Position numbers and translations under genes: made by a program
In this document: one piece after another, positions 1 through 64,000 of the stretch
Layout: each line of letters opens with the position of its first letter
How positions within the stretch are numbered: the first letter of the stretch is position 1
Assembly (NCBI RefSeq): GCF_013407165.1
Contig: NZ_CP026994.1
Coordinates: 744,001 to 808,000, forward strand
Length of the DNA: 64,000 nucleotides
Direction of reading: 5' to 3'
Source: Nitrosopumilus oxyclinae
Lineage (GTDB): Archaea; Thermoproteota; Nitrososphaeria; Nitrososphaerales; Nitrosopumilaceae
Notes under the pieces: model-generated
What the model was told of the DNA's origin: nothing
Database searches by the model: none
Seen by the model: the letters and a program-made list of their open reading frames with translations, nothing else

Positions 1-1643
1 CTAGAGAAATTCAAAAAGAGATCATTTCTCAAATTGATGAGAAATTAAAATCAGGCTTCAAGAAAATAATTCTATGTGCACCTACAGGTGTTGGAAAATC
101 TCTTGTGGGTGCAACAATTTCAAATTATTTTGATAGTTCATTTACAGTAACTGCATCAAAACATCTTCAGGATCAATACATCAAAGATATTCCATTTCTA
201 AAGCCAGTAAAAGGCAAGCAAAATTTTCCGTGTCTCAAACTTATGGAATCAGAAAAAGTTGACAATGATAGAAGGGCAATGAGATGGGGTTTGACCTGTG
301 ACAAAGGTGAATGTCAGGAAAGAGTCTCAAAAAACGGCAAAGAAGTTTTTGAGGTCTGCAAATTCAAGCCTACTATTAAACAGGTTGAAGATAACACTAC
401 AGATGCAAAACCATGTCATTATTACATGCAAAAATATGATGCACTTGTTTCTAATCATTCTTTGTGGAATTATCACGCATTTTTTACAATAATGAAATTT
501 AACAAAAAACTCTTTGAAGATTATCTTGATAGGAAAGTAACCGTTTTTGATGAGGCACATAAAATTGAAGACCAAATTATTCAGTTTGTAGGTTTTGATA
601 TTTTTGCAGGGCAAGTTGATGAATGCAATCTAAATTCAGAAAAATATGATTTTACAGATTTGGATTCAATGATTCAACTAACTGATGATATGGCATTTTC
701 TTATGCTAAAAAAATTAAAGATATCAAAGAAAGTGCTGCTTTTCAAAATGATCCTGACTATGAATTACTTACGGGATTGGAACGAAGACATGACAGGTCT
801 GCACAAGCTAAAATTGACATCATGACTGACAAGGATAATTTTGTTGTAAATGATCCTGTCAAAGATTTTAATGGAAATTTTAGAACTATCTCTGTAAAGC
901 CAATTGATGTTTCAAAGTTTGCAAATTCCTTTTTTGAAACAGAATATCAGTTGTTCATGTCTGCAACAATTGACAAAAATAGTTTCTGTGAAAACATGGG
1001 ATTGGTAAAAGATGATGTTGCGTTTGTTGATACTCCAAAATCTCCATTCCCAATTGAACATAGAACTATAGATCTTCTAAACATTAAGAGGTTAAGCTAT
1101 GGTTCTACTGAAGAAGATGAACTTGAAGTAATCAAAACAATTGATAGGATAATGGATGAGCATTCAAACGAGCGTGGGCTTATTCTTACATCCTCTATTC
1201 CTAGATGTCAAAAAATCATACGTCATCTTTCTCCAAAAAATGCTCAAAGAATTAGGCTCTGTCATAGTAAAAATAAAGATGGCAAAACTCAGGATGAGGT
1301 AATTTCTGAACATGCAACTGATCCTACTGGAGTTTTATTGTCTTCCTCATTATGGGAAGGAGTTGATTTGAAAGATGATTTGTCTAGGTTTCAAATAATT
1401 GCCAAAGTTCCATATCCAAATTATACCGAAAAGAGAACAAGAGCCAAAATGAACAAATTTCCATCATGGTACACATCGCAAACATTAACAAAAATTCTAC
1501 AAGGTTTTGGTCGTTCAATTAGAAGTGATGATGACTGGGCAAAAACATATGTCTTGGATACTGCTGTGAATAATGTATTTTTCAAAGGTCAACCAATGAT
1601 TCCAAGGGCATACTATGATGTTTTAGGAATGGATGATGTTTAA
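1..1643 (+). CDS. Rad3/XPD-like ATP-dependent DNA helicase, N-terminus cut by window edge
   Basis: Superfamily 2 helicase acting on DNA, probably in repair. The frame is open from base 3, so the true start lies outside the window. The Walker A motif (CAPTGVGKS, nt 75-101) lies upstream of the first in-window start-like codon (GTG at 105), so a start at 105 would remove an essential motif. A DEAH box is at 549-560 and motif VI-like QGFGRSIR begins at 1500. Several cysteines between 231 and about 416 (FPC, CDKGEC, VCKF, KPCHYY) fit the Fe-S cluster domain of XPD/DinG enzymes. Family assignment is firm; the exact orthologue (XPD or a paralogue) is not settled. Confidence 0.88.
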   Translation, partial: REIQKEIISQIDEKLKSGFKKIILCAPTGVGKSLVGATISNYFDSSFTVTASKHLQDQYIKDIPFLKPVKGKQNFPCLKLMESEKVDNDRRAMRWGLTCDKGECQERVSKNGKEVFEVCKFKPTIKQVEDNTTDAKPCHYYMQKYDALVSNHSLWNYHAFFTIMKFNKKLFEDYLDRKVTVFDEAHKIEDQIIQFVGFDIFAGQVDECNLNSEKYDFTDLDSMIQLTDDMAFSYAKKIKDIKESAAFQNDPDYELLTGLERRHDRSAQAKIDIMTDKDNFVVNDPVKDFNGNFRTISVKPIDVSKFANSFFETEYQLFMSATIDKNSFCENMGLVKDDVAFVDTPKSPFPIEHRTIDLLNIKRLSYGSTEEDELEVIKTIDRIMDEHSNERGLILTSSIPRCQKIIRHLSPKNAQRIRLCHSKNKDGKTQDEVISEHATDPTGVLLSSSLWEGVDLKDDLSRFQIIAKVPYPNYTEKRTRAKMNKFPSWYTSQTLTKILQGFGRSIRSDDDWAKTYVLDTAVNNVFFKGQPMIPRAYYDVLGMDDV

Positions 1644-1656
1644 TTTTTTAATTTGA

Positions 1657-1854
1657 TTATTTTCTTTCTGCACATGCACATTTTACATAAACCATTTTGA
1701 ATTCCCCATCTGATTTTATGTTATGTGACATTGGTTTTCTACATTGCTGGCATTCTGTAAATCCAAAATATTCATCAACTTTTATCATTTTATAATCCCA
1801 TGATTTTTTTTCCTCATTCCAAAATACAGAGTTTAATTCAGATGGTCCTTCCAT
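1657..1854 (-). CDS. Small zinc-binding hypothetical protein
   Basis: A 65-residue protein with a C-terminal CxxC (ECQQC) and a CxC (KCAC) separated by about 20 residues, a plausible single zinc site. The N-terminal half is charged and soluble, without membrane segments. It converges with the helicase gene, 13 bases away. I do not recognise the family; a role in nucleic acid or protein binding would be a guess from the cysteine pattern. Confidence 0.6.
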   Translation of the reverse strand: MEGPSELNSVFWNEEKKSWDYKMIKVDEYFGFTECQQCRKPMSHNIKSDGEFKMVYVKCACAERK

Positions 1855-1889
1855 GAGTAATATTGGAAATTGTTTTATTAATTAATTTT

Positions 1890-2102
1890 CTATTTGTTTA
1901 GATTTTTAAAATCTAGACACTTTGTATCAAATTCATTGAGATATTTTTTAGCATTAATGTTTCCATCCATTATGTAAATTTCACATGTTTCTGAATCAAT
2001 TAGTTGCTGAGTATTACTACTGTTACTCATTACTTGCAATGCTAAAATTCCTACTAGTACAATTATCAAAATTATTGCAAATTTACTAGAGTAAATGTCC
2101 AT
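1890..2102 (-). CDS. Small single-pass membrane protein
   Basis: A 70-residue protein with an N-terminal hydrophobic helix (residues about 8-25, rich in I, V and L) followed by a short polar extracellular tail holding two cysteines (SETCEIYI and TKCLDF) that could form a disulfide. It starts at ATG. The same-strand gene downstream (zinc ribbon, 1657-1854) is 35 bases away, so the two may be cotranscribed. Function unknown. Confidence 0.5.
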   Translation of the reverse strand: MDIYSSKFAIILIIVLVGILALQVMSNSSNTQQLIDSETCEIYIMDGNINAKKYLNEFDTKCLDFKNLNK

Positions 2103-2186
2103 AAAACTCGTTAATTCATTTTGAACTTAAATCTAATCATTAAAAATCCAAATTATTTGTTTTATTGCTGATTGTAAGGGGTATTT

Positions 2187-2312
2187 ATGATGGACTTTAC
2201 CCTAGCATGTGTGACAGATATTATAGTTTGCCCAAATTGTGGATTGTCATTTTCTACAAAAGAAAATGATCTATGCACTCATTGCAACTTTACCAATAAA
2301 GCTCGAAGTTAA
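2187..2312 (+). CDS. Zinc-ribbon microprotein (41 aa)
   Basis: Reading from ATG at 2187 gives 41 codons ending in TAA. The product has CPNCG followed 11 residues later by CTHC, a compact rubredoxin/zinc-ribbon knuckle pair. Nothing else occupies 2103-2440. A second ATG directly follows the first. Such microproteins are common in this group of archaea; function unknown. Confidence 0.5.
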   Translation: MMDFTLACVTDIIVCPNCGLSFSTKENDLCTHCNFTNKARS

Positions 2313-2440
2313 AATATTGTTAGAGAGAACCTGTAGTAGACAACAGTAATTTGATAAGCATAAATTGATTTCTTTTTCCTGTTATCTCTGGTGAATGTCT
2401 GATATTGCGATCTATAAATCTTGTGGATAAATTGTTCTTT

Positions 2441-4114
2441 CTAGGGATTTGCAGTAGTGATTGCACCTTGTGCAGCAGAGCCTACAAGTGTTGCATATTT
2501 TGCTAATGCACCTGACGTGTAGTTTGGTGCAGGTTTTCTCCAAGATTCTTTTCTTTTTGCCAACTCTTCTTCTGAAACATGAAGATCAATTACTGTAGTT
2601 TCTGTATCAATTGTAATTTCATCACCATTTTTCACAAGAGCAATAGGTCCACCAACATATGCTTCTGGTGCAACGTGTCCTACCATGAATCCTCTAGTTC
2701 CACCTGAAAATCGTCCATCAGTTACCATTGCAACTTTTTTACCTAAACCTTGACCTACAAGTGCTGCAGTGGTTGCAAGCATTTCTCGCATTCCTGGTCC
2801 TCCTTTTGGTCCTTCATATCTGATTACTACTACATCGCCTTCTTCAACATCTCCCTTTGCAACTGCATCAAAGGCATATTCTTCTCTATCGTACACTTTA
2901 GCTTTACCTGTAAATTTTGTCATCTCTACTCCTGCTGTTTTAATTACAGCTCCCTCTGGTGCAAGACTTCCTTTGAGTACTACTGCAGTTCCTACAGAAT
3001 GAAGTGGATTATCAATTGGGCGAATAATAGTTTGCTCAGGTTCTGGAATATTCATAGAATCAAGATTTTGTTGAATTGTCTTTCCAGTGACTGTGATACA
3101 ATCTCCATTTATCAATCCTTTAGCAGCTAGTTTTTTGAGAACAAATGGAATTCCTCCTATCTTATCAAGACTATTCATTACATAATTCCCACCTGGTTTC
3201 ATATCTGCAATATGTGGTGTCTTTTTTCTAATTTTTTCAAAATCATCATATGTCAATTTGATTCTTGCTTCATTTGCCATTGCTAACAAATGTAAAATTC
3301 CATTAGTTGAACCTCCAACTGCGTTGAGCATTACAATTGAATTCTCAAATGCTTCATACGTCATTATGTCTCTTGGTTTGATGTTTAATTCTAATAGTTT
3401 GGCACATGCAGCACCTGTATCATAAACCATTTTGTTTCTACGGTCATCTTCTGCAGGAGGACTGGCACTTCCAGGTAGTGCTAATCCGATAGCTTCTGAA
3501 ATTGATGCCATTGTGTTTGCAGTAAACATTCCACCACATGATCCTGAACTAGGACATGCTGTATTTTCTATATTTTTTAACATCTCTAAAGAAATTTGAC
3601 CTGAATCGTATGCGCCTACTGCTTCATAAACATCAACAACTGTTAGTTCTTTTCCGTCTAAAATTCCTGGCATAATAGTTCCGCCATATACAAACACTGA
3701 TGGTAGGTTTAATCTTGCCATTGCCATCATGGTGCCTGGTAAACTTTTATCACAACCAGCTATTCCAACAATTCCGTCATATTGGTGGGCTCTAACCATT
3801 AATTCAATAGAATCTGCAATAACTTCACGAGAAATTAAAGAAGATTTCATTCCTTCATGACCCATTGCAATTCCATCACTGACTGCAATTGTTGAAAATA
3901 TTCGTGGAGTTGCTCCATTATCTGCAACTCCTTTCTTTGCTTCTTCAGCTAAAGTTGGCAATAATATGTTGCAAGGAGTTGCCTCGTTTCCTGTATGGCA
4001 AACTCCGATGAATTGTTTACTGAGATCATTATCATTTAGCCCCATGGCCTTGTACATTGCTCTATGGGGAGAACGTGCGGTTCCATCTACTACGTTCTTA
4101 CTGGAAATTTCCAT
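2441..4114 (-). CDS. ilvD: Dihydroxy-acid dehydratase
   Basis: Catalyses dehydration of 2,3-dihydroxy-isovalerate and 2,3-dihydroxy-3-methylvalerate to the 2-oxo acids in valine, leucine and isoleucine synthesis. At 557 residues it has the usual length. Visible landmarks are TPCNILL (C48), GCDKSLPGT (C121) and [11 protein letters not shown] (C187/C193), which contain the Fe-S cluster cysteines, and GRFSGGTRG near the C-terminus, typical of the IlvD/Edd family. The start is ATG at 4114. It stands alone; ilvA is about 50 kb away in this window. Confidence 0.97.
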
Positions 4115-4249
4115 AATATGACAAATTTGGATTGCTATAATTTAGACTTTCGTCAGATTGTCAATGGTATGATTTTACACAAAATTATGTTGTTTTAGGC
4201 ACAAATATGATTTGAATACTTAATTCATATCAAAATAATTTAGAACATA

Positions 4250-4390
4250 TTGGTTTGTTTTAGATGTGATGGAAAAGGTCAATACAAGAATCAATTTGGC
4301 ATTATGGAAAAATGCGAGTCCTGTCAAAAAATGAGTATGAGTTTTGATAAGGTAAATGCTGAACCTGATTTAGATGAAGAAGGATATTGA
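4250..4390 (+). CDS. Putative DnaJ-type zinc-finger microprotein (46 aa, TTG start)
   Basis: An in-frame stop at 4241 and a TTG at 4250 bound a 46-codon frame. The product carries CFRCDGKG and, about a dozen residues later, CESC: one half of the CxxCxGxG repeat of DnaJ zinc-binding domains. The tail is acidic (DLDEEGY). It lies in the otherwise empty gap between ilvD and the zinc ribbon at 4476. Start codon uncertain; no promoter was obvious. Confidence 0.42.
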   Translation: MVCFRCDGKGQYKNQFGIMEKCESCQKMSMSFDKVNAEPDLDEEGY

Positions 4391-4475
4391 GAAATTTTCA
4401 ATATGCTACTTTACTGACTGTTTTCTAATTGATTGCTTTCATTGAGTTTAAATTGTAAATATTTTGAATATTTTC

Positions 4476-4676
4476 ATGGAACAAAAAGCACTAGAATGTC
4501 CGGTTTGCAAGAGTAACAAGGCTGAGATTGCAGGAGATGATGTAAAACTCAGTGGAAGATTTGAAGATAAAGAATTCCTTACAACTGAGTTGACTGTTCT
4601 GAGATGTTCTATGTGTGGATATTATATGATGTTTGACAAAAGTGCATCATCATTTACTACAAAGGATAAAACTTAG
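4476..4676 (+). CDS. Zinc-ribbon hypothetical protein (66 aa)
   Basis: Starts at ATG 4476; a TTG four codons upstream (4464) is a weaker alternative. The product has CPVCKSN near the N-terminus and CSMCGYY near residue 50, giving a four-cysteine zinc ribbon around a short beta-rich stretch. No membrane segment. Converges with the gene ending at 4681. Function unknown. Confidence 0.62.
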   Translation: MEQKALECPVCKSNKAEIAGDDVKLSGRFEDKEFLTTELTVLRCSMCGYYMMFDKSASSFTTKDKT

Positions 4677-4680
4677 AATT

Positions 4681-5277
4681 TTATTTTACTAATACTTGGT
4701 TGTCTAGTTGTAACAAGTATGCTTCAATCTCTTCAGGTGTTTCAGCACCATACACAATTAACACTCTGTCGTCTTCTACAATTTCATATTCTCTAATGTC
4801 TGGTACTTGTTCTCCGTTAATGAAGAATTTTAATTCATAGTCTTCATTTGAACAGAATTGTTTTCCATCTGGGAATATGTAGCATTGATCATCTAGACCT
4901 ATTGCTAGAGTTTCAAATAGATAACCTAGATCAACTCCTGTTGCGTGCTTGTGAATTGTAGACCCATCTCTACCTTCAAAATGAATCCAGCTTGATTTGA
5001 TTTGAAATGCTGGACCTGAAAATTCAAATGTATCACCAAATATTTTTACCAAAATTGCTGCATGTGAGTGTTCACTGCCTAACGCTCCTGCATTTTCTGG
5101 GCCACCTGGTGCAGTTTCAGTCATATTGAGAAACAGATATCCTGCATATCCTACAATTACTGCAATTATTGCTAAAACTCCAATTGCGATAAGAGTCTCT
5201 TTCTTCTTTGCTGCTGAATGTTTTGTAGCATAGTTTTCACGTTTTACTTCACGCTCTCGTCTTTCTTTTCGGCCCAT
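4681..5277 (-). CDS. Membrane-anchored extracytoplasmic protein with conserved histidines
   Basis: A 198-residue protein: very basic cytoplasmic N-terminus (MGRKERREREVKREN), one transmembrane helix (about residues 28-50), then an extracytoplasmic domain of about 145 residues. The domain contains EHSH, WIHFEG and TIHKHATGV plus two cysteines (QCYIF and QFCSN), which could bind a metal or form a disulfide. The start is ATG. I do not recognise a named family. Placement outside the membrane is inferred from the positive-inside rule. Confidence 0.7.
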   Translation of the reverse strand: MGRKERREREVKRENYATKHSAAKKKETLIAIGVLAIIAVIVGYAGYLFLNMTETAPGGPENAGALGSEHSHAAILVKIFGDTFEFSGPAFQIKSSWIHFEGRDGSTIHKHATGVDLGYLFETLAIGLDDQCYIFPDGKQFCSNEDYELKFFINGEQVPDIREYEIVEDDRVLIVYGAETPEEIEAYLLQLDNQVLVK

Positions 5278-5634
5278 TGGATAATTCCACTCTGAAATTT
5301 GCCCTAATTAACCATTCGTCACTTGATCATTTCAAAATAGAATTGATTGCTATTCTAGTGATTTTGAATCTGTGAATCTTTCTTGAAAAGAGTTCATGTA
5401 GATCGATACTGTTTTTGACTAGACTCTTTGTAATGATATCTCTACTAAAGCACATGTGAATTGCAAAGAGGGATTTATTCATGATTTTGTGTGGTTTGAG
5501 ATATTATCCTCAAAAAGATGCATGCATTGTGGAAAAGAAGAAATCTAGAACAATAGGATTTATTTTCTATAGTTGAGTTTTACATGCCTAACTGATGTTT
5601 ATTTGAATTAAGTAATAATAAATAAAATCACCAA
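5278..5634. other. Gene-sparse stretch between divergent genes
   Basis: About 360 bases separate the divergent membrane protein (5277) and HIT gene (5647). The only coding candidate is a 30-codon zinc-knuckle frame at 5456-5548. An AT-rich TATA-like stretch (TAATAATAAATAAAATC, about 5611-5627) sits where a leaderless promoter for the HIT gene would be expected. No repeats or hairpins stood out. Confidence 0.5.
5456..5548 (+). CDS. Possible zinc-knuckle microprotein (30 aa, GTG start)
   Basis: A short frame from GTG 5456 to TAG at 5546 gives VNCKEGF... with a terminal CMHCGKEEI. One cysteine near the N-terminus and a CxxC near the C-terminus resemble other microproteins in this window. Short length, GTG start and the absence of a clear promoter make this tentative. 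Confidence 0.28.
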   Translation: MNCKEGFIHDFVWFEILSSKRCMHCGKEEI

Positions 5635-5646
5635 TTGCTGTTCTTT

Positions 5647-6051
5647 ATGGGATGTATTTTTTGTGACATATTGGATGGAAAACGAGATGGCCATTTCTTA
5701 TATGAGGATGAATTTCATGTTGCATTTTTAGATAAATATCCGATAGATGTGGGACACAGTTTAGTAATTCCTAGAAAACATCATGAACGAATTACTGATA
5801 TGGATTCAAATGATGTTGGAAATGTTTTTGCAATAGTTCCTAAAATTGCAAAGGCTATTTTGGATGCTACAGGAGCTGATGCGTTTAGCCTTGCACAAAA
5901 CAATGGACGAGCAGCAAAACAAATTATCCCTCACGTTCACATCCACATCATTCCAAGATATAATAGCAAGGGAACTGTTTGGACTAAACGTCAGATATCA
6001 TCTGATGAAGAACTTTTAGAACTGGCAAAAAAAGTTCGCAGTCTTATTTAG
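5647..6051 (+). CDS. HIT-family (histidine triad) nucleotide-binding protein
   Basis: HIT proteins hydrolyse or transfer nucleotidyl groups, such as AMP-lysine or dinucleotide polyphosphates. The triad HVHIHIIP lies at residues 96-98-100 counted from ATG 5647, and the N-terminal CIFCDIL is typical. An in-frame TTG at 5635 would add four residues; ATG 5647 is preferred because the TATA-like box at about 5611-5627 is the right distance for a leaderless start. The 3' end overlaps the convergent aRF1 gene by 8 bases. Full length for the family. Confidence 0.9.
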   Translation: MGCIFCDILDGKRDGHFLYEDEFHVAFLDKYPIDVGHSLVIPRKHHERITDMDSNDVGNVFAIVPKIAKAILDATGADAFSLAQNNGRAAKQIIPHVHIHIIPRYNSKGTVWTKRQISSDEELLELAKKVRSLI

Positions 6052-7324
6052 AATGGCCTGGATTGTATCTCAGTATTGCTCCAACTTTTCCTAAACTTGC
6101 AAGCATGTTTCCATGCTCTGCACTACCTGAAACAACTTCTAACTGAGAGCCAGCTTTTGAAGATAAAATTTGTAAATAGTCTACCACATCTTGTTCGTTA
6201 ACTTCTACCTCCATAGAATTACATCCTGGGCATGGTTTTGAAGAAAATTCTGTCTTTTTTGGAATTACCAGTGGTCTTTCAACTATCTCTTCTTGAAGAT
6301 GTTTACAACGCTTACATTTCCCTTCAACTCTGTGAAGATTCGTGTTATCTGTAATTAACAAAGTTTGAACAACATTATTTTTTAGATACTCTATTACTTC
6401 TTGCAAACCATAAGATCCTTTTCCGGTATTGGTGTTGATCTCTCTAAACAAATCCTCGACCATTTTCTTCTCTTCAACCAATCTGAAATTTCCTAAAATA
6501 TCTGCAGATTTTGCAAAAGCTTCTCTTATGCCTTCTGCTCCTGAATATGATGCATCAATTGTATTGATAATATTATTTTGTAATCTGTATTCTAAATAAT
6601 TCCCATTTATGAAATCCTCTTTGGTGGGTCCTGGCCCTGAAATGATTAATCCTTTTACTGGGTAAATGTCAATAAAATACTCTCTGGTGGTTTGTGCCAC
6701 TCTGTTGTAAAAATAACTTAGTTCCATCTCCCTTAGTTTTTGAAATCTTTTAGCAGACTGTCCACCTTGCCTGTGTTTACCTGCAACACCTGAACCTGTT
6801 TGGGATAAAACCTCTATTTTATCTCCATGTAGTAATCCCCAGCCTGCATCTTTTGCATCAATTGCTAAAAATCCAATCAGGTTGTCATCTTTTAGCATGT
6901 CTTTTAGAATATCTACATGGAAATGATCATCACATCTGTACAGATATTGATTCAAATCTTTTGGTGGGTCTATCTCCCAAATTGTAACCACTTCACTTCC
7001 TAGAGGCCCTCCTTCTTCTGGCGGCAATGCTCCGCAAAACACCACTAGTCCTTTATCTGGAGTTTTTTTGTACATCTTTAATCTTTGAACAACTTTACCT
7101 AGTGAATCAACTACATGTGATCTTGTTAAATCTGATTTGATATTATCTGCGGTTCCTTGCTCTTGTTGTAATGAATTAATAATTTCGTGTAATTGTTTTC
7201 CTTTTGGAATATACACTGTAATTAATTCAGTACCTCTGCCAGATTTTTGAGATAATTCTTCTAATGTTTTTCTGATTTTGTATATTTTAACAGAATCTTG
7301 TTTTTCAATGTCAATCTTGGGCAT
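6044..7324 (-). CDS. prf1: Peptide chain release factor subunit 1 (aRF1)
   Basis: Recognises all three stop codons and triggers peptidyl-tRNA hydrolysis in the archaeal ribosome. The decoding-domain motif NIKS is at residues 61-64, the YxCxxxF motif (YRCDDHF) at about 129-135, and the catalytic GGQ at 187-189 within a basic stretch. A later cysteine cluster (CKRC ... CPGC) forms the C-terminal minidomain. At 426 residues it is the normal length. It starts at ATG and overlaps the convergent HIT gene by 8 bases. Confidence 0.97.
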   Translation of the reverse strand: MPKIDIEKQDSVKIYKIRKTLEELSQKSGRGTELITVYIPKGKQLHEIINSLQQEQGTADNIKSDLTRSHVVDSLGKVVQRLKMYKKTPDKGLVVFCGALPPEEGGPLGSEVVTIWEIDPPKDLNQYLYRCDDHFHVDILKDMLKDDNLIGFLAIDAKDAGWGLLHGDKIEVLSQTGSGVAGKHRQGGQSAKRFQKLREMELSYFYNRVAQTTREYFIDIYPVKGLIISGPGPTKEDFINGNYLEYRLQNNIINTIDASYSGAEGIREAFAKSADILGNFRLVEEKKMVEDLFREINTNTGKGSYGLQEVIEYLKNNVVQTLLITDNTNLHRVEGKCKRCKHLQEEIVERPLVIPKKTEFSSKPCPGCNSMEVEVNEQDVVDYLQILSSKAGSQLEVVSGSAEHGNMLASLGKVGAILRYNPGHSK

Positions 7325-7373
7325 TACGTACTATCCTTAAATTGCGAATATATCTTTTTGATTATTTTTAAAA

Positions 7374-8018
7374 TCATAACTCTTCAAATGTTTTTAGAAA
7401 TACTTCTAATGGTTGATTTCCTCGAATTTTGATTATTTTTTCTCCATTAAAGACCAAAAATGACGGTGTTGCATCAATTCCAATCTCTTTTCCAAATTCA
7501 TGTATGGCGTTTACTTTGTTTTGATATTTGTGATCATCTAGACATTTGTTAAATTCATTCAAATCCAAATTCACAGTATTTGCAAAATTTTCTAATGATC
7601 CTCTTGTTATCCAACCCGTTCTTTCTCCACCCCAATTGATGTATAGTTCGTCATGATATTGCCAATACTTTCCTTGGTCTTCTGCACAGTATGTTGCTTC
7701 TGCTGCAAGAAGTGAATCAGGACCATTTAATGGAAAGTCTTTGAAAACTAATTTGACTTTACCCGTATTGATAAAATCTTCTTGAATTGTCTCTAGTGTA
7801 TTTTGATGAAATTTGTAACAAAATGTGCATTGATAGTCTCCCCACTCTAAGATTGTGATAGGTGCATTTGAATTGCCCATAATGGGCGAGCCATCATCAA
7901 TCAAATTTGAGGTTGTAAGTAGACTGGAGTTTGTTTCAGTTTCTGGATAAAATGCCAAAAACATTCCTGTAATTATTCCAATTACTATGGGAATTGCTAG
8001 CAAGTACAACTGTGTCAT
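7374..8018 (-). CDS. DsbA/thioredoxin-fold disulfide oxidoreductase
   Basis: A 214-residue protein with an N-terminal membrane anchor or signal (residues 3-24), then a DsbA-like thioredoxin fold. The active site is CTFC (C64, C67) after EWGDYQ, and a cis-proline loop ATPSFLVF lies near residue 185. It probably makes or rearranges disulfides outside the membrane. Several such thioredoxins occur in ammonia-oxidising archaea. It lies 49 bases upstream of prf1 on the same strand and may be cotranscribed with it. Confidence 0.85.
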   Translation of the reverse strand: MTQLYLLAIPIVIGIITGMFLAFYPETETNSSLLTTSNLIDDGSPIMGNSNAPITILEWGDYQCTFCYKFHQNTLETIQEDFINTGKVKLVFKDFPLNGPDSLLAAEATYCAEDQGKYWQYHDELYINWGGERTGWITRGSLENFANTVNLDLNEFNKCLDDHKYQNKVNAIHEFGKEIGIDATPSFLVFNGEKIIKIRGNQPLEVFLKTFEEL

Positions 8019-8064
8019 ACAAGAACAAATTTTATTTCAAGTAAATATCTTGTCTAATTGTATT

Positions 8065-8835
8065 CTAAATTTGGTTTTCTAATACGACCATTATTTCTGA
8101 TAACTTTGTCTTGATATCTTTTTCTTCTTGATTGATGTTAATTTTATCTAATTTATTGAACAATTCTGTATTGTTAATCATATGATCTAATACGTCTAGT
8201 GAAAACGGTTTTTCTATCACTGCAATTGCTCTATCAATCTTTGTTAATACTTCAAGTAATGTTTTTTCAAGATACCCTGATGCAAATATAATTTTTTGAC
8301 GTGGATTGATATTTAGAATTTCTATTGCAGCTTCCAAACCTGTCATAAATGGCATTTTTTGATCTAAAATAACTACATCAAAACAATTCTCTGATTCATT
8401 TGATGTTCTCTTGTAGATGTCTACACATTTTTTTCCATCAGTGGCAGTTGTGATTTCTTTACCTTTCCCTTCCAGAAATGTCTTGTATAATGTTAGAATG
8501 GCTGGTTCATCATCTGCAATTAATAATTTCAATGATTTTTTTTCTGGTGTTTGTTTTTGTTGTATATTTTCTTCACCAATTTTTAACATTTCTAATTTAA
8601 TTGGACCTAGAATCTTTGATTCTGCTAATCTGCCAAAAACACCTTCTGTTAATTCTGCAAATAAATCATAATTTGTAATAATCTCTTCTTCTCTTCTACC
8701 GCTAATTTTTACCATAGTTTGCATAATTGAATTGTATCCGTCACCTCCATACAGATTGATCAGCTCACCTTGGATGATCTCTGAAAGTTGATTTTCATAT
8801 TCTTTATCTGAAGAATCTATCCCGGTTGTGCTCAT
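8065..8835 (-). CDS. Response regulator with N-terminal helical domain
   Basis: A 256-residue signalling protein. Residues about 103-225 form a receiver domain: acidic pair DD at 108-109, phospho-acceptor D158 in VVILDQKMP, and the conserved lysine in IEKPF. Residues 1-95 form a helical N-terminal domain of unknown role (contains GDGYNSIMQTMVKISG), and a short helical tail follows. No DNA-binding output domain is visible, so it may act by protein contact. No kinase is adjacent; the nearest in this window is at 24930-26048. Confidence 0.85.
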   Translation of the reverse strand: MSTTGIDSSDKEYENQLSEIIQGELINLYGGDGYNSIMQTMVKISGRREEEIITNYDLFAELTEGVFGRLAESKILGPIKLEMLKIGEENIQQKQTPEKKSLKLLIADDEPAILTLYKTFLEGKGKEITTATDGKKCVDIYKRTSNESENCFDVVILDQKMPFMTGLEAAIEILNINPRQKIIFASGYLEKTLLEVLTKIDRAIAVIEKPFSLDVLDHMINNTELFNKLDKININQEEKDIKTKLSEIMVVLENQI

Positions 8836-8950
8836 TATCCTATTATTATGATAATTTTTTGTATCAAAAGGAACAGTATGTTAGATCTTATACAAACAGA
8901 TTTCGTGAAAATAATCTGATTTCTTTATAAATAATACCGGCATCCAAGAG

Positions 8951-8960
8951 CTTAAATATA
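8951..8960 (+). promoter_or_regulatory. TATA box of cbtBA
   Basis: CTTAAATATA is centred about 25 bases upstream of ATG 8981, the distance expected for an archaeal leaderless transcript. It supports the start at 8981 over the ATG at 8972. Confidence 0.5.
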
Positions 8961-8980
8961 TTCAGAGAAAGATGATTTTC

Positions 8981-9196
8981 ATGTCTGAATCACAACAAAT
9001 CAGTATTTCAAAGACTGGTGTTTCAAAATTAGCAATTCTGGCATTGGCAATTGTATTTGCAGCAGGATTGTTTGTTGTTGGATTTGATCAAGGACATATC
9101 TTTAGTCTAGTTTATGGCGAGCAAGCATTTACAGACCTTTACATTCATGAGCTTACTCATGATATGAGACATGCAGCTGGCTTTCCTTGTCATTAG
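8981..9196 (+). CDS. cbtB: CbtB-like putative cobalt transporter subunit
   Basis: A 71-residue protein with one transmembrane helix (about residues 16-38) and a histidine-rich C-terminus (YIHELTHDMRHAAGFPCH), the hallmark of CbtB. CbtB is proposed to feed cobalt to CbtA for cobalamin synthesis. ATG 8981 is chosen over ATG 8972 because of the TATA box spacing. cbtA follows 12 bases downstream. No cobalamin riboswitch was recognisable upstream. Confidence 0.82.
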   Translation: MSESQQISISKTGVSKLAILALAIVFAAGLFVVGFDQGHIFSLVYGEQAFTDLYIHELTHDMRHAAGFPCH

Positions 9197-9208
9197 GAAT
9201 CCTTAATC

Positions 9209-9937
9209 TTGAAAACCATTATTTTTATCACTATTGTTTTGCTCTCTGGCGCTTTTGCAGGATTCATTCATGGAACTGTGAATTTTGCCATAGTAGAACC
9301 ATATCTTGATCAGGCAATTGGAATTGAAAATCAAAATCTCTTTGATTCTGGAGAAGAAGAAGACAATGCAGAGTTTTGGATTGAATATGAAGGATATCGA
9401 ACGTGGCAAAAAAGTGGTCAAATTTTAGCTGGTGTAATTTTGGGAACATCTGTTGGTGCTCTTTTTGGAATTGTTTTTGCATTGTCTAGAAATACACTCC
9501 CTGGAAATCATGATGTAAAAAAATCTCTACTACTTGCAGGAATTATGTGGTTTACTCTATATCTAATACCTTTTTTGAAATATCCTGCAAATCCTCCAAC
9601 AGTTGGTGATGCTGAAACTGTAGTTCTTCGAGCAATTCTGTATCTATCCTTTATTGCAATCTCTGGAATAGGTGCATTGGTATTTTACAAAGTGTCTAAG
9701 AAATTAGAAAATAATAAAAAATTCATATCTTTAATTGGATATGGTATTTTCATTAGCGCTGTATTCTTCATAATGCCTGAAAACCCCGATGAAATTACTG
9801 CCCCAATGAATTTGGTAAATGAATTTAGATTAATGTCTGTACTTGGTGTTTCGTCATTTTGGATTTCTGTAGGTATAATTTTGGGTTTGTTCTGGAATCG
9901 TTTTGAATCTAGAAAAGAAACAACTCAGTATTCATAA
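9209..9937 (+). CDS. cbtA: CbtA-like putative cobalt transporter
   Basis: A 242-residue integral membrane protein with about six hydrophobic helices, encoded directly behind cbtB. The first helix contains FAGFIHGTVNF and the loop after it is acidic with EYEGYRTWQKSG. The cbtB-cbtA pairing is the main support. It starts at TTG 9209, since no ATG lies upstream. The organism group is known for cobalamin synthesis, and a PduO-type adenosyltransferase is at 48522, so a cobalt role is reasonable but inferred. Confidence 0.8.
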   Translation: MKTIIFITIVLLSGAFAGFIHGTVNFAIVEPYLDQAIGIENQNLFDSGEEEDNAEFWIEYEGYRTWQKSGQILAGVILGTSVGALFGIVFALSRNTLPGNHDVKKSLLLAGIMWFTLYLIPFLKYPANPPTVGDAETVVLRAILYLSFIAISGIGALVFYKVSKKLENNKKFISLIGYGIFISAVFFIMPENPDEITAPMNLVNEFRLMSVLGVSSFWISVGIILGLFWNRFESRKETTQYS

Positions 9938-9964
9938 TTATTCTAACTCTCTAGAATGAGAATG
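9933..9964. promoter_or_regulatory. Imperfect operator-like inverted repeat upstream of the wHTH pair
   Basis: Right arm TAGAATGAGAATG (9952-9964) faces a left arm matching it at 10 of 13 positions (9933-9945), separated by 6 bases. The right arm sequence and the 6-base spacer recur in the perfect repeat at 10815-10844 ahead of the PhnD gene. It ends about 10 bases before the TATA box GTTTAAATAG (9975-9984). Confidence 0.6.
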
Positions 9965-9974
9965 ATTACAGCCC

Positions 9975-9984
9975 GTTTAAATAG
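9975..9984 (+). promoter_or_regulatory. TATA box of the wHTH pair
   Basis: GTTTAAATAG lies about 29 bases upstream of ATG 10009. This supports leaderless translation from 10009 rather than from the ATG at 9985, which would fall upstream of the expected transcription start. Confidence 0.5.
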
Positions 9985-10008
9985 ATGGACAATATTTCTC
10001 ATATTTGC

Positions 10009-10338
10009 ATGTCAAGAAAATTAACTTTGCCACAATTAAAAAAATATGATATCACTCAAAAAGTAATAGAAGCATTGGCTGATTCTGAGTCAAGGGCAAT
10101 TCTGTTTTCAATCATTAAGAAAGGTAACACTGCAGCTGAACTATCCTACAAATTAAAAATCCCTCTAAGTTCAGTGTATAAAAAATTGAAAGATCTTGAG
10201 GAATTAACACTAATTGAAGTTGAACAATGGATGCTATCTGATAAGGGGAGAAAATACAAAGTTTATCGAAGTAGAATAAGTAAGGCTGATATCTCCATTA
10301 GAAAACCTGAACCTGTTTTAACATTAATTCCAAATTAA
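10009..10338 (+). CDS. Winged helix-turn-helix transcriptional regulator
   Basis: A 109-residue DNA-binding protein with an ArsR/MarR-like winged helix: a helical region IEALADSESRAILFSI, a recognition segment AELSYKLKIPLSSVYKKLKDL, and a wing ending GRKYKVYRSRI. ATG 9985 is in frame, but promoter spacing favours 10009. A paralogue follows after 8 bases. An operator-like inverted repeat lies just upstream and again before the PhnD operon, so regulation of itself and the importer is likely but inferred. Confidence 0.85.
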   Translation: MSRKLTLPQLKKYDITQKVIEALADSESRAILFSIIKKGNTAAELSYKLKIPLSSVYKKLKDLEELTLIEVEQWMLSDKGRKYKVYRSRISKADISIRKPEPVLTLIPN

Positions 10339-10346
10339 GTGATTTT

Positions 10347-10697
10347 ATGCAAAAACCAACCATAATCCAACTATCTGAATTTGACATTACTCAGAGAATT
10401 ATTGAATCCCTTAGCAATGTATGTACTAGATCTGTATTATTTTCAGTCAAAAATGAATCAAAAGATGCGACACAAATTTCTGATGAATTGAAAATTTCAC
10501 TTTCAACTGTTTACAAAACATTGTCCACACTTGAGGATCTCGCTCTTGCTGAGATTGACAAGTATGTTATTTCTACAGAGGGTAAAAAAATCAAACTTTA
10601 TCGGAGTAGAATAGGCAAGGTGGAAATTACATTGGAGGATTTGGAACCTAGTCTAAATTTGTACTCAAACACTTCTAATCCTAAATCCAATTCATAA
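10347..10697 (+). CDS. Winged helix-turn-helix transcriptional regulator (paralogue)
   Basis: A 116-residue paralogue of the preceding gene, sharing FDITQRIIESL, ISLSTVYKTLSTLEDL and KLYRSRIGKVEI. The tandem arrangement implies a duplication and perhaps a heterodimer. The spacing of 8 bases implies cotranscription. Downstream lies a 200-base promoter region with a perfect inverted repeat and then the PhnDCE-type importer, the probable target. Confidence 0.83.
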   Translation: MQKPTIIQLSEFDITQRIIESLSNVCTRSVLFSVKNESKDATQISDELKISLSTVYKTLSTLEDLALAEIDKYVISTEGKKIKLYRSRIGKVEITLEDLEPSLNLYSNTSNPKSNS

Positions 10698-10814
10698 AAA
10701 TATAATTTAAGACCAATTGTCTTTGTTACTATTTTTAGCAATGTGATATTTCTAATTTAATTATCCTTACTATTGTTGAGCATATTATACAAATCGAGCC
10801 TATCAAGTAATTAT

Positions 10815-10844
10815 ATTCTCATTCTATAGATTTAGAATGAGAAT
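10815..10844. promoter_or_regulatory. Perfect 12-6-12 inverted repeat, operator upstream of phnD
   Basis: ATTCTCATTCTA (10815-10826) and TAGAATGAGAAT (10833-10844) are exact reverse complements separated by TAGATT. The element sits about 18 bases upstream of an AT-rich TATA region (about 10860-10872) and about 55 bases upstream of ATG 10899. The related repeat at 9933-9964 lies upstream of the two wHTH genes, marking both as a shared operator. Confidence 0.75.
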
Positions 10845-10898
10845 TAAAAATGAAACCTTAATTTAAATAATTTAGCTTATCCTAATTTTTTGTTAATC

Positions 10899-11987
10899 AT
10901 GAAACGACAACTTACAATAACATTGATTGCTGTATTTGCAGCAGTTGGTGTTTTGTCTGTACCATTAACTCAGACAGTCCAAGCTGAAAGTTTAGTCCCT
11001 GAATGGATTAAAACAAATGCTGGTTGGTGGGCTGATGGTGCACTAGATGATGAAACTTTTCTAAATGGAATTGAATTTCTATTAGAAAGTGGAATCATTA
11101 ATGTTTCATCTGAATCAAAAACTACAATTTCAGAACCTCTTACCATCGGATTTATTCCAGTTGAAAAAGCTGATGAATTAACTCCAAAAGCTCAAGCACT
11201 AGAAACATTTCTAGAACATGAACTTGGTATAGATGTTGAAATTGTTGTTCCAACAAACTATGAAACTATCATTGAAGGAATGAGATTTGGTCATATTGAT
11301 GCTGCCTTTATGGATACTGGTCCTGCATGGATTACCCATCAAAGAACCGGTGCAGAAGCTGTAATGGCTGAACTTGTTGCAGGTAAAGTAAATTATCAAG
11401 CAACTGTTTGGGCACTTGCTAACAATGATTCAATTCAATCCTTAGAAGATACGGTTGGAAAAAAAGTGGCATTTACCAGCATAACTGGTTCCTCTGGTTT
11501 TGTTAGACCTATGGGAACCCTAGTTACTGATGGACACATTACAATTGAAGGTGATGACATTGTTGCTTTGGAATCTGCATTGGCAAATAACTTTGAAAGT
11601 TATACTTTTGCAGGCGGATACAAAGCTGCATTACAGTTACTTCTTAATGGTAAAGTAGATGTTGCATTTGGTTCAGATATTGCTCCGCAAAAATATCTTG
11701 AATTAGAAGATCAAGTAAAGTTACGTCCAGTTACAACAATTGGACCTGTACCATCACATGTGTTTATGGTAAGTTCAGACATGTCTGACTCTACCAAAAA
11801 AGCACTAGTTGATGCATTAATTCAACTCAATTATGATGAAAATAATCATATTTTGACTGACTTGTATGGTGCAGAAGCTCTAGTTCCAACAACTACTACT
11901 ATGCACATTGGTGAGTTTGGTAGTTTTATCGATGCTTTAACAGGCCTTGATCAGAAAATCCTTGATAAATATAACAAGAGCAAATAA
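10899..11987 (+). CDS. phnD: PhnD-type ABC transporter substrate-binding protein with N-terminal WIKxNAGWW domain
   Basis: Extracytoplasmic binding protein of a phosphate/phosphonate-type importer. ATG 10899 begins a signal peptide (MKRQLTITLIAVFAA... to about residue 30); a TTG three codons earlier is less likely. Residues about 33-72 (EWIKTNAGWWADGALDD...) form a short domain I recall from other secreted thaumarchaeal proteins. The remainder is a periplasmic-binding fold with TIGFIPVEKADELTPKA and DAAFMDTGPAWI, typical of the PhnD family. The ligand could be phosphonate, phosphite or phosphate; no C-P lyase is in the window. Confidence 0.85.
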   Translation: MKRQLTITLIAVFAAVGVLSVPLTQTVQAESLVPEWIKTNAGWWADGALDDETFLNGIEFLLESGIINVSSESKTTISEPLTIGFIPVEKADELTPKAQALETFLEHELGIDVEIVVPTNYETIIEGMRFGHIDAAFMDTGPAWITHQRTGAEAVMAELVAGKVNYQATVWALANNDSIQSLEDTVGKKVAFTSITGSSGFVRPMGTLVTDGHITIEGDDIVALESALANNFESYTFAGGYKAALQLLLNGKVDVAFGSDIAPQKYLELEDQVKLRPVTTIGPVPSHVFMVSSDMSDSTKKALVDALIQLNYDENNHILTDLYGAEALVPTTTTMHIGEFGSFIDALTGLDQKILDKYNKSK

Positions 11988-12004
11988 AACCCGGGATTCT
12001 GGAA

Positions 12005-12835
12005 ATGAAACAAATTCAGATGACCCAAAACCCTTCTTTTTCATTAATTTCTACAAATAAAATCATCCAGATGAGTGATGTATCTACATCATATGATTCC
12101 AAGAATTTTGCATTAGAAAAAATTAATCTTTCAATTGATAGGGGAACTAATTATGCCATTGTTGGTCAATCAGGCTCTGGAAAATCAACTCTACTGAAAT
12201 TAATGAATGGAATGATGGTTCCAAGTAGTGGGGTAATTAAAATTGATTACACTACACCTGACATGAACAATAAAAAATTTAAAAAAATGATGCATACAAT
12301 AGGATACATCCCTCAAAGTTTAGGGTTGGTAAAAAATATCACAGTACTTGATAATATTTTAATTGGATCTTTGCCTAGATTAAATAAAATACAGTCATTT
12401 TTAAAAAAATTCCCTGAACATGAAATCATTGAAGCTAAAAGAATAATTTCACTTGTTGGACTAACGGGCAAAGAAAACAGAAAAACCTACATGTTAAGTG
12501 GTGGTGAAAAACGTAGAGTTGCTATTGCCAGAGCATTGATGCAAAAACCCACTATTTTGTTAGCAGATGAAATTGTTTCAGAACTTGATCATGTTACTGC
12601 AAAAGAAATAATGGATTTAGTTGCTGATGCTCAAAAACAAATGAATTTGACTGCTATCATGGTCCATCATGATATGCAATTAGCATTAGAATATGCAAAC
12701 AGGGTTGCAGTGATTAAGGAAGGTCATAAAATTTTAGAAATAGGCGTTGAGGGTGACACTATTGTTGATTTTCAAACAGGAGATATGACTACTGAAGAAA
12801 TAATGGAGATGTATGATGATGACACCAAAAAATAA
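12005..12835 (+). CDS. phnC: PhnC-type ABC transporter ATPase
   Basis: A 276-residue ATP-binding subunit of the importer. It has Walker A GQSGSGKST, a Q-loop (YIPQSLGLV), signature LSGGEKRRVAIARAL and Walker B ILLADE, followed by an H-loop (MVHHDM). The D-loop region reads EIVSELD where PhnC proteins more often have EPxASLD. It lies 17 bases after phnD and overlaps phnE by 23 bases, a tight operon. Confidence 0.9.
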   Translation: MKQIQMTQNPSFSLISTNKIIQMSDVSTSYDSKNFALEKINLSIDRGTNYAIVGQSGSGKSTLLKLMNGMMVPSSGVIKIDYTTPDMNNKKFKKMMHTIGYIPQSLGLVKNITVLDNILIGSLPRLNKIQSFLKKFPEHEIIEAKRIISLVGLTGKENRKTYMLSGGEKRRVAIARALMQKPTILLADEIVSELDHVTAKEIMDLVADAQKQMNLTAIMVHHDMQLALEYANRVAVIKEGHKILEIGVEGDTIVDFQTGDMTTEEIMEMYDDDTKK

Positions 12836-13631
12836 TATTGTAATTGGGATTATTGTGGGACTCGTTCTTATTGCATCCTATAATGTTGAAGCTAATCCTT
12901 TAGAATTTGCTGAAGGTTTACCTAATCTTGGAATTGTTCTTGAAGAAATCCTAGTTTTAGAAAATATTATTGATAATATGAAATATGTTCCAACTGCTCT
13001 TTTAGCAATGCTTGAAACATTGCAAATGGCTTTCATTGGAACTGTAATTGGTGTTGTTATTGGATTGCCATTTAGTATGCTTGCTGCACGTAACTTGAAT
13101 AACAAATTCGTTTATGCTCCAATTAGAGCATTTTTAGCGATAATTCGCACGTTTCCTTCAATTCTATGGGCAATGTTATTTGTAATTGTTGTTGGATTGG
13201 GACCGTTTGCTGGTGTCCTGGCAATAATTCTATACACAATTGGATTTGTAACTAAATTACAATACGAATCGATTGAAACTATTGATTCTGATCCTATGGA
13301 TGCTGTCACTTCTATTGGCGTTTCAAAATTCCAATTAATTAGATATGTTGTAATTCCTGAATCTGCCTCACATCTTCTTGGTCAAATGCTTTACATGTTT
13401 GATTACAATGTTCGTCAAAGTACTATTTTGGGTATTGTAGGTGCAGGAGGTATTGGTTTTTACGTTGTACAATATATCAAATTCTTTGAATATGGAAAAG
13501 TTGCTGTGTTCATGTTTGTTGTGTTGATAGTGGTTTTGGGAATTGATTGGGCTAGTGTTAAAATGCGAGATAAATTTATTGTAAAATCCCAACATGGGAT
13601 GGAAGTTACTACAAAAAAATTTACGTTGTAA
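12813..13631 (+). CDS. phnE: PhnE-type ABC transporter permease
   Basis: A 272-residue permease with about six membrane helices. The stretch around SIGVSKFQLIRYVVIPES is the EAA-like loop that contacts the ATPase, and the GVIGLPFSMLAARNL segment is typical of PhnE. The start at the first of overlapping ATGs (12813) lies inside phnC; a later ATG at 12816 or 12819 is possible. The 3' end overlaps convergent purP by 11 bases. Confidence 0.88.
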   Translation: MMMTPKNNIVIGIIVGLVLIASYNVEANPLEFAEGLPNLGIVLEEILVLENIIDNMKYVPTALLAMLETLQMAFIGTVIGVVIGLPFSMLAARNLNNKFVYAPIRAFLAIIRTFPSILWAMLFVIVVGLGPFAGVLAIILYTIGFVTKLQYESIETIDSDPMDAVTSIGVSKFQLIRYVVIPESASHLLGQMLYMFDYNVRQSTILGIVGAGGIGFYVVQYIKFFEYGKVAVFMFVVLIVVLGIDWASVKMRDKFIVKSQHGMEVTTKKFTL

Positions 13632-14646
13632 TTTTATCTAATTGGTTTAATTCTGTAGCTGTCTTGACCTCTCTTGCAATTCTTTTCCCCATACTCATAG
13701 TTTCATTGAATAGTAGAGAATAGTAGGGGGAGCCATCCATGTAGATGTTAGAACCTGCAACTATTCTTGCTGAAAATTCAAAAGATGTAAAGTTTGCATT
13801 TTCATCATAAACTCCTTCGATACAAAATGGACCATTCATTCCTGGGGCTACAACTCTTTTTGCAGCTTTTACAAAATTTTCTCCCATTTTATATACTTCG
13901 TCTAACAATGATTCTCGTAAAACAAGAGGGCTGTTTCCAATCACATTAAATGATGGAACTTTATTTGATTTCATTTGTTGTTCTGCTGGTATTCTTCCCA
14001 ACCCTTCAATGTCGGATTCATGTCTTTGATCAACTCCGAAGAATTCTAATTCTTCTTTTAATGGAGAATAGAAAAATGTCAAATAAGCTAAAACACCTGC
14101 TGCATATTCTTGAATGTACAGAGTTTCATCTTTAGAAATTATTCCTTCTGAAATCAATTGATTTCTTTTACTATTGTAATCTTCTTCATTTGCTGCCATA
14201 AAGTAGCCTTTTCCACCTGCAGCTCCTTGTCTTTTTACAATTACTAATTTTTCAATTTGACTTGGTTCTGTAACTGGCTCGGGCATTGGAAGTTTTGCCT
14301 CTCTCATTAGTTTCTCTTTCATTTCTCTGTCTGATTCCCATCTTAGAATCCATTTGTTCCCGAAGACAGGGGTTTTGATTGATTCAATTTCTTCAGAACT
14401 CATTTGTGCAACCAATGTTCCATGAGGTATTAGGACTGCATTATTTTCTTCAAGAATTGTTTGGCATTTTTGATCTAATACTTCTTTGAATGAGTCTACG
14501 ATAATTAATTCATCGATAAATGGGAATCTTTTGTATAGTTTTTCACGTTTTTTTTCACACACAAGAATTGTTTTCAACCCTTCATCTTTTGCTCCTTTTA
14601 GAACCTGTAAAGAACAATGTGAGCCTAATGTTGCAATTGCAGTCAT
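13621..14646 (-). CDS. purP: FAICAR synthetase (formate-dependent), archaeal purine synthesis
   Basis: ATP- and formate-dependent formylation of AICAR to FAICAR, the archaeal replacement for the PurH transformylase. A 341-residue ATP-grasp protein. The N-terminus (IATLGSHCSLQVLKGAKDEG) and the glycine-rich VKRQGAAGGKGYF loop are characteristic of PurP. A metal/ATP segment FEFSARIVAGSNIYMDG lies near the C-terminus. It starts at ATG. purE and purK are elsewhere in the window (55-57 kb), so purine genes are scattered. Confidence 0.93.
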   Translation of the reverse strand: MTAIATLGSHCSLQVLKGAKDEGLKTILVCEKKREKLYKRFPFIDELIIVDSFKEVLDQKCQTILEENNAVLIPHGTLVAQMSSEEIESIKTPVFGNKWILRWESDREMKEKLMREAKLPMPEPVTEPSQIEKLVIVKRQGAAGGKGYFMAANEEDYNSKRNQLISEGIISKDETLYIQEYAAGVLAYLTFFYSPLKEELEFFGVDQRHESDIEGLGRIPAEQQMKSNKVPSFNVIGNSPLVLRESLLDEVYKMGENFVKAAKRVVAPGMNGPFCIEGVYDENANFTSFEFSARIVAGSNIYMDGSPYYSLLFNETMSMGKRIAREVKTATELNQLDKITT

Positions 14647-14672
14647 TGATATTTTGAGTGTGTCCTTGTACT

Positions 14673-14885
14673 TTATGAACTATTATGTGCAGTTGTGACA
14701 TATTGGAACACTTCATCTATTAATTCCACACTTAATTCTGATTTTACATCCTCAGGAATTACCTTTAGTACAAAATCATACATTGTTGTATTTTTTGGTA
14801 ATTCGTCTCTTTCTTGGAGTAATGAAAACACTGCAATTCCATTAGAAATTATTGCTATAATTTTTTCTTTATTTGAAAGTGTCAT
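14673..14885 (-). CDS. Hypothetical protein (70 aa)
   Basis: A small soluble, mostly helical protein (NKEKIIAIISNGIAVFSLLQ, then KVIPEDVKSELSVELIDEVF). It lies 26 bases upstream of purP on the same strand and may share its transcript. No motif is recognised. Confidence 0.6.
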   Translation of the reverse strand: MTLSNKEKIIAIISNGIAVFSLLQERDELPKNTTMYDFVLKVIPEDVKSELSVELIDEVFQYVTTAHNSS

Positions 14886-14932
14886 GACTTTATGAATAAT
14901 TATTACAATTTAATATAAATCCGGCTTTACTG

Positions 14933-15121
14933 CTAGAGCATTGATTTTCTGAGTTCTGGGTTTTGATAAATTTGAATCACTCCAGATCTTTCATTAAATA
15001 TTTCTAATTCTATGATGACATTGTGTTCTTCCCCTTCGCCAGCTTGTTGAGATGCGTGATATCCTACGTATACTCCTACAATGAGAAACATTGCAATTAC
15101 TAAAAGAATCAATATGTTCAA
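14933..15121 (-). CDS. Small single-pass membrane protein (62 aa)
   Basis: An N-terminal hydrophobic helix (residues 2-22) is followed by a polar tail (HNVIIELEIFNERSGVIQ). The only in-frame start candidate after the upstream stop is TTG at 15121. Same strand as the purP upstream gene, 47 bases away. Function unknown. Confidence 0.45.
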   Translation of the reverse strand: MNILILLVIAMFLIVGVYVGYHASQQAGEGEEHNVIIELEIFNERSGVIQIYQNPELRKSML

Positions 15122-15184
15122 CTTGTTTTTTTGTGGAATTTTTACTGGCTATAAGCATTATGAAAATTAAGGAAATGGTTCACT

Positions 15185-15196
15185 ATTTTATATAAA
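15185..15196 (+). promoter_or_regulatory. TATA box of aspS
   Basis: A strong TTTTATATAAAA-type box lies about 43 bases upstream of ATG 15234, implying a short 5' leader of roughly 15-20 bases rather than a leaderless start. Confidence 0.45.
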
Positions 15197-15233
15197 AATT
15201 AATTACACCATGATATCTGGAATATTGTAAATT

Positions 15234-16544
15234 ATGATAGAAACTGAATTAGGAACTTTACGTAGATCTCATTATTCTGATGAAATAAACTCCTCTATGG
15301 ATGGAACTTCTGTCACTGTAATGGGTTGGGTCTTGACTATTCGTGGACATGGAAACATCAGTTTTGCTACATTACGGGACAAAAATGGTGATCTTTCTAT
15401 TGTTGCAAAAAAAGGAGATTGCCCTGATGCTATTCGCGAAAAAATCTCTGCATTAAAAGCACATTCGTCTATTGCAATTGTTGGAAATGTCAAGGCATCT
15501 GAAAAAGCACCTAGTGGTTATGAAATAATTCCAACCGAACTAAGAGTGTTCTCGGATGTTGAAAAAATTCCTCCTTTTGAGCCCACTGTAAAAACAGTAA
15601 AAAATATTGATACTAGATTGGAGGTCAGACCTATTGATCTTAGACGTGATGTTCTACAACATATTTTCAAAACAAGAAGTTTAGTTTTAAAATCAATTCG
15701 AGATTATTTTGGAAATCAAAACTTTGTTGAAATTAACACTCCGAAAATGATTGCAACGGCCACTGAAGGTGGTGCTGCATTATTTCCAATTTTCTATTAC
15801 AACAAAGAAGCATTCTTAGCTCAGAGTCCCCAATTGTACAAAGAACAATTGACGATGAGTTTTGAAAAAGTTTTTGAGATTGCACCTATTTTTAGAGCCG
15901 AACCTTCGAGAACAAATCGTCATTTAGCTGAAGCAATTTCTATTGATTTGGAAGAAGCATTTGTTGATTACACTGATGTAATGAATAGAATTGAAGAAAT
16001 TATCAAAGTTTCAATTAGTGCTGTTAATGACTATGTGAAAGATAATCCTGATTCTGAATTCCCTACAATCCAAATTCCTGATATAATTCCTCGATATACT
16101 TATGATGATTTAATTGATAGAATGCAAAAAGCAGGTGCAAAAACAGAATGGGGTGATGACTTGTATCCATCAAATCTCAAAAAAATAGGACTAGATGGAT
16201 TTTATTTTATTACTGACTGGCCTCTTGCACCAAAACCATTTTACGTAAAAGATAGTAAATCCAACCCCAAAGTTTCAGAATCATTTGATTTGATGTATGG
16301 TGATTTAGAATTGTCTTCTGGCAGTACAAGAATTGAAAAACGTGATGAGTTAGCTGAGAGAATGAAAAACAAAGGTATGAAAACTGATGCGTTTGAATAT
16401 CACTTGGCAGCATTTGATTATGGAGTTCCTCCCCACGCCGGATGTGGGATAGGATTGGAGAGATTAATTATGGTTTTAACAGGTACTGAAAATATTCGTG
16501 ATACTACATTTTATCCACGAGATGTGGATAGATTAACACCTTGA
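15234..16544 (+). CDS. aspS: Aspartyl-tRNA synthetase, archaeal type (probably non-discriminating)
   Basis: Charges tRNA-Asp, and probably also tRNA-Asn, with aspartate. The 436-residue protein has an N-terminal OB-fold anticodon-binding domain (VTVMGWVLTIRGHGNISF) and a class II catalytic core: motif 2 region FRAEPSRTNRHLAEAISIDLE and motif 3 GCGIGLERLIMVLTG with terminal RDTTFYPRD. The gatCAB operon directly downstream indicates that Asp-tRNA-Asn is amidated here, so a non-discriminating enzyme is inferred. Confidence 0.95.
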   Translation: MIETELGTLRRSHYSDEINSSMDGTSVTVMGWVLTIRGHGNISFATLRDKNGDLSIVAKKGDCPDAIREKISALKAHSSIAIVGNVKASEKAPSGYEIIPTELRVFSDVEKIPPFEPTVKTVKNIDTRLEVRPIDLRRDVLQHIFKTRSLVLKSIRDYFGNQNFVEINTPKMIATATEGGAALFPIFYYNKEAFLAQSPQLYKEQLTMSFEKVFEIAPIFRAEPSRTNRHLAEAISIDLEEAFVDYTDVMNRIEEIIKVSISAVNDYVKDNPDSEFPTIQIPDIIPRYTYDDLIDRMQKAGAKTEWGDDLYPSNLKKIGLDGFYFITDWPLAPKPFYVKDSKSNPKVSESFDLMYGDLELSSGSTRIEKRDELAERMKNKGMKTDAFEYHLAAFDYGVPPHAGCGIGLERLIMVLTGTENIRDTTFYPRDVDRLTP

Positions 16545-16572
16545 TTCAACAACCGTTATTGTCTTTAAGAAA

Positions 16573-16959
16573 ATGAGTGGTGCTTGTGAGTCTGGTATTG
16601 GAATCTTTGCTAACGGTGAAGAAGAATGTGGAATTACAAATATCGGAGATTCTGCAATAGCATTTTTCAAGAACAAACCTGAAACAATAAACGGCTCAAG
16701 AGTTCTATTTGACATTGGAAAGCACAAAGAAGGAATGATATTTGTTAGATTTACACTACATACTGACTCTAAGGATTATTCCTTTGAGGTCTTCCCTCAA
16801 ATATCCTGGTTGAGATTATTTACAAGTTCGGGAATGGTAAACGTTACAGACAATGATCATCAACCCTTAGGGAGGTTTAACATTCCACTTGATACTTTGA
16901 GGGATAAATTATCTAAAGTTCCAGAATGTCGTGATCTAGTTGATGGCGTCTTTGAATGA
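16573..16959 (+). CDS. Hypothetical protein (128 aa)
   Basis: A soluble mixed alpha/beta protein without membrane segments. Four cysteines occur (SGACESG, EECGIT, ECRDL) but not in a clear zinc pattern. It lies 28 bases after aspS on the same strand, so cotranscription is plausible. No family recognised. Confidence 0.65.
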   Translation: MSGACESGIGIFANGEEECGITNIGDSAIAFFKNKPETINGSRVLFDIGKHKEGMIFVRFTLHTDSKDYSFEVFPQISWLRLFTSSGMVNVTDNDHQPLGRFNIPLDTLRDKLSKVPECRDLVDGVFE

Positions 16960-17031
16960 TTGTAAAATCAAGGAACTAGAGAAAAAGAAATGACCAAGAT
17001 TTTTAAAATGTAAAAAACACTTGATAATATC

Positions 17032-17151
17032 ATGGTTTTAGAGTTGCAAAATTACCCTTTGAGTATTATGAAATTTAGTCATGAAATGACTGTTATTTTA
17101 TCTGAGACTTACCTTAATGGCGGATTGACTCCTAGGAGTATGACATGGTAA
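17032..17151 (+). CDS. Possible leaderless 39-codon ORF overlapping gatC start
   Basis: ATG 17032 opens 39 codons ending TAA at 17149-17151, overlapping gatC by 7 bases. A TATA-like TTTTTAAAATG (about 17000-17010) is about 27 bases upstream, right for a leaderless start, and gatC then uses AGGAG (17135-17139) as an internal ribosome site. The product has no known motif; it could be a leader peptide or merely a chance frame in the 5' region. Confidence 0.35.
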   Translation: MVLELQNYPLSIMKFSHEMTVILSETYLNGGLTPRSMTW

Positions 17152-17414
17152 CTGAGGAAGAGATAGAACACGTTTCAAAATTAATGCGAATCGAGATTGA
17201 TGATCATGAAGAATATGTTGAAAAAGTCCATAATATGATTAATTATTTTGATATTTTAGATTCTGCAGGAGTTGAATCTGAAGAAATTTCAATGCCTGAG
17301 ATTTCAATCTCTCAATTGCGAGAAGATGAATACATTCCATTTGATGATAAATTAATAGAAAAACTCAATCACTACAAGGGAACATACGTTCGTGCACCAA
17401 AGATGTCTTCATGA
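17145..17414 (+). CDS. gatC: Aspartyl/glutamyl-tRNA amidotransferase subunit C
   Basis: The small GatC subunit stabilises GatA and bridges it to GatB in the complex that converts Asp-tRNA-Asn or Glu-tRNA-Gln to the amide. The 89-residue product has the usual N-terminal helices (EEEIEHVSKLMRIEIDDHE) and a C-terminal RAPKMSS tail. The SD AGGAG lies 5 bases before ATG. The 3' end overlaps gatA by 4 bases. Confidence 0.93.
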   Translation: MVTEEEIEHVSKLMRIEIDDHEEYVEKVHNMINYFDILDSAGVESEEISMPEISISQLREDEYIPFDDKLIEKLNHYKGTYVRAPKMSS

Positions 17415-18856
17415 ATCTAAATATCTCTGCCCTTGATTATATTCAAGAAGTAAAAACAGGAAATATCTCTGCAGAAGATTTTGTTGCAAAGACTATGGAG
17501 CGAATTCAAAGTGTTGATGATAAACTACATGCTTTTTTATCTATAAATGATGATGCAATTGATCAAGCCAGAACAATTGATAAAAAAATAAAATCAGGTG
17601 AAAAAGTTGGGGATTGTTTTGGAATGCCTATATCGATAAAGGATAATCTCTGCATTAAAGATTCAAAAACTACGTGTGCATCCAAAATGCTTGAGAATTT
17701 TATTGCACCGTATGATGCTACTGTAATTTCAAAATTAAAAAAACAAGATGCAGTATTTGTTGGAAAGGTAAACATGGATGAGTTTGCTATGGGTCTTACA
17801 ACAGAGTTTAGTGCATATGGTCCCAGCAAAAATCCGTGGGATACTGAACGTGTCCCTGGTGGCTCGTCAGGAGGCAGTGCTGTATCTGTTAGTGCATTGG
17901 AATGTGTTGCATCTTTAGGTTCTGATACTGGCGGTTCTGTAAGAAATCCTGCAAGTTTTTGTTCTACAGTTGGTTACAAGCCAACCTATGGATTGATTAG
18001 CAGATATGGGTTAATTTCTTATGCAAATAGTATTGAACAGATTGGTCCTCTCACAAGAACAGTAAAGGATACTGCATTCATGTTAAATCTCATTTCAGGA
18101 ATTGATCCTAATGATAATACGACAATTAATAACAAAAATGAAGATTATCTAACAGGCATAGAATCAGGCATAGAAGGCAAAAAAATAGGCATAATTAAAG
18201 AGATGATTGGAGAAGGTATTGATCCGGCAGTATTATCTGCAACAAAAGATGCTATTGCAAAATTAGAAGGGTTGGGGGCAATTTGCGAAGAAATGTCTCT
18301 TGATATGGTAAAATATTCTGTTGCAGCATATTATACAATTACTGCAACTGAAGCTGGAAGTAATCTGGCAAGATATGATAATCTAAGATATGGTTATGAT
18401 TTTCCATTGGAAGGTTACGAGTTTAATTCATACATTTCAAAGGCCAGACGTAAATTTGGACCTGAGGTTACAAGGAGGATGATTATTGGTGGATTTGTTC
18501 CATCTGCAGGACAGGCTGGAAAATATTTCTTAAAGGCACTCAAAGTAAAAAGTAAACTTACAAAAGAAGTCAATGATGCATTTAAGAAATTTGATTTTCT
18601 GATTTCTCCAACTGTCCCAGTTTTACCATTCAAACTCGGTGAAAAGATTGATGATCCTATATCTTTATTTTTAGTTGACATTAATACGGTAACTGCAAAT
18701 CTTACTGGAAAACCTGCAATATCAATTCCCTATACTATTTCAAACGGGTTGCCTATTGGAATTCAGTTGATGGCAGATTCAATGAATGACAAATCATTAC
18801 TTCAAGCAGCATATGCATTAGAACAGACCGTAAGTTTACCGGAGGTGCCACTATGA
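17411..18856 (+). CDS. gatA: Aspartyl/glutamyl-tRNA amidotransferase subunit A
   Basis: Glutaminase subunit that releases ammonia for tRNA transamidation. An amidase-signature enzyme of 481 residues, the usual length. The catalytic Lys is in SIKDNLC and the Ser-cisSer pair in the glycine/serine-rich stretch GGSSGGSAVSVSALECV ... SDTGGSVRNPASF. It overlaps gatC and gatB by 4 bases each, so translation is probably coupled. Confidence 0.96.
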   Translation: MNLNISALDYIQEVKTGNISAEDFVAKTMERIQSVDDKLHAFLSINDDAIDQARTIDKKIKSGEKVGDCFGMPISIKDNLCIKDSKTTCASKMLENFIAPYDATVISKLKKQDAVFVGKVNMDEFAMGLTTEFSAYGPSKNPWDTERVPGGSSGGSAVSVSALECVASLGSDTGGSVRNPASFCSTVGYKPTYGLISRYGLISYANSIEQIGPLTRTVKDTAFMLNLISGIDPNDNTTINNKNEDYLTGIESGIEGKKIGIIKEMIGEGIDPAVLSATKDAIAKLEGLGAICEEMSLDMVKYSVAAYYTITATEAGSNLARYDNLRYGYDFPLEGYEFNSYISKARRKFGPEVTRRMIIGGFVPSAGQAGKYFLKALKVKSKLTKEVNDAFKKFDFLISPTVPVLPFKLGEKIDDPISLFLVDINTVTANLTGKPAISIPYTISNGLPIGIQLMADSMNDKSLLQAAYALEQTVSLPEVPL

Positions 18857-20262
18857 CAATGATTGGATTAGAAATTCACTGTCAATTAACAAATTTGAAT
18901 AGTAAATTATTTTGTTCATGTAAAGCAAACTATAGAGAATTTCAAATCAATGAAAACATTTGTCCTGTATGTATGGGGTTGCCAGGAAGTTTACCCCGAT
19001 TAAATCAAGAAGCTGTAAAAAAAGCAACAATAATTGCAATGGCTTTAAACTGCACTACTCCTGAAAAAATTGCATTTTTTAGAAAAAATTATTTTTATCC
19101 TGATTCTCCTAAAAATTTTCAAATAACCCAATTGAACATTTATGGAGATACTAGTGTGGGCGGTACTGGCTCTGTTATGATTGGTGATAAAAAAATAAGA
19201 ATAACGAGAATTCAGCTTGAAGAGGATCCTGGTCGACTAATTTACGAAGGAAGTTCATCTAAAAATCAGATAACTCTAGTAGATTACAATCGTGCAGGCA
19301 CACCTTTGGTTGAAATTGTTACAGAACCTGATTTTGAGACTCCAAAGGAAGTTAGAGATTTCCTAAATATTCTATCTGATATTCTTGCAAATCTTGGAGT
19401 TGCTGATCCTAGTTTAGAGGGTGCAATGAGGGCAGATGCAAATGTATCAATTAAAGGTGGAAAAAAAGTTGAAATTAAAAATATTGGTTCATTTCATGAT
19501 TTGGAAAAAGCAGTTCATTTTGAAATTACACGACAAGAAAGTCTTCAGTCTAGAGATATTGAAATAATACAAGAAACCCGTCATTGGGATGATAGACGAA
19601 AGATTACAGTATCTTCCCGTTCTAAAGAAGAAGATCTTGACTATCGATATTTCTTAGAAGGTGATATTCCTTGGGTAACAATTGATCCTGAAATTCAAAA
19701 GAAATTGCAAACTGAAATGCCTGAAAGTATTAGTTCTAAAAAAGAACGTTATATTTCAAAATACAATATCCCTGCACAAGTAGCTGAGGTTTTATCTTCT
19801 GATAAATATTATTCTGATTTGTTTGAAGATGCACATACTGATTCAAATGCTAAAGAGGTGGCAAATATAATCACAACTGAATTGATGGGGTTGGTTGATA
19901 CTCGTGAAAAACGAGAAGCATCAAAGTTTTCATCAGCTCATCTGAGAGAACTTGCTGATGCTATACAATCAGGAAAAGTTTCAAGAAACTCCTCTAAAAA
20001 TGCCTTACATGAAATATTAAAAACGGGTAAAGATTTGACTACTGTAATTTCAGAACTTGATCTTGGAAATGTTTCAGACGAATCTGAATTATCTGGAATC
20101 ATTATTCAAGTAATTTCAGAAGAACCACAAGCAGTTGAGCAAGCCAAATCAAATCCTCAAACTATCAACTATTTGGTGGGTAAAGTAATGCAGAAAACTA
20201 AAGGAAAAGCAGATCCTGTATTGACTCTTGATATCTTGAAAAAACAAATTGATGTTCAATGA
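18853..20262 (+). CDS. gatB: Aspartyl/glutamyl-tRNA amidotransferase subunit B
   Basis: Kinase/transferase subunit that activates the Asp or Glu on tRNA and amidates it. 469 residues. The N-terminus MIGLEIHCQLTNLNSKLFCSC and the zinc cysteines (CSC then CPVC) are diagnostic; YPDSPKNFQITQ and EEDPGRLIYEG follow. The C-terminal YqeY-like helical tail binds tRNA. It is coupled by 4-base overlaps to gatA and to the gene after it. Confidence 0.96.
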   Translation: MTMIGLEIHCQLTNLNSKLFCSCKANYREFQINENICPVCMGLPGSLPRLNQEAVKKATIIAMALNCTTPEKIAFFRKNYFYPDSPKNFQITQLNIYGDTSVGGTGSVMIGDKKIRITRIQLEEDPGRLIYEGSSSKNQITLVDYNRAGTPLVEIVTEPDFETPKEVRDFLNILSDILANLGVADPSLEGAMRADANVSIKGGKKVEIKNIGSFHDLEKAVHFEITRQESLQSRDIEIIQETRHWDDRRKITVSSRSKEEDLDYRYFLEGDIPWVTIDPEIQKKLQTEMPESISSKKERYISKYNIPAQVAEVLSSDKYYSDLFEDAHTDSNAKEVANIITTELMGLVDTREKREASKFSSAHLRELADAIQSGKVSRNSSKNALHEILKTGKDLTTVISELDLGNVSDESELSGIIIQVISEEPQAVEQAKSNPQTINYLVGKVMQKTKGKADPVLTLDILKKQIDVQ

Positions 20263-20522
20263 CTAAACTGTCTTTGGAAAACATTGAATTTATCAAAATC
20301 TTGGCAACATCTGATGCGACAATTCTTCAGGCAGGGATGAATGATGCTACTAGACGCAAATTAGATGCTGAAATAGGCACAATTTTGAGAGAATATTATC
20401 GTGAAAATACGATGGGAGCTGCAACTGAATGGACTCAAAAACTAGAATTAGTTGGAATTGATGAAGATGCCGGAAAAGCAGCTATTGCATGTGCAAGGAG
20501 ATTGGGAATTGATATTTCATAA
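20259..20522 (+). CDS. Hypothetical protein, last gene of the gatCAB operon
   Basis: An 87-residue, mostly helical soluble protein (NIEFIKILATSDATILQ ... GKAAIACARRLGIDIS). It overlaps gatB by 4 bases, so it is translated with the amidotransferase genes. I do not recognise a family; a connection to tRNA amidation is suggested only by position. Confidence 0.7.
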   Translation: MTKLSLENIEFIKILATSDATILQAGMNDATRRKLDAEIGTILREYYRENTMGAATEWTQKLELVGIDEDAGKAAIACARRLGIDIS

Positions 20523-20565
20523 TAAACAATCTTTTTACTCTGCTCGAGTTTTAAAAAATTAAATC

Positions 20566-22491
20566 TTGTCTGAATTTGCATTTATTCCAACAAAAAAACA
20601 AATTCAAGAATCTAATATTTTCAAATTTATGCAAAAATATAACATTTCATCTTTTGATGAATTATCTCAAAAATCTAAAAATGATCTTGAGTGGTTTTGG
20701 AAATCAGTGGATGAGGATATCGGAATCGTCTGGGATTCACCATATGAAAAAATTTTAGATATTACTAAAGGTATTGCATGGTCTAAATGGTTTGTTAATG
20801 GAAAAACAAACATCTACAAATCATCTGTAGAAAAATTTGCCAAAAAAACTCCTGAAAAAATTGCATATTATTTTGAATCAGAAGATGGAGAAAAATCTGA
20901 GATTCCTTATTCTGAACTTGATTCCAAAGTTTCTAAACTTGCAAATGGATTAAAGTCATTGGGTGTAAAAAAAGGTGATGTCATTGCAATATATTTACCT
21001 ATGATTGAGGAGGCAATATTATCTATTTTGGCAGCTGCGAAAATTGGTGCAGTTCAAACTGTAATTTTTTCAGGATATAGTTCGGATTCTTTACATGTGA
21101 GATTGAAAGATTGTAATGCCAAAATACTAATTGTATCTGATGGGTTTTGTCGTAAAGGAAAAACTGTATCACAAAAAGAATCAATAGAAATTGCATTAAA
21201 TGATACAATGGTTGAAAAAACTATAGTAATTCCATACAAAGGAGTGGATGAATATGTTGAATCTGAAAATATTATTTTTTATAATTCCCTTGTATCCTCT
21301 CAAGATGTAATTTGCAATACTGAAATTTTAGATTCAGAAGACTCTCTTTTCATTTTGTATACTTCTGGAACTACTGGTAATCCTAAAGGGGTAGTTCACA
21401 CTCATGGTGGATTTTCTGTATTTGCTGGTCACCAATCAGCATATCTTATTGACACTCAGGCACAAGATGTATTGTTTTGGCCTGCTGATATTGGTTGGAT
21501 TACAGGGTTGGTATGGAATGTTTATGGATTGTTGATGATGGGGGCAAGTGCTGTAATTTATGATGGGGCATTAGATTTTCCTACATCTGATAGAATTTGG
21601 AAGATGTTATCTGATTACAATGCAACAATCTTTGGAATATCTCCAACTGCTGTAAGATTATTTAAAAAAAATAATGTTGAGCCTTTAAAATTATACCAGT
21701 TAGATAAAATAAAAAATATTCCTACAACAGGAGAGCCATTAGATGAAGATTCCTGGTGGTGGTTATATGAAAAAGTTGGTAATAAAAAAATCCCCATTAT
21801 GAATTTGTCTGGCGGTACTGAGATAGGTGGAGCAATGTTATCTGTATTCCCTGGAATGAAATTAAAACCTTCTACTGTAGGAATGCCGGTACCTGGAATG
21901 AATTTGGATGTAGTTGATGATGATTTAAAATCTGTACGAGAAAAAAATGGCTATCTTGTTATAAAATCTCCATGGCCTGCAATGACACGTGGTCTACTAA
22001 ATGATGATAAAAGATATCTGGAAACTTATTGGAATCGATTTGAAAATGTTTGGTTTCATGGTGATTTTGTTTATGTTGATAAAGATAATCTTTGGTATAT
22101 GCGTGGGAGGGCAGATGATGTCATTAATGTCTCAGGTCATAGAATGAGTACTGCAGAAATTGAACACACAATAATTTCACATGATAAAATATCTGATGCT
22201 GCATCTGTAGCGATTCCAGATGAAATTACTGGTGAGGCAATTGTTGTCTTTTTTGTAGCAGATAAAAAATCTGAAAATATACCTTCTTCTGAAATTTCTG
22301 ATTATGTCTCTGGAAAAATTGGAAAATTGGCAAGGCCAAAATTTATTTTTCAATTATCTGATTTGCCAAAAACTAGGACAGGAAAAATCATGCGTAGATT
22401 GCTAAAATCCAAGTTGCTTGGAACTGAATTAGGTGACTTGTCTTCTTTGGAAAATCCTCAAGTTTTAGATGAAATTCAAAAATTAGGTTGA
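20566..22491 (+). CDS. AMP-forming acyl-CoA synthetase (acetyl-CoA synthetase-like)
   Basis: Activates a short-chain carboxylate with ATP and CoA through an acyl-adenylate. 641 residues, full length for the acetyl-CoA synthetase branch. Motifs: P-loop LYTSGTTGNPKGVVHTHGG, the NLSGGTEIGG stretch, GRADDVINVSGHR hinge and the catalytic lysine in KTRTGKIMRRLLK. It starts at TTG 20566, because no ATG is better placed. Substrate is not fixed by sequence: acetate, propionate or 3-hydroxypropionate are all possible in a carbon-fixing archaeon. Confidence 0.88.
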   Translation: MSEFAFIPTKKQIQESNIFKFMQKYNISSFDELSQKSKNDLEWFWKSVDEDIGIVWDSPYEKILDITKGIAWSKWFVNGKTNIYKSSVEKFAKKTPEKIAYYFESEDGEKSEIPYSELDSKVSKLANGLKSLGVKKGDVIAIYLPMIEEAILSILAAAKIGAVQTVIFSGYSSDSLHVRLKDCNAKILIVSDGFCRKGKTVSQKESIEIALNDTMVEKTIVIPYKGVDEYVESENIIFYNSLVSSQDVICNTEILDSEDSLFILYTSGTTGNPKGVVHTHGGFSVFAGHQSAYLIDTQAQDVLFWPADIGWITGLVWNVYGLLMMGASAVIYDGALDFPTSDRIWKMLSDYNATIFGISPTAVRLFKKNNVEPLKLYQLDKIKNIPTTGEPLDEDSWWWLYEKVGNKKIPIMNLSGGTEIGGAMLSVFPGMKLKPSTVGMPVPGMNLDVVDDDLKSVREKNGYLVIKSPWPAMTRGLLNDDKRYLETYWNRFENVWFHGDFVYVDKDNLWYMRGRADDVINVSGHRMSTAEIEHTIISHDKISDAASVAIPDEITGEAIVVFFVADKKSENIPSSEISDYVSGKIGKLARPKFIFQLSDLPKTRTGKIMRRLLKSKLLGTELGDLSSLENPQVLDEIQKLG

Positions 22492-22560
22492 TAAAATCTC
22501 ACCTTTTGTTATTTAGTATTTCACGTCACATCTATATTTTCGATCCTTACAAATTATTTT

Positions 22561-23919
22561 ATGAAATTTGTAGTTGATCAGCAAGTTGAAGACATTGAGA
22601 TGCCTGAGAATCTCAAATTAAACACATTTTTACAAGAATTTCATTCAGATTGCCCTCATCCTGAATGTAGTTTTGGATTTTATGGATTTGCATTTGGACA
22701 ATCCCCATTCCCTGTTCCTAAATTAATTCAAGATGCATTAATCAAAAATGCTGACAAAGGGGAATATGCTGCAGTTCCAGGCATCCCTGAATTAAGATCT
22801 GCAATATCGAAATACAATAAGCATTATTTTGGAATGGATGTAGCTCCTGAAAGAATCTATGTTGGTCCAGGTACTAAGGAATTAATTTTCAATCTGCTGG
22901 AGATTTTACATGGAACTGTAATATTGCCAACTCCTGCATGGCTAGGGTATCTTCCACAAATTAGATTCTTGAAAAAAAATTATCACATGTTACCTACTCG
23001 TGCTAATAAAAAAATATCTCCAAATGATTTGAGAAAATTGGCATTACGATTACAAGATAGACAGAAAATTTTGATACTGAATAATCCAAATAATCCTACT
23101 GGATTGTTATATGATGAATTAGAATTGGAAGAAATTGCTGATGTGTGTAAAGAACAAAATATTACGGTGATCTCTGATGAAATTTATGCTCTTACTACCT
23201 ATAATTTTTCTAAATTCGTTAGCATGGGGAAAATTTATCCTGAAGGAACATTTGTAACAAATGGATTATCAAAATCCCACGCAGCTGGTGGGTATAGGCT
23301 CGGATATGTCATTTTTCCACAACATGCAATTGATCTAAGACGACAGTTTAAAAAAATACTTGCAACTGAATATACTGCTGTATCCACACCTATTCAACAT
23401 GCTGCCGTAGCTGGATTTGAAATTAGTAGTGAAATTGATGAATATTTTGTAGTTACTAGAAACATACATCAAATAATGGGGGAGTACACATATCATCGGT
23501 TAATTGCAATTGATGGTGTAAAGGCAACTCGACCGGATGCCACATTTTACCTTCTTGCTGATTTTAATTCATTTACAATTGATTTGCAAAAAATGAATAT
23601 TGACACATCGCAAAAATTATCTGAATCATTAATTTTACATCCATACCATACTGCAATTGTAGGTGGAGATAGTCTTGTTTTGGAGAGAACTGATTTTAGT
23701 GCAAGAATAGCATATGTGGATTATGATGGTGCTACAGTTTATCGAAATTATCTTAAAAATAAACCTGTTTCTAGTTCTGAAAAAACAGAATTTGTAAAAA
23801 ATAATGCTCCTAAAATCGTTGCAGGTTTGGACATGATAGCAGATTTTTTTGTAAATATTAAGAAAGACAATCTACTGAAATCAGAATCTGTGAAAAGTTC
23901 TATGGTTTCTCCAAACTAA
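22561..23919 (+). CDS. Class I/II PLP-dependent aminotransferase
   Basis: A 452-residue fold-type I aminotransferase. The PLP lysine is K238 in NGLSKSHAAGGYRLGY, preceded by NNPNNPTGLLYD and ISDEIYAL, the usual cofactor-binding sequence blocks. Length exceeds typical 390-residue aspartate aminotransferases, with an N-terminal extension and a C-terminal helical tail. Substrate is unknown. The 3' end overlaps the convergent gene by 4 bases. Confidence 0.88.
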   Translation: MKFVVDQQVEDIEMPENLKLNTFLQEFHSDCPHPECSFGFYGFAFGQSPFPVPKLIQDALIKNADKGEYAAVPGIPELRSAISKYNKHYFGMDVAPERIYVGPGTKELIFNLLEILHGTVILPTPAWLGYLPQIRFLKKNYHMLPTRANKKISPNDLRKLALRLQDRQKILILNNPNNPTGLLYDELELEEIADVCKEQNITVISDEIYALTTYNFSKFVSMGKIYPEGTFVTNGLSKSHAAGGYRLGYVIFPQHAIDLRRQFKKILATEYTAVSTPIQHAAVAGFEISSEIDEYFVVTRNIHQIMGEYTYHRLIAIDGVKATRPDATFYLLADFNSFTIDLQKMNIDTSQKLSESLILHPYHTAIVGGDSLVLERTDFSARIAYVDYDGATVYRNYLKNKPVSSSEKTEFVKNNAPKIVAGLDMIADFFVNIKKDNLLKSESVKSSMVSPN

Positions 23920-24860
23920 TTTAATTTTGATCTTAATGATTCAAATTCTTCTAAAGTGATTTCACCTTTAGCTAATCTTGTTTGTATGATGTTCATTGGA
24001 TTAGTTCTAACAATTGGATGAAAAATTTTTCTTCTAATTGTGTCTTTATTGATCAAAATTTGTTTGGAATTATTATCCACTTGTCTTTTCACTCCATATA
24101 CTGCTCCAAACAATATCCCTAAAGCTGCCACAGCTAGGGATATTTGTGCAATATCTGAATTATTATCTGATTTTTCAACTGATTCTACCATGGATGATGC
24201 CTGGGCTTCGGGTATTATTTCATGAACCTTGGATTTTATCTCTTTGATATTATCTGTAAACCCTACTGTCTCCTCTATTGTTAGATTGGGATAGTTTTTG
24301 TCAAACCAACTCTTGTATGTTGTCTCTGAGTAATATCTTTCAATATAGTGTGATGGATCTTTGCTAGGATCTACAAAATCTGCATAACTTGGGTATTTCT
24401 TGACAACCGGTTCGGGTTCCTTGATATTTGCATACTCGTTTGATTGTTCATAGTTGTTTGGATTTTCATTTGATTTATTGTTTATTTCTCTAGGTGCATC
24501 CTCTGAAGAGACAACAAATTCTGCAGTTATTCCCTTTGTCATGTTAAGGATGAATCCATTTGCTGTGTAAACTCCATTATTTTCAAATTGTTCATTAATT
24601 ATTACGCTTTTTTCAAATGTGTTATCATGATTGATATTTGCTTGTGATAGCAAAACAAACTGTTCATTTTGATCCCTTACTACAATTGTAACTAAACCTG
24701 ATGATTCTTTTTCAACTATTCCTGAAAATACTATTTGGTCGCCTTTGACAAATAATTCATCATTAACATTTAGACTAGAAAGTTCTGCAAAAGCAGGATT
24801 TGTAAATAATATTAATGATATAATTGCTATAGAATAAGATCCATTCCTAATCTTGTTCAA
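23916..24860 (-). CDS. Secreted membrane-anchored protein with SHOCT-like C-terminus
   Basis: A 314-residue protein: signal peptide (residues 1-25, ending PAFAELSS), a beta-rich extracytoplasmic domain (VKGDQIVFSGIVEKESSGLV...), a PSYADFVDPSKDPSHYIERYY segment, a transmembrane helix (about 240-257) and a short cytoplasmic SHOCT-like end (ARLAKGEITLEEFESLRSKL). Similar layouts are common in surface proteins of these archaea. It opens the same-strand cluster that leads into the pilus island. Confidence 0.72.
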   Translation of the reverse strand: MNKIRNGSYSIAIISLILFTNPAFAELSSLNVNDELFVKGDQIVFSGIVEKESSGLVTIVVRDQNEQFVLLSQANINHDNTFEKSVIINEQFENNGVYTANGFILNMTKGITAEFVVSSEDAPREINNKSNENPNNYEQSNEYANIKEPEPVVKKYPSYADFVDPSKDPSHYIERYYSETTYKSWFDKNYPNLTIEETVGFTDNIKEIKSKVHEIIPEAQASSMVESVEKSDNNSDIAQISLAVAALGILFGAVYGVKRQVDNNSKQILINKDTIRRKIFHPIVRTNPMNIIQTRLAKGEITLEEFESLRSKLN

Positions 24861-24929
24861 TAAAATAAAACATAATTTTTTAAATTTAAGATAAACGTAG
24901 TATTCATCCAGTTTTATTATGGGTAAAAG

Positions 24930-26048
24930 TTAAATGTTAATTTCTTGTTTTCTAGATGTTATATTATTTATTGATGAATTGACGGGTTTTTTTGGAATAT
25001 TAAAAAAGAATGTAGTTTGAACATTTTCTTCACTTTCAACCCAAATCTCACCTCCTAAACCTTCTACAATACCTTTACAAATTGCTAAACCTAAACCACT
25101 TCCTCCTTTTTTCCTCTTTGATGAAGTATCTACCTGGTAGAATTTTTTAAATAATTCTTTTTTGTTGTTATCGGATATTCCTACACCATTATCTCGAACA
25201 AAAAATTCCACATGTTTTACCTCATTTTTTATTCCAATTTCAACGCATCCTGTATTTGGAGGAACGTAATCTATTGCATTCTTAATTAAATTAGAAAAGA
25301 CCTGATTAATTCTATCCTTGTCACTATGGATATTGATATCTTCATTAAAATTTGCAGTCAATTCTATTTTTTTCTCAGTTGCAATTGGATCAAATTCTTT
25401 AATTAATCCATACAGTAACTCTGAAACATCAATGTCTTCTTCGTTAAAAATTAGCTTTCCTAAATCTAATTTCTGTGTTGTTAGAATATCTCCAATTAAT
25501 TTTTCTAGTTTAATTGTAGATGTATAAATTTCATCTACTGCATCTTTTTGTCCTTCATTTAACTTTCCAAGTAGTTCTTCTTTTTGTAACATTTGGACAT
25601 AACCTAAGATTGGAACTAGGGGGGTTTTTAGTTCATGTGATACCATTGATGAAAACTCAACTTTTTTTCTATCCATATCTTTTAATTTTTGTACATATTC
25701 ATTTTGTACCTCGATTGTTTTTTCAACTTTTCCACCCATGCTTTCAAAATTTTCATTTAATTCAAAAATCTCTTTTACATTTGTTTTGATTTGATATTTG
25801 TTTGACATTTTATTTGTTTTTGAAAATTCAGACATATTTTTTGCTAATTTTTGTATTGGTTTTGTGATGCTTGTTGAGATATGGACTGTTCCGAGCAATG
25901 TTCCTGTCGCCACAAATACTGAAAATACTAACAATATCATTCCAGTACCTTCATCCACGGATGTTAGAAAATTAACAACACCCATGTAAAAAATAATAAA
26001 ACTTGATACTCCTGAAACGATAAATAATGTATGTTTAATTGGGAGCAT
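24930..26048 (-). CDS. Sensor histidine kinase
   Basis: A 372-residue membrane kinase with two helices (about 7-29 and 36-56), almost no external loop, a HAMP-like linker, a HisKA domain with H138 in SHELKTPLVPILGY, and an HATPase domain (NLIKNAIDY, DNGVGIS, GGSGLGLAICKGIVE). The minimal external loop suggests it senses a membrane or intracellular signal. GAGGTG lies 6 bases before its ATG. A response regulator (26068-26484) and a TrmB regulator precede it in the same operon. Confidence 0.93.
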   Translation of the reverse strand: MLPIKHTLFIVSGVSSFIIFYMGVVNFLTSVDEGTGMILLVFSVFVATGTLLGTVHISTSITKPIQKLAKNMSEFSKTNKMSNKYQIKTNVKEIFELNENFESMGGKVEKTIEVQNEYVQKLKDMDRKKVEFSSMVSHELKTPLVPILGYVQMLQKEELLGKLNEGQKDAVDEIYTSTIKLEKLIGDILTTQKLDLGKLIFNEEDIDVSELLYGLIKEFDPIATEKKIELTANFNEDINIHSDKDRINQVFSNLIKNAIDYVPPNTGCVEIGIKNEVKHVEFFVRDNGVGISDNNKKELFKKFYQVDTSSKRKKGGSGLGLAICKGIVEGLGGEIWVESEENVQTTFFFNIPKKPVNSSINNITSRKQEINI

Positions 26049-26067
26049 TTAGTTGCACCTCTAAATA

Positions 26068-26484
26068 TTATAACTTTGCAGTCTCTACAAGCTTTGATAG
26101 TAAAATGTCAATGTCTATTGGTTTTAAGATGTATGATGAAACACCACGCTTTACAATGCTGTCTAATTCTTCTTGTGTAATTGTAGATGCTGTAAAGACT
26201 ATTATTTTATGATCTTTTAACATGTTATTTTTTTCAAGATCATCTATGACTGAATAACCGTCAAATTCAGGCATAGCCAAATCCAGTAAAATCACATCAT
26301 GACGATTTTCTTTAATTAATGATAGTCCTTCTTTTCCATCGTTTGCCACGGTACATTTGTGCTCTTTTAACTCTAGAAATGTTGTGAGCATTTTTGTAAT
26401 TTGCTCATTATCATCGATAATTAAAATTTCTAAATTTTCCAATTCTTCTCTTTGCTTCAATTTTGATATATCTTTATTGGTCAA
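26068..26484 (-). CDS. CheY-like response regulator
   Basis: A 138-residue stand-alone receiver domain: acidic pair DD at 24-25, phospho-acceptor D68 in VILLDLAMPEFDG, and the conserved lysine in YILKPIDID. It starts at TTG 26484, overlapping the upstream TrmB gene by 4 bases, and is 19 bases ahead of the histidine kinase, its likely partner. No output domain, so it signals by protein-protein contact. Confidence 0.9.
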   Translation of the reverse strand: MTNKDISKLKQREELENLEILIIDDNEQITKMLTTFLELKEHKCTVANDGKEGLSLIKENRHDVILLDLAMPEFDGYSVIDDLEKNNMLKDHKIIVFTASTITQEELDSIVKRGVSSYILKPIDIDILLSKLVETAKL

Positions 26485-27440
26485 TTTGAACTTCTCCCAC
26501 TATCCAACAATTTGAAATTTTCTTGAAGATAATTTAATATCATCTTTTCTTGTTCAATCTCTCTTAATCTATGTTCATAAGTAATTTCAGAACCTAATAA
26601 TGATTCAGCATCTGTTTCATCAATGTGATGTGACTTTTTCCACATCAAACTAAATAATGATCTTAATGTTGTTACAAATGCATTTGAATCAGTCCATACG
26701 GCAAGCATATCTTTTACTTTATTGTTACTGATGAAAAATATTACCTCGCTATTATCTTTAATTATGAAACAAAAATCTTCCCTGTTTTTATCATCAATCT
26801 TTTTAATTTTTTTAGGTTCAATACTTTCAAAAATATTTGATGTATCAGCTTGATGGTCTGTTAATATTCTAAGGTCTGATTTTGTTTTGTTTAATAATTC
26901 TGTAAATTCAGTAAAATAGAACCTTTTGAAATCCGCATCAGTTCCTAAAACTAGGATGTTTTCTTTTGATTCTTTTATCATTTGTTCTAGTTTACCTAAA
27001 ATTGAATTTCGACCTTGCAGTGATTGAAATTTGTTTTCTTGCGATTCGTCTTCACTTTCACCATATTTTGGAATTATATTCCATAATTTAATGAGACTGC
27101 TTTTACCTGCTTCAAGTTCGTTTAATCGATTCTTCTCATTGTTAATTAAAATCTCTAACGATTCATCCAGCCCAACTGCATTGAATTTTGTAGGTTTTCC
27201 AAAAACTGAAAAAATTATTCCTTTTTGTTGCAAAGTTGATAAAAGATGATATGTTTCAGTTCTTGGAATTTTTAGTGCTTTTGAAATTTCTGATGCAGTT
27301 TTAATTCCTATTTTACTTAGAAATAAGTATACTTTAGCTTGATTTGGTGTTAAATCATATCTCACAAGCATTCGTTGTAGTTCGTGAATTGGATTTTCTG
27401 TTTGAAATAACCCTTCTTCCACTGTCTCAGTCACTGTCAT
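26481..27440 (-). CDS. TrmB-family transcriptional regulator
   Basis: A 319-residue protein with an N-terminal winged helix (TPNQAKVYLFLSKIG ... SKALKIPRTETYHLL) and a C-terminal PLD-like sensor region typical of TrmB proteins (ILVLGTDADFKRFYF ... MLAVWTDSNAFV). It is a close paralogue of the regulator at 44008-44859; the two flank the pilus island. It is first in an operon with the receiver and histidine kinase. Confidence 0.88.
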   Translation of the reverse strand: MTVTETVEEGLFQTENPIHELQRMLVRYDLTPNQAKVYLFLSKIGIKTASEISKALKIPRTETYHLLSTLQQKGIIFSVFGKPTKFNAVGLDESLEILINNEKNRLNELEAGKSSLIKLWNIIPKYGESEDESQENKFQSLQGRNSILGKLEQMIKESKENILVLGTDADFKRFYFTEFTELLNKTKSDLRILTDHQADTSNIFESIEPKKIKKIDDKNREDFCFIIKDNSEVIFFISNNKVKDMLAVWTDSNAFVTTLRSLFSLMWKKSHHIDETDAESLLGSEITYEHRLREIEQEKMILNYLQENFKLLDSGRSSN

Positions 27441-27515
27441 TAAGAATTTTTACATAATTTTGTGACATAAGGGAGTGTATGTTATTAGATGTTACAGATC
27501 AAAAAATATTTTATT

Positions 27516-28211
27516 TTATAAGCCTAATAGTCGACCTAGTATAATATCTCCATATGCTAATTGGATGATAAACCCGCCTGTAATCAGTAACAGATATGGT
27601 ATTCCAGGGGTAATCCAGGTATTGGGTGTAATACAGTATTCTTGATTTTCTGCATGATGCATGATTAAATCAAATTTCTTTTTACCATTTTCAGTTTTTT
27701 CTATTGAAAATGCAAATTTTGGATTTTTTGCCTTGTATCCAATTAATATTGCAATTATTTTTTTAAAATCTGTTTCTTCAAATCCATCAAAAATATCTTC
27801 ACCTTTAATTTTAGATACCCCATTTCTAATAATGTTGATAAAAAATGGAATTGTAAACAACACGGCTGCATTGGATAGAGTCGTAAATGGCGATATGGGG
27901 CTATCTGTAAATGTAGCCATGGGTGCAATTACTGCTAATGCAATTAATGCAAAAGCATCAGCTCCTCCAAACATTCCGATTCTCCAAACTAATATCACAA
28001 AGGGTGCAATGATTAACGCAAATCCCATTGTCCATAGATTTGATGTTATGTCTGAACTAATGAAGACTAGGAGAAATCCTGTACTTCCAAACACAATCCA
28101 ATAATAATCGTGAATCTCTCTTTTCCAAACATCGATAATTGAACCTAAAATTAACATTAAAAGTGCTAAACTGATTCCAATTATATCGTAATTTGTTAAT
28201 GTTTCAAACAT
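27516..28211 (-). CDS. Type IV prepilin peptidase, archaeal (A24 family)
   Basis: An aspartyl protease that removes class III signal peptides from pilins. 231 residues with about six membrane helices. The two catalytic aspartates are probably in SIIDVWKREIHDYYW (near residue 27) and GMFGGADAFAL (near residue 80, a GxGD-like site). It lies in the pilus island close to its presumed substrates at 34-42 kb. Confidence 0.85.
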   Translation of the reverse strand: MFETLTNYDIIGISLALLMLILGSIIDVWKREIHDYYWIVFGSTGFLLVFISSDITSNLWTMGFALIIAPFVILVWRIGMFGGADAFALIALAVIAPMATFTDSPISPFTTLSNAAVLFTIPFFINIIRNGVSKIKGEDIFDGFEETDFKKIIAILIGYKAKNPKFAFSIEKTENGKKKFDLIMHHAENQEYCITPNTWITPGIPYLLLITGGFIIQLAYGDIILGRLLGL

Positions 28212-28291
28212 GGTGTGTCTTATTTTTAAATTCTATATGAAATGCATGGGGAAAAATATTCTCTTTGTTTAGTCATATCTTTTACAATTCA

Positions 28292-30868
28292 TTATCTATT
28301 TCTAATATCTGAAATTCTTTCTTTAACCTCTTCTATTTTATCTCCAATTGGGATTTTTTCGGTTATTATATCTAATTTATCCATTCGTTTAAGGAAAAAT
28401 AACCCTGTCAATATTGCAACTGGAATTATGATCATTACTAATAATGTATTATCGATAGGTAATCCACTCCAGTCTGGTTCTTCCTCTGAAATCTCTTCCA
28501 TAACTGGCATGTTTAGTATATTGGCAGTTTTTGAGATAGTTGTAGAGCTTAGTCCATTTCCTGAGACTGTGACGGATACGGAAACCTTATCTTTATCATT
28601 TGCAAGTATGTTTGCCTTTGCAATACCTTCACTACTTGTAACTTGTTCAGTTGTTAGTATTTCTCCTCCTACAATATCCCACTCTACATTAAATCCGCCC
28701 AAAGCGGTAGTTACTTCTGGAATTGTAATTGATATTTTTGATTCAATTCGTTCATTCCAATTTAGCCCTCCTAGAAATTCTAATGTGACAACGGGACTAA
28801 TATCAATTACATTGATATCATATTTAGAAAGCGTAAAATCTTCTGAAAGCAATGCTAATTCTATCGTCCCTTCATTGACTGTGTCTATCTCAAAAGTAGA
28901 AAAATAATCCCCTTCTTTAATTAATAATTTTTCAGGCACTTTTAATATTGTTTCATTATTTGAAACTAAATTAATTTTAATATCTTTTTTTGCGTATACT
29001 GGATTTCCAACTGAGTCTAATGCTTGAACCGTGGCAAGTGTTTTAGAATTTGCTAAAATATTTTTTTGGAATGATAAATAAATTGTAGTAGGATCCGTTG
29101 TGTGACTAGTAATTGATGAAATTCCTTCAAATCCGCCCATTTGATATGATAGATCTGTTGTACCCACCTTTGAAACTAAATTAAACTCTGCAAATGGTTG
29201 ATTTCGTTTTATTGTAATTGAATCTGCATTAATTAATTCATTAGCTGAAAAAGATAACACCCCATCTTCTATAAAGTAACTCACTCCTAATCTAGGATCT
29301 ACCTCTCCCTCTTCATCACTAGTAGAAGTACTTGTTTCCTCTTCTCCTGCTCCTTCATTAAGATATCCTAGAACTGGAAATTCTTTTTCCGCTAAAACAA
29401 CTGGTACTAATGACTCGATAATTAATTCTAAGTCTTCCTCAAGTGGTCCTATCGGATCCCCTGTTGCTGTTTTTACTCCTTCATTATCTGTTATGTAAAA
29501 ACTTACAGGGTCTTCCGGTACTACCGTTCCGGTATCTCCAAAAACAATGATTGCACTTTCACCTTTTTTCATTAAAGGATCAATTGGATTAACAGAGTCC
29601 AGTTCTGATGAGGAAAAGATAATTTTATGATCCTCTTGTGCCTTGACAGGGACTGTTACTGAAACAAGTTCTCTGTTGGTGGTTCCTTGAGTAGACCCAC
29701 CTGTCTGTCTTGAAACTTCAATCTCTGTTTCATAATATGTGACTGCAATAATTTCTTGTTTTCCAGTAGTTAAAAATGGCAATGTTTCTGTAACGGATGG
29801 GCCTTTACCTTCTAATGAACCAATTTCATCATGTATTACTGTAAATGTTGCACCATTTGTTAGAATATTTTCTGCTGAAATAAACATTTTGTATGTTTCT
29901 TCAAAACTTGATGTAAATTCACCTAAATTTGGTCTAGGTGAAAATTTTGTAAATGTAGAGTAACTTCCTTTTTTTATCACTAAATTTTTTTCTTCAATCA
30001 TTACCTCTTCAAATTTATTACTGGTATTGATTGAAACGTCTGGATTTTCAACTCCTATTTCTAAATGAATATCTTCTTCTGCAAAAACTGGTAATCCATC
30101 TCCATCTAGAAGTTGTACAATTGCATATCCTTCTGAACCACTAAAACTAATATAATTTTCTGGATGAACATATAGTTGCAATTGAAGAGGGGTTATTGGT
30201 TCTAATACTTTTACAATACTACTTATTTTTTTCATATTTCCTGTTTCTGCAAAAATAATTGCATCCCCATAATCTAATATTTCAAATTCTGTAATCGCAT
30301 AATATTCTCCTCCAGATATTACTAATTCTGATTCTTTGATATTGATTACATCTTTATTTGGAGTGTCTAGATTTATCATTACCTCTTCCGATGTAATGGC
30401 TGGCAATCCTCCAGTAGTTGCTAATTCTACAACAATGAATCCAAATCTAGGTCCATCAACGGGGAACTCTGACGGTGTTACCTTCATTAACATTTTTGTA
30501 GGATTATTATTGTTGGTAAAAACTTCTAAAGAAATTTCTTTAGATGAAAAACCTGTTGCTGCCAATGCTATACTGGCAATTCCTGATTCCTTTGCTTTGA
30601 TAATTACATTTTTGGTAAATTTATCATTTCCTTCTTCAATCCTGATGATTTGAATTATTTCGTTATCAGAACTCACAACTTTCAAACCATCTATTTGTTT
30701 TGGTACCATTATATCGTTTGACGTGATAAAAATTTGCAATGTTGCTTCTGTATTCTCTAATAATTTTCCTGGATGAAGTTGGTATCCAAACTCTGATGTT
30801 GTTTGAGCCTGAACAGGTATTACAAAAATGCTCAACATTAAACTAAAAATGAGAAAAAGAACTTTCAA
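28292..30868 (-). CDS. Large secreted surface protein with Ig-like repeats and C-terminal anchor
   Basis: An 858-residue protein with a signal peptide (MKVLFLIFSLMLSIF..., cleavage near AQA), several beta-rich repeated modules of about 100 residues (recurring patterns such as VSSDNEIIQI, AVVQLLDGDGLPVFAEED, VQALDSVGNPVYAKKDI), a transmembrane helix (about 815-835) and a basic cytoplasmic tail. It starts at TTG, which with the TATA box at 30889-30900 implies a leaderless transcript. It lies between the prepilin peptidase and pilus platform genes. Probable adhesin or pilus-associated surface protein (inference). Confidence 0.75.
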   Translation of the reverse strand: MKVLFLIFSLMLSIFVIPVQAQTTSEFGYQLHPGKLLENTEATLQIFITSNDIMVPKQIDGLKVVSSDNEIIQIIRIEEGNDKFTKNVIIKAKESGIASIALAATGFSSKEISLEVFTNNNNPTKMLMKVTPSEFPVDGPRFGFIVVELATTGGLPAITSEEVMINLDTPNKDVINIKESELVISGGEYYAITEFEILDYGDAIIFAETGNMKKISSIVKVLEPITPLQLQLYVHPENYISFSGSEGYAIVQLLDGDGLPVFAEEDIHLEIGVENPDVSINTSNKFEEVMIEEKNLVIKKGSYSTFTKFSPRPNLGEFTSSFEETYKMFISAENILTNGATFTVIHDEIGSLEGKGPSVTETLPFLTTGKQEIIAVTYYETEIEVSRQTGGSTQGTTNRELVSVTVPVKAQEDHKIIFSSSELDSVNPIDPLMKKGESAIIVFGDTGTVVPEDPVSFYITDNEGVKTATGDPIGPLEEDLELIIESLVPVVLAEKEFPVLGYLNEGAGEEETSTSTSDEEGEVDPRLGVSYFIEDGVLSFSANELINADSITIKRNQPFAEFNLVSKVGTTDLSYQMGGFEGISSITSHTTDPTTIYLSFQKNILANSKTLATVQALDSVGNPVYAKKDIKINLVSNNETILKVPEKLLIKEGDYFSTFEIDTVNEGTIELALLSEDFTLSKYDINVIDISPVVTLEFLGGLNWNERIESKISITIPEVTTALGGFNVEWDIVGGEILTTEQVTSSEGIAKANILANDKDKVSVSVTVSGNGLSSTTISKTANILNMPVMEEISEEEPDWSGLPIDNTLLVMIIIPVAILTGLFFLKRMDKLDIITEKIPIGDKIEEVKERISDIRNR

Positions 30869-30888
30869 CTTAGATCATTTAACTGAAT

Positions 30889-30899
30889 TTTTCTTATAT
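30889..30899 (-). promoter_or_regulatory. TATA box for the 858-aa surface protein gene
   Basis: On the minus strand TTTTATATAAG lies about 25 bases upstream of TTG 30868, directly after the conserved element at 30904-30928. Confidence 0.5.
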
Positions 30900-30903
30900 A
30901 AAA

Positions 30904-30928
30904 CAGTGTGAAATATTACAATACACAC
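30904..30928 (-). promoter_or_regulatory. Conserved pilus-island upstream element, copy A
   Basis: A 25-base element, GTGTGTATTGTAATA followed by TTTCACACTG on the minus strand, immediately upstream of the TATA box. It matches copy B at 33954-33978 at 23 of 25 positions, with the same offset to TATA. Likely a regulator or activator site. Confidence 0.65.
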
Positions 30929-30930
30929 AG

Positions 30931-32376
30931 TCATGCAAAAATTGATGATACGCTGAATATTTTAAGCGAAATTACCACTATTGCTCCAATTGATGTTGCA
31001 ACTAGAAATATAGAATACATGAATCCACCAGAGTAAGATCCAGTGGTAATTTTTCCCAAAAATAACCCTGAAATCCAAGATTGAACCAATATTGCAACAC
31101 CTAATAATTGAAACCTGTAATTTGCATCTGCTTCCAATAATGCCCTTTTTTCTTCATTCTCTTCTAATTGTGCACCTAGACTTGTCAGAGATTCAATTAC
31201 AAGCAATGTTGTAAAACCTGTAATTGCAATTAACATGAAACCTACCATGACAAATGGTTTTAATTTTTCTCTTTTTGTTTTTTCTAAGTTATGCATTTTT
31301 TCAGCAACGCCAGCTAATGTGATTAAAGTATTGACATTTCCTCCACCTGCTGAAATAATTTCAAATAACACTTTAAAATTTATTAAAATCCTAAAATCAT
31401 TAGTTTCTTTTTTAATATAGCCAAAAATATCATCCAATGTCATTCCCCACTCGAGTTTATTGGCAATACCATTGGCCACTCTATTGAATGATCCATAATC
31501 TTTTCTTTTTGTGGTTCTTACAACACATTTTTCTGGACCTAGCCCTGCTTTTCTTGCTTCTGCAACATCTCTCATAATTTGAGCAGTTGCCCTTTCTGCG
31601 TCAATTGAAAATTTGTACTTGTCTTTAAAATTTAATGCTGGCCATATTGCAGCTGCAATTAATGCACCACCTAAAATGTACAAATTTAATTCTGGTAATA
31701 AATCTAAATAATTAATTATTATTGCAACTAAAATTCCCGGCAATCCAAATGTTGAGATTTTTTTCCAATCTAGTTCATTTACTTTTGATTTGTTTAATTT
31801 GCCTGCAATAATTGAAAAAAGCACTGATACTACTGGAGGCAAGATGATGACAAAATATAGTGGATCAATATCATTCGGTCCAGGGGTGCTTCCTACTCCG
31901 TCTGTAGATGTTGCTGTAATTATGATGTAGATGGCCAATACCACAACTTGCATTGTCATATACGTTTCAATTACAGTCTCTACTTTTTTTGCTAATTCTT
32001 CCTGTTGTGATTCATACAATTCAAACGCTCCATCCATTTTTGATTTAAGATAACTTACTACATCCCCTCCACTTTGGATGGCCGATACCCATCCACTTAG
32101 AAAATCTCCAAAACTCGAACCTTTTTCTTTACTCTCTGACATGACTATTAATGGATCTTGACCCAAGATATCAATTCGTTTTAAAATTTTTATTGATTCA
32201 TGTCTGACATGCGGTAGCAAATCCAAATTCTTAATTTTTAAAAAAATAGTATATGGGCCAAACCCACTAGTGGCCAGCAATGTCACTATTGTTATAAAAA
32301 AAGGTAATTCTGGATCAATCTTTTTATTTAATTTCTTTTTCTTATCATCTTCTTCATATTTTTTTATAAATGACAT
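30931..32376 (-). CDS. Type IV pilus/archaellum platform membrane protein (TadC/ArlJ family)
   Basis: Polytopic platform on which the pilus fibre is assembled. 481 residues with two T2SS-F type halves: FLSGWVSAIQSGGDVVSYL and later ISAGGGNVNTLITLAGVAE, each followed by paired membrane helices. It is encoded 2 bases after the ATPase gene, the usual ATPase-platform pair of archaeal type IV pili. Confidence 0.9.
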   Translation of the reverse strand: MSFIKKYEEDDKKKKLNKKIDPELPFFITIVTLLATSGFGPYTIFLKIKNLDLLPHVRHESIKILKRIDILGQDPLIVMSESKEKGSSFGDFLSGWVSAIQSGGDVVSYLKSKMDGAFELYESQQEELAKKVETVIETYMTMQVVVLAIYIIITATSTDGVGSTPGPNDIDPLYFVIILPPVVSVLFSIIAGKLNKSKVNELDWKKISTFGLPGILVAIIINYLDLLPELNLYILGGALIAAAIWPALNFKDKYKFSIDAERATAQIMRDVAEARKAGLGPEKCVVRTTKRKDYGSFNRVANGIANKLEWGMTLDDIFGYIKKETNDFRILINFKVLFEIISAGGGNVNTLITLAGVAEKMHNLEKTKREKLKPFVMVGFMLIAITGFTTLLVIESLTSLGAQLEENEEKRALLEADANYRFQLLGVAILVQSWISGLFLGKITTGSYSGGFMYSIFLVATSIGAIVVISLKIFSVSSIFA

Positions 32377-32378
32377 GT

Positions 32379-33914
32379 TTATACACCATATTCAATTTTC
32401 TTCATTAATGTTTCAGGATCTCTATAGTATTTTCCAATATATTCAGCAACTTTATCGTAGCTTCTAATCCCTCTATCTACTAACCATTTCAAAACAATTT
32501 TCCTTTTTTCATATTCTTCCATAATTTCATCCAGACTAAGACCTGTTTGTTGTGATAGTCTATTGAACATTTCACTATCTCCTAATTGAGGTTCAAAATA
32601 ATCTGCTTTTGGATCCCATCTAAAAGAATTATGATATGAATCTGAGGTTTTGATTTCTTGAACTGAAATTGCCCTTCTAGTACTTTTACCATCCATGCCT
32701 TTTACTCTTCTAATTACTATGGCACAATTCATTAATGCCATATATGCTGCTGGAATATCCATTGGTTTTTGTTGCAATCTTTTACTTGCTGATTCTAAAC
32801 TATCTGCATGCATTGTACACAAACCTCCGTGACCTGTAGCCATTGCTTGGAACATGACATATGCTTCAGACCCTCTAATTTCACCTACTACAATATAGTC
32901 TGGTCTATGTCTTACCCCTGATTTAATTAAATCATATAATCCGATTTCTCCTTCTTCATTGTTACCAAAACCTACTCTGGATACTAAACTAAACCAATTT
33001 TCATGTTTGATGTTGATTTCAGCTACATCCTCTACTGAAAAAATCTTAAAATCTGGATTCACCAAACCTGTAATCGCATTAAGTATAGTTGTTTTACCAC
33101 TACCTGTTGAGCCGATTACCATGATGGACATTTTTGCTTCCATTAACATCCATAGATATGCTGCAATATCTACACTAATTGTACCAAATGATATTAGATC
33201 AATTACTGAATAAGGATCTTGTTTGAATTTTCTTATTGTAAAACTAGTTCCTTTCGGTGTAACTTCTTTTTGGTATAATACTGAAATCCTATGGTTCCCT
33301 TGTAATGATAAATCTGAAATTGGGTGTGCCGAACTGATGTGTTTCCCTGCTCTAAACACAATTCTCGATACAAAGGAATTTAATTTCTCATCTTCAAATG
33401 TGATATTACAAGGAATACTGTCATATTTTCTATGCCATACATAGATTGGTAAATTTATTCCACTACAACTTACGTCTTCGATATTTGGGTCATGCATCAT
33501 TGGATCAATATTTCCAAAACCATCGATTTCTTTTTCTAAATAATATTTTACTTTTTCAAGGCTTGCAAGTGGCTGATCCTCAAACAATTTTTCATTTTCT
33601 TTTAGAACTTTATTGACAAATGAAATGAATCCAAAATCTTTTTCGATATTATCAGGAGAGTCTAAATTTTCTTCTATTAATCGATAGAGTTGATTATATA
33701 CAATTTGCTCTGATTGATTTAATTTAGTTTCATCTACTTGGTAAGATATATTGCCTTTCTCTATATCCTGTAAAATGTTAACATAACTAAATGGTGCTTT
33801 TAGAGGGTATTTTTCTAATAATTTTGAACCTTTTGGAGTCTCGTTGTTTAATTCGGATAAGAATTCACTTTTAAGAAATGTTTCTAATCCTTGTTCTTCT
33901 TTCTTTTTACCCAT
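32379..33914 (-). CDS. Type IV pilus assembly ATPase (TadA/ArlI family)
   Basis: Hexameric ATPase that drives pilin extraction and assembly. About 511 residues. Walker A is IGSTGSGKTT, Asp box and Walker B region DYIVVGEIRGSEAYVMFQA, and the His-box is GHGGLCTMHADS. A TTG at 33923 is in frame, but ATG 33914 fits better; the TATA-like CAATATAACC is about 30 bases upstream. Copy B of the conserved 25-base element precedes it. It is followed by its platform protein. Confidence 0.92.
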   Translation of the reverse strand: MGKKKEEQGLETFLKSEFLSELNNETPKGSKLLEKYPLKAPFSYVNILQDIEKGNISYQVDETKLNQSEQIVYNQLYRLIEENLDSPDNIEKDFGFISFVNKVLKENEKLFEDQPLASLEKVKYYLEKEIDGFGNIDPMMHDPNIEDVSCSGINLPIYVWHRKYDSIPCNITFEDEKLNSFVSRIVFRAGKHISSAHPISDLSLQGNHRISVLYQKEVTPKGTSFTIRKFKQDPYSVIDLISFGTISVDIAAYLWMLMEAKMSIMVIGSTGSGKTTILNAITGLVNPDFKIFSVEDVAEINIKHENWFSLVSRVGFGNNEEGEIGLYDLIKSGVRHRPDYIVVGEIRGSEAYVMFQAMATGHGGLCTMHADSLESASKRLQQKPMDIPAAYMALMNCAIVIRRVKGMDGKSTRRAISVQEIKTSDSYHNSFRWDPKADYFEPQLGDSEMFNRLSQQTGLSLDEIMEEYEKRKIVLKWLVDRGIRSYDKVAEYIGKYYRDPETLMKKIEYGV

Positions 33915-33953
33915 GTGACTCAATACTATTCATGGATTTTTGGTTATATTGAG

Positions 33954-33978
33954 CAGTATGAAACATTACAATACACAC
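33954..33978 (-). promoter_or_regulatory. Conserved pilus-island upstream element, copy B
   Basis: Minus strand GTGTGTATTGTAATG followed by TTTCATACTG, 23 of 25 identical to copy A and similarly placed 4-6 bases before a TATA-like sequence. It lies upstream of the ATPase/platform operon. Confidence 0.65.
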
Positions 33979-34048
33979 AATATTGGTTTTTAACAAAAAT
34001 ATAAAAATAATTTTTTGGATAAGAATAAAAAAATTCCCTTATCCTGGA

Positions 34049-34690
34049 TTATTGTCCTGATACGGTGATACTTTGAGGTCCGCCAGCTTTTCCTGCAAAC
34101 ACACTGACTGTAGTTGCAACACCAGAGTCGAGAGTTGTAATTGTACCGTTATTTATTTTGAAATAAATAACTGCAGTACTACCTGGGTTCAAGGACACTG
34201 GGCCTGTTGCAGCAACACCTTGAATGACGTTGGTGCCTACACCCCATGAATCTTGATCAATACACAGGTAATTTGCGTCACCTACACATGCTCCAAGTTT
34301 TGAAATTGCTGGTCCATTAGTTGCTGGCAATGCGTTTACCCAACCTGTATGATTCAATGCTTGCTGAAATTCAGCAGCAGTCAAGGTTGTATCTACATAC
34401 CATTGTCCAAATGGGATATCTATGCCCCTAAGTGATATTTTATCTACGGCGACTACTTTGTCACCTGTATTTCTAACACCCGTTGCACCCCAAGCTGCGC
34501 CGCCAGGATCAGTTTGATGTACCCATACTTTGGTTCCAGTTACTGAAATATTTTCAGTTTGTGTACCTCCTTGGAATAATGAAGTTCCGTAAAGTACAAC
34601 ACCTGAACCAAGCACAACTGATGACACCAATATGATGACAGTTGTAAGTACAGTACTGATTGCACGTTTTTTGCTTAGTTTGGTTTTCAT
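34049..34690 (-). CDS. Type IV pilin (class III signal peptide), copy 1
   Basis: A 213-residue pilin. N-terminus MKTKLSKKRAISTVLTTV has a basic leader with the prepilin cleavage site expected at KKR/AIS, followed by a hydrophobic assembly helix to about residue 38. The C-terminal globular domain has one cysteine pair (KLGACVG ... YLCIDQD). It is a tandem duplicate of the gene at 34805-35449, sharing identical leader, helix and the WVNALP block, and diverging mainly toward the C-terminus. Probable major pilus subunit. Confidence 0.88.
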   Translation of the reverse strand: MKTKLSKKRAISTVLTTVIILVSSVVLGSGVVLYGTSLFQGGTQTENISVTGTKVWVHQTDPGGAAWGATGVRNTGDKVVAVDKISLRGIDIPFGQWYVDTTLTAAEFQQALNHTGWVNALPATNGPAISKLGACVGDANYLCIDQDSWGVGTNVIQGVAATGPVSLNPGSTAVIYFKINNGTITTLDSGVATTVSVFAGKAGGPQSITVSGQ

Positions 34691-34739
34691 TTTATTATTT
34701 TTAATCCAATCTAATAGAATAACTAGTCGAGTATGTAAT
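34691..34739 (-). repeat. Duplicated 49-bp pilin upstream sequence, copy 1
   Basis: The 49 bases immediately upstream of this pilin match those at 35450-35498 with one mismatch, then diverge. This is the end of the duplication unit and probably contains the shared 5' leader. Confidence 0.75.
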
Positions 34740-34804
34740 TTTTTTGAATTACAGAGTAAAAAGAATTTAATCTATTGTTCTGGATATTGGAGAAGAATAT
34801 GGAA

Positions 34805-35449
34805 TTATGATAATCCTGCAACTACAATTGAATAGGGTGCACCTGCTTTACCTGCGTATATACTAACATTTGACTGAATTCCTGTATCAAGTGATGTGAA
34901 TGTGCCATTATATGCTTTAAAGTAAATAACTGCAGTTTGACCCGGATCTAATGATACTGGACCTGTTGATACATCTGCTGAGATGACGTTGGTGCCTGCA
35001 CCCCATGAATCTTGATCAATACACAGGTAATTTGCGTCACCTACACATGCTCCAAGTTTTGAAATTGCTGGTCCGTTAGTTCCTGGCAATGCGTTTACCC
35101 AACCTGTATGATTCAATGCTTGTTGATATTCACTACTTGTCATTGTTGTATCTGCATACCATTGTCCAAACGGAATATCTGTACCTCTAACTGAAATTTG
35201 ATTAACTGAAATAACTTTGTCTCCTGTATTTCTAACACTAGCTGCTCCCCAAGCTACGCCTGTGGGATCAGTAGCATGTACCCACACTTTGACATCAGAA
35301 GCTTGGATAGCTTCAGTTTGTGTATTTCCTTGAAATAATGAAGTTCCGTAAAGTACAACACCTGAACCAAGCACAACTGATGACACCAATATGATGACAG
35401 TTGTAAGTACAGTACTGATTGCACGTTTTTTGCTTAGTTTGGTTTTCAT
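34805..35449 (-). CDS. Type IV pilin (class III signal peptide), copy 2
   Basis: A 214-residue pilin paralogue of the neighbouring gene, with the same KKRAISTVLTTVIILVSS leader-helix. Differences cluster after the helix (for example QTEAIQASDVKVWVH against QTENISVTGTKVWVH) and near the C-terminus. The pair allows mixed fibres or antigenic variation. Its upstream region has a weaker relative of the pilus element at 35515-35528. Confidence 0.88.
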   Translation of the reverse strand: MKTKLSKKRAISTVLTTVIILVSSVVLGSGVVLYGTSLFQGNTQTEAIQASDVKVWVHATDPTGVAWGAASVRNTGDKVISVNQISVRGTDIPFGQWYADTTMTSSEYQQALNHTGWVNALPGTNGPAISKLGACVGDANYLCIDQDSWGAGTNVISADVSTGPVSLDPGQTAVIYFKAYNGTFTSLDTGIQSNVSIYAGKAGAPYSIVVAGLS

Positions 35450-35498
35450 TTTATTATTTTTAATCCAATCTCATAGAATAACTAGTCGAGTATGTAAT
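35450..35498 (-). repeat. Duplicated 49-bp pilin upstream sequence, copy 2
   Basis: Matches 34691-34739 with one mismatch; identity ends abruptly further upstream. Confidence 0.75.
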
Positions 35499-35553
35499 AT
35501 TTTTTAATTTCTTGGTGAAATTTTTACACTATATAAAAACTAAAATTTGAAAA

Positions 35554-36999
35554 CTACAGATCATCGCCTGCAAGATTGGTATATGCACCCAAAAATCTTG
35601 CAACTGTTTTCCTTAATCCTTCATATGGCATACATAATGAAAAAATTTTAGTTACGCCTGTAGGGATACCAATGGCTACAACACTGATGCCTTTTTTTCT
35701 TGCTGCCTCAACAGCTTCTTTCATTTTCACATCTGCTTCATATGTGCCTAACGCTTGTCCATCTGTAATCAAAAATATGTATCTGCGTTCAATATTTTCT
35801 CTCTCTAAAATTCTTGAGCATAGTATAACTGCATCTGCAATAAAAGAAAGACCTTTGATCTCAATACCGCCAATACGTGATTTTGAATGTTGATCAAAAT
35901 TTTCATAATGGTCTTTGACTATTGTGAAATTATTATTGAATGTAAAAAATCCCCATTTTCCATTCTTTGAATTGACTTCATTTGCAGCCTCACCTAAGCA
36001 AATGGCAAATTTTTTCATTTCATCAAATTTTAGTCTCATACTACTACTGGTATCGACTACGATTGCCCATTCTTCTTCAATTCTCCTATAATCGTCTTGC
36101 TCAAAAATTTGTATGCTGTTATTTTGAGCTGCTACTGCTTGAATTGCTGCCTGCATTTCTAACAGCCCCATATCTTCAGGCATTCCTTCATCCATGACAT
36201 TGGGTGTCATTTTCATCTGTGAAGACATCTTTTTTAAAAACAAGTGAGTGGCATTTTTTAATCTGAGATATTCGCCAATATTTTCTGGGGCAAAGTCAAT
36301 CTTGTCAAATTCTAAATCTTCCGTAATTCCACCATATTTTTTCCTAACCTTGGCTCTTCGTTTTAGTTGTTCAAACCATACTTCTGTGAATCTTTGAACA
36401 GTGTCATAGAATATACCTTCAGTCGTTATTGTAATATCTTCTAACCATTTTTCTATTCGTTTAGGATGACTATAATGATCTGTAAATGGATAATTATAAT
36501 CAGATATGATATTTGAAGATTCATAAATTATATCTGCAATATTTGAAATTTCTTTTTCATTTTCAGGATCTGTGTTAAGGATTTTATCTTCTAATTCTTT
36601 TCGTTTACTTTTAATTTCTGAAATAAATCTGTTTGAAAATATCTTTTTTGAATTTCTTTTAATATTTTCTAATTCTGTTTGATCATTTATCATATTAAAA
36701 AGATTTTCAATTTTTTTGATCTCATTATGATATTCTGGAAAGTCATTTTTTAAAAATTCATTCACTCTTACATCTTCAATGTATTCAAATGTTTCATATG
36801 CTCGTTTTTTATTTTTATCTTTCATCCATTTTTTGTAGATTTTAAAATTTGTTACCTTTGCATGGCCTGCAGCATGACAGATTGATGCCAAATACAAAGA
36901 AAAAATAGTATTTTGTGATTCTTCTACGTTTGAGAAAGCACATCCTTGAATTGTTTCTAATCCCTGAATAGGTCTAGGCATTGGAAAAAATACTGTCAT
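35554..36999 (-). CDS. VWA-domain protein (CbbO/NorD-like); start may extend to 37125
   Basis: A 481-residue protein counted from ATG 36999, with a C-terminal von Willebrand A domain: MIDAS DTSSSMR in EWAIVVDTSSSMRLKF and FLITDGQALG. The N-terminal part is helical and charged. It is paired with the MoxR-type ATPase 37131-38150, as in CbbQ/CbbO and NorQ/NorD systems that insert metals or remodel partner complexes. The open frame continues 42 codons upstream of this ATG without any ATG, GTG or TTG; a CTG at 37125 with an AGGTG eight bases ahead could be the real start. Confidence 0.8.
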   Translation of the reverse strand: MTVFFPMPRPIQGLETIQGCAFSNVEESQNTIFSLYLASICHAAGHAKVTNFKIYKKWMKDKNKKRAYETFEYIEDVRVNEFLKNDFPEYHNEIKKIENLFNMINDQTELENIKRNSKKIFSNRFISEIKSKRKELEDKILNTDPENEKEISNIADIIYESSNIISDYNYPFTDHYSHPKRIEKWLEDITITTEGIFYDTVQRFTEVWFEQLKRRAKVRKKYGGITEDLEFDKIDFAPENIGEYLRLKNATHLFLKKMSSQMKMTPNVMDEGMPEDMGLLEMQAAIQAVAAQNNSIQIFEQDDYRRIEEEWAIVVDTSSSMRLKFDEMKKFAICLGEAANEVNSKNGKWGFFTFNNNFTIVKDHYENFDQHSKSRIGGIEIKGLSFIADAVILCSRILERENIERRYIFLITDGQALGTYEADVKMKEAVEAARKKGISVVAIGIPTGVTKIFSLCMPYEGLRKTVARFLGAYTNLAGDDL

Positions 37000-37130
37000 T
37001 CTTGGCTCATATTCAATTTTTGGAAAATACTGCGTATCTAGAAAAAACGTATCGATATCTATTGGTTTTCGTCCAGAAATTTCAAAAAATAAACTATGCC
37101 CAATATCTTGAATTGTGTCTTTCAGTCAAA

Positions 37131-38150
37131 TCACACCTTTTTTGATAAAGTTTGACTTTCTAAAACTTTTTTGACAATATGTCTAACTTCGTCTTGAACT
37201 TCAGGATCATCACTAGTCATCGGAATTAATGTTTCATTGCCTCCCTCCATAATAGATACTCCATCAGAACAAACTTTTGCCCAGTTTACTAAATCTCCAA
37301 CAGATGGACCGTATGGCAAATCTCCCATTTTGTATTCTTGTCTTAGTTTAGCTCCAACTTTTACAATACTTTCAGCATCAATCATTGGTATCCCTCCTTT
37401 TTTTGAAACCATGACAATTTCTTTTTCATCTATGTTATCTCCAACACTCATGTAATCAAAGTTTAACCAAACACTCATTCTTCTTCTCATGGCAGCATTG
37501 ATTGGTTTTGTACCTGCAAATTCTGATGATACAGGGTTCATACTAATTATCATGTAAGCATGCTTATGTCTGTGAATAATTTCACTATCTTTTTCTGTTA
37601 ATACCATGTGTCCCCTCTGATCTAGTAATGGATTGAGTTTTGTAGCAACATCTTGTTTCATCATGTTTGCCTCATCAAGATATAAAATTCCACCTTTCCT
37701 ACACCAACCTGTAATTAACCCGTCAATCCAATTCTCTTTTCCTAATCCAACATATCTTCCAAATAAATCAAAAACAGATGTTGCCAAACCACAGTTGATT
37801 TCCCACATTGGTAAACCTGCTAATTCTGCAACTAGATAGACAATGTGAGTTTTACCAGTTCCACTCGGGCCAATTAATGCACACTGTTTGAAAAACTTTA
37901 GTGCTCTACCAATTCTTTCAACATAATGCTCACCATTATCTAAATAAGGTGGAGTGTCTTTTGGAATCATCTCATCCATTTCTTCGGGGAATACCATTTC
38001 TGCAGAATTCATGTATTTTTTAAAATCATACATTTTGGATAATGCATGAGTTTCTTTTTTGATCTTTGAAATTGACATTGACAAATTGCCTTTATCTGAA
38101 TTAATTTTAGTTCGATTAGTTGATGAAATTAGCGAATTATTTTGGTCCAT
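37131..38150 (-). CDS. MoxR-type AAA+ ATPase (CbbQ/NorQ-like)
   Basis: A 339-residue AAA+ chaperone-like ATPase. Walker A is GPSGTGKTH, Walker B GGILYLDEAN, sensor 1 ISMNP and an arginine-rich sensor segment AAMRRRMSVWL. Such proteins act with a VWA partner to mature or remodel another complex; the partner gene follows directly. Its place inside the pilus island suggests it acts on the pilus machinery, but this is inference. Confidence 0.88.
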   Translation of the reverse strand: MDQNNSLISSTNRTKINSDKGNLSMSISKIKKETHALSKMYDFKKYMNSAEMVFPEEMDEMIPKDTPPYLDNGEHYVERIGRALKFFKQCALIGPSGTGKTHIVYLVAELAGLPMWEINCGLATSVFDLFGRYVGLGKENWIDGLITGWCRKGGILYLDEANMMKQDVATKLNPLLDQRGHMVLTEKDSEIIHRHKHAYMIISMNPVSSEFAGTKPINAAMRRRMSVWLNFDYMSVGDNIDEKEIVMVSKKGGIPMIDAESIVKVGAKLRQEYKMGDLPYGPSVGDLVNWAKVCSDGVSIMEGGNETLIPMTSDDPEVQDEVRHIVKKVLESQTLSKKV

Positions 38151-38192
38151 TGATGACTGTTTTAGTTGTGAATAGAGTTAATGCTGTTATGT

Positions 38193-38214
38193 GTGTGGAA
38201 ATGTTACATACACA
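38193..38214 (-). promoter_or_regulatory. Conserved pilus-island upstream element, diverged copy C
   Basis: Plus-strand GTGTGGAAATGTTACATACA aligns with copies A and B (GTGTGAAATATTACAATACA) with one inserted and one deleted base. It is oriented toward the MoxR/VWA genes (start 38150) and also faces the plus-strand gene at 38283. Confidence 0.4.
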
Positions 38215-38282
38215 TTGTAATAATGAATTTTTTGGCTATTTTATTTATAATGAATGCCCATATCGAACTTACTTCAATTGCC

Positions 38283-38822
38283 ATGAGTAAAAATGACCCA
38301 AAAATTACCAAATTAGACAAATATGATGTGGAGGCCAATATTGAAGAAGTTGCTAATAGTGAGGATCAATCAATATTCAAATATGGATTTACAGCGTTAT
38401 CTAATCCTAAAAATGTTCGTCTAGCTATTGAAGGGATTGCAAGAATTCAGGGTGATTCTGAGGAAAGAGATGAGATTTTGAATAAAGATGAAAATGGTGT
38501 TCCAAAAATTTTAACAATGATTTATCAGGAATTATTCCCTACATTCTTTTTACTCTCGAAGAGCCTTAACGTTTCATGTCCACCTCACACAATAGGTTCT
38601 ATGGGTCTTTCTGATGAGACTCAAACAAATGAGTTATCAAATGATTTGTTAGAACCACAAGCAGAACCTGCTACTCCAGAACCACAAGCAGAACCTGCTA
38701 CTCCAGAACCACAAGCAGAACCTGCTACTCCAGAACCACAAGCAGAACCTGCTACTCCAGAACCACAAGCAGAACCTGCTACGGGAGAAAAGACTTCTGA
38801 CATAGTTCAGCCTACGGTGTAA
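38283..38822 (+). CDS. Hypothetical protein with C-terminal PEPQAEPAT repeats
   Basis: About 179 residues from ATG 38283; the frame is open upstream to 38181, but the TATA-like TTTATTTATAAT (38242-38253) is about 30 bases before 38283 and favours it. The N-terminal 120 residues are soluble and charged; the C-terminus has five 9-residue P/E/Q/A repeats encoded by 27-bp tandem units. No signal peptide. It lies divergently from the MoxR gene in the pilus island. Function unknown. Confidence 0.65.
   Translation: MSKNDPKITKLDKYDVEANIEEVANSEDQSIFKYGFTALSNPKNVRLAIEGIARIQGDSEERDEILNKDENGVPKILTMIYQELFPTFFLLSKSLNVSCPPHTIGSMGLSDETQTNELSNDLLEPQAEPATPEPQAEPATPEPQAEPATPEPQAEPATPEPQAEPATGEKTSDIVQPTV
38652..38786 (+). 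repeat. Tandem 27-bp repeat, five units
   Basis: Five head-to-tail 27-base units beginning GAACCACAAGCAGAACCTGC, the last with two changed bases. In frame, each encodes a PEPQAEPAT register. Near-identity implies recent expansion or homogenisation by slippage or unequal recombination. Confidence 0.9.
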
Positions 38823-38850
38823 GTATATTTTTTTACATACTAGTGATAAT

Positions 38851-39345
38851 ATGAAAAATTATCTCATTTTTTATATGATTAGCCATGATCATAGTGATTT
38901 TTTTTCATGTAAAAAGAGAAAAGCTCTATCGACAGTAGTAACAAGTGCAATTCTTATGGCTGCGGTTTCAATTATGGGTGTCATGTTAGTAACATGGTCA
39001 AATACTAGTTTATTTACACAACAAATAGAAATTGAGAATTCTTTTAATGAAAAAATGAATAAACTAAATGAAGACATATTTATAGAAAATATTTGGTTTG
39101 GAAATTCTTCTCCTGAAACATTAAATGTTACATTAAGTAATGTGGGAATCATTGGTCTGAATATAACTTCAATTCGAGTTTCAAATAGTTCAGGATTTAC
39201 ATTATTTTCAATTACTGATGGCGGGGTATCTCCAAATGCAATTTATTCATTTAACACTACTTATTTTTGGGATGCTGGTGAAACTACGGATTTTATAATC
39301 ACAACAAATCGAGGAAATAGCTATAATGCTCAAACGGTGACCTAA
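38851..39345 (+). CDS. Pilin-like protein with class III signal peptide
   Basis: A 164-residue protein. A 24-residue leader ends in KKRKA, followed by a hydrophobic helix (LSTVVTSAILMAAVSIMGVM), the prepilin pattern, and a mostly beta C-terminal domain with N-glycosylation-like NxS/T sites (NTS, NSS, NVT, NTT). The gene is 1 base ahead of the giant pilin-like gene; the pair are probably cotranscribed. Possibly a minor pilin. Confidence 0.78.
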   Translation: MKNYLIFYMISHDHSDFFSCKKRKALSTVVTSAILMAAVSIMGVMLVTWSNTSLFTQQIEIENSFNEKMNKLNEDIFIENIWFGNSSPETLNVTLSNVGIIGLNITSIRVSNSSGFTLFSITDGGVSPNAIYSFNTTYFWDAGETTDFIITTNRGNSYNAQTVT

Positions 39346-39346
39346 T

Positions 39347-42300
39347 TTGTTTAAAAAAAGAAGAGGTCTTAGTGCAATAATTGGTGGCGTGTTTATGCTC
39401 ATTGTCATAACTACTGCAATTACATATACAACATTTAACATGAATCAGATCACTCAACTTGGTGAAACTATTGCAATTAAACAAACTACTGATGTTGAAA
39501 AATCTACTGAAAAATTTGAAGTTGTAAAAGTATCAATTGATAATAATCAATTCAACATGACAGTAAAAAATACGGGTAACATACCTGTTCATCTAAATAG
39601 ATTGTGGATTGAAAATACCACTGATTCGTCATGGCCCGTATCTAGGTTTGATATCAACTATTCTCTTGCACCAGGAAATGTTACAATGAATATTGGTCAA
39701 AATATTGGATTGACTGCACTTGATACACAATCATATGCTGCACAACTTGTAACTACCAGAGGAACTGCAGAACAAATGTTTCTGAATAGCGTTGGCGACT
39801 CTACAGTTTATTTAAGATTAACTGCGTCACCTTCTGTATTCCCAACTACTTTTAGTACTAATGTTGCTTTGGAAGTAATCAATACTGGCACTACTCAATT
39901 ATTGAATTTACAACCTACTATGCTTGAAGTTTTACCCACTTGTTCATCATCATGTGAATATACTTTAGAACAATCTGTCACTCCTGTTAGTTTTGATTCT
40001 GTATCTCCGGGTGATACTGCTATCTTTGAATGGGTTTACTCATTTACTGGCTCTAATGGAGATATCTTAGAATTTACTGCAGGATTGACTAATGATTTGA
40101 GAAACGATACTGTTTCTGTTTCATTACAAACAATTGAATCTGCACTTAATGCAGAAGTTGCCATTGAATCTGGGGGACTTGGAAATCAGATCCTAATTGA
40201 TGATGATATTTTACTATTCCATGAAGAAACTGATGGTACTCCATCCGGAGAATACCAAATGTGGTCAGGAACGGGTGATGGAGGAGGAAATGGTGATAGA
40301 ATTCAATTAGATTCTGAAGTGCCTCACTTTTTTACAAATAATGGTTCTGAACCAATCACAATACCTGCAGGGGATTGGAACGTTGCCATGATGTTATCAA
40401 GTGAACCCGTAGCTACAGGACTAAAAGATCAAAATGTAGATATGATATTTCATTTTGAAGACGGTGTGGGAATAAATCCCGATAATTCAGAAAGTGATTC
40501 ATCTAGGGATTTAGAATCTTGTGGATCTTCTTCTTTTGGACCCACACCTATTCAAGCTTCAGCTGATGATGCAGAACAATCAGATGATGGAAGTATGGAT
40601 TTGGGTGGTGGTAGTAGTGATCATGAATTGGTAGAAGATAATGGTGATTATCAATGGATGGGTTATCGTTGGGATGTCCCTATTCCTTCAGGAGTTACTG
40701 TAACTTCTGCATATATTGAATTTGAAGCTGATGAAACACGTAATGAAACTCCTGTTGATATAATTATTGGGGCACAAAAAATTGCAGATGCACCCGCATT
40801 TACTACAAGTGATGATAATGTTAAAGATAGATGGGATGGTACCATTAGTTCTGTAACTGATGAGCAGGTACAATGGGCACCCTCTGGATGGAGCAATAAT
40901 GATAGAGGTACTAACACACGAACACCAGATTTATCTCCAATAATTCAAGAACTGATTGATCAGGGAGGATGGACTAGTGGTAATGGGATGGCTTTCATTA
41001 TTAAAGACAATAGTGGGGGTACAAATGACAATCATAGAACAGCTAAACATTGGGATGATGACGGAGAGTCCAACTCTGCACATTTGTATATTTCTTGGGG
41101 TGCCTCCGATTCAACCCCCACTTACAGAGATGGTTTAGGACCACATAATTCGGGAACTTATGAATTTGATGGGATTAACGACTGTTTTAGAAGCTCAAAT
41201 GATGTGTCCGATGGGGATGGAAATCATATTGATAGTAATGATGTGTCTACATCATTATGGTTCAAAACAGATCCTGGAGAAATAACAACTGAAGAGATGC
41301 TTGTTTTTTGGGAAGGTGATGGAGTATATCCGCTTGCAGATTACTATAAAATTTCTCTAGGTGAAGATGGTACGGGAAAAATATTATTTGAATATAATAT
41401 GGATCAAGGACTTACCGCAGATGTCACTTGTAGAAGTCAAAATGAATACGATGATGGAGAATGGTACCATGTGGTAGCAACAAGAGATGCAAGTAGTGAT
41501 GATTGTAGGTTATACATAAAAGATATTGATGGTGTGGCCACAGAAAACACAATTTTCTCAAACCCAAATCATCCTTCTTACAGTGTTGTAGATGCTGATG
41601 GAAAATGGTATGTCGGTTCAAATCAAGAACTATTGAACTATTTTGGAGGATGGATTGATGATGTAATGCATTGGAATGAGGATGAACTAAGTAGTTCTGA
41701 AGCAGATGACTTGGGAAGGACAAACTATGGAGATAATGCATATCGTTTTGATTTAAGATTGGAATTAACGGATTCGAATGGGAATTTTGTGGAGACATGG
41801 CATACTGAAGATGATGTAGGTGTTTTCTTTGCAGATCCTAAAGATGGGGGAGATAATGATGATTGGGCTTACTCTCAACAAAATATGACATTTACTTTAC
41901 CACAAAAAGTTGTAGGTGATGATCAAAGATTAGAACTTTATTTTGATTGGAAAGATTCCACAGCTACTTTGGAATCATTAGAAGTAGATATGAAAATTGA
42001 TGATACATCGATGCTACCATATCCATCTTTCATGCAAATTCCATTCCCAAGTGATCCATTTCCCACATATTACACTCATGACAAAGATGATCACTTTGAT
42101 GTGTTTGCCGCAAATACTGGAACAGATGGAATATTTTTAATTTATCAAGGAACACGGATTAATTTTAATGGTACAGGAGGAGCATATGCTGCTTTAGTAG
42201 ATCGCATTAATGGCACTGATGTAAATGAAGATCATGATAGTCTATACATCCCTCCCGGTGAAATTGCTGACTTGGATTTCTATGTTGCAACCGATAGACC

Positions 42301-42433
42301 ATCTACAAATGCTGCAGGGAATAAACTCATTCCAGGCTCATATCGTACAACCATCTGGCTAAATGGATACTCTGATCAAGGTGAAACGTTCTCTAGATCA
42401 GTCCCAATAGGCTCAATCATTGTTACAGATTAA
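39347..42433 (+). CDS. Giant pilin-like adhesin with LamG-like domain
   Basis: A 1028-residue protein from TTG 39347. The leader MFKKRRGLSAIIGGVFMLIV is a textbook class III signal followed by the pilin helix. Then come beta-rich modules: about residues 30-270 of pilin-like type, about 400-585 a DNRLRE/CBM-like module (ITLxF-like blocks with DVPIPSGVTVTSAYIEFEAD), and about 600-800 a LamG/concanavalin-like fold (STSLWFKTDP, GEWYHVVATRD, DGKWYVGSN, GGWIDDVMHW). Many acidic residues. Such a protein could sit at the pilus tip and bind polysaccharide or a surface (inference). Confidence 0.8.
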   Translation: MFKKRRGLSAIIGGVFMLIVITTAITYTTFNMNQITQLGETIAIKQTTDVEKSTEKFEVVKVSIDNNQFNMTVKNTGNIPVHLNRLWIENTTDSSWPVSRFDINYSLAPGNVTMNIGQNIGLTALDTQSYAAQLVTTRGTAEQMFLNSVGDSTVYLRLTASPSVFPTTFSTNVALEVINTGTTQLLNLQPTMLEVLPTCSSSCEYTLEQSVTPVSFDSVSPGDTAIFEWVYSFTGSNGDILEFTAGLTNDLRNDTVSVSLQTIESALNAEVAIESGGLGNQILIDDDILLFHEETDGTPSGEYQMWSGTGDGGGNGDRIQLDSEVPHFFTNNGSEPITIPAGDWNVAMMLSSEPVATGLKDQNVDMIFHFEDGVGINPDNSESDSSRDLESCGSSSFGPTPIQASADDAEQSDDGSMDLGGGSSDHELVEDNGDYQWMGYRWDVPIPSGVTVTSAYIEFEADETRNETPVDIIIGAQKIADAPAFTTSDDNVKDRWDGTISSVTDEQVQWAPSGWSNNDRGTNTRTPDLSPIIQELIDQGGWTSGNGMAFIIKDNSGGTNDNHRTAKHWDDDGESNSAHLYISWGASDSTPTYRDGLGPHNSGTYEFDGINDCFRSSNDVSDGDGNHIDSNDVSTSLWFKTDPGEITTEEMLVFWEGDGVYPLADYYKISLGEDGTGKILFEYNMDQGLTADVTCRSQNEYDDGEWYHVVATRDASSDDCRLYIKDIDGVATENTIFSNPNHPSYSVVDADGKWYVGSNQELLNYFGGWIDDVMHWNEDELSSSEADDLGRTNYGDNAYRFDLRLELTDSNGNFVETWHTEDDVGVFFADPKDGGDNDDWAYSQQNMTFTLPQKVVGDDQRLELYFDWKDSTATLESLEVDMKIDDTSMLPYPSFMQIPFPSDPFPTYYTHDKDDHFDVFAANTGTDGIFLIYQGTRINFNGTGGAYAALVDRINGTDVNEDHDSLYIPPGEIADLDFYVATDRPSTNAAGNKLIPGSYRTTIWLNGYSDQGETFSRSVPIGSIIVTD

Positions 42434-42508
42434 CAACTTGCTTTGAAAATGGTGTAACATTAAGGAACATACAACTTTTAATGTAATTTTTTCATTCAGA
42501 TAGATCAG

Positions 42509-43201
42509 ATGCAATCATCAGAATCTACCAACCCTCAGGCAGCTCCAGAACAACAGACAGCTCCAGAACAACAGGCAGCTCCAGAACAACAGGCAGCTCC
42601 AGAACAACAGGCAGCTCCAGAACAACAGGCAGCTCCAGAACAACAGGCAGCTCCAGAACAACAGGCAGCTCCAGAACAACAGGCAGCTCCAGAACAACAG
42701 GCAGCTCCAGAACAACAGGCAGCTCCTCAAACAGCATCTATTGATCCTAATGATGTTAATGCAAAAACACTCACTCAACTAAACACTCTGATGGAAGAGT
42801 CTCTTCAAATTTATGAATTAGAAGATCAAAAAACAAATGTTATAGATGATTTACATAATGCATTACAAGTCATCACTCAATTCTTAGGATTCTCAACAAA
42901 TGTACATCCAGAGATATTCAATCTCCCTGCAAATTCAACAATCACAATGCTCCCAAATTTAAAATTAATTATAAAATTAGCAAACGGTAAAACCGAGACT
43001 AAAAAATTCACAGATTATCCTCCTGAAGTGATTACTGGAATTGTGGAATATGTCACTCCTCAATTATTAGAATTAATTCAAACTCAAAAATCATATTTGA
43101 CTGAAAAAATAACATTCTTGAGAACTGCTACTAAACAACTTAGTACTCTAAGTCAATTAAAAGAAAATTTACCATCGATGACTACTATTGAGGAAAATTG
43201 A
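42509..43201 (+). CDS. Hypothetical protein with N-terminal AAPEQQ repeats
   Basis: A 230-residue protein. Residues 11-70 are ten hexapeptides AAPEQQ (first with T) encoded by 18-bp tandem units; the remaining 160 residues are a helical, soluble domain (TLTQLNTLMEESLQIYELEDQ...). No signal peptide. A TTG-start gene overlaps its end by 4 bases. The repeat is low-complexity and probably disordered. Function unknown; position is within the pilus island. Confidence 0.7.
   Translation: MQSSESTNPQAAPEQQTAPEQQAAPEQQAAPEQQAAPEQQAAPEQQAAPEQQAAPEQQAAPEQQAAPEQQAAPQTASIDPNDVNAKTLTQLNTLMEESLQIYELEDQKTNVIDDLHNALQVITQFLGFSTNVHPEIFNLPANSTITMLPNLKLIIKLANGKTETKKFTDYPPEVITGIVEYVTPQLLELIQTQKSYLTEKITFLRTATKQLSTLSQLKENLPSMTTIEEN
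42539..42718 (+). repeat. Tandem 18-bp repeat, ten units
   Basis: Ten units of GCAGCTCCAGAACAACAG, near-perfect, in frame, encoding the AAPEQQ tract. Not CRISPR: no spacers. Confidence 0.92.
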
Positions 43202-43878
43202 AGAATTTAATTGAAAGATTTAGCTCAATCAATGCTCTCAAAATTAATTTAGAGCAAGAAATAGAAAATACTGAATCATCTATTCAAGAATATTCAAACA
43301 TGTTGGGGGAAAAAATTCGTCTAAATGAAGAATCATCTGTAGATGATCCTGATTTTCTTGCACTAAAAGAAAAACTAACTGGAGAAATAACACCCCAAAA
43401 GAAATCAGATGATAAGAAATCAGATGATAAGAAATCAGATGATAAGAAATCAGATGATAAGAAATCAGATGATAAGAAATCAGATGATAAGAAATCAGAT
43501 GATAAGAAATCTAAAGAAAAAACAGTAAAAGAAAAAAAGAAAAAAGGAAAAAAAGGTATTAGCGATAAATGGTATAATCTAAATGAAATTCTAGTTTACA
43601 ATGGATTGGGCATAAAAGGTGAATTAGAACTATATTTCAAAGCAGTTGATGAACTAAAAGCAAAACTTGAAAATCTACAACGTTGTTTATCAACATTAAA
43701 CAATGTAATTGAAAAAGGACTCAAAAAAGATATGGGATGTATTGCATTTCAAGGTTCTGAAGGTACAATTGAAATTGCATTCCTAAAATCATCTGTAATT
43801 AGAGAAAATTTCAGCTTAAAATCGATCTATTCAGGAAAAGCAATATCTGTTGAAAATTCAATAAAAATAGGAGTTTAG
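43198..43878 (+). CDS. Hypothetical coiled-coil protein with KSDDK repeats
   Basis: A 226-residue protein from TTG 43198, overlapping the upstream gene by 4 bases (ATTGA), so translation is coupled. N-terminal coiled coil (INALKINLEQEIENTESSIQEYSN), then seven KSDDK pentapeptides and a lysine-rich stretch, then a domain of about 110 residues (WYNLNEILVYNGLGIKGEL ... EGTIEIAFLKSS). No signal peptide. Function unknown. Confidence 0.7.
   Translation: MKNLIERFSSINALKINLEQEIENTESSIQEYSNMLGEKIRLNEESSVDDPDFLALKEKLTGEITPQKKSDDKKSDDKKSDDKKSDDKKSDDKKSDDKKSDDKKSKEKTVKEKKKKGKKGISDKWYNLNEILVYNGLGIKGELELYFKAVDELKAKLENLQRCLSTLNNVIEKGLKKDMGCIAFQGSEGTIEIAFLKSSVIRENFSLKSIYSGKAISVENSIKIGV
43402..43506 (+). repeat. 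Tandem 15-bp repeat, seven units
   Basis: Seven units of AAATCAGATGATAAG, identical, in frame, encoding KSDDK. Perfect identity of a synonymous-free unit points to recent slippage. Confidence 0.92.
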
Positions 43879-44007
43879 TGACTATTTATGCCTAAATTAT
43901 CTTATAATAGATGTCAAATAATTGACAAATACGATCAATTCGATCTAACAAAATTAGCTATACATCAATTTAGACTAGTGTTTTCTAACAGAGGATCCTG
44001 AAAAAAC

Positions 44008-44859
44008 ATGGCAAAAGAAACAACACAGACATCAATATTTGATTCATCACCTGACTCACAAATGTATGAGTACAAGTTATCTGTTGAAAAGGTTCAAACA
44101 GAACTATTACAATATGGTCTAACATCAAATCAAAGCAAGGTATTCATTTATCTTGGAAAATATGGTTCAAAAACTGCTCCTGAAGTATGCAAAGCACTCA
44201 AACTTCCTAGAACTGAAACATATCATTTGCTATCTGCATTACAGAATAAAGGAGTTGTTTCAGCAACATTTCAACACCCAATTCAATTTACTGCTTTACC
44301 TTTAGACAAAGCAATATGGATTTTAGTAAACTCTGAAAAAGAAAGAGTCAAATCATTAGAGCAGATGGAAAAAGGATTATCTGAATTATGGGAAAACATC
44401 CCGGCATTTGATTCAATTCATGATGAAGTTGAAGAGAAATTTCAAATGTTACAAGGATCAAACCAAATTCATTCTAAAATTACAGAAATGACTGATAGCT
44501 ATAATGATGAATTTTTAATTTTAGGTTCTGAGAAAGATTATCTCAAACTGTATCACGGTGATTTTCTAGAATCATTTGTAAAATCAAAACAACAATTTAG
44601 ATTACTCAGTGCGTGTTCTGAAAAAACCGCATACATCTTTGATGATTTAGAACGAAAGAATATCAAAAAACTTAGTAAAGATATTGAAAACCACCTATGT
44701 TTCATATTGAAAGATAATGGTGAGATGTTATTCTTTACAAAGAATGCAAATTCTACTGAAGAATTATTTGCAATGTGGACAAATTCAAAATCAATGGTAT
44801 ATTCGATGAAATTACTTTTCGAATCCCTTTGGACAAACTCAAAGAATATTCATTTGTAA
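44008..44859 (+). CDS. TrmB-family transcriptional regulator (paralogue)
   Basis: A 283-residue paralogue of the regulator at 26481-27440: shared SNQSKVFIYLGKYGSKTAPE, CKALKLPRTETYHLL and the FILGSEKDYLKLYHG sensor region. The N-terminal helix-turn-helix binds DNA; the C-terminal sensor resembles PLD-type TrmB modules. It ends the pilus island on the right, while its paralogue is on the left. ATG 44008 start. Confidence 0.88.
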   Translation: MAKETTQTSIFDSSPDSQMYEYKLSVEKVQTELLQYGLTSNQSKVFIYLGKYGSKTAPEVCKALKLPRTETYHLLSALQNKGVVSATFQHPIQFTALPLDKAIWILVNSEKERVKSLEQMEKGLSELWENIPAFDSIHDEVEEKFQMLQGSNQIHSKITEMTDSYNDEFLILGSEKDYLKLYHGDFLESFVKSKQQFRLLSACSEKTAYIFDDLERKNIKKLSKDIENHLCFILKDNGEMLFFTKNANSTEELFAMWTNSKSMVYSMKLLFESLWTNSKNIHL

Positions 44860-44908
44860 TAATTTCATAAATCATTATTTGTTAGAACAAAACCCGTCTT
44901 CCTCTTTA

Positions 44909-44937
44909 TATACAAAATTCACATTTGATTTTGTATA
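44909..44937. promoter_or_regulatory. Inverted repeat over the KaiC-like gene promoter
   Basis: TATACAAAAT (44909-44918) and ATTTTGTATA (44928-44937) are exact reverse complements, 9 bases apart. The left arm overlaps the TATA-like TTTATATAC and the right arm ends 3 bases before ATG 44941. Binding here would block promoter access; probable operator. Confidence 0.6.
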
Positions 44938-44940
44938 GAG

Positions 44941-45678
44941 ATGGATTCAACATATTCTAAAGTAAAAACAGGAATTCCAGGATTAGATTCAGTAATATCT
45001 GGAGGGTTAAAACCTGGAAGATCAGTGACTGTTTCAGGACCACCTGGTAGTGGAAAGACCACATTTGGCTTACAATTCTTGCATTCGGGAGCAAATGACT
45101 TTGATGAACCTGGAATCTATGTAACTTTATCTCAAAATATTGAAGAGGTGAAAAATGATTGCAAGTCCTATGGGTGGGACTTTGATAATCTGATATCTCA
45201 AGATAAGATATTGATGATTGACGCCAGACCATTCAAAATTCAAGATGAGTTGATTGGTAAAGATGACTCATTATATCGTGGAGAGCAATTACCATTTGAA
45301 CATTTAACAAAATTGATACTTAGTAGTATCAAACGAGTTGAAGCTAAAAGAGTAGTAATTGATTCAGTTACAATTCTTGCCATGCAATATCCTGATAAAT
45401 TTTACATGAGACAAGGATTACAAGGAATGGTTCAAGCATTAGAGAACTTTGGAGTTACAAGTTTGATATTATCAGAATATCACGATAATGATGAAATCCC
45501 TTTAGAATGGTTTGTAACCTCTGGGATTATTCAACTTAGACATACAAGAATTGAAGACACTATGGAGAGAACAATCCAAGTCACCAAAATGAGAGGGATT
45601 AAACATAGTGAACAAATCCACCCAATTGATCTTAATTCGGATGGTCTGCAATTATTGCACCCGAGATTAATGCCGTGA
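44941..45678 (+). CDS. KaiC/ArlH-like RecA-fold ATPase
   Basis: A 245-residue single-domain RecA-type ATPase: Walker A GPPGSGKTT (residues about 35-43) and Walker B RVVIDSVT. N-terminus KVKTGIPGLDSVISGGL is typical of archaeal KaiC-like proteins. ArlH of the archaellum belongs to this superfamily, so a pilus-linked role is possible, but KaiC-like genes are widespread and the link rests on position only. Confidence 0.87.
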   Translation: MDSTYSKVKTGIPGLDSVISGGLKPGRSVTVSGPPGSGKTTFGLQFLHSGANDFDEPGIYVTLSQNIEEVKNDCKSYGWDFDNLISQDKILMIDARPFKIQDELIGKDDSLYRGEQLPFEHLTKLILSSIKRVEAKRVVIDSVTILAMQYPDKFYMRQGLQGMVQALENFGVTSLILSEYHDNDEIPLEWFVTSGIIQLRHTRIEDTMERTIQVTKMRGIKHSEQIHPIDLNSDGLQLLHPRLMP

Positions 45679-46902
45679 TTATTTCTTTTTTCTAATTTGT
45701 TGTGCAATTAATGGTAAAAAGGCCCCGACATCAGACACAATTCCTAGAGCTTGCCATGTACCTCTATCCATAAGTTTTGTGACAGTTGGTTGACTGATAT
45801 CCACAACGATTACTTTGACATTTGCTGGAAGCATGTTTCCTGTAGCAATAGAATGCAACATTGTAGAAATCATAATTACCATACTTGCATCTTTTAGTAC
45901 TTTTTTGTATTCACGCTGAGCTTCTGCAACATCTGTAATTACATCAGGTAATGGACCATCATCTCTAATTGAACCTGCTAAAACAAATGGAACGTTATTT
46001 TTAACACATTCATACATTATTCCTTTGGTTAGTTTTTTACTTTTCACCATATTTGCAATTGAACCTGCTTTGAATACTGCATTGATTGTATCCATGTGAT
46101 TTCTATGTCCATGATAGGCCAATGTTGCATCATGTACATTCATCCCTAAAGAAGTGCCTAATGTTGCATATTCAATATCATGTACTGCCAATGCATTACC
46201 TGCCAAAACACCATCAATGTATCCTAATCTAATTAATTCAGATACCGAATCATCTGCCCCTGTATGCACAATGGCAGGACCTCCAACAATTACAATTTTT
46301 CCTCCTTTCTTTTTTGTATTGTAAATGTCATCTGCAACTTGTTTTGCAATGTGCTGGGTTGGTCTTTCACTAGAGCTAGAACTTCCCATAAATTCAAACA
46401 CATTTACCCCTTCTCTTGGACGTTCTGGGGGTGTAATTTTGATGCCTTTCTCTCCTACAATTATCTGATCATCTTTTTTTACATCTCGAACTGGGACGCA
46501 AAATGCTCTATTATTTTTTACAACTATGCATTTGTCCATCATCATGTTTTCTACTGGAATCCACTTTCCTTTATGAAAAACTTGAGTGTGGTTATTTGTT
46601 GTACTGTAAAAATTATCTGGCATGACATATTTTTTTGGGGATTTTTTCAAAGTGATTTGTTGTTGAATTTTGGATACTGCTCCTAATCTATACACTGTCT
46701 CTAAAATTTCATCGAGATGTTTTTGATTTTTTCCTGTAATTAATAATCGTGCAAATGATTGATCTTTTTTCTTTTTTCCAATTTCAATTTCCTGCACTTG
46801 AAATTCTCCCTTCAAATCCATAATTTTATCAAAGATCTTAGTCAAAATTGAAGAATCAATCAGATGGCCTCCAACTTCAATTTCTTGAGAAAATTTGCTC
46901 AT
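45679..46902 (-). CDS. LOR/SDH-domain protein, archaeal ornithine cyclodeaminase-like
   Basis: A 407-residue protein of the TIGR00300-type family, which includes an archaeal ornithine cyclodeaminase. The N-terminal LOR/SDH region has SQEIEVGGHLIDSSILTKI; the C-terminal region has a Rossmann-like GGKIVIVGGPAIVHTGADD and GVLAGNALAVHDIEY. Start ATG 46902; ATG 46911 is three codons upstream in frame. Substrate not certain: ornithine to proline is the favoured reaction. Confidence 0.78.
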   Translation of the reverse strand: MSKFSQEIEVGGHLIDSSILTKIFDKIMDLKGEFQVQEIEIGKKKKDQSFARLLITGKNQKHLDEILETVYRLGAVSKIQQQITLKKSPKKYVMPDNFYSTTNNHTQVFHKGKWIPVENMMMDKCIVVKNNRAFCVPVRDVKKDDQIIVGEKGIKITPPERPREGVNVFEFMGSSSSSERPTQHIAKQVADDIYNTKKKGGKIVIVGGPAIVHTGADDSVSELIRLGYIDGVLAGNALAVHDIEYATLGTSLGMNVHDATLAYHGHRNHMDTINAVFKAGSIANMVKSKKLTKGIMYECVKNNVPFVLAGSIRDDGPLPDVITDVAEAQREYKKVLKDASMVIMISTMLHSIATGNMLPANVKVIVVDISQPTVTKLMDRGTWQALGIVSDVGAFLPLIAQQIRKKK

Positions 46903-46953
46903 TTTATACATCTAAACTATATCATAACTAAAGCTTACGTTTTTTTTCTGAGC

Positions 46954-47301
46954 CTAAACAGGTAAGATTACTTTACCCTCAAACTTTGGAATATTGTCAG
47001 TTTGGAATGCCTTTTCCAATATTTCTTTTTGTTGGTTTGTCACCCCTTGAACAATTGTTTTAGATGAACCCGTTTTATCCACTAGTGCAAGAATATATCC
47101 ACTATTATCAGTCAAAACAAAACCTGCAGATTCATCAACAAATGCATACAAATTTTCTTCACCGACAGGAGCCCACACCTTTGAATTATTGGCCACAAGT
47201 GCCAATGCAGGCATAGCTTTGCCATTTGTCAAAGTGTTAAGATATTCTCTTGCCTCGGCCACTCTTTTTTGACCTAATTTTAAAGCCTGAAAATATTGCA
47301 T
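46954..47301 (-). CDS. Hypothetical protein (115 aa)
   Basis: A soluble protein (FQALKLGQKRVAEAREYLNTL, then an alpha/beta ALALVANNSKVWAPVGEENLYAFVDESAGF). No membrane segment or known motif. It lies 51 bases upstream of the LOR/SDH gene on the same strand. Confidence 0.65.
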   Translation of the reverse strand: MQYFQALKLGQKRVAEAREYLNTLTNGKAMPALALVANNSKVWAPVGEENLYAFVDESAGFVLTDNSGYILALVDKTGSSKTIVQGVTNQQKEILEKAFQTDNIPKFEGKVILPV

Positions 47302-47375
47302 GATTTCAACTGATGTAATTGCTATAACAATTTTACTTCTAAAGATTTGTATAGAATCTCAAAACAATACAAAAT

Positions 47376-47669
47376 ATGCCTTTGACAAACAATGTGATAA
47401 TCAAATTAAATGAAATCACCAGTATTGTTGAGGACAAATCAAAACTTACTGAATCTGAAATTGATGAAATAAAATTAATCTTCAAAGGACTAGTTGAAAA
47501 AAATGAGCGATATGACCTTGATGAAATTGAATTTTGGTTTGAAAATGAAGGTAATTGGACTACTCGTGAACCTCGAATTCGAATAGTAAACCTTGCAAAT
47601 TATGTCCAAGATAAATATCAGCAGACAGCCCATCTTAGAATAATATCTGACGATGATTGTGGTTGTTGA
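47376..47669 (+). CDS. Hypothetical protein (97 aa)
   Basis: A charged, mostly helical soluble protein ending DDDCGC, a short C-terminal cysteine pair. The next gene (opposite strand) converges 2 bases away. No family recognised. Confidence 0.6.
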   Translation: MPLTNNVIIKLNEITSIVEDKSKLTESEIDEIKLIFKGLVEKNERYDLDEIEFWFENEGNWTTREPRIRIVNLANYVQDKYQQTAHLRIISDDDCGC

Positions 47670-47671
47670 AA

Positions 47672-47905
47672 TTAAGTCTCTAATTGCTCTAATAACCTAC
47701 CGACAATTTTTGCATTTTCTGTTCTCTCGTTAATTATTTTTTTAATTCGATCATCGTTTTTTGTGCCATTTGAAATTATTTTAAAATACTCTTCATCGAG
47801 ATCATTATTTGCTTGTAATCTTTTGATTACTTCAAATAATATTCCTATAACTTGTTTTTGAGCATCAATTAATTCATCCTTTTCAGTTTCAGACATACTA
47901 TTCAT
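47672..47905 (-). CDS. Hypothetical protein (77 aa)
   Basis: A small helical protein (MSETEKDELIDAQKQVIGILFEVIKRLQ...). It overlaps the upstream HD-hydrolase gene by 8 bases, so the two are cotranscribed. Function unknown. Confidence 0.6.
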   Translation of the reverse strand: MNSMSETEKDELIDAQKQVIGILFEVIKRLQANNDLDEEYFKIISNGTKNDDRIKKIINERTENAKIVGRLLEQLET

Positions 47906-48431
47906 TCTCGATGATATTTCTAAATATTTCTTTTAATTTTGGATGTGTGATATCTTTTTTTGCAGATTCAAAAAAGGATTCTAATTTTTCTGTGGAATAA
48001 CCTTCATTTTGATATGTTTTGGCTTGTAGAGCCATCTCCAATCTATCAAGTTGATGAACTATTTGAGATTCAGGAGAATTATTTTCTTGAAATTCGTTCC
48101 AAATAATCTGATATTGTGATTTAATTGATACAGGTAAATTTTCTAAAATTTTTAAAAATGCCTCATTTTCTATTTCATTTTTTTTCACCAAATCTATCTG
48201 ACCTGGTGTGTAATCTCCTATTTTTGATTCAGCTAAATCATGAAGTAATATCATTTTGATAATTTTTTCAAAATTATAATTTTCTAAATCAGATATAATC
48301 ATACCCATCATTGCCATAGAGTATGTATGATCTGCTACAGATTCAGGGTGTGGTATCGATAATTTATCAATCCACCCTTGTCGGGGGATTTTTTTCAAAT
48401 TAATCACAGTTTTTAAAAAATCTAATATCAT
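47898..48431 (-). CDS. HD-domain hydrolase (YfbR/HDDC2-like)
   Basis: A 177-residue HD phosphohydrolase. Metal-site residues are visible as SVADHTYSMAMM, LLHDLAESKIGDYTP and a terminal QLDRLEMALQA. YfbR/HDDC2 proteins hydrolyse (deoxy)nucleoside monophosphates; a nucleotidase role is inferred. Overlaps the 77-residue gene downstream. Confidence 0.85.
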   Translation of the reverse strand: MILDFLKTVINLKKIPRQGWIDKLSIPHPESVADHTYSMAMMGMIISDLENYNFEKIIKMILLHDLAESKIGDYTPGQIDLVKKNEIENEAFLKILENLPVSIKSQYQIIWNEFQENNSPESQIVHQLDRLEMALQAKTYQNEGYSTEKLESFFESAKKDITHPKLKEIFRNIIENE

Positions 48432-48521
48432 TATGTGTATTTTATCTAGAGTAATCTCCTAATGAATTTTCATATCATTACATTTCGAATAACATAATAG
48501 CAATCTACAAAATAGATAATT

Positions 48522-49058
48522 ATGAAAATATACACCAAAACAGGTGATGATGGAAATACAGGTTTACAAGGAAATTATAGAATAGGTAAATCACATCCCA
48601 GAATTATTTCATATGGTACAGTAGATGAGGCAAATGCAGCACTTGGCATAGTTTTGGCAAATCCGCTAGAGGGTGACATACGTAATGTTTTAACTAAAAT
48701 TCAAAATGACTTATTTTTAGTGGGGGCAGATCTTTCAAATCCCAATCTCAATGATGTAAAAAATAGAGTGTCTCTAGAAATGGTGACAAATTTAGAACAG
48801 TATATCGATAAATTTGAATTAGAATTGCCCCCTCTAACAAATTTCATTCTACCTGGAGGAGATCCATCTGCTGCACAATTACATTATGTCAGAACGGTCG
48901 TGAGAAGAGCAGAATCCCAAACTGTTCTACTTAGTGAAAAAGATGAAATTAACTCAAATTGTATAAAATACCTTAATCGTTTGTCTGATTTGTTTTTTGT
49001 CATGAGTCGTTTAATCAATAAGCGAAAAAACATAGACGATATTCCTTGGAAGATCTAA
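48522..49058 (+). CDS. pduO: PduO-type cob(I)alamin adenosyltransferase
   Basis: Transfers adenosyl from ATP to cob(I)alamin to make adenosylcobalamin. 178 residues with the ATP-binding N-terminus TKTGDDGNTGLQ, GTVDEANAALGI and the C-terminal VRTVVRRAESQTV ... YLNRLSDLFF helix. Adenosylcobalamin would serve methylmalonyl-CoA mutase or ribonucleotide reductase. CbtBA (8981-9937) probably supplies cobalt. Confidence 0.92.
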   Translation: MKIYTKTGDDGNTGLQGNYRIGKSHPRIISYGTVDEANAALGIVLANPLEGDIRNVLTKIQNDLFLVGADLSNPNLNDVKNRVSLEMVTNLEQYIDKFELELPPLTNFILPGGDPSAAQLHYVRTVVRRAESQTVLLSEKDEINSNCIKYLNRLSDLFFVMSRLINKRKNIDDIPWKI

Positions 49059-49102
49059 AAAGACAAACTTTAATTCCTCAACATTATTCATTTTTTCTAA
49101 GT

Positions 49103-49179
49103 GCCGAGGTAGCTCAGCCTGGAAGAGCACTCGGCTGAAGACCGGGCTGTCGCTTGTTCAAATCATGCCCTCGGCACCA
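49103..49179 (+). tRNA. tRNA-Phe (GAA)
   Basis: Folds as a cloverleaf: acceptor GCCGAGG/CCTCGGC (49103-49109 with 49169-49175), D stem GCTC/GAGC, anticodon stem CTCGG/CCGGG with loop CTGAAGA (anticodon GAA at 49137-49139), variable CTGTC, and T loop TTCAAAT. The discriminator is A and CCA is encoded. The T stem GCTTG/CATGC has one T-T mismatch. No intron. Confidence 0.95.
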
Positions 49180-49204
49180 CTTTCATTCAAATGAAAGTTT
49201 TTTT
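49179..49204 (+). terminator. Hairpin plus T-run after tRNA-Phe
   Basis: ACTTTCATT/AATGAAAGT is a perfect 9-base inverted repeat with a 2-base loop (49179-49198), followed by T7 to 49204. In archaea the T-run alone can terminate, and this one lies directly past the tRNA. Confidence 0.6.
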
Positions 49205-49434
49205 GTAGATTGAAGATCTTATTGAAAAATCAAATAATTTAATATTTTAGAATTGAAAAAGACCCAATTTACTGAAATATGATATTAATAAAAATAATTC
49301 AGATAAAATTTAGTATTTTTTAAAAATTACAATAATGTTAAGTAGATAATGGATTTATACAATTTGGTTTTCATTTTATTCCCTTTTCTTTAGAAATAAA
49401 GAAGAGGTGGGAAACCTTTTCAGGGTTTCATTAT
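49180..49434. other. Intergenic region after tRNA-Phe
   Basis: Apart from the hairpin at 49179-49204 and GAAACC/GGTTTC (49409-49427), a hairpin downstream of the minus-strand gene, nothing stands out in this AT-rich stretch. Confidence 0.5.
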
Positions 49435-49770
49435 TTATGCATCTACTAAATTGTAAAAACTTTTTCCAGATGCTGATTTTTCAGAAATGCATTTGACGGG
49501 ACCTAATGGAATTTGTTTATTGTTAATATCTTCTCGGAGTGTTTCATTTTTGAATCTATTAACTATGGCCACACGTGTAGTGTGAAATTTGTTTATTTGG
49601 TTTCCATCCACATCAAACATTTCTTTGGTGGTAATCTTTACCCCCGGGGTAACAACCTCACCTTGGGTATAATTGGAATCTTCCACAAAAGTAATTGTAA
49701 ATGATTGTTCTCCAATTTTTGCCAGAGATGCACTGTTTCCTGTTATTTGGTAATCTGCTAATGTTGCTAT
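49435..49770 (-). CDS. Hypothetical protein, start probably ATA with strong SD
   Basis: From a GTG at 49686 the frame gives 83 residues, but it is open further upstream to a stop just above an exact GGAGGTGA (49777-49784, minus strand) that is followed six bases later by ATA (49768-49770). The sequence between (IATLADYQITGNSASLAKIG) looks like a normal protein N-terminus, so a 111-residue product with a rare AUA start is favoured. The body is beta-rich (GVKITTKE, FHTTRVAIVNRF, SFYNLVDA). Family not recognised. Confidence 0.62.
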   Translation of the reverse strand: MATLADYQITGNSASLAKIGEQSFTITFVEDSNYTQGEVVTPGVKITTKEMFDVDGNQINKFHTTRVAIVNRFKNETLREDINNKQIPLGPVKCISEKSASGKSFYNLVDA

Positions 49771-49776
49771 TTTTCT

Positions 49777-49784
49777 TCACCTCC
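49777..49784 (-). promoter_or_regulatory. Perfect Shine-Dalgarno GGAGGTGA deciding an ATA start
   Basis: GGAGGTGA matches the archaeal anti-SD and sits 6 bases before ATA 49770. No ATG, GTG or TTG is within range of it in the downstream frame. Confidence 0.7.
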
Positions 49785-49940
49785 CAATGAGAGTTATTTG
49801 TATAATTTGATGATAAAGTGAATTATGTGTTATTTGTTGACTCAGATGGCCAGTTTGATCGATAAAAAATTATCAATTTGATCTAAAACATATTCTGCAT
49901 AATCTTTAAAAACCACCCTGACTCTTGATTTTCGAGATTC

Positions 49941-50174
49941 ATGGCAGAAAAAAAAGTTGCAAAGAAAACAGTGAAAAAAACACCTGTGAAGAAAACAACA
50001 ACCAAGTCAAAAGGTGCCAAATCTAAAACAAAATCTAAAAAACAAAAAGAAGAACCATTTGTAGATGGAGGTATTGTCATAGTGGATGATGATATTGTAA
50101 TTGATCAAGAGAAAGTCAATGAAGAAAGACGAGCATATCTAGAAGAGGCTCGTTCACAAGAAGCATCAGACTAG
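49941..50174 (+). CDS. Lysine-rich hypothetical protein (77 aa)
   Basis: The N-terminal 40 residues are almost entirely K/T/S/A/P (VAKKTVKKTPVKKTTTKSK), like a histone H1 or ribosomal tail; the C-terminal half is acidic (FVDGGIVIVDDDIVIDQEKV). It could bind nucleic acid non-specifically. No known family. Confidence 0.65.
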   Translation: MAEKKVAKKTVKKTPVKKTTTKSKGAKSKTKSKKQKEEPFVDGGIVIVDDDIVIDQEKVNEERRAYLEEARSQEASD

Positions 50175-50208
50175 GAATCTTTATCCGATCCGGTGACATA
50201 TACTATGT

Positions 50209-50448
50209 ATGCGTGCATTATGTTTGATTACAGTCAAACCTGGAAAAGTTGATACGGTTGTAGAGATTTTAAAGAAAAAACGTAAGATTTTAAAACAAAT
50301 CATGGTGGTTGCCGGACGAGCTGATATCAGCGTCTTATTGCAAGGCAATATTGATGAAATAAACAATATGGTAATTGATTTTAAAAAAATCAAAGATATC
50401 GTAACCACTGAAACTTTGATTGAAGTGGAGGTCAACATGGGATGGTAA
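50209..50448 (+). CDS. Lrp/AsnC ligand-binding (RAM) domain protein
   Basis: A 79-residue stand-alone RAM-type domain: MRALCLITVKPGKVDTVVEIL ... ADISVLLQGNIDEI ... TTETLIEVEV. It lacks the usual N-terminal helix-turn-helix, so it may modulate another regulator or bind an amino acid. It overlaps a second such gene by 7 bases. Confidence 0.82.
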   Translation: MRALCLITVKPGKVDTVVEILKKKRKILKQIMVVAGRADISVLLQGNIDEINNMVIDFKKIKDIVTTETLIEVEVNMGW

Positions 50449-50660
50449 GAGCTATAATTTTGGTTAAATCTCCAAAAAAACTAATTGCTGCAAGATTAAA
50501 GAAAATTGCTTTTGTTGCTGATTCATTTCCAACTAGTGGGCAATTTGACGCAGTTGCGATAATTGATGTTAAAGAACTGGTTCAGATAAAAGAGGTTGCA
50601 AACCAAATTCAGAAAATCAACGGAGTTGATAGAACTGAAACTATGGTTGAAGTGCAATGA
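50442..50660 (+). CDS. Lrp/AsnC ligand-binding (RAM) domain protein, second copy
   Basis: A 72-residue RAM-like domain (MVRAIILVKSPKKLIAARL ... GQFDAVAIIDVKEL ... DRTETMVEVQ), also without a DNA-binding part. The 7-base overlap implies coupled translation with the first copy; the two may form a heterodimer. Confidence 0.78.
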   Translation: MVRAIILVKSPKKLIAARLKKIAFVADSFPTSGQFDAVAIIDVKELVQIKEVANQIQKINGVDRTETMVEVQ

Positions 50661-50696
50661 CGCAATTGATTTAAAGAACTTTATTGTATACTTTAT

Positions 50697-51110
50697 GTGA
50701 ACATCAAAAAAGTAGGAAATGTAATATTAGCTGTAACTGATATTGACAAATCCCTGAAATTTTACCATGAAATCATAGGGCTTCCAATAAAAAGTCAAAG
50801 AAGATCCTGGGTTGATTTGGGTACTACTGGTGCATTATTGAGTTTACATCCAGCATCACTAACTGCAAAACATATTGGCAGTTCTATAGAAAATGGAATT
50901 ACTATAGGTTTCATTGTCGGTGATGTAAAATCCGCTGTTGAAGAATTAAAGTCAAAAGGTGTCACAATTCATCGTGATGTTGTTGAAAAAGATGCAGGAC
51001 TAAATGCAGTAATTTTAGATCCTGATGACTATCTAATTTCTTTATTTGAACCTGTATTTGATGATAAAGATCAACAGACAGGCGGATACCAAGGATTTAC
51101 GCCAGCTTAG
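50697..51110 (+). CDS. VOC (glyoxalase/dioxygenase) family protein
   Basis: A 137-residue protein with paired beta-alpha-beta-beta-beta units (VGNVILAVTDIDKSLKFYHEI and ENGITIGFIVGDVKSAVEEL) typical of vicinal-oxygen-chelate enzymes. Metal ligands are not all clear. Start GTG 50697. The 3' end overlaps the convergent gene by 4 bases. Substrate unknown. Confidence 0.82.
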   Translation: MNIKKVGNVILAVTDIDKSLKFYHEIIGLPIKSQRRSWVDLGTTGALLSLHPASLTAKHIGSSIENGITIGFIVGDVKSAVEELKSKGVTIHRDVVEKDAGLNAVILDPDDYLISLFEPVFDDKDQQTGGYQGFTPA

Positions 51111-51499
51111 ATTGTCTTTTTAATTGAAGCGATAGTCTTCTCTAAGTCTTTTTCTTTTCTATTTACTGAGACATAGTATGTTACATTGTTTTTTTGTAAA
51201 ATAACAATCGTTATTTTTTGATGTTGTAAAACAACATGTTCTAATTTTCCAATTGCTCCTACTGAATCTCGCCTTAGTGAAATTAGTGTAGATATTACAA
51301 ATAATTCATTTTTGAAATCTTCTGATTGTAAAAGAGGTTTGAGGTTTGGTTTGATCATTCCAGTTAATGTTCTGCCATATGCATTAACAATTCCAGCATA
51401 TCGTATATTGTCAGATATCTCTAAAATTTTTTGGCAATTTTTTCTATATTTAATTACGGTGTCTTTCCATTTATCAGCAGCAGTTTTTACCATAATCAA
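51107..51499 (-). CDS. Hypothetical protein conserved in Nitrososphaerota-like archaea
   Basis: A 130-residue protein (NCQKILEISDNIRYAGIVNAYG ... KLEHVVLQHQKITIVILQKN). The pattern resembles what I recall as DUF6659, but I cannot confirm it here. Soluble, no cysteine motif. Function unknown. Confidence 0.65.
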   Translation of the reverse strand: MIMVKTAADKWKDTVIKYRKNCQKILEISDNIRYAGIVNAYGRTLTGMIKPNLKPLLQSEDFKNELFVISTLISLRRDSVGAIGKLEHVVLQHQKITIVILQKNNVTYYVSVNRKEKDLEKTIASIKKTI

Positions 51500-51555
51500 A
51501 CTAATTTTTGAAATTAATAAGGATGTTGTCTATTTTCAATTTTTAACACTAGTAA

Positions 51556-51927
51556 TTATTTTGAATTTTTTTCTTTGTCTAATTTTTTCTTTAATTCTAA
51601 ATTTTCTTTAATCAGTTTGTCATTTTCTGTTTGTAGTGTTTCTATGGAATTTTGTCTAGTGTATGCAGGATGTCCTGGTGGTATTACGGAAGATGTCATC
51701 GTTAGCAGGCCTGCAGCGTATTGTTGATACATGTGCTGGAATCCTTGAAGTTTCTGAGCCATGTTTTCTGCATTTTGTAAAAATTGTGCTTTCATAGGAT
51801 TCTCATGGTTTTTGAACATTGGATTTGATAATCCCGGAGGCAGTCTTGGAAATTGGAATGCTACATGTGGTATGTTTGGATTTAATCCATAGAGATTACG
51901 TAGATGGTCAGTTACCACATTATCCAT
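51556..51927 (-). CDS. Hypothetical coiled-coil protein
   Basis: Starting at ATG 51927 (ATG 51939 is also in frame), the product has a proline-rich N-terminal part (LNPNIPHVAFQFPRLPPGL) and a C-terminal coiled coil (IETLQTENDKLIKENLELKKKL). About 123 residues, no membrane helix. Function unknown. Confidence 0.6.
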   Translation of the reverse strand: MDNVVTDHLRNLYGLNPNIPHVAFQFPRLPPGLSNPMFKNHENPMKAQFLQNAENMAQKLQGFQHMYQQYAAGLLTMTSSVIPPGHPAYTRQNSIETLQTENDKLIKENLELKKKLDKEKNSK

Positions 51928-52064
51928 GAATATCCTCAATATTTGCTATATTTGTGGCTTGCTTTACGCATTTGATATACCATTAACTCAATTCTCAGGT
52001 GCCTTAGCTCAACTTGAGCTGATCGCAGATCCTTATAGATTCGCAGTTTGGATCGCAAATACAG

Positions 52065-52211
52065 TTGGAACAATCAAAAAAAGCATGTTTAAAATGTAAA
52101 AAAGATATTGAAGGAAAAGATCTTCATAAAATTGTAATTTATGTAGTTCAAGAGAAATTTACAGAACATCACTATGAACATGTTGAGTGTCCAGATAATT
52201 TTACAGTTTAA
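52065..52211 (+). CDS. Zinc-binding microprotein (48 aa, TTG start)
   Basis: A frame of 48 codons from TTG 52065 to TAA 52209, bounded upstream by a stop. The product has CLKCKKDIEG, histidines (EHHYEHVE) and CPDN, a C2-H-C type zinc pattern. It converges with the cyclase gene 3 bases away. Unrecognised family. Confidence 0.4.
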   Translation: MEQSKKACLKCKKDIEGKDLHKIVIYVVQEKFTEHHYEHVECPDNFTV

Positions 52212-52214
52212 GAT

Positions 52215-53018
52215 TCATCCTTTGAATTCATAGACATGATAAGTTTCCCCGGTAGCTCTTGAACGATATTTCCATTCATCTTTTGTCCAAATAATCCGTA
52301 CGAAATCTTTTTGAGAACTAGGATGTAGTCTTTGGTAAACGTCATTGCCAATTAAAATTTGATTAGGTTTTGCCATGTTTTGGATTTTTGCTGCAATATT
52401 CATTGCAGGTCCCATTAAATCTACATGCGAATTTTCAATATCTGAACCATATCTTACTACAATGTTTTGACCAAAATCAACTCCGATCTTTACCATTAAA
52501 TCCGGATAATCATATTGATTTAGAATTGGGTTGATTCCTTTTTGAATAATTGATATCATAGAGTTAGCACAATCCACGGCATTATCCGCTGCAAGTAGTC
52601 CACTTTCATCCCTAACAAAATATCCAATTACTGCATCTCCTACAAATTTTAAAACATATCCATGATGTTGTCTAATAACTGCAGCCATCTCTTGAGAAAA
52701 TGAGCTTATGATAATTGCAATTTTTTCTGCAGGCATCTCCAATGTCATTGTTGTTGAACCAACTAAATCTACATAAAGTACAACCATATCTATTTTTGAT
52801 AAAACATGTTTTCTTAGATATGCATCAGATTCATCAATTAATCCAGTATACTCATAACCTTTTTTCAGAGCAGCCCAAACTCTTTTTTGAGTTTCTAAAA
52901 TCATGGTTTCAGAATCTAATGTTGGTTGCTGATTTTTACTAAGCATCATATCTACAACATTGTTGGGTTGATCAATATTTTCTGATTTTGATTTAATCTC
53001 ATTTTCTTCTCTAGTCAT
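52215..53018 (-). CDS. Class III adenylate/guanylate cyclase catalytic-domain protein
   Basis: A 267-residue protein: N-terminal helical segment and a CHD domain with metal aspartates in VLYVDLVGSTT and KFVGDAVIGYF, the fold of class III cyclases. The nucleotide specificity is not obvious. An SD-like AGGTGAT is just upstream of ATG 53018, and a zinc-ribbon microprotein is encoded 9 bases before it on the same strand. A cyclic nucleotide signal in this archaeon is suggested but unproven. Confidence 0.85.
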   Translation of the reverse strand: MTREENEIKSKSENIDQPNNVVDMMLSKNQQPTLDSETMILETQKRVWAALKKGYEYTGLIDESDAYLRKHVLSKIDMVVLYVDLVGSTTMTLEMPAEKIAIIISSFSQEMAAVIRQHHGYVLKFVGDAVIGYFVRDESGLLAADNAVDCANSMISIIQKGINPILNQYDYPDLMVKIGVDFGQNIVVRYGSDIENSHVDLMGPAMNIAAKIQNMAKPNQILIGNDVYQRLHPSSQKDFVRIIWTKDEWKYRSRATGETYHVYEFKG

Positions 53019-53027
53019 TCAATCACC

Positions 53028-53150
53028 TTATTCTAGTGGGAAATCCACTCCACATTTTGGGCATTTGCCTCGTTTACCCTTGTATCCAGTATGATAATAC
53101 TCTGTAATATCAGCATTACAATGATCACAAGAAATCACTGAACTGCTCAT
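53028..53150 (-). CDS. Zinc-ribbon microprotein (40 aa), upstream of cyclase
   Basis: ATG 53150 opens 40 codons to TAA 53028: CDHCNADITEYYHTG then KCPKCGVDF, a four-cysteine ribbon. Its stop codon is followed directly by the cyclase SD, indicating one operon. Confidence 0.62.
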   Translation of the reverse strand: MSSSVISCDHCNADITEYYHTGYKGKRGKCPKCGVDFPLE

Positions 53151-53223
53151 GCCTATGAGGGCCTTTTAATCTATTTAGATTTAAGGATGAAGGTTTAAGG
53201 AGAGCAATTTTCAGATATTTCCT

Positions 53224-54063
53224 GTGAGATTAGGTTCAAGATCATCTAATGATTTCATTCAAATTTTAAATGAAAAGAGTGAATCAATTCAAAAATCATT
53301 TCTTCCAAAAATTATAGACGTTACCAAAATGGTAGATGTAAAAGTAATGATGGGTGATTCAACCATTACGGATCAAAAAACATTTGATCCAAAAAAAATT
53401 ACAGATTATTTTCAAAAAATAAATGATTCTCTTAAAGAATGGTCTGTTCAAGATGTATCCATTACAAATAATCAAGATGTAAGACGAATTTTTACAAAAT
53501 TCGAGATTTCTGAAGGGAGTTATTTGTTATCTGGACATTTGTCATTACAGTTTCATGTGTTGTTATATTACAAACCCATCCAACGTGTAATTGACTGTCA
53601 AAAAGAATTAGCAGAAATTGTAGATTTAACTAAAAACGAACAGGAGCAACTATCAGATAATAGTGATCAATTAGTTTTGAATAAACTAAAAGAGATGGGA
53701 TACAAAGATTTTGATCATCAGAAATTGTTTGAAGTGTTTTATGAAAACGATGAATTCAGAGAAAAAGTATTTGAAGAAATTCAAAAAGATGCAGGGGTTG
53801 ATTTTCAAGAATTATCTGAAAAAAAATCTAAATTGTTTTCAGAACTTGATTCACTTTTACTTGAAACTTATCAAACATCTCCTGTGTTAATCGATGACCC
53901 TAGATTAGTTTCAGGCGAAGAGGGATGTTTGTTATCATTAGACTTGGAATTTATTAAAAATGGGAACCGTGAAGGAGTGTTTGATCCAAGAAAAATGTCA
54001 GATAGTGTAAAAGAAAATATTCTAAAACGATTAACTGAACTTGAAAAAGTTATTCAATCATAA
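53224..54063 (+). CDS. Hypothetical protein (279 aa)
   Basis: GTG start at 53224. A soluble, mainly helical/alpha-beta protein (SESIQKSFLPKIIDVTKMVDV ... LHFHVLLYYKPIQ-like, NEFREKVFEEIQKDAGV). No membrane helix, no cysteine cluster. Family not recognised. Confidence 0.65.
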   Translation: MRLGSRSSNDFIQILNEKSESIQKSFLPKIIDVTKMVDVKVMMGDSTITDQKTFDPKKITDYFQKINDSLKEWSVQDVSITNNQDVRRIFTKFEISEGSYLLSGHLSLQFHVLLYYKPIQRVIDCQKELAEIVDLTKNEQEQLSDNSDQLVLNKLKEMGYKDFDHQKLFEVFYENDEFREKVFEEIQKDAGVDFQELSEKKSKLFSELDSLLLETYQTSPVLIDDPRLVSGEEGCLLSLDLEFIKNGNREGVFDPRKMSDSVKENILKRLTELEKVIQS

Positions 54064-54073
54064 TAAAACCCAA

Positions 54074-54118
54074 GTGACCGAAAAATGAGAAATTATCTCA
54101 AAGGGGAGATTCGGCCAC
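54074..54118 (+). ncRNA. Candidate structured RNA element
   Basis: GTGACCGAA (54074-54082) and TTCGGCCAC (54110-54118) form an 8-of-9 outer stem, enclosing a perfect TGAGA/TCTCA hairpin (54086-54090, 54096-54100). It lies in the 184-base gap before ilvA. It does not match any riboswitch I recall; could be a small RNA, a 5' leader element or chance. Confidence 0.35.
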
Positions 54119-54247
54119 CGGATATACTTTGAACGTGAATTTTTTTACTATTTAGGCATTCCTCAAAATATACGCATAAAATTTGACTAAAAATACAATT
54201 TTTGGATAGAAGAAGACAAATACGCCAAATCAATAGCATGATTTCCA

Positions 54248-55456
54248 ATGAACCCTACATATGATGACATACTGGCTGCAAATGCATTACGAGGTAATGA
54301 AATTAAAAAAACACCTCTGATACACACTTCAACATTTAGTGACATGACAGGTTCCGAAGTGTATCTTAAAGCAGAATTTAGACAAAAAACTGGTTCATTT
54401 AAAATTCGTGGAGCTTATTTTAAAATTAAATCATTATCTAATGAAGAAAAAAAACATGGAGTTGTTGCAGCTTCTGCAGGTAACCATGCACAAGGTGTTG
54501 CATTTGCATCATCATTAGAAAAAATTCCATGTACCATTGTAATGCCAAAAAATGCATCCCCTGCAAAAGTTTCTGCAACTAGAGGTTATGGTGCTAATGT
54601 AATACTGGAGGGAGTAAACTATGATGAATCATCAGCAAAAGCTAAAGAAATAGCAAAAGAAACGGGAGCAATAATGATTCATGCTTTTGATGATCCACAG
54701 ATAATTGCCGCACAAGGTGTAATTGGATTAGAAATACTAGAAGATTTGCCAGATGTAGATGAAATCTATGTGCCAATAGGGGGTGGTGGATTGGCAGCAG
54801 GTACACTAATTGCAATTAAAGAAAAAAATCCACAAATCAAAGTTATAGGAGTACAATCAAAGTCATTCCCATCCATGCATGATTCTGTAAAACAAGGATC
54901 AATTACATCTAGTGGGGGGGAGAGAACTATAGCTGACGGCATTTCAGTCAAGGTTCCAGGACAGTTAACATTTACAATCATTAAAGATCTTATAGATGAA
55001 ATAGTCCTAGTAGATGATATTGAAATTACAAAAGCGATGTTCTTGCTAATGGAAAGAATGAAGTTTGTAGTTGAACCTGCAGGTGCATCGAGTTTAGCTT
55101 ATCTAATTTCTAAAAAACCTGCAGTAGGGAAAAAAGTTGTAGCAATATTGGCCGGAGGTAATGTGGATATGTATCTATTAGGACAAATTGTAGATAAAGG
55201 CCTTGCAGCAATGGGCAGATTGTTAAAATTATCTATTTTGCTACCTGATAGACCAGGTGCATTCAAAGAAATTGTTGATGAAATAACTTTAGCAAATGCA
55301 AATATCGTTGAAGTAGTGCATGATAGACTGAGCTCCAACATCAATGCAGGATCTGCAGGCGTTACATTAAGTCTAGAAACTCAAGGAAAAGAACAAGCAG
55401 AATTACTTATTGATGCATTAAAAAAGAAAAATATTCAATTCACATTACTGACATAA
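54248..55456 (+). CDS. ilvA: Threonine dehydratase with C-terminal ACT domain
   Basis: Converts threonine to 2-oxobutanoate, first step of isoleucine synthesis. 402 residues. The PLP lysine is in FKIRGAYFKI, PLP phosphate loop GGGGLAAG, and ASAGNHAQG substrate loop. The last 80 residues (LLKLSILLPDRPGAFKEI...) form an ACT domain for feedback regulation. Short, TdcB-like size. ilvD is at 2441. Confidence 0.95.
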   Translation: MNPTYDDILAANALRGNEIKKTPLIHTSTFSDMTGSEVYLKAEFRQKTGSFKIRGAYFKIKSLSNEEKKHGVVAASAGNHAQGVAFASSLEKIPCTIVMPKNASPAKVSATRGYGANVILEGVNYDESSAKAKEIAKETGAIMIHAFDDPQIIAAQGVIGLEILEDLPDVDEIYVPIGGGGLAAGTLIAIKEKNPQIKVIGVQSKSFPSMHDSVKQGSITSSGGERTIADGISVKVPGQLTFTIIKDLIDEIVLVDDIEITKAMFLLMERMKFVVEPAGASSLAYLISKKPAVGKKVVAILAGGNVDMYLLGQIVDKGLAAMGRLLKLSILLPDRPGAFKEIVDEITLANANIVEVVHDRLSSNINAGSAGVTLSLETQGKEQAELLIDALKKKNIQFTLLT

Positions 55457-55457
55457 T

Positions 55458-56033
55458 CTATTTGAATTTCTTTTTTGCAAATTTTGAAAGACCTTCTTTT
55501 TTTAATTGATCAGACTCTTTCATGACTGAATTATGCTGATTGGATTTATGTTGTTTTAGAATTTTTTTCAAATCTGGAAATTCATTTGCCAACATCTTCA
55601 TAGCATAGATTGCGGCATTGCCTGCTTTGTTAACTCCAACAGCTACCACTGGAGAACCAGATGGCATTTCAGTTATTGACAGCAATGAATCTAATCCGCC
55701 AAACGCAGAAAATTTCGCTGTGTCTGATTTTTTTGGATGTTTATCATTGAAAACCAGAATTGGAACTCCAATTACTGGAATTGTAGTGTGAGATGCAATC
55801 ATTCCAGGTAAATGTGCAGCACCACCTGCTCCAGCAATAATAATTTTAAATCCCATCTTCTCAGCATGTTTTGCATATTCTGCCAATCTTGCAGGAGTTC
55901 TATGTGCAGATACGATTTGATCTTCATGTTTAATTTTATACTCGTCTAAAATCTCTGCAGCACCCTGCATAATTCTACTATCAGAACTTGATCCCATGAT
56001 AATTCCAACTAATGGTTTTTTTGAATATGCCAT
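55458..56033 (-). CDS. purE: N5-CAIR mutase
   Basis: Catalytic subunit of phosphoribosylaminoimidazole carboxylase; converts N5-CAIR to CAIR. 191 residues with GSSSDSRIMQGAAEIL, SAHRTPARL and GAGGAAHLPGM. The C-terminus is a lysine-rich extension (KKEGLSKFAKKKFK). It is divergent from purK across 106 bases, whereas purE and purK are often adjacent on the same strand. Confidence 0.94.
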   Translation of the reverse strand: MAYSKKPLVGIIMGSSSDSRIMQGAAEILDEYKIKHEDQIVSAHRTPARLAEYAKHAEKMGFKIIIAGAGGAAHLPGMIASHTTIPVIGVPILVFNDKHPKKSDTAKFSAFGGLDSLLSITEMPSGSPVVAVGVNKAGNAAIYAMKMLANEFPDLKKILKQHKSNQHNSVMKESDQLKKEGLSKFAKKKFK

Positions 56034-56139
56034 GATAATAGAAAAAACTAGAGAGTAATTAACAATTCTATTAAGAAATAATCAAAAATATCATTCCAAA
56101 TACATTAGATATTTTTAATCCAAAAAGAACAATTCAGTA

Positions 56140-57285
56140 ATGGCAAAAATTCTTGGAATTATTGGCGGAGGTCAACTAGGAATGATGATCACAGAGGCAG
56201 CTAAAAAAATGCCTAACGAAATATCTGAAATTATTGTGTTAGATCCTACTGAAAATTGTCCTGCTTCCCAAGTAGGAGCAACCCAAATTATCGCAGATTT
56301 TAAAGACAAAGACGCCATTATTGAATTGGCAAATAAATCTGACATTATCACATATGAAATTGAATCAGGAGATAGTGATGTCTTAAAATCAGTTGAGGGT
56401 AAATCTCAAATCAACCCATCACCTGAAACTTTGAAAATCATCCAAGACAAATTCTTACAAAAATCTTTTCTTAAAGAAAATAACATACCAATACCAGATT
56501 TTATGGAAATCAGTAATATTGATGATGTTAAGAGAGGATTAGAGAAATTTGGACTTCCTGCAATGCTAAAAGCTCGAAGGGACGCATATGATGGAAGAGG
56601 TAATTTTAAAATTAACTCTGAAGATGGAGTTCAAAAAGCATTTGATTATTTCAAAGGGCAACCTCTTCTTTTAGAAAAATTTGTACCGTTCAGTATGGAA
56701 GTATCTGTAATTGCTTCAAGAAACACCAAAGGTCAAATCAAAACATATCCTCTAGTTGAAAATATACATGAACATAATATTTTACGAGAAACAATAGCAC
56801 CTGCCAGAGTTTCTAAAAATATTTCAGACAAGGCAGAAAAGATAGCTGAAAAAACAATGTCGGTACTAAAAGGTGCTGGAATATTCGGCATAGAGATGTT
56901 TGTAACTAATGATGATGAAGTAATGATTAATGAAATAGCCCCAAGAGTTCATAATTCTGGACATCATACGTTACAATCTAGTAAAACGTCTCAATTTGAA
57001 CAGCATCTAAAAGCAATTCTAGGGTTAGAATTAGGAAGTACAGAATTAATTCATAATTCCATAATGTACAATATTTTGGGAAGTGATGGGTTTACAGGAG
57101 AATATGACCCACTAGATATTTCTGATAATGGAGTATTTTTGAAAATGTATGGTAAAAAAATCTCAAAACCTCTTCGAAAATTAGGGCACATCAACATAGT
57201 TGGTGTGAATGGTGAGTCAATTGAAGAGTTGTTAAAAAAATTAGAGAATATAAAACCAAAAACTGTTGTCAAAGCATCGGATTAG
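56140..57285 (+). CDS. purK: N5-carboxyaminoimidazole ribonucleotide synthase
   Basis: ATP-grasp enzyme making N5-CAIR from AIR and bicarbonate. 381 residues: GIIGGGQLGMM at the start, LKARRDAYDGRGNF ATP loop, and NEIAPRVHNSGHHT substrate region. Divergent from purE. Together they supply CAIR; PurP is at 13621. Confidence 0.94.
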   Translation: MAKILGIIGGGQLGMMITEAAKKMPNEISEIIVLDPTENCPASQVGATQIIADFKDKDAIIELANKSDIITYEIESGDSDVLKSVEGKSQINPSPETLKIIQDKFLQKSFLKENNIPIPDFMEISNIDDVKRGLEKFGLPAMLKARRDAYDGRGNFKINSEDGVQKAFDYFKGQPLLLEKFVPFSMEVSVIASRNTKGQIKTYPLVENIHEHNILRETIAPARVSKNISDKAEKIAEKTMSVLKGAGIFGIEMFVTNDDEVMINEIAPRVHNSGHHTLQSSKTSQFEQHLKAILGLELGSTELIHNSIMYNILGSDGFTGEYDPLDISDNGVFLKMYGKKISKPLRKLGHINIVGVNGESIEELLKKLENIKPKTVVKASD

Positions 57286-57315
57286 ATTTATTAGTTGTGA
57301 ATAGCAAATCAAATC

Positions 57316-57687
57316 ATGCTTCTTAAAACATCTATTGTATTATCAGCAATTTCTATAGGATTACTTGTTTTGTATGGAGCAGATGTTGCCGTTGCAATGG
57401 GGAGTGATAATCATGATGGCTTTTTACCATTAGATGACATGCAACGAGGTGCAGGACTAGGAGGTCCAGCAATTCTTTTACCAATAATTGCATTTTTCAT
57501 ATCATTTAAACAACCATCAATGAAATTAGGCGGACTAATAATAGTATCAGGAGTTTTAATTCTAATTGGAGGTCTTGCAATGGTAGGAACTCCTGCCCCA
57601 GAAGGTGTAGAGAGAAATCCAATAATGTTATTTGCTCCAGCAATTTTACAAATTGCATTAGGTGCAATTAAGATAAAAAAATCTTAA
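57316..57687 (+). CDS. Integral membrane protein (123 aa)
   Basis: About four hydrophobic helices (residues 6-28, 45-68, 72-90, 103-118). The second loop has an acidic NHDGFLPLDDMQRG. No known family. 30 bases after purK on the same strand. Confidence 0.65.
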   Translation: MLLKTSIVLSAISIGLLVLYGADVAVAMGSDNHDGFLPLDDMQRGAGLGGPAILLPIIAFFISFKQPSMKLGGLIIVSGVLILIGGLAMVGTPAPEGVERNPIMLFAPAILQIALGAIKIKKS

Positions 57688-57696
57688 ACATTTAGC

Positions 57697-57828
57697 ATGA
57701 CTATTTGTGCAAAGTGTGAAAATGATGTAAACAAGGTCTACGATTGTGATCATACTAAATTTAAAAATTATTGCGTTGAATGCTATCAAGAATTACATTA
57801 CAATTTAACTGAAGAAAGCAGTTGTTAA
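57697..57828 (+). CDS. Cys/His-rich microprotein (43 aa)
   Basis: ATG 57697 opens 43 codons: CAKCENDVNKVYDCDH and YCVECYQELHYN, a zinc-binding pattern. It lies 9 bases after the membrane-protein gene. A truncated paralogue follows 1 base later. Confidence 0.55.
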   Translation: MTICAKCENDVNKVYDCDHTKFKNYCVECYQELHYNLTEESSC

Positions 57829-57829
57829 C

Positions 57830-57916
57830 ATGAAAAAATCCAAGATTGATTCTCCGCATTGTCTTGAATGCTACACTGAATTATACTATTATGACAGTGA
57901 CATTAAATCCGAATAG
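57830..57916 (+). CDS. Cys microprotein (28 aa), paralogue of the preceding gene
   Basis: ATG 57830 opens 28 codons containing HCLECYTELYYYD, matching the YCVECYQELHYN end of the gene before it. It has lost the first CxxC, so zinc binding alone is doubtful. Tandem duplicate, possibly a decaying copy. Confidence 0.4.
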   Translation: MKKSKIDSPHCLECYTELYYYDSDIKSE

Positions 57917-58002
57917 ACCTTTTCTATTTATTTATATACACTATTTCATCTAATGCAGGTCGTGAGAGATTTGAACTACTACCTTACAGAAAGTGAAAAA
58001 TA

Positions 58003-58251
58003 TTGTTGACAGATAGAGATATTGCAATTTATGCTCTAGGAAAAACTGAGGGAGTTCACTCCATTGCAGAAACTCTCGGAAAAGGTCTAGATGATGAAAA
58101 GTATATTGAATCTTGGAATAAAACTATGAAATTACTAGGTATTGAAATGCCATTAAAGGAACTTGAGAACATCTATAATGAATTTGCAAAAAAGATGGAA
58201 GATATCGTAAAGACTGAAAACATAAAACCTGAAAAATCTACCACCAAATAG
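58003..58251 (+). CDS. Hypothetical protein (82 aa)
   Basis: TTG 58003 start (another TTG follows at once). A small helical, soluble protein (IAIYALGKTEGVHSIAETLGKGLDD...). Its stop directly abuts ATG 58252 of the nucleotidyltransferase, so coupled translation is likely. No family recognised. Confidence 0.6.
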   Translation: MLTDRDIAIYALGKTEGVHSIAETLGKGLDDEKYIESWNKTMKLLGIEMPLKELENIYNEFAKKMEDIVKTENIKPEKSTTK

Positions 58252-58920
58252 ATGAAAGCAATAATTTTGGCAGGAGGAAGAGGGAAAAGATTAAGACCAA
58301 TTACAGACTATGTTCCAAAACCACTAGTACCAATCAAAAACACTCCAATCATAGAATGGCAATTAAAATATCTTAAAAAATATGGTGTGTCTGAAGTAAT
58401 AATTTGTACAGGATATAAACAAGAAATGATTGAAGATTATTTGAAAATTAAAAATTTAGGAATTAAAATAAAATTCTCTATTGAAAAAACACCATTAGGC
58501 ACAGGGGGTGCAATTAAAAAAGCAGGTAAATTAATCAAAGATAAATCATTTTTTGTCATTAATGGAGATACGATAACAAACATAGATTTAAAAAAATTAT
58601 CAAAGAAACAAAATTCAATTGCATCAATTGAATTAAAAACAAAATTTGGAGTATTGGAAATTAGTGAAGATAAAATTACAAAGTTCAAAGAAAAAAAAGA
58701 AATTTCAGATGTGTGGATGAATGCAGGGATTTATCATTTAGAAAGAGACATTCTAAAAGATCTACCAAAAAAAGGAGATATAGAAAAAACAGTTTTTCCA
58801 GATTATGCCAAAAAAGGAAAACTCAATATTGAAAAATTTAAAAATGTCAAATGGTATTCAGTAGATTCATTCAAAGATATGGAAGAATGTTCTTTAGAAA
58901 TAGATAAAATAATAAAATAA
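58252..58920 (+). CDS. Sugar-phosphate nucleotidyltransferase
   Basis: Makes NDP-sugars from a sugar phosphate and NTP, for glycans or glycosylated surface proteins. 222 residues with LAGGRGKRLRPIT, PKPLVP and FVINGDTIT. Shorter than GlmU-type enzymes and lacking a C-terminal hexapeptide domain. Specific sugar unknown. Confidence 0.88.
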   Translation: MKAIILAGGRGKRLRPITDYVPKPLVPIKNTPIIEWQLKYLKKYGVSEVIICTGYKQEMIEDYLKIKNLGIKIKFSIEKTPLGTGGAIKKAGKLIKDKSFFVINGDTITNIDLKKLSKKQNSIASIELKTKFGVLEISEDKITKFKEKKEISDVWMNAGIYHLERDILKDLPKKGDIEKTVFPDYAKKGKLNIEKFKNVKWYSVDSFKDMEECSLEIDKIIK

Positions 58921-58932
58921 AATATTGTGTTT

Positions 58933-59079
58933 TTATGCACCGGTTCTATGTAATGTGACCATACAATATGCTATTTCTTCAACAAACAATTCATCTTTAC
59001 TAATTGAAGCATATTTTGTTGCATTGTCCCAAAATGTTGGTTTTTTGTCAGATTCTTCTGAGAATACTTGTTCGCTCAT
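58933..59079 (-). CDS. Hypothetical microprotein (48 aa)
   Basis: ATG 59079 opens 48 codons to TAA 58933. Acidic, soluble (MSEQVFSEESDKKPTFWDNA...) with a hydrophobic helical end. No motif. It occupies most of the gap 58921-59178. Confidence 0.45.
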   Translation of the reverse strand: MSEQVFSEESDKKPTFWDNATKYASISKDELFVEEIAYCMVTLHRTGA

Positions 59080-59178
59080 AATTCTAATTCTAAACCGATC
59101 TGATAATACTCGACCTCAACCAAAATTCACCCCTTACTAAAACAGAACACTAGAATATCCAAAACACATAGCAATTTC

Positions 59179-60144
59179 ATGCGTATTGCATGTAGTCTAG
59201 GTTCATTACTATCCATAGAAGAGGTTCTAAAATGCTCAGAAATTATTTCTAAAACAAATACCGATACAGTATGGGTGCCTGAAACGTGGGGTATGGAGAA
59301 TTTCTCAATGCTAGGAGCAGTATCGGCCAAAACAAAAAAACAAAAAATAGGCTCATCAATTATCAACATCTATTCTAGAAGTCCATCAACTATTGCTATG
59401 GGGGCATCAACAGTTGATACACTATCAAATGGCAGATTAGTACTAGGACTTGGAACAAGTAGCTTACCAATAGTTGAATCATTTCATGGAAATAAATTTG
59501 AAAAACCATTACAAAGAATGAAAGAATATGTGGAAATAATTCGTCTTGCATTATCAGGAAAACAAGTAAATTATGATGGTCAAATTTTTAAATTAAATAA
59601 TTTTACATTACTAATCAAACCACAAAGAAAAGAAATTCCAATTTATCTTGCAGCAATTAATAAAAAAATGGTAGATCTTGCATGGGAAATTGGCAATGGG
59701 GTAATTTTTTACCTTAGACCACTAAATGAAATGAAACAAACTATATCTAAAATGCAATCAAAGAAAAAAATAGATGTGACATGTCAAATAATTACATGTG
59801 TGTCTGAAAATTCTGAAGAAGCAATATTGAGAACAAAAAAGACAGTTGCATTTTATATTTCAGTAGGCGATATTTATCGTAAATTTTTATCAGATAATGG
59901 GTTTCAAAAAGAAACTAGTGAAATTTATGATGAATTTAAAAAATCAGGATTTAAATCAACCCATAATTTGGTAACTGATAGCATGTTACAATCCCTTGCA
60001 ATTTCTGGAACATCAGAAGAATGTAAAAAACAATTAAAGAATTTCATCGATATTGGAATTGAGCAACCTATTTTACAATTTAACCCAATTGGATCCACAA
60101 TGAATTCATTTGAGTTATTCAAAAAAACATTTTTGGATCAATGA
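59179..60144 (+). CDS. F420-dependent LLM-class (luciferase-like) oxidoreductase
   Basis: A 321-residue (beta/alpha)8 enzyme: TDTVWVPETWGMENFSML, GASTVDTLSNGRLVLGLGTSS and IEQPILQFNP, the pattern of F420-dependent methylene-H4MPT reductase-like proteins. Substrate is unknown. A thiolase gene starts 1 base after its stop, so the two are cotranscribed. Confidence 0.85.
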   Translation: MRIACSLGSLLSIEEVLKCSEIISKTNTDTVWVPETWGMENFSMLGAVSAKTKKQKIGSSIINIYSRSPSTIAMGASTVDTLSNGRLVLGLGTSSLPIVESFHGNKFEKPLQRMKEYVEIIRLALSGKQVNYDGQIFKLNNFTLLIKPQRKEIPIYLAAINKKMVDLAWEIGNGVIFYLRPLNEMKQTISKMQSKKKIDVTCQIITCVSENSEEAILRTKKTVAFYISVGDIYRKFLSDNGFQKETSEIYDEFKKSGFKSTHNLVTDSMLQSLAISGTSEECKKQLKNFIDIGIEQPILQFNPIGSTMNSFELFKKTFLDQ

Positions 60145-60145
60145 T

Positions 60146-61255
60146 ATGAATAAAGTTGGAATTATAGGATATGGGATCACACCTTTTACAAAAGAGGATA
60201 AAAAAATAGAATCTATTTTATTTGATTCTACAAAAGAATTATTCAAAAACAACTCACATATCAGCAGAAGTGAAATTGATGCTGTTTTAGTTTCTACAAA
60301 TAGCAATTCAAAGTACCTCTCCCCAATACTATCTGAAATGGCAGGTATTCAGCCAAAAATAGCCCATTCTATTGAAAATTTATGTAATTCAGGCACAAAT
60401 TCCATTGTTTCAGCATATTCTTACATAGCTTCGGGTCTTGCAGATCTAGTTTTAGTTACAGGTGCTGAAAGATACGATAGTCCAGGGAGTGTATTGGAGT
60501 GGGATAATTCACGTGGAGAATTCAAGCATCCAATTTTTTGGTCTTCAATATTTTCAAAATCATACAAACGGAAATTTGGTATTACAGATGAACAATTAGC
60601 AATAGTTTCAGTAAAAAATCACAAACAAGCAATAGAGAATGAGAATGCATTTTCACATAAAACATTCACAGTTGAGGAGGTAGTGAATTCAAAACAACTT
60701 ACAGATGATCTCAGATTATTAGATTGTTCAAGACCATGTACTGGAAGTGCATCAATTATTCTAGGTTCTGAAGATAAAGTGAAAGAACTTTCTGAGAATC
60801 CTGTTTGGATAACAGGAATTGGTCAAAAAACAACATCGGCTGGATTTACAAAAAATACTTCATTTACATCCATGGATTCTACCAAACAAGCAGGCAATGT
60901 AGCATTAAAAATGTCAAAGAAAAATATTTCAGATATTGATGTTATAGAATTGCATGATGCATTTTCAGTTTGCGAACCAATGGCACTGGAATCATTAGGA
61001 TTATCACAAGAAGGAAAGAGTATGGATATGATTAAAGAATTACATGATACTGATAATTTCAAAGTAAACCCAAGAGGGGGTTTAATTGGATGCGGTCACC
61101 CTCTTGGTGCTACTGGGATTGCTCAAACTATAGAAATTACACAACAACTACAATCAACTGCAAATAAAAGACAAGTAGATAACTCTAAAACAGGATTGGT
61201 TCACAACATGTCAGCAGCTGCAACATCATCTACAGTATTGGTTTTAGAAAAATGA
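60146..61255 (+). CDS. Thiolase (acetyl-CoA acetyltransferase), archaeal type
   Basis: Condenses or cleaves acyl-CoA thioesters. 369 residues from ATG 60146 (MNKVGIIGYG); a start 12 codons earlier overlaps the LLM gene and is less likely. The active-site cysteine is in ENLCNSGTNS, and the GGLIGCGHPLGATG block supplies the His/Cys. The DUF35 gene follows with a 4-base overlap, a typical archaeal pairing for HMG-CoA or acetoacetyl-CoA formation. Confidence 0.88.
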   Translation: MNKVGIIGYGITPFTKEDKKIESILFDSTKELFKNNSHISRSEIDAVLVSTNSNSKYLSPILSEMAGIQPKIAHSIENLCNSGTNSIVSAYSYIASGLADLVLVTGAERYDSPGSVLEWDNSRGEFKHPIFWSSIFSKSYKRKFGITDEQLAIVSVKNHKQAIENENAFSHKTFTVEEVVNSKQLTDDLRLLDCSRPCTGSASIILGSEDKVKELSENPVWITGIGQKTTSAGFTKNTSFTSMDSTKQAGNVALKMSKKNISDIDVIELHDAFSVCEPMALESLGLSQEGKSMDMIKELHDTDNFKVNPRGGLIGCGHPLGATGIAQTIEITQQLQSTANKRQVDNSKTGLVHNMSAAATSSTVLVLEK

Positions 61256-61560
61256 GTTTTGAAAATAAATTGAATGAAGGAATTTTTTGTATTCCAAAAT
61301 GCGATAAATGTAAAAAAATCGTATGGCCTGCATCAGAATTTTGCAATCACTGTTTTGGAGAAGTCTCACTAGATGAGGGTAATTTTGAGGCTAAAATAAT
61401 TGAATTTTCAGGTAAAAATGAGCAATATTTTTGCCTGGTCGAAATTGAAAAAACGTTTAGAATTATTGCAACTATTTCAAAAATCCCAGAGGTAGGACAG
61501 TCAGTGATAATTTCAAAATGTGGGATTTCTCAAGGGAATTATTTTTTTGAAGTTAGTTAA
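61252..61560 (+). CDS. DUF35 OB-fold/zinc-ribbon acyl-CoA-associated protein
   Basis: A 102-residue partner of thiolase: zinc ribbon CIPKCDKCKK ... FCNHCFG followed by an OB-fold (KIIEFSGKNEQYFCLVEIE). In archaea such proteins bridge thiolase and HMG-CoA synthase. It overlaps the thiolase by 4 bases and the convergent methyltransferase by 8 bases. Confidence 0.85.
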   Translation: MSFENKLNEGIFCIPKCDKCKKIVWPASEFCNHCFGEVSLDEGNFEAKIIEFSGKNEQYFCLVEIEKTFRIIATISKIPEVGQSVIISKCGISQGNYFFEVS

Positions 61561-62380
61561 ATTCAGTATAGATGTAAGGGGTTTCTACTGTTTGATCAAA
61601 TGTCCAAATTGTTGGTAGAGATACAGTATCAATTACTTTCAAATTGTGTTTTTCAATCAATGAACTCCACCCACCATTTTCTAAATTTCCAGATAATTGT
61701 CTTTTAGTATGAGTACCGGCAAAAACAATACATGTGTTCTTTTTTAAATCTGAAATACAATTAATTTTTTCTATAATACTTGTTGCCAATACATCCCCAC
61801 CCATTTGTGGAAGACCACCTATGAAAAAAACAGGTTTATTTAATTTTAATTCAGAATAATCTAATTCCAAAGCATCATCACATTTTGGATTAAAGTCTTG
61901 TTTTGTAGATTTACAGATGGTATCTTGTAATTCAACTAAGACATCATCGATTTCAATGCTGTGAGATGTTTGTCCTAAAATAGTTCCAGAAAAAGCTATT
62001 CTCCCATCCCCTGAACCAATATCCACTAATTCAGCATACCCAAGTTCCTTAGCAATACTTGTCATCACATATGCAGACATAATCCATGTAGGATAAAATG
62101 GCTGACAACTCGAACCATGTTTGATACTGTTTAACCAATATTGGTTAATGTCCCCTTCATAGACAGTACACATGGTTCCATCAATATCCTCTTCGTAATG
62201 ATTAAAGTAAATTGGATTTTTGAGGGCAAACTCATGAAGTTGTTGTAAATGATTTGATGATAATTGGAATTTATCTGAAACAGATGATGGAATTACTTCT
62301 TGAATATGTGCATTTCCAGAGTAATTTTTGGCAAAATTTCTCTTTACATCAACTAGATTTTGTACTAATTCCTCTAGCAT
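61553..62380 (-). CDS. SAM-dependent methyltransferase-like protein
   Basis: A 275-residue protein with motif I ELVDIGSGDGRIAFSG and an acidic post-I HSIEIDD, typical of class I methyltransferases. The N-terminal 90 residues have CQPFYPTWIM. Substrate unknown. Convergent with the DUF35 gene. Confidence 0.75.
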   Translation of the reverse strand: MLEELVQNLVDVKRNFAKNYSGNAHIQEVIPSSVSDKFQLSSNHLQQLHEFALKNPIYFNHYEEDIDGTMCTVYEGDINQYWLNSIKHGSSCQPFYPTWIMSAYVMTSIAKELGYAELVDIGSGDGRIAFSGTILGQTSHSIEIDDVLVELQDTICKSTKQDFNPKCDDALELDYSELKLNKPVFFIGGLPQMGGDVLATSIIEKINCISDLKKNTCIVFAGTHTKRQLSGNLENGGWSSLIEKHNLKVIDTVSLPTIWTFDQTVETPYIYTEFN

Positions 62381-62411
62381 AATTTTTTACATTTAGTCGG
62401 GTTTGATAAAC

Positions 62412-62627
62412 TCATTGTAGTTTTTCATCAGTTTTAGATGTTAAAAAAGCAATTTCTTGTTCTATTTTTTTTATTTCACCTATTGTGATTGTTTGTAATT
62501 TTTCTATATTTTTAATTTCATCATTAGAAAGATCCAATATTAGTTCAAAATCTAGATGTTTCAATGTATTTAGATAAGAATTCCTTTGCTCCAAGAGTTT
62601 TTCAATTATTATGTCAAATTCAGACAT
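62412..62627 (-). CDS. Hypothetical coiled-coil protein (about 71 aa)
   Basis: ATG 62627 or ATG 62639 in frame. A helical, charged protein (EKLLEQRNSYLNTLKHLDFEL ... GEIKKIEQEIAFLTSK) probably a short coiled coil. 31 bases upstream of the methyltransferase gene on the same strand. Confidence 0.55.
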   Translation of the reverse strand: MSEFDIIIEKLLEQRNSYLNTLKHLDFELILDLSNDEIKNIEKLQTITIGEIKKIEQEIAFLTSKTDEKLQ

Positions 62628-62639
62628 TCTATAATTCAT

Positions 62640-63008
62640 GTTTTCAAGATTTTAAAATATCTATTGTAGTAATTTTTGTTTTAGAAGACATAATTATTTA
62701 TTTTCCACTTAGAATTTGCATAGATTGTATTCTAAATATTTTTGAGAAATAGGCACAAGTTGATAATGTACCTTAAACTATCATACGACAAGTTTATAGA
62801 TCGCAAATTCCAACTAATTTAGAAGGTTAGAGATAACAGTATCTAGATTACTGCACATCTTGACTTTCATCTTTTAATTACTCTATGAATTCAAATTTTT
62901 ATGAATATTATTAGATTCTAAAAGGTTAAGATGATTATGGCATTTACACAATAATTTGTCGAGTTATTGTATAATTACCTACTTTACTATACACAATAGA
63001 CGAACAGT
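62640..63008. other. Intergenic region with inverted repeat before hjc
   Basis: No convincing gene. ACAATAA/TTATTGT (62948-62954 and 62964-62970) is an exact 7-base inverted repeat, 9 apart. A TATA-like TTGTATAATTA overlaps its right arm (62967-62977), so it may be an operator for hjc. Confidence 0.45.
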
Positions 63009-63590
63009 ATGGTATTGAGATCAAAATTTTCGGCACTAACAGTTACAAAGCAAAAAGAAAATCTACCACCCATTACGAATAATCAAAGAGCTGCAAGAAC
63101 ACGCAGACAGAGAGGATACCAGTGGGAAGATACGATTGTAAAGCGATTTAATAATACCGATGATTGGAAGGCATTTAGATTAGGCTCCCCAAGCATAGCA
63201 TTACCTGATGTATTGGCTGTAAATACTGATAATAGTGCAATCTTTACCATAGAGGCAAAATCAGGAACCAGTACATCTCTTCCAGTACCTGCAGATCAAA
63301 TTGAACGCTGCCTATCCTGGATTAAGACTTTTGATATTTATAAAAAAAGAAATGTTCTATTGGCATTCAAATTTCTATCAAAGAAAAGAATTGACATTGG
63401 AAAATATGAGAATAGAGAATTGAGAGAATATTTCAAAATCTGGGATGAATCTCTAGAAATTACTGACTGCGTGTGTACATATGAAGGTAAATTTTATGCC
63501 AAAATAGAGGGGTCTAGAAAAGAATTATTCCTCAAAGAATGCAAAATGCCATTTAAGACTAAACAACGAACTAGTGCTAAATCAGATTAA
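63009..63590 (+). CDS. hjc: Holliday junction resolvase-like nuclease (Hjc family)
   Basis: Structure-specific endonuclease for four-way junctions. 193 residues. The PD-(D/E)xK nuclease core is visible: RQRGYQWEDTIVKRF (Glu), a LPDVLAV (Asp) and TIEAKSG (Glu-x-Lys). It is longer than the roughly 120-140-residue Hjc, with a basic N-terminal tail and a C-terminal extension. Start ATG 63009. Confidence 0.85.
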   Translation: MVLRSKFSALTVTKQKENLPPITNNQRAARTRRQRGYQWEDTIVKRFNNTDDWKAFRLGSPSIALPDVLAVNTDNSAIFTIEAKSGTSTSLPVPADQIERCLSWIKTFDIYKKRNVLLAFKFLSKKRIDIGKYENRELREYFKIWDESLEITDCVCTYEGKFYAKIEGSRKELFLKECKMPFKTKQRTSAKSD

Positions 63591-63631
63591 TTCTTCAAAT
63601 CGTTTTTAAGGATAAGATGTCAAGTAGATGC

Positions 63632-64000
63632 ATGTCTGAAGAGAAGATCAATAAAGAATCATCAGAAAATAAGGTAGAATCTTTACTTGAAACAGTATCT
63701 GATGCCGAAGTAAATTCAAGAATAAGTTTTGAGGAATTTACAGATGAAAGAGCATTAATCAGTCATGACGCATTTGGAAAAAAGCAAATGAAGATCAAAG
63801 TACTAGAAGTTTCAGATGAAAATCCAGTACTAAAATGGAAGTTCGGTGATCGTGTAAAAGTTACTAAGATCATGGTAACCATCAAACATCTTACAACACA
63901 ACAAGTTGAAGAGGCAGAATTTGATATCGAAGCAATTGAAAGAGAATTAGCTGAAAAAAGACATTACTCTTCTACAAATAGATGGATACCAGCAGAAGAT
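63632..64000 (+). CDS. Hypothetical protein, truncated at window end
   Basis: From ATG 63632 the frame stays open to the last base (123 codons). An in-frame ATG at 63617 is possible; the T-rich TATA-like TTTTTAAG (63603-63610) fits 63632 better. The start is acidic (MSEEKINKESSENKVESLL), then a beta-rich part (KIKVLEVSDENPVLKWKFGDRV). No family recognised. Confidence 0.7.
   Translation, partial: MSEEKINKESSENKVESLLETVSDAEVNSRISFEEFTDERALISHDAFGKKQMKIKVLEVSDENPVLKWKFGDRVKVTKIMVTIKHLTTQQVEEAEFDIEAIERELAEKRHYSSTNRWIPAED

Follow-up and report, generated by a model that had tools for sequence, protein, structure and literature searches.

The window analysed here, 64,000 nt of the complete 1.585-Mb genome of Nitrosopumilus oxyclinae, carries the genes CbtB, CbtA, wHTH-A, wHTH-B, PhnD, PhnC and PhnE in that order, and two questions arise from this locus: which protein acts on the inverted repeat found ahead of both the wHTH pair and the PhnDCE operon, and what the PhnDCE transporter carries. 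A first-pass annotation had described a perfect 12-6-12 palindrome ahead of phnD, an imperfect copy with the same arm and the same spacer ahead of the wHTH genes, and a TATA region just downstream of each. The palindrome, hereafter element A, was found as described, with all 12 arm bases complementary (ATTCTCATTCTA-TAGATT-TAGAATGAGAAT). The copy at the wHTH operon reads ATAATTATTCTA-ACTCTC-TAGAATGAGAAT; its right arm is identical to that of the phnD copy and its left arm fits at 9 of 12 positions (3 mismatches). The two spacers were equal in length and different in sequence. Each arm is built from two hexamers in tandem (TAGAAT GAGAAT). The TATA-like TTTAAATA follows the repeat after 12 nt at the wHTH operon and after 17 nt at phnD, in agreement with the annotated promoter position. 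Coordinates of these and the other features are given in Table 1.

Table 1. Features of the wHTH and phnDCE region, numbered from the first letter of the window.
Feature	Position	Strand	Basis
CbtB, probable cobalt transporter subunit, without element A in front	8972..9196	+	element A core in 0/66 CbtB promoters at ≤1 mismatch
CbtA, conserved neighbour	9209..9937	+	family match
Element A, imperfect copy ATAATTATTCTA-N6-TAGAATGAGAAT, overlaps the cbtA stop codon	9934..9963	+	sequence, genome search
TATA box TTTAAATA, wHTH operon	9976..9983	+	kept between element A and wHTH-A start in relatives
wHTH-A, 109 aa, probable ligand of element A	10009..10338	+	ORF, family search, relatives
wHTH-B, 116 aa, near-invariant Cys26	10347..10697	+	ORF, family search
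Element A, perfect 12-6-12 inverted repeat, phnDCE promoter	10815..10844	+	sequence, genome search
TATA box TTTAAATA, phnDCE promoter	10862..10869	+	kept in relatives
Element B TTAGCTTATCCTAA (TTAG-N6-CTAA), iron-box-like, between TATA and phnD start	10872..10885	+	sequence, relatives
PhnD-family substrate-binding protein, 362 aa, transferrin-like ligand set	10899..11987	+	profiles, alignments, model
Asp139 codon, aligned with transferrin Asp63	11313..11315	+	invariant in 27 orthologs
Tyr241 codon, aligned with transferrin Tyr188	11619..11621	+	invariant in 27 orthologs
His287 codon (in VPSH), aligned with transferrin His249	11757..11759	+	invariant in 27 orthologs
PhnC-type ATPase	12005..12835	+	TIGR02315 200 bits, below cut-off 266
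PhnE-type permease	12813..13631	+	TIGR01097 253.9 bits, above cut-off 216.7

When up to 3 mismatches were allowed in the 24 fixed bases, the full repeat was matched twice in the window and not once in 100 shuffles. The genome-wide search that the annotation had proposed returned the same two sites and no others, both at regulator or transporter promoters, and the reversed control returned 0. The half-site TAGAATGAGAAT alone, with 2 mismatches, was found 22 times against 20 expected, which is not unusual and is uninformative by itself.

Among the 121 family genomes, 32 held the full repeat at ≤3 mismatches and none held the reversed pattern. Perfect 12-bp arms were peculiar to this genome, every other site having at least 2 mismatches. 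Most relatives retained a shorter core, ATTCTA-N6-TAGAAT, just upstream of TATA; in the PWMs, the conserved portion was TTCTA-N6-TAGAA together with a single outer hexamer, which was TATA-proximal at wHTH-A and TATA-distal at phnD. Promoters were counted in the best 80 of 179 loci found via wHTH-A, to which all counts in the rest of this paragraph refer. The 90 nt before wHTH-A contained the core in 52/80 loci at ≤1 mismatch and in 72/80 at ≤2, compared with 0 and 1 for the mirror pattern and 0.3% and 3.6% for dinucleotide shuffles. The 90 nt before PhnD, at loci with a usable start, contained it in 34/42 and 39/42, respectively (mirror, 0 and 0; shuffles, 5.5% at ≤2 mismatches), and 51 of the 52 loci with PhnD in the slot behind the pair had the core ahead of PhnD at ≤2 mismatches. 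CbtB promoters had it in 0/66 and 2/66, and the inside of the wHTH-A gene in 0/80 at either threshold. Before wHTH-B the core was scored in 2/79 and 26/79 loci; these matches are a weak resemblance, in frame, within the last part of wHTH-A. Conservation at the same loci in relatives, as anticipated by the annotation, was therefore observed, and the opposite outcome that it had named, a repeat that is common and has no relation to promoters of regulators or transporters, was not: the element is rare elsewhere. The half-site count is what would be expected if the similarity were accidental or common to promoters in general; the reversed controls, mirror controls and shuffles contradict such an origin of element A and leave it practically no probability.

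Relatives' PhnD promoters frequently had an extra TTAGAATGA between the repeat and TATA, which is degenerate in the window. The core with TTAGCTTAnCCTACA directly after it was present in 50/121 genomes (reversed control, 0); in 27/30 loci (G000:C1:640522-640558, which is L068 and L316, and relatives among L292-L321), a TFB gene followed at a distance of 77-84 nt. The general transcription factor TFB may belong to the same regulon. Two further sets of single sites are leads only: in G003 alone, a ferritin-family gene (PF00210) has a repeat with 3 mismatches in front of it (L006:1501-1530), and in two genomes the repeat is flanked or followed by the gene for a protein of about 105 aa with no Pfam match (L021:866-1210, L031:1577-1888). 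A plasmid search gave no match.

The gene that follows the wHTH pair was not always PhnD. In the best 80 of the 179 loci, the slot behind wHTH-A/B was occupied by PhnD in 52, by the iron permease FTR1 in 10 and by a ZIP metal transporter in 3; none was found in 10, and the contig ended in 5. FTR1 was recognised by PF03239 (60.8 bits) and the motifs REGLE and REGFE, and ZIP by PF02535, with one copy above the cut-off and another just below it. In a separate set of 30 FTR1 loci, the core at ≤2 mismatches was counted by eye in 29, L107 being the one without it; FTR1 came after CbtA-wHTH-A-wHTH-B in 13 of the 30. Across the 121 genomes, 51 had PhnD, 40 had FTR1, 3 had both and 33 had neither (Fisher p 1.6e-8, not phylogeny-corrected), and swaps between PhnD and FTR1 occurred within genera g1, g2, g4, g14 and g19. 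All 19 genomes of g6 and g9 had neither PhnD nor FTR1; at the g6/g9 loci L283 and L286, a ZIP gene divergent from wHTH-A was preceded by the repeat, TATA and element B. In several genomes the gene before FTR1 encodes a 522-aa protein without a clear Pfam family (L167:1751-3316); the core lies ahead of this gene in L167 and L201. Paralogous PhnDCE systems were seen at L244-L256, some next to wHTH-A/B-like paralogs and several with the core in front.

Element B was a second conserved repeat. In the best 80 of 179 loci, the script found a repeat of the TTAG-N6-C(C/T)TA type past element A in 49/52 PhnD loci, in 2/10 FTR1 loci and in 0/3 ZIP loci; in the separate FTR1 set, TTAG-N6-CTAA stood exactly 15 nt past the element A site in 12/30. 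TATA plus element B, at ≤2 mismatches, was matched at 48 places in 46/121 genomes (control, 9), and 17 of 30 such loci inspected by BLAST had PhnD or FTR1 within 400 nt. Compared with the first 14 positions of the IdeR iron box consensus TWAGGTWAGSCTWACCTWA, as quoted in an excerpt of PMC9505556, element B agrees at 12; however, it spans 14 bp as against the 19 bp of the box, and a DtxR/IdeR-type protein is a candidate repressor only. Two loci in the genome, near positions 1033378 and 123030 of G000:C1, encode DtxR-family proteins above the PF01325 cut-off. A literature search with exact iron-box strings produced nothing useful beyond the excerpt of PMC9505556. Clustered TTAGGT-type repeats occur far from PhnD and FTR1 at L280 and L281 (g19).

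The annotation had taken the repeat as a strong operator candidate and the adjacent wHTH proteins as its obvious ligands. A sample of 20 unlinked or divergent wHTH-A loci was examined. With the pair unlinked from PhnD/FTR1, the core still preceded wHTH-A in each of the 8 g19 genomes (0-1 mismatch) and in both sampled g6 genomes (0 mismatches). It had 1-3 mismatches at the sampled g9 loci, was weak in part of g14 (where the script misplaced the site at five loci) and was absent or unrecognisable in the sampled g2, g7, g11, g15 and g16 genomes. Retention of element A at an unlinked wHTH-A promoter fits autoregulation by the pair but is no proof of it. Relatives of wHTH-A (E ≤ 0.001) were present in 117/121 family genomes, and wHTH-B is 43-44% identical to wHTH-A. 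Both proteins resemble the Lrs14/Sta1/TrmB-like archaeal regulators in being small and in matching these families weakly; however, the scores fell below the curated cut-offs (TrmB, 24.7 against 25.6; Sta1, 26.4 against 80; Lrs14, 22.8 against 90), and the window proteins occur as an adjacent pair. The wHTH-A sequence contains no Cys and no His, indicating that it is unlikely to be the metal sensor itself, and sensing was therefore assigned to a DtxR-type protein.

A different factor, either a DtxR protein or an unlinked regulator, might instead bind element A, with the wHTH genes as a mere target. The presence of the element before TFB genes and unlinked FTR1 genes would agree with this, but the element stays at the wHTH promoter whether linked or unlinked, and wHTH-A relatives are nearly as widespread as the family genomes themselves, so that we regard such a factor as rather unlikely. 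Conservation, rarity and retention when unlinked, all read from sequence, support the view that element A serves as an operator at both promoters and that its likely ligands are the neighbouring wHTH proteins. The annotated operator was nevertheless only part of the picture, which also includes the FTR1, ZIP and TFB genes behind the element and a further repeat near the start of phnD, iron-box-like and overlooked in the annotation.

PhnD scored 154.7 bits with PF12974 (cut-off 27) and passed the TIGR01098 cut-off; the PhnD equivalog TIGR03431 failed (100.3 bits, cut-off 261.1). PF00405 (Transferrin) was narrowly above its gathering score at residues 97-236 (22.0 against 20.3 bits), and one paralog passed as well. 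A profile of residues 128-300 searched against the PDB ranked ovotransferrin and melanotransferrin ahead of all phosphonate proteins. We take the transferrin iron ligands to be Asp63, Tyr95, Tyr188 and His249, and Arg124 to be its anion-binding residue. When PhnD was aligned with two human transferrin lobes by hhalign (E 6.8e-8), D139/D63, Y241/Y188, H287/H249 and the anion-loop threonines T193/T120 were paired, whereas Tyr166 fell one residue off Tyr95; three of the four ligands thus align exactly. The Arg124 position is Gly197 in PhnD. Asp139, Tyr166, Tyr241 and His287 were invariant among the orthologs (27 sequences). A first full-length model with a mean pLDDT of 60.5 was set aside, and a second, whose input alignment included paralogs, reached 91.5. 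Its nearest folds were PtxB (Z 26.2) and PhnD (Z 23.6), and it matched the ovotransferrin N-lobe with Z 22.5 and an rmsd of 2.9 over 263 residues. The window protein has the transferrin fold, with residues aligned to three of the iron ligands and to the Thr of the anion loop; unlike the two-lobed transferrins, it has a single ABC-coupled lobe, lacks an Arg124 equivalent and has its fourth ligand off by one position. The diatom phytotransferrin described in PMC7972479 may be named beside the transferrins as a comparable system. In its N-terminus (residues ~28-75, window 10980-11125), PhnD has a PxWIKxNAGWW module, which many family genomes contain 13-20 times each.

If the wHTH pair governed a true phosphonate or phosphite importer, as a phosphonate/phosphate regulon would have it, the metal links would be accidental. 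Such a regulon draws on the PF12974 and TIGR01098 scores, on the PhnE score above its equivalog cut-off and on the PtxB and PhnD folds; the fold, the D-C-E gene set and the family models are indeed what the window operon has in common with the PhnD/PtxB importers. However, none of Asp139, Tyr241 and His287 was found in the four solved phosphonate/phosphite-binding proteins compared. In E. coli PhnD, P. aeruginosa PA3383 and two PtxB proteins, respectively, position 139 is Gly throughout, position 241 is Glu, Glu, His and His, and position 287 is Asp, Asp, Tyr and Tyr. FTR1 or ZIP can also take the slot with element A in front, the promoter carries the iron-box-like element B, and AOA have no C-P lyase according to the accessible parts of two surveys (PMC7490402, PMC3990693). 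We consider a phosphonate regulon improbable; the one implied by the first-pass annotation was probably wrong, the context being metal or iron uptake.

These data do not single out one metal, because the annotation of CbtBA points to cobalt and because Mn or Zn may also be served by DtxR-type regulators and by ZIPs. FTR1 and the ligand set of PhnD make iron the most likely, and the adjoining CbtBA keeps cobalt possible. A regulon for cobalt, manganese or zinc would account for CbtBA upstream, for the ZIP in the slot and for L256, where CbtBA lies immediately ahead of PhnDCE; it fits poorly with FTR1 and its REGLE motif, with a transferrin-like set whose His and Tyr suit Fe(III), and with CbtB promoters that have no element A, and it seems unlikely to us. 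Several observations weigh against an iron importer under a two-operator metal regulon. The AOA PhnD paralogs (28-35% identical) have Ser at position 139, and those with the core element in front lack Asp139; Tyr241 and His287 were kept in 13/13. The offset of Tyr166, the Gly at the Arg124 position, PtxB and PhnD as the nearest folds, the genera without a recognisable element A at wHTH-A and the few FTR1 and ZIP loci with element B count on the same side. On balance, a two-operator metal-uptake regulon with PhnDCE as an iron importer is the probable reading of the locus.

From these observations we infer the binder of each element, its mode of action and the substrate of the transporter as follows. 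The wHTH-A/B pair would bind the copy of element A ahead of its own genes, giving autoregulation, and the copy ahead of the adjacent metal importer, just upstream of the TATA region. Element B, behind TATA, would be a second operator, for a metal-dependent repressor of the DtxR/IdeR type. With sufficient metal, the repressor on element B would block phnDCE; when metal is short, element B would be freed and the wHTH proteins on element A would set the output, probably as activators. This assignment of roles follows archaeal promoter layout, since element A lies upstream of TATA and a site behind TATA suits a repressor. The importer would carry iron(III), and its binding protein would be a PhnD fold in a transferrin-like form with one lobe. 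In its full form, the proposal is that AOA import Fe through an ABC transporter whose single-lobe transferrin-type Fe(III) protein arose from the PhnD fold, under a previously undescribed promoter with two operators (one for the wHTH pair upstream of TATA, the other for an iron-box repressor downstream of it) and with a slot refilled repeatedly by FTR1 or ZIP; we lean slightly towards this proposal as a whole.

Among the PMC-licensed papers brought up by the literature searches, no title or abstract opening contained an iron reading of AOA PhnDCE. According to an excerpt of PMC7490402, AOA phnCDE genes occur without C-P lyase, suggesting another substrate or a nonfunctional system, and an excerpt of PMC6776035 describes strain SCM1 as having no iron-specific uptake proteins. 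If PhnDCE is an iron importer, this would account both for the presence of phnCDE in AOA that lack C-P lyase and for the seeming absence of iron-specific uptake in SCM1. Relatives of Nitrosopumilus, which require iron, rank with the most abundant microbes of the ocean. If the iron reading is true, phnD in ocean surveys would denote iron stress and not phosphonate uptake, and a prokaryotic transferrin relative with iron ligands would inform the origin of transferrin.

Follow-up and report, generated by a model that had tools for sequence, protein, structure and literature searches.

The type IV pilus island and its genes

The stretch analysed here (the window, 64 kb, positions 744001–808000 of a single-contig genome of 1.585 Mb) covers a type IV pilus island. 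Two of its transcription units are at the centre of this study: (i) the gene of an 858-residue surface protein without a Pfam family (28292–30868, minus strand) and (ii) an operon in which the pilus ATPase (T2SSE, with a PilB3-like C-terminus; 32379–33914, minus strand) is encoded together with the platform protein (T2SSF; 30931–32376, minus strand). The island also encodes a prepilin peptidase, pilins, a histidine kinase with a receiver, a TrmB-family regulator, referred to as TrmB1 (26481–27440, minus strand), and a MoxR/CbbQ-type AAA ATPase (37131–38150, minus strand) that is followed by the gene of a VWA protein (35554–36999). The gene p38 (38250–38822, plus strand) is the first of a divergent operon that comprises minor-pilin-like genes (38851–42433), and a second TrmB-family gene (trmB2, 44008–44859) and a gene encoding a KaiC-like ATPase follow. 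A strong linkage of the vWA–MoxR/GvpN pair to the thaumarchaeal T4P loci of subclade 4A is reported in the part of PMC4858521 that deals with these loci. Two of the island proteins contain tandem repeats rich in Pro, Ala, Glu and Gln, made of EPATPEPQA and APEQQ units (38722–38805 and 42530–42730).

Two island promoters carry the same rare element

The surface-protein gene and the ATPase/platform operon are each preceded by one copy of a 26–27-bp element, TGTRTGTATTGTAATRTTTCAYACTG, which abuts the TATA box. Copy 1 (CTGTGTGTATTGTAATATTTCACACTG, 30904–30930, minus strand) adjoins the TATA block TTTTATATAAG of the surface-protein promoter (30893–30903, minus strand), the coding strand reading TGTGTGTATTGTAATATTTCACACTG-TTTTATATAAG; copy 2 (TTGTGTGTATTGTAATGTTTCATACTG, 33954–33980, minus strand) adjoins the TATA block CTCAATATAAC of the ATPase promoter (33943–33953, minus strand), with TGTGTGTATTGTAATGTTTCATACTG-CTCAATATAAC on the coding strand. 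Both TATA blocks were read directly and align with those of relatives. The preliminary description of this DNA had pointed to near-identical copies ahead of a TATA box, and this is what we find: segments 30904–30929 and 33954–33979, both on the minus strand, match at 24 of 26 positions. At the two window promoters, the ATATA of the TATA box is located 31 or 35 nt upstream of the start codon. Wherever the element was aligned, its end adjoins the BRE/TATA block, and the ATATA, which is invariant, lies 28–37 nt before the start codon, so that the transcripts should be nearly leaderless.

The 26-mer, with up to three mismatches allowed, occurs at two places only in the whole genome, namely the two island copies, and the reversed pattern, used as a control at the same tolerance, had no match in the genome. 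A sequence-only profile of 43 columns, spanning the element plus the TATA box, gave scores of 54.3 and 47.2 bits at the two copies, the next site in the genome scoring 14.2 bits. The genome scan that had been proposed as a check for random occurrence thus shows that the element is not scattered, the two copies being the only strong matches in 1.585 Mb.

The element is an imperfect inverted repeat whose arms, GTRTG and CAYAC, are 13 bp apart; the bare dyad GTRTG-N13-CAYACT occurs exactly twice in the genome, at the two island copies. The arms are extended in Nitrosarchaeum (CAGTATG-N13-CATACTG), and in the Nitrosopumilus set the sole variable base of each arm is the mirror image of that of the other. 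When the columns are shuffled, dyad symmetry, with the centre left free, has a p of about 0.01; the support for this imperfect dyad is modest.

The element is conserved under strong constraint

The orthologous island is present in five more Nitrosopumilus genomes, and all five have the element at both promoters; conservation at the orthologous promoters of close relatives, which the preliminary description had singled out as a check, is therefore established. A scan of 61 genomes detected two strong sites apiece in the six Nitrosopumilus genomes (that of the window and these five), the remaining 55 having nothing comparable. When 250 genomes of the family were searched with the profile, 25 reached E ≤ 0.001, and all matches above about 33 bits lay at an island promoter or in an island remnant, except for one extra copy. 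Five genomes reached only 19–23 bits; among these, the match in G074 could be placed at the surface-protein promoter. In a collection of genomes from 84,980 species, a degenerate form of the element had 11 exactly matching stretches, every one of which came from these archaea. Records with the element carry the label Nitrosopumilus or Nitrosarchaeum, or the broader Nitrosopumilales/Thaumarchaeota. The Nitrosarchaeum (g31) form reads CAGTATGTATTGTAATGTTTCAYACTG, and in a third genus (g25) the surface-protein copy persists with lower scores (33.5 and 22 bits). No ATPase copy is present in several Nitrosarchaeum genomes or in g25, where a pilin gene closely precedes the ATPase gene; joint control is therefore not universal. 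An element-like string in front of a pilin gene from a more distant family (L038) was set aside, as the profile had no match at E ≤ 0.5 in that genome.

Between Nitrosopumilus genomes, the 27-bp element is 87–89% identical, compared to 38–45% for the 20 bp downstream and, for the 45 bp upstream, 37% at the ATPase promoter and 60% at the surface-protein promoter, where this segment overlaps the preceding gene. In atp and moxR, silent substitutions have reached saturation for most pairs of genomes (dS about 1 or more), so that the retention of the element reflects strong purifying selection. Two copies from one genome differ less than copies taken from different genomes (mean of 5.3 versus 7.6 differences in 43; p = 0.0045, and p = 0.04 within Nitrosopumilus), as expected from co-evolution with one binder or from gene conversion. 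If the two promoters had simply arisen by recent duplication or gene conversion, with no regulator in common, one would understand that the copies of G034 and G083 are nearly identical to each other. Such an origin is nonetheless highly improbable, since the element is conserved across genera despite the saturation of silent sites while its flanks are not; the 61-genome scan, the relatives' promoters and the flank comparison already contradict it.

The adjoining TATA block is 80–87% identical, that is, nearly as conserved as the element, and one could view the whole as an extended core promoter that a specific combination of TFB and TBP recognises, with no separate regulator. Yet the conserved block has dyad symmetry and extends about 27 bp beyond the BRE, which exceeds the known reach of TFB. 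Although many archaeal T4P loci encode TFIIB homologs (PMC4858521), we consider the extended core promoter quite unlikely.

Natural variants of the island

One genome, G148, has lost the platform, surface-protein, peptidase and trmB1 genes, and its ATPase gene continues into that of the receiver; the ATPase promoter has kept an intact element (50.7 bits). In this complete genome, a clean deletion (L136, 15108–18159) fuses the ATPase gene to the receiver/kinase pair. Comparison of the G148 ATPase with that of its sister G177 gives a dN/dS of 0.015 with no excess of amino acid changes; the loss thus looks recent, and G148 is compatible with TrmB1 being the binder. G164 retains a remnant of the island, in which the ATPase start is truncated and the element preceding it has drifted to a score of 37 bits. 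G148 and G177 both differ from the window in that their minor-pilin genes, pilC/pilD, are inverted with respect to p38 (L136, 8159–9060; L142, 4052–5262).

G179 harbors a third copy of the element, with the same TATA layout, before a gene encoding a secreted, alkylsulfatase-like protein of the MBL fold. When this gene was examined as a possible sign of a wider regulon, the genomes of two same-genus homologs of the sulfatase-like protein (65–67%; G162 and G152) gave no profile match. In G012 (L189, 1367–1476), TGTATGTGTAAGAATATTACGCGTTATTTTATATA, which bears a weak resemblance to the element, precedes a paralog of the G179 gene.

The other island promoters have conserved elements of their own

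The elements described below were compared with the main element by local profile comparison. This method was chosen after a full-overlap log-odds comparison had proved uninformative, its score being dominated by mismatched columns, and the p-values are consequently somewhat exploratory. A related but distinct conserved element, TGTGTATGTAAYATNNMCACACAC (38191–38214), unique in the genome and conserved in six relatives, lies between the divergent MoxR (minus strand) and p38/minor-pilin (plus strand) genes. A copy of the main element facing the MoxR gene had been reported at 38193. What had been noticed is real, conserved and similar to the main element (gapless alignment, column-shuffle p = 0.0002); however, it is a distinct element, too diverged to be detected by the profile, and its orientation is that of an element facing the plus-strand minor-pilin operon rather than MoxR. 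By contrast, the match to GTGAAAT...TTACA reported before a pilin gene (35515–35528) is spurious: it is kept at no relative's pilin promoter, and what is conserved there instead is a different block, TTACATACTCGACTAG, nearer the gene. The conserved pilin-promoter element of the window, TGTAATTCAAAAAAATTACATAC (34731–34753, minus strand), is unique in the genome, and TGTAATTCAAAAAAATTACATAC is common to most pilin promoters. Upstream of trmB1 lies another conserved element, TCTGTAACATCTAATAACATACA (27476–27498, minus strand), whose conserved form is TCTGTAAYATNNAATAACAYACA. An apparent element before a minor-pilin gene (38818–38841) was rejected, its left half overlapping the stop codon of the preceding gene.

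The MoxR/p38, pilin and trmB1 elements have in common with the main one at best the half-site GTATGTA/TACATAC, which is absent from the kaiC promoter, taken as a control. Taken singly, the comparisons of these half-site elements with the main element reach only p values of 0.03–0.13 (for trmB1, the similarity is weak, with p = 0.03 with a gap and 0.12 without), so that a factor common to all of them is at most suggested. The island regulon put forward in the preliminary description therefore has to be redrawn: the surface-protein gene and the ATPase/platform operon do share the strong element, but MoxR/p38, the pilins and trmB1 have their own. For the strong element, the regulon is narrower than claimed, with two transcription units; for the half-site, it may be broader.

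A putative operator for an island-dedicated regulator

The element displays three features of an operator: it is found at more than one promoter, at a fixed place by the BRE/TATA, it is conserved beyond neutral expectation and it is rare elsewhere. It thus constitutes a shared, island-specific and evolutionarily constrained promoter element, and we propose, with a probability of roughly 0.7, that it is the operator of a putative transcription factor dedicated to the type IV pilus island. We infer protein binding, activation and the regulator's identity as follows. A putative dimeric regulator would sit on the element, directly upstream of the BRE/TATA, where it would be placed to contact TFB/TBP. 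Most likely, it would help to recruit TFB/TBP and activate both transcription units (surface protein and ATPase/platform), leading to joint production of the pilus motor and its surface partner. This circuit, or that of a related factor, may also include the diverged version at the MoxR/minor-pilin genes and the half-site elements found at the promoters of trmB1 and the pilins.

The assumption of an activator stems from the position of the element upstream of the BRE/TATA, a position that goes with activation in archaeal precedents (PMC4158304; PMC10665913); in the TGM case, sites upstream of the BRE/TATA are associated with activation and sites downstream with repression (PMC4158304). Position alone does not prove activation, as a repressor masking the BRE would look similar. 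Indeed, the element abuts the BRE/TATA block, and a repressor bound there might block the access of TFB to the adjoining BRE. We nevertheless consider such a repressor operator unlikely because nearly all of the element is upstream of the core promoter, whereas repressor sites in the TGM case overlap the TATA box and the start or are found downstream of them (PMC4158304).

As to the identity of the island-dedicated factor, TrmB1 is the leading candidate by position, with mixed evidence. It belongs to a DNA-binding family whose sites upstream of the BRE/TATA act in activation (PMC4158304), it is encoded within the island, and close orthologs exist in most genomes with a strong element, although this co-occurrence stems from its linkage to the island. 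Its own promoter contains a conserved element that includes the half-site, but this element is only weakly similar to the main one. Moreover, the known TrmB-family operators are short-spaced (TATCAC-N5-GTGATA, TACT-N3-AGTA) and not N13 (PMC4158304), and G148 has an intact element without trmB1, even if the loss looks recent. That TrmB1 binds the element and, by way of the half-site GTATGTA, also governs MoxR/p38, the pilins and its own promoter is therefore a tentative proposal. More doubtful still is the idea that one island-dedicated regulator reads the half-site GTATGTA at every promoter of the island, namely those of the motor, the surface protein, the MoxR/minor-pilin genes, the major pilins and the regulator's own gene, with spacing and orientation differing between promoters, and tunes each unit separately. 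If true, ammonia-oxidising archaea would have a pilus regulon code that is compact and self-contained, with a new, long-spaced type of archaeal operator.

Comparison with known archaeal operators

An operator upstream of the core promoter is a known kind of thing. Among the closest parallels are the EarA boxes of euryarchaeal archaellum promoters, short conserved sites that lie a short distance upstream of the BRE in a type IV pilus-like operon; EarA is a winged-helix activator that binds these boxes and is thought to contact TFB (PMC10665913). EarA boxes read TACATA or A(C/G)(C/G)TACA(T/C) and are found, single or repeated, 9–11 nt upstream of a weak BRE (PMC10665913). The strong element differs in sequence and spacing, being a long-spaced inverted repeat without TACATA, and lacks a hexamer of the TACATA type some 9 nt ahead of the BRE; TACATA is present in the pilin and MoxR/p38 elements. 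The TGM/TrmB-family operators of Thermococcales and halophiles are likewise inverted repeats beside the BRE/TATA, their position deciding between activation and repression, and the island has TrmB-family genes; however, their half-sites differ and their spacers are N3–N8, versus N13 here (PMC4158304). Sequence comparison found none of the motifs TACT-N3-AGTA, TACT-N7-8-GAGTA and TATCAC-N5-GTGATA in the element. The ArnR boxes of flaB, a pilus-type gene of Sulfolobus, are inverted repeats as well and also lie upstream of the core promoter, and ArnR proteins are activators, but the boxes are two in number, read TCGAC-N5-GTCGA, a motif that the element lacks, and are bound by membrane-bound regulators of the Sulfolobales type (PMC6396743). 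Finally, the hexamer A(N)TTTC of the UV-inducible Sulfolobus ups promoter is an upstream motif needed for the activity of a pilus promoter; unlike the element, it is non-palindromic, has another sequence and is present at many genes (PMC5817253).

For the thaumarchaeal T4P loci of subclade 4A, the part of PMC4858521 devoted to them describes gene content and candidate regulators and mentions no promoter element. The literature searched contained no described pilus operator of ammonia-oxidising archaea; the element and its regulon thus appear undescribed. A 27-bp site at two positions per genome, together with a candidate regulator and natural deletion variants (G148, G164), provides a testable handle on pilus regulation, which bears on when these abundant ammonia-oxidising archaea make surface pili.

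Other conserved boxes

The trmB2 and kaiC promoters (upstream of 44008 and 44941 in the window) have in common a box conserved in relatives, TCTAACAA / TTGTTAGA, which is probably a separate, putative TrmB2 operator. Outside the window, the palindrome TATGTTATYTGAAATAACATACA precedes three genes, one for a secreted protein and two for similar small membrane proteins (L171, L172 and L173, position 1501–1523; genome positions 941671, 943537 and 1305556); these genes look like another small regulon.
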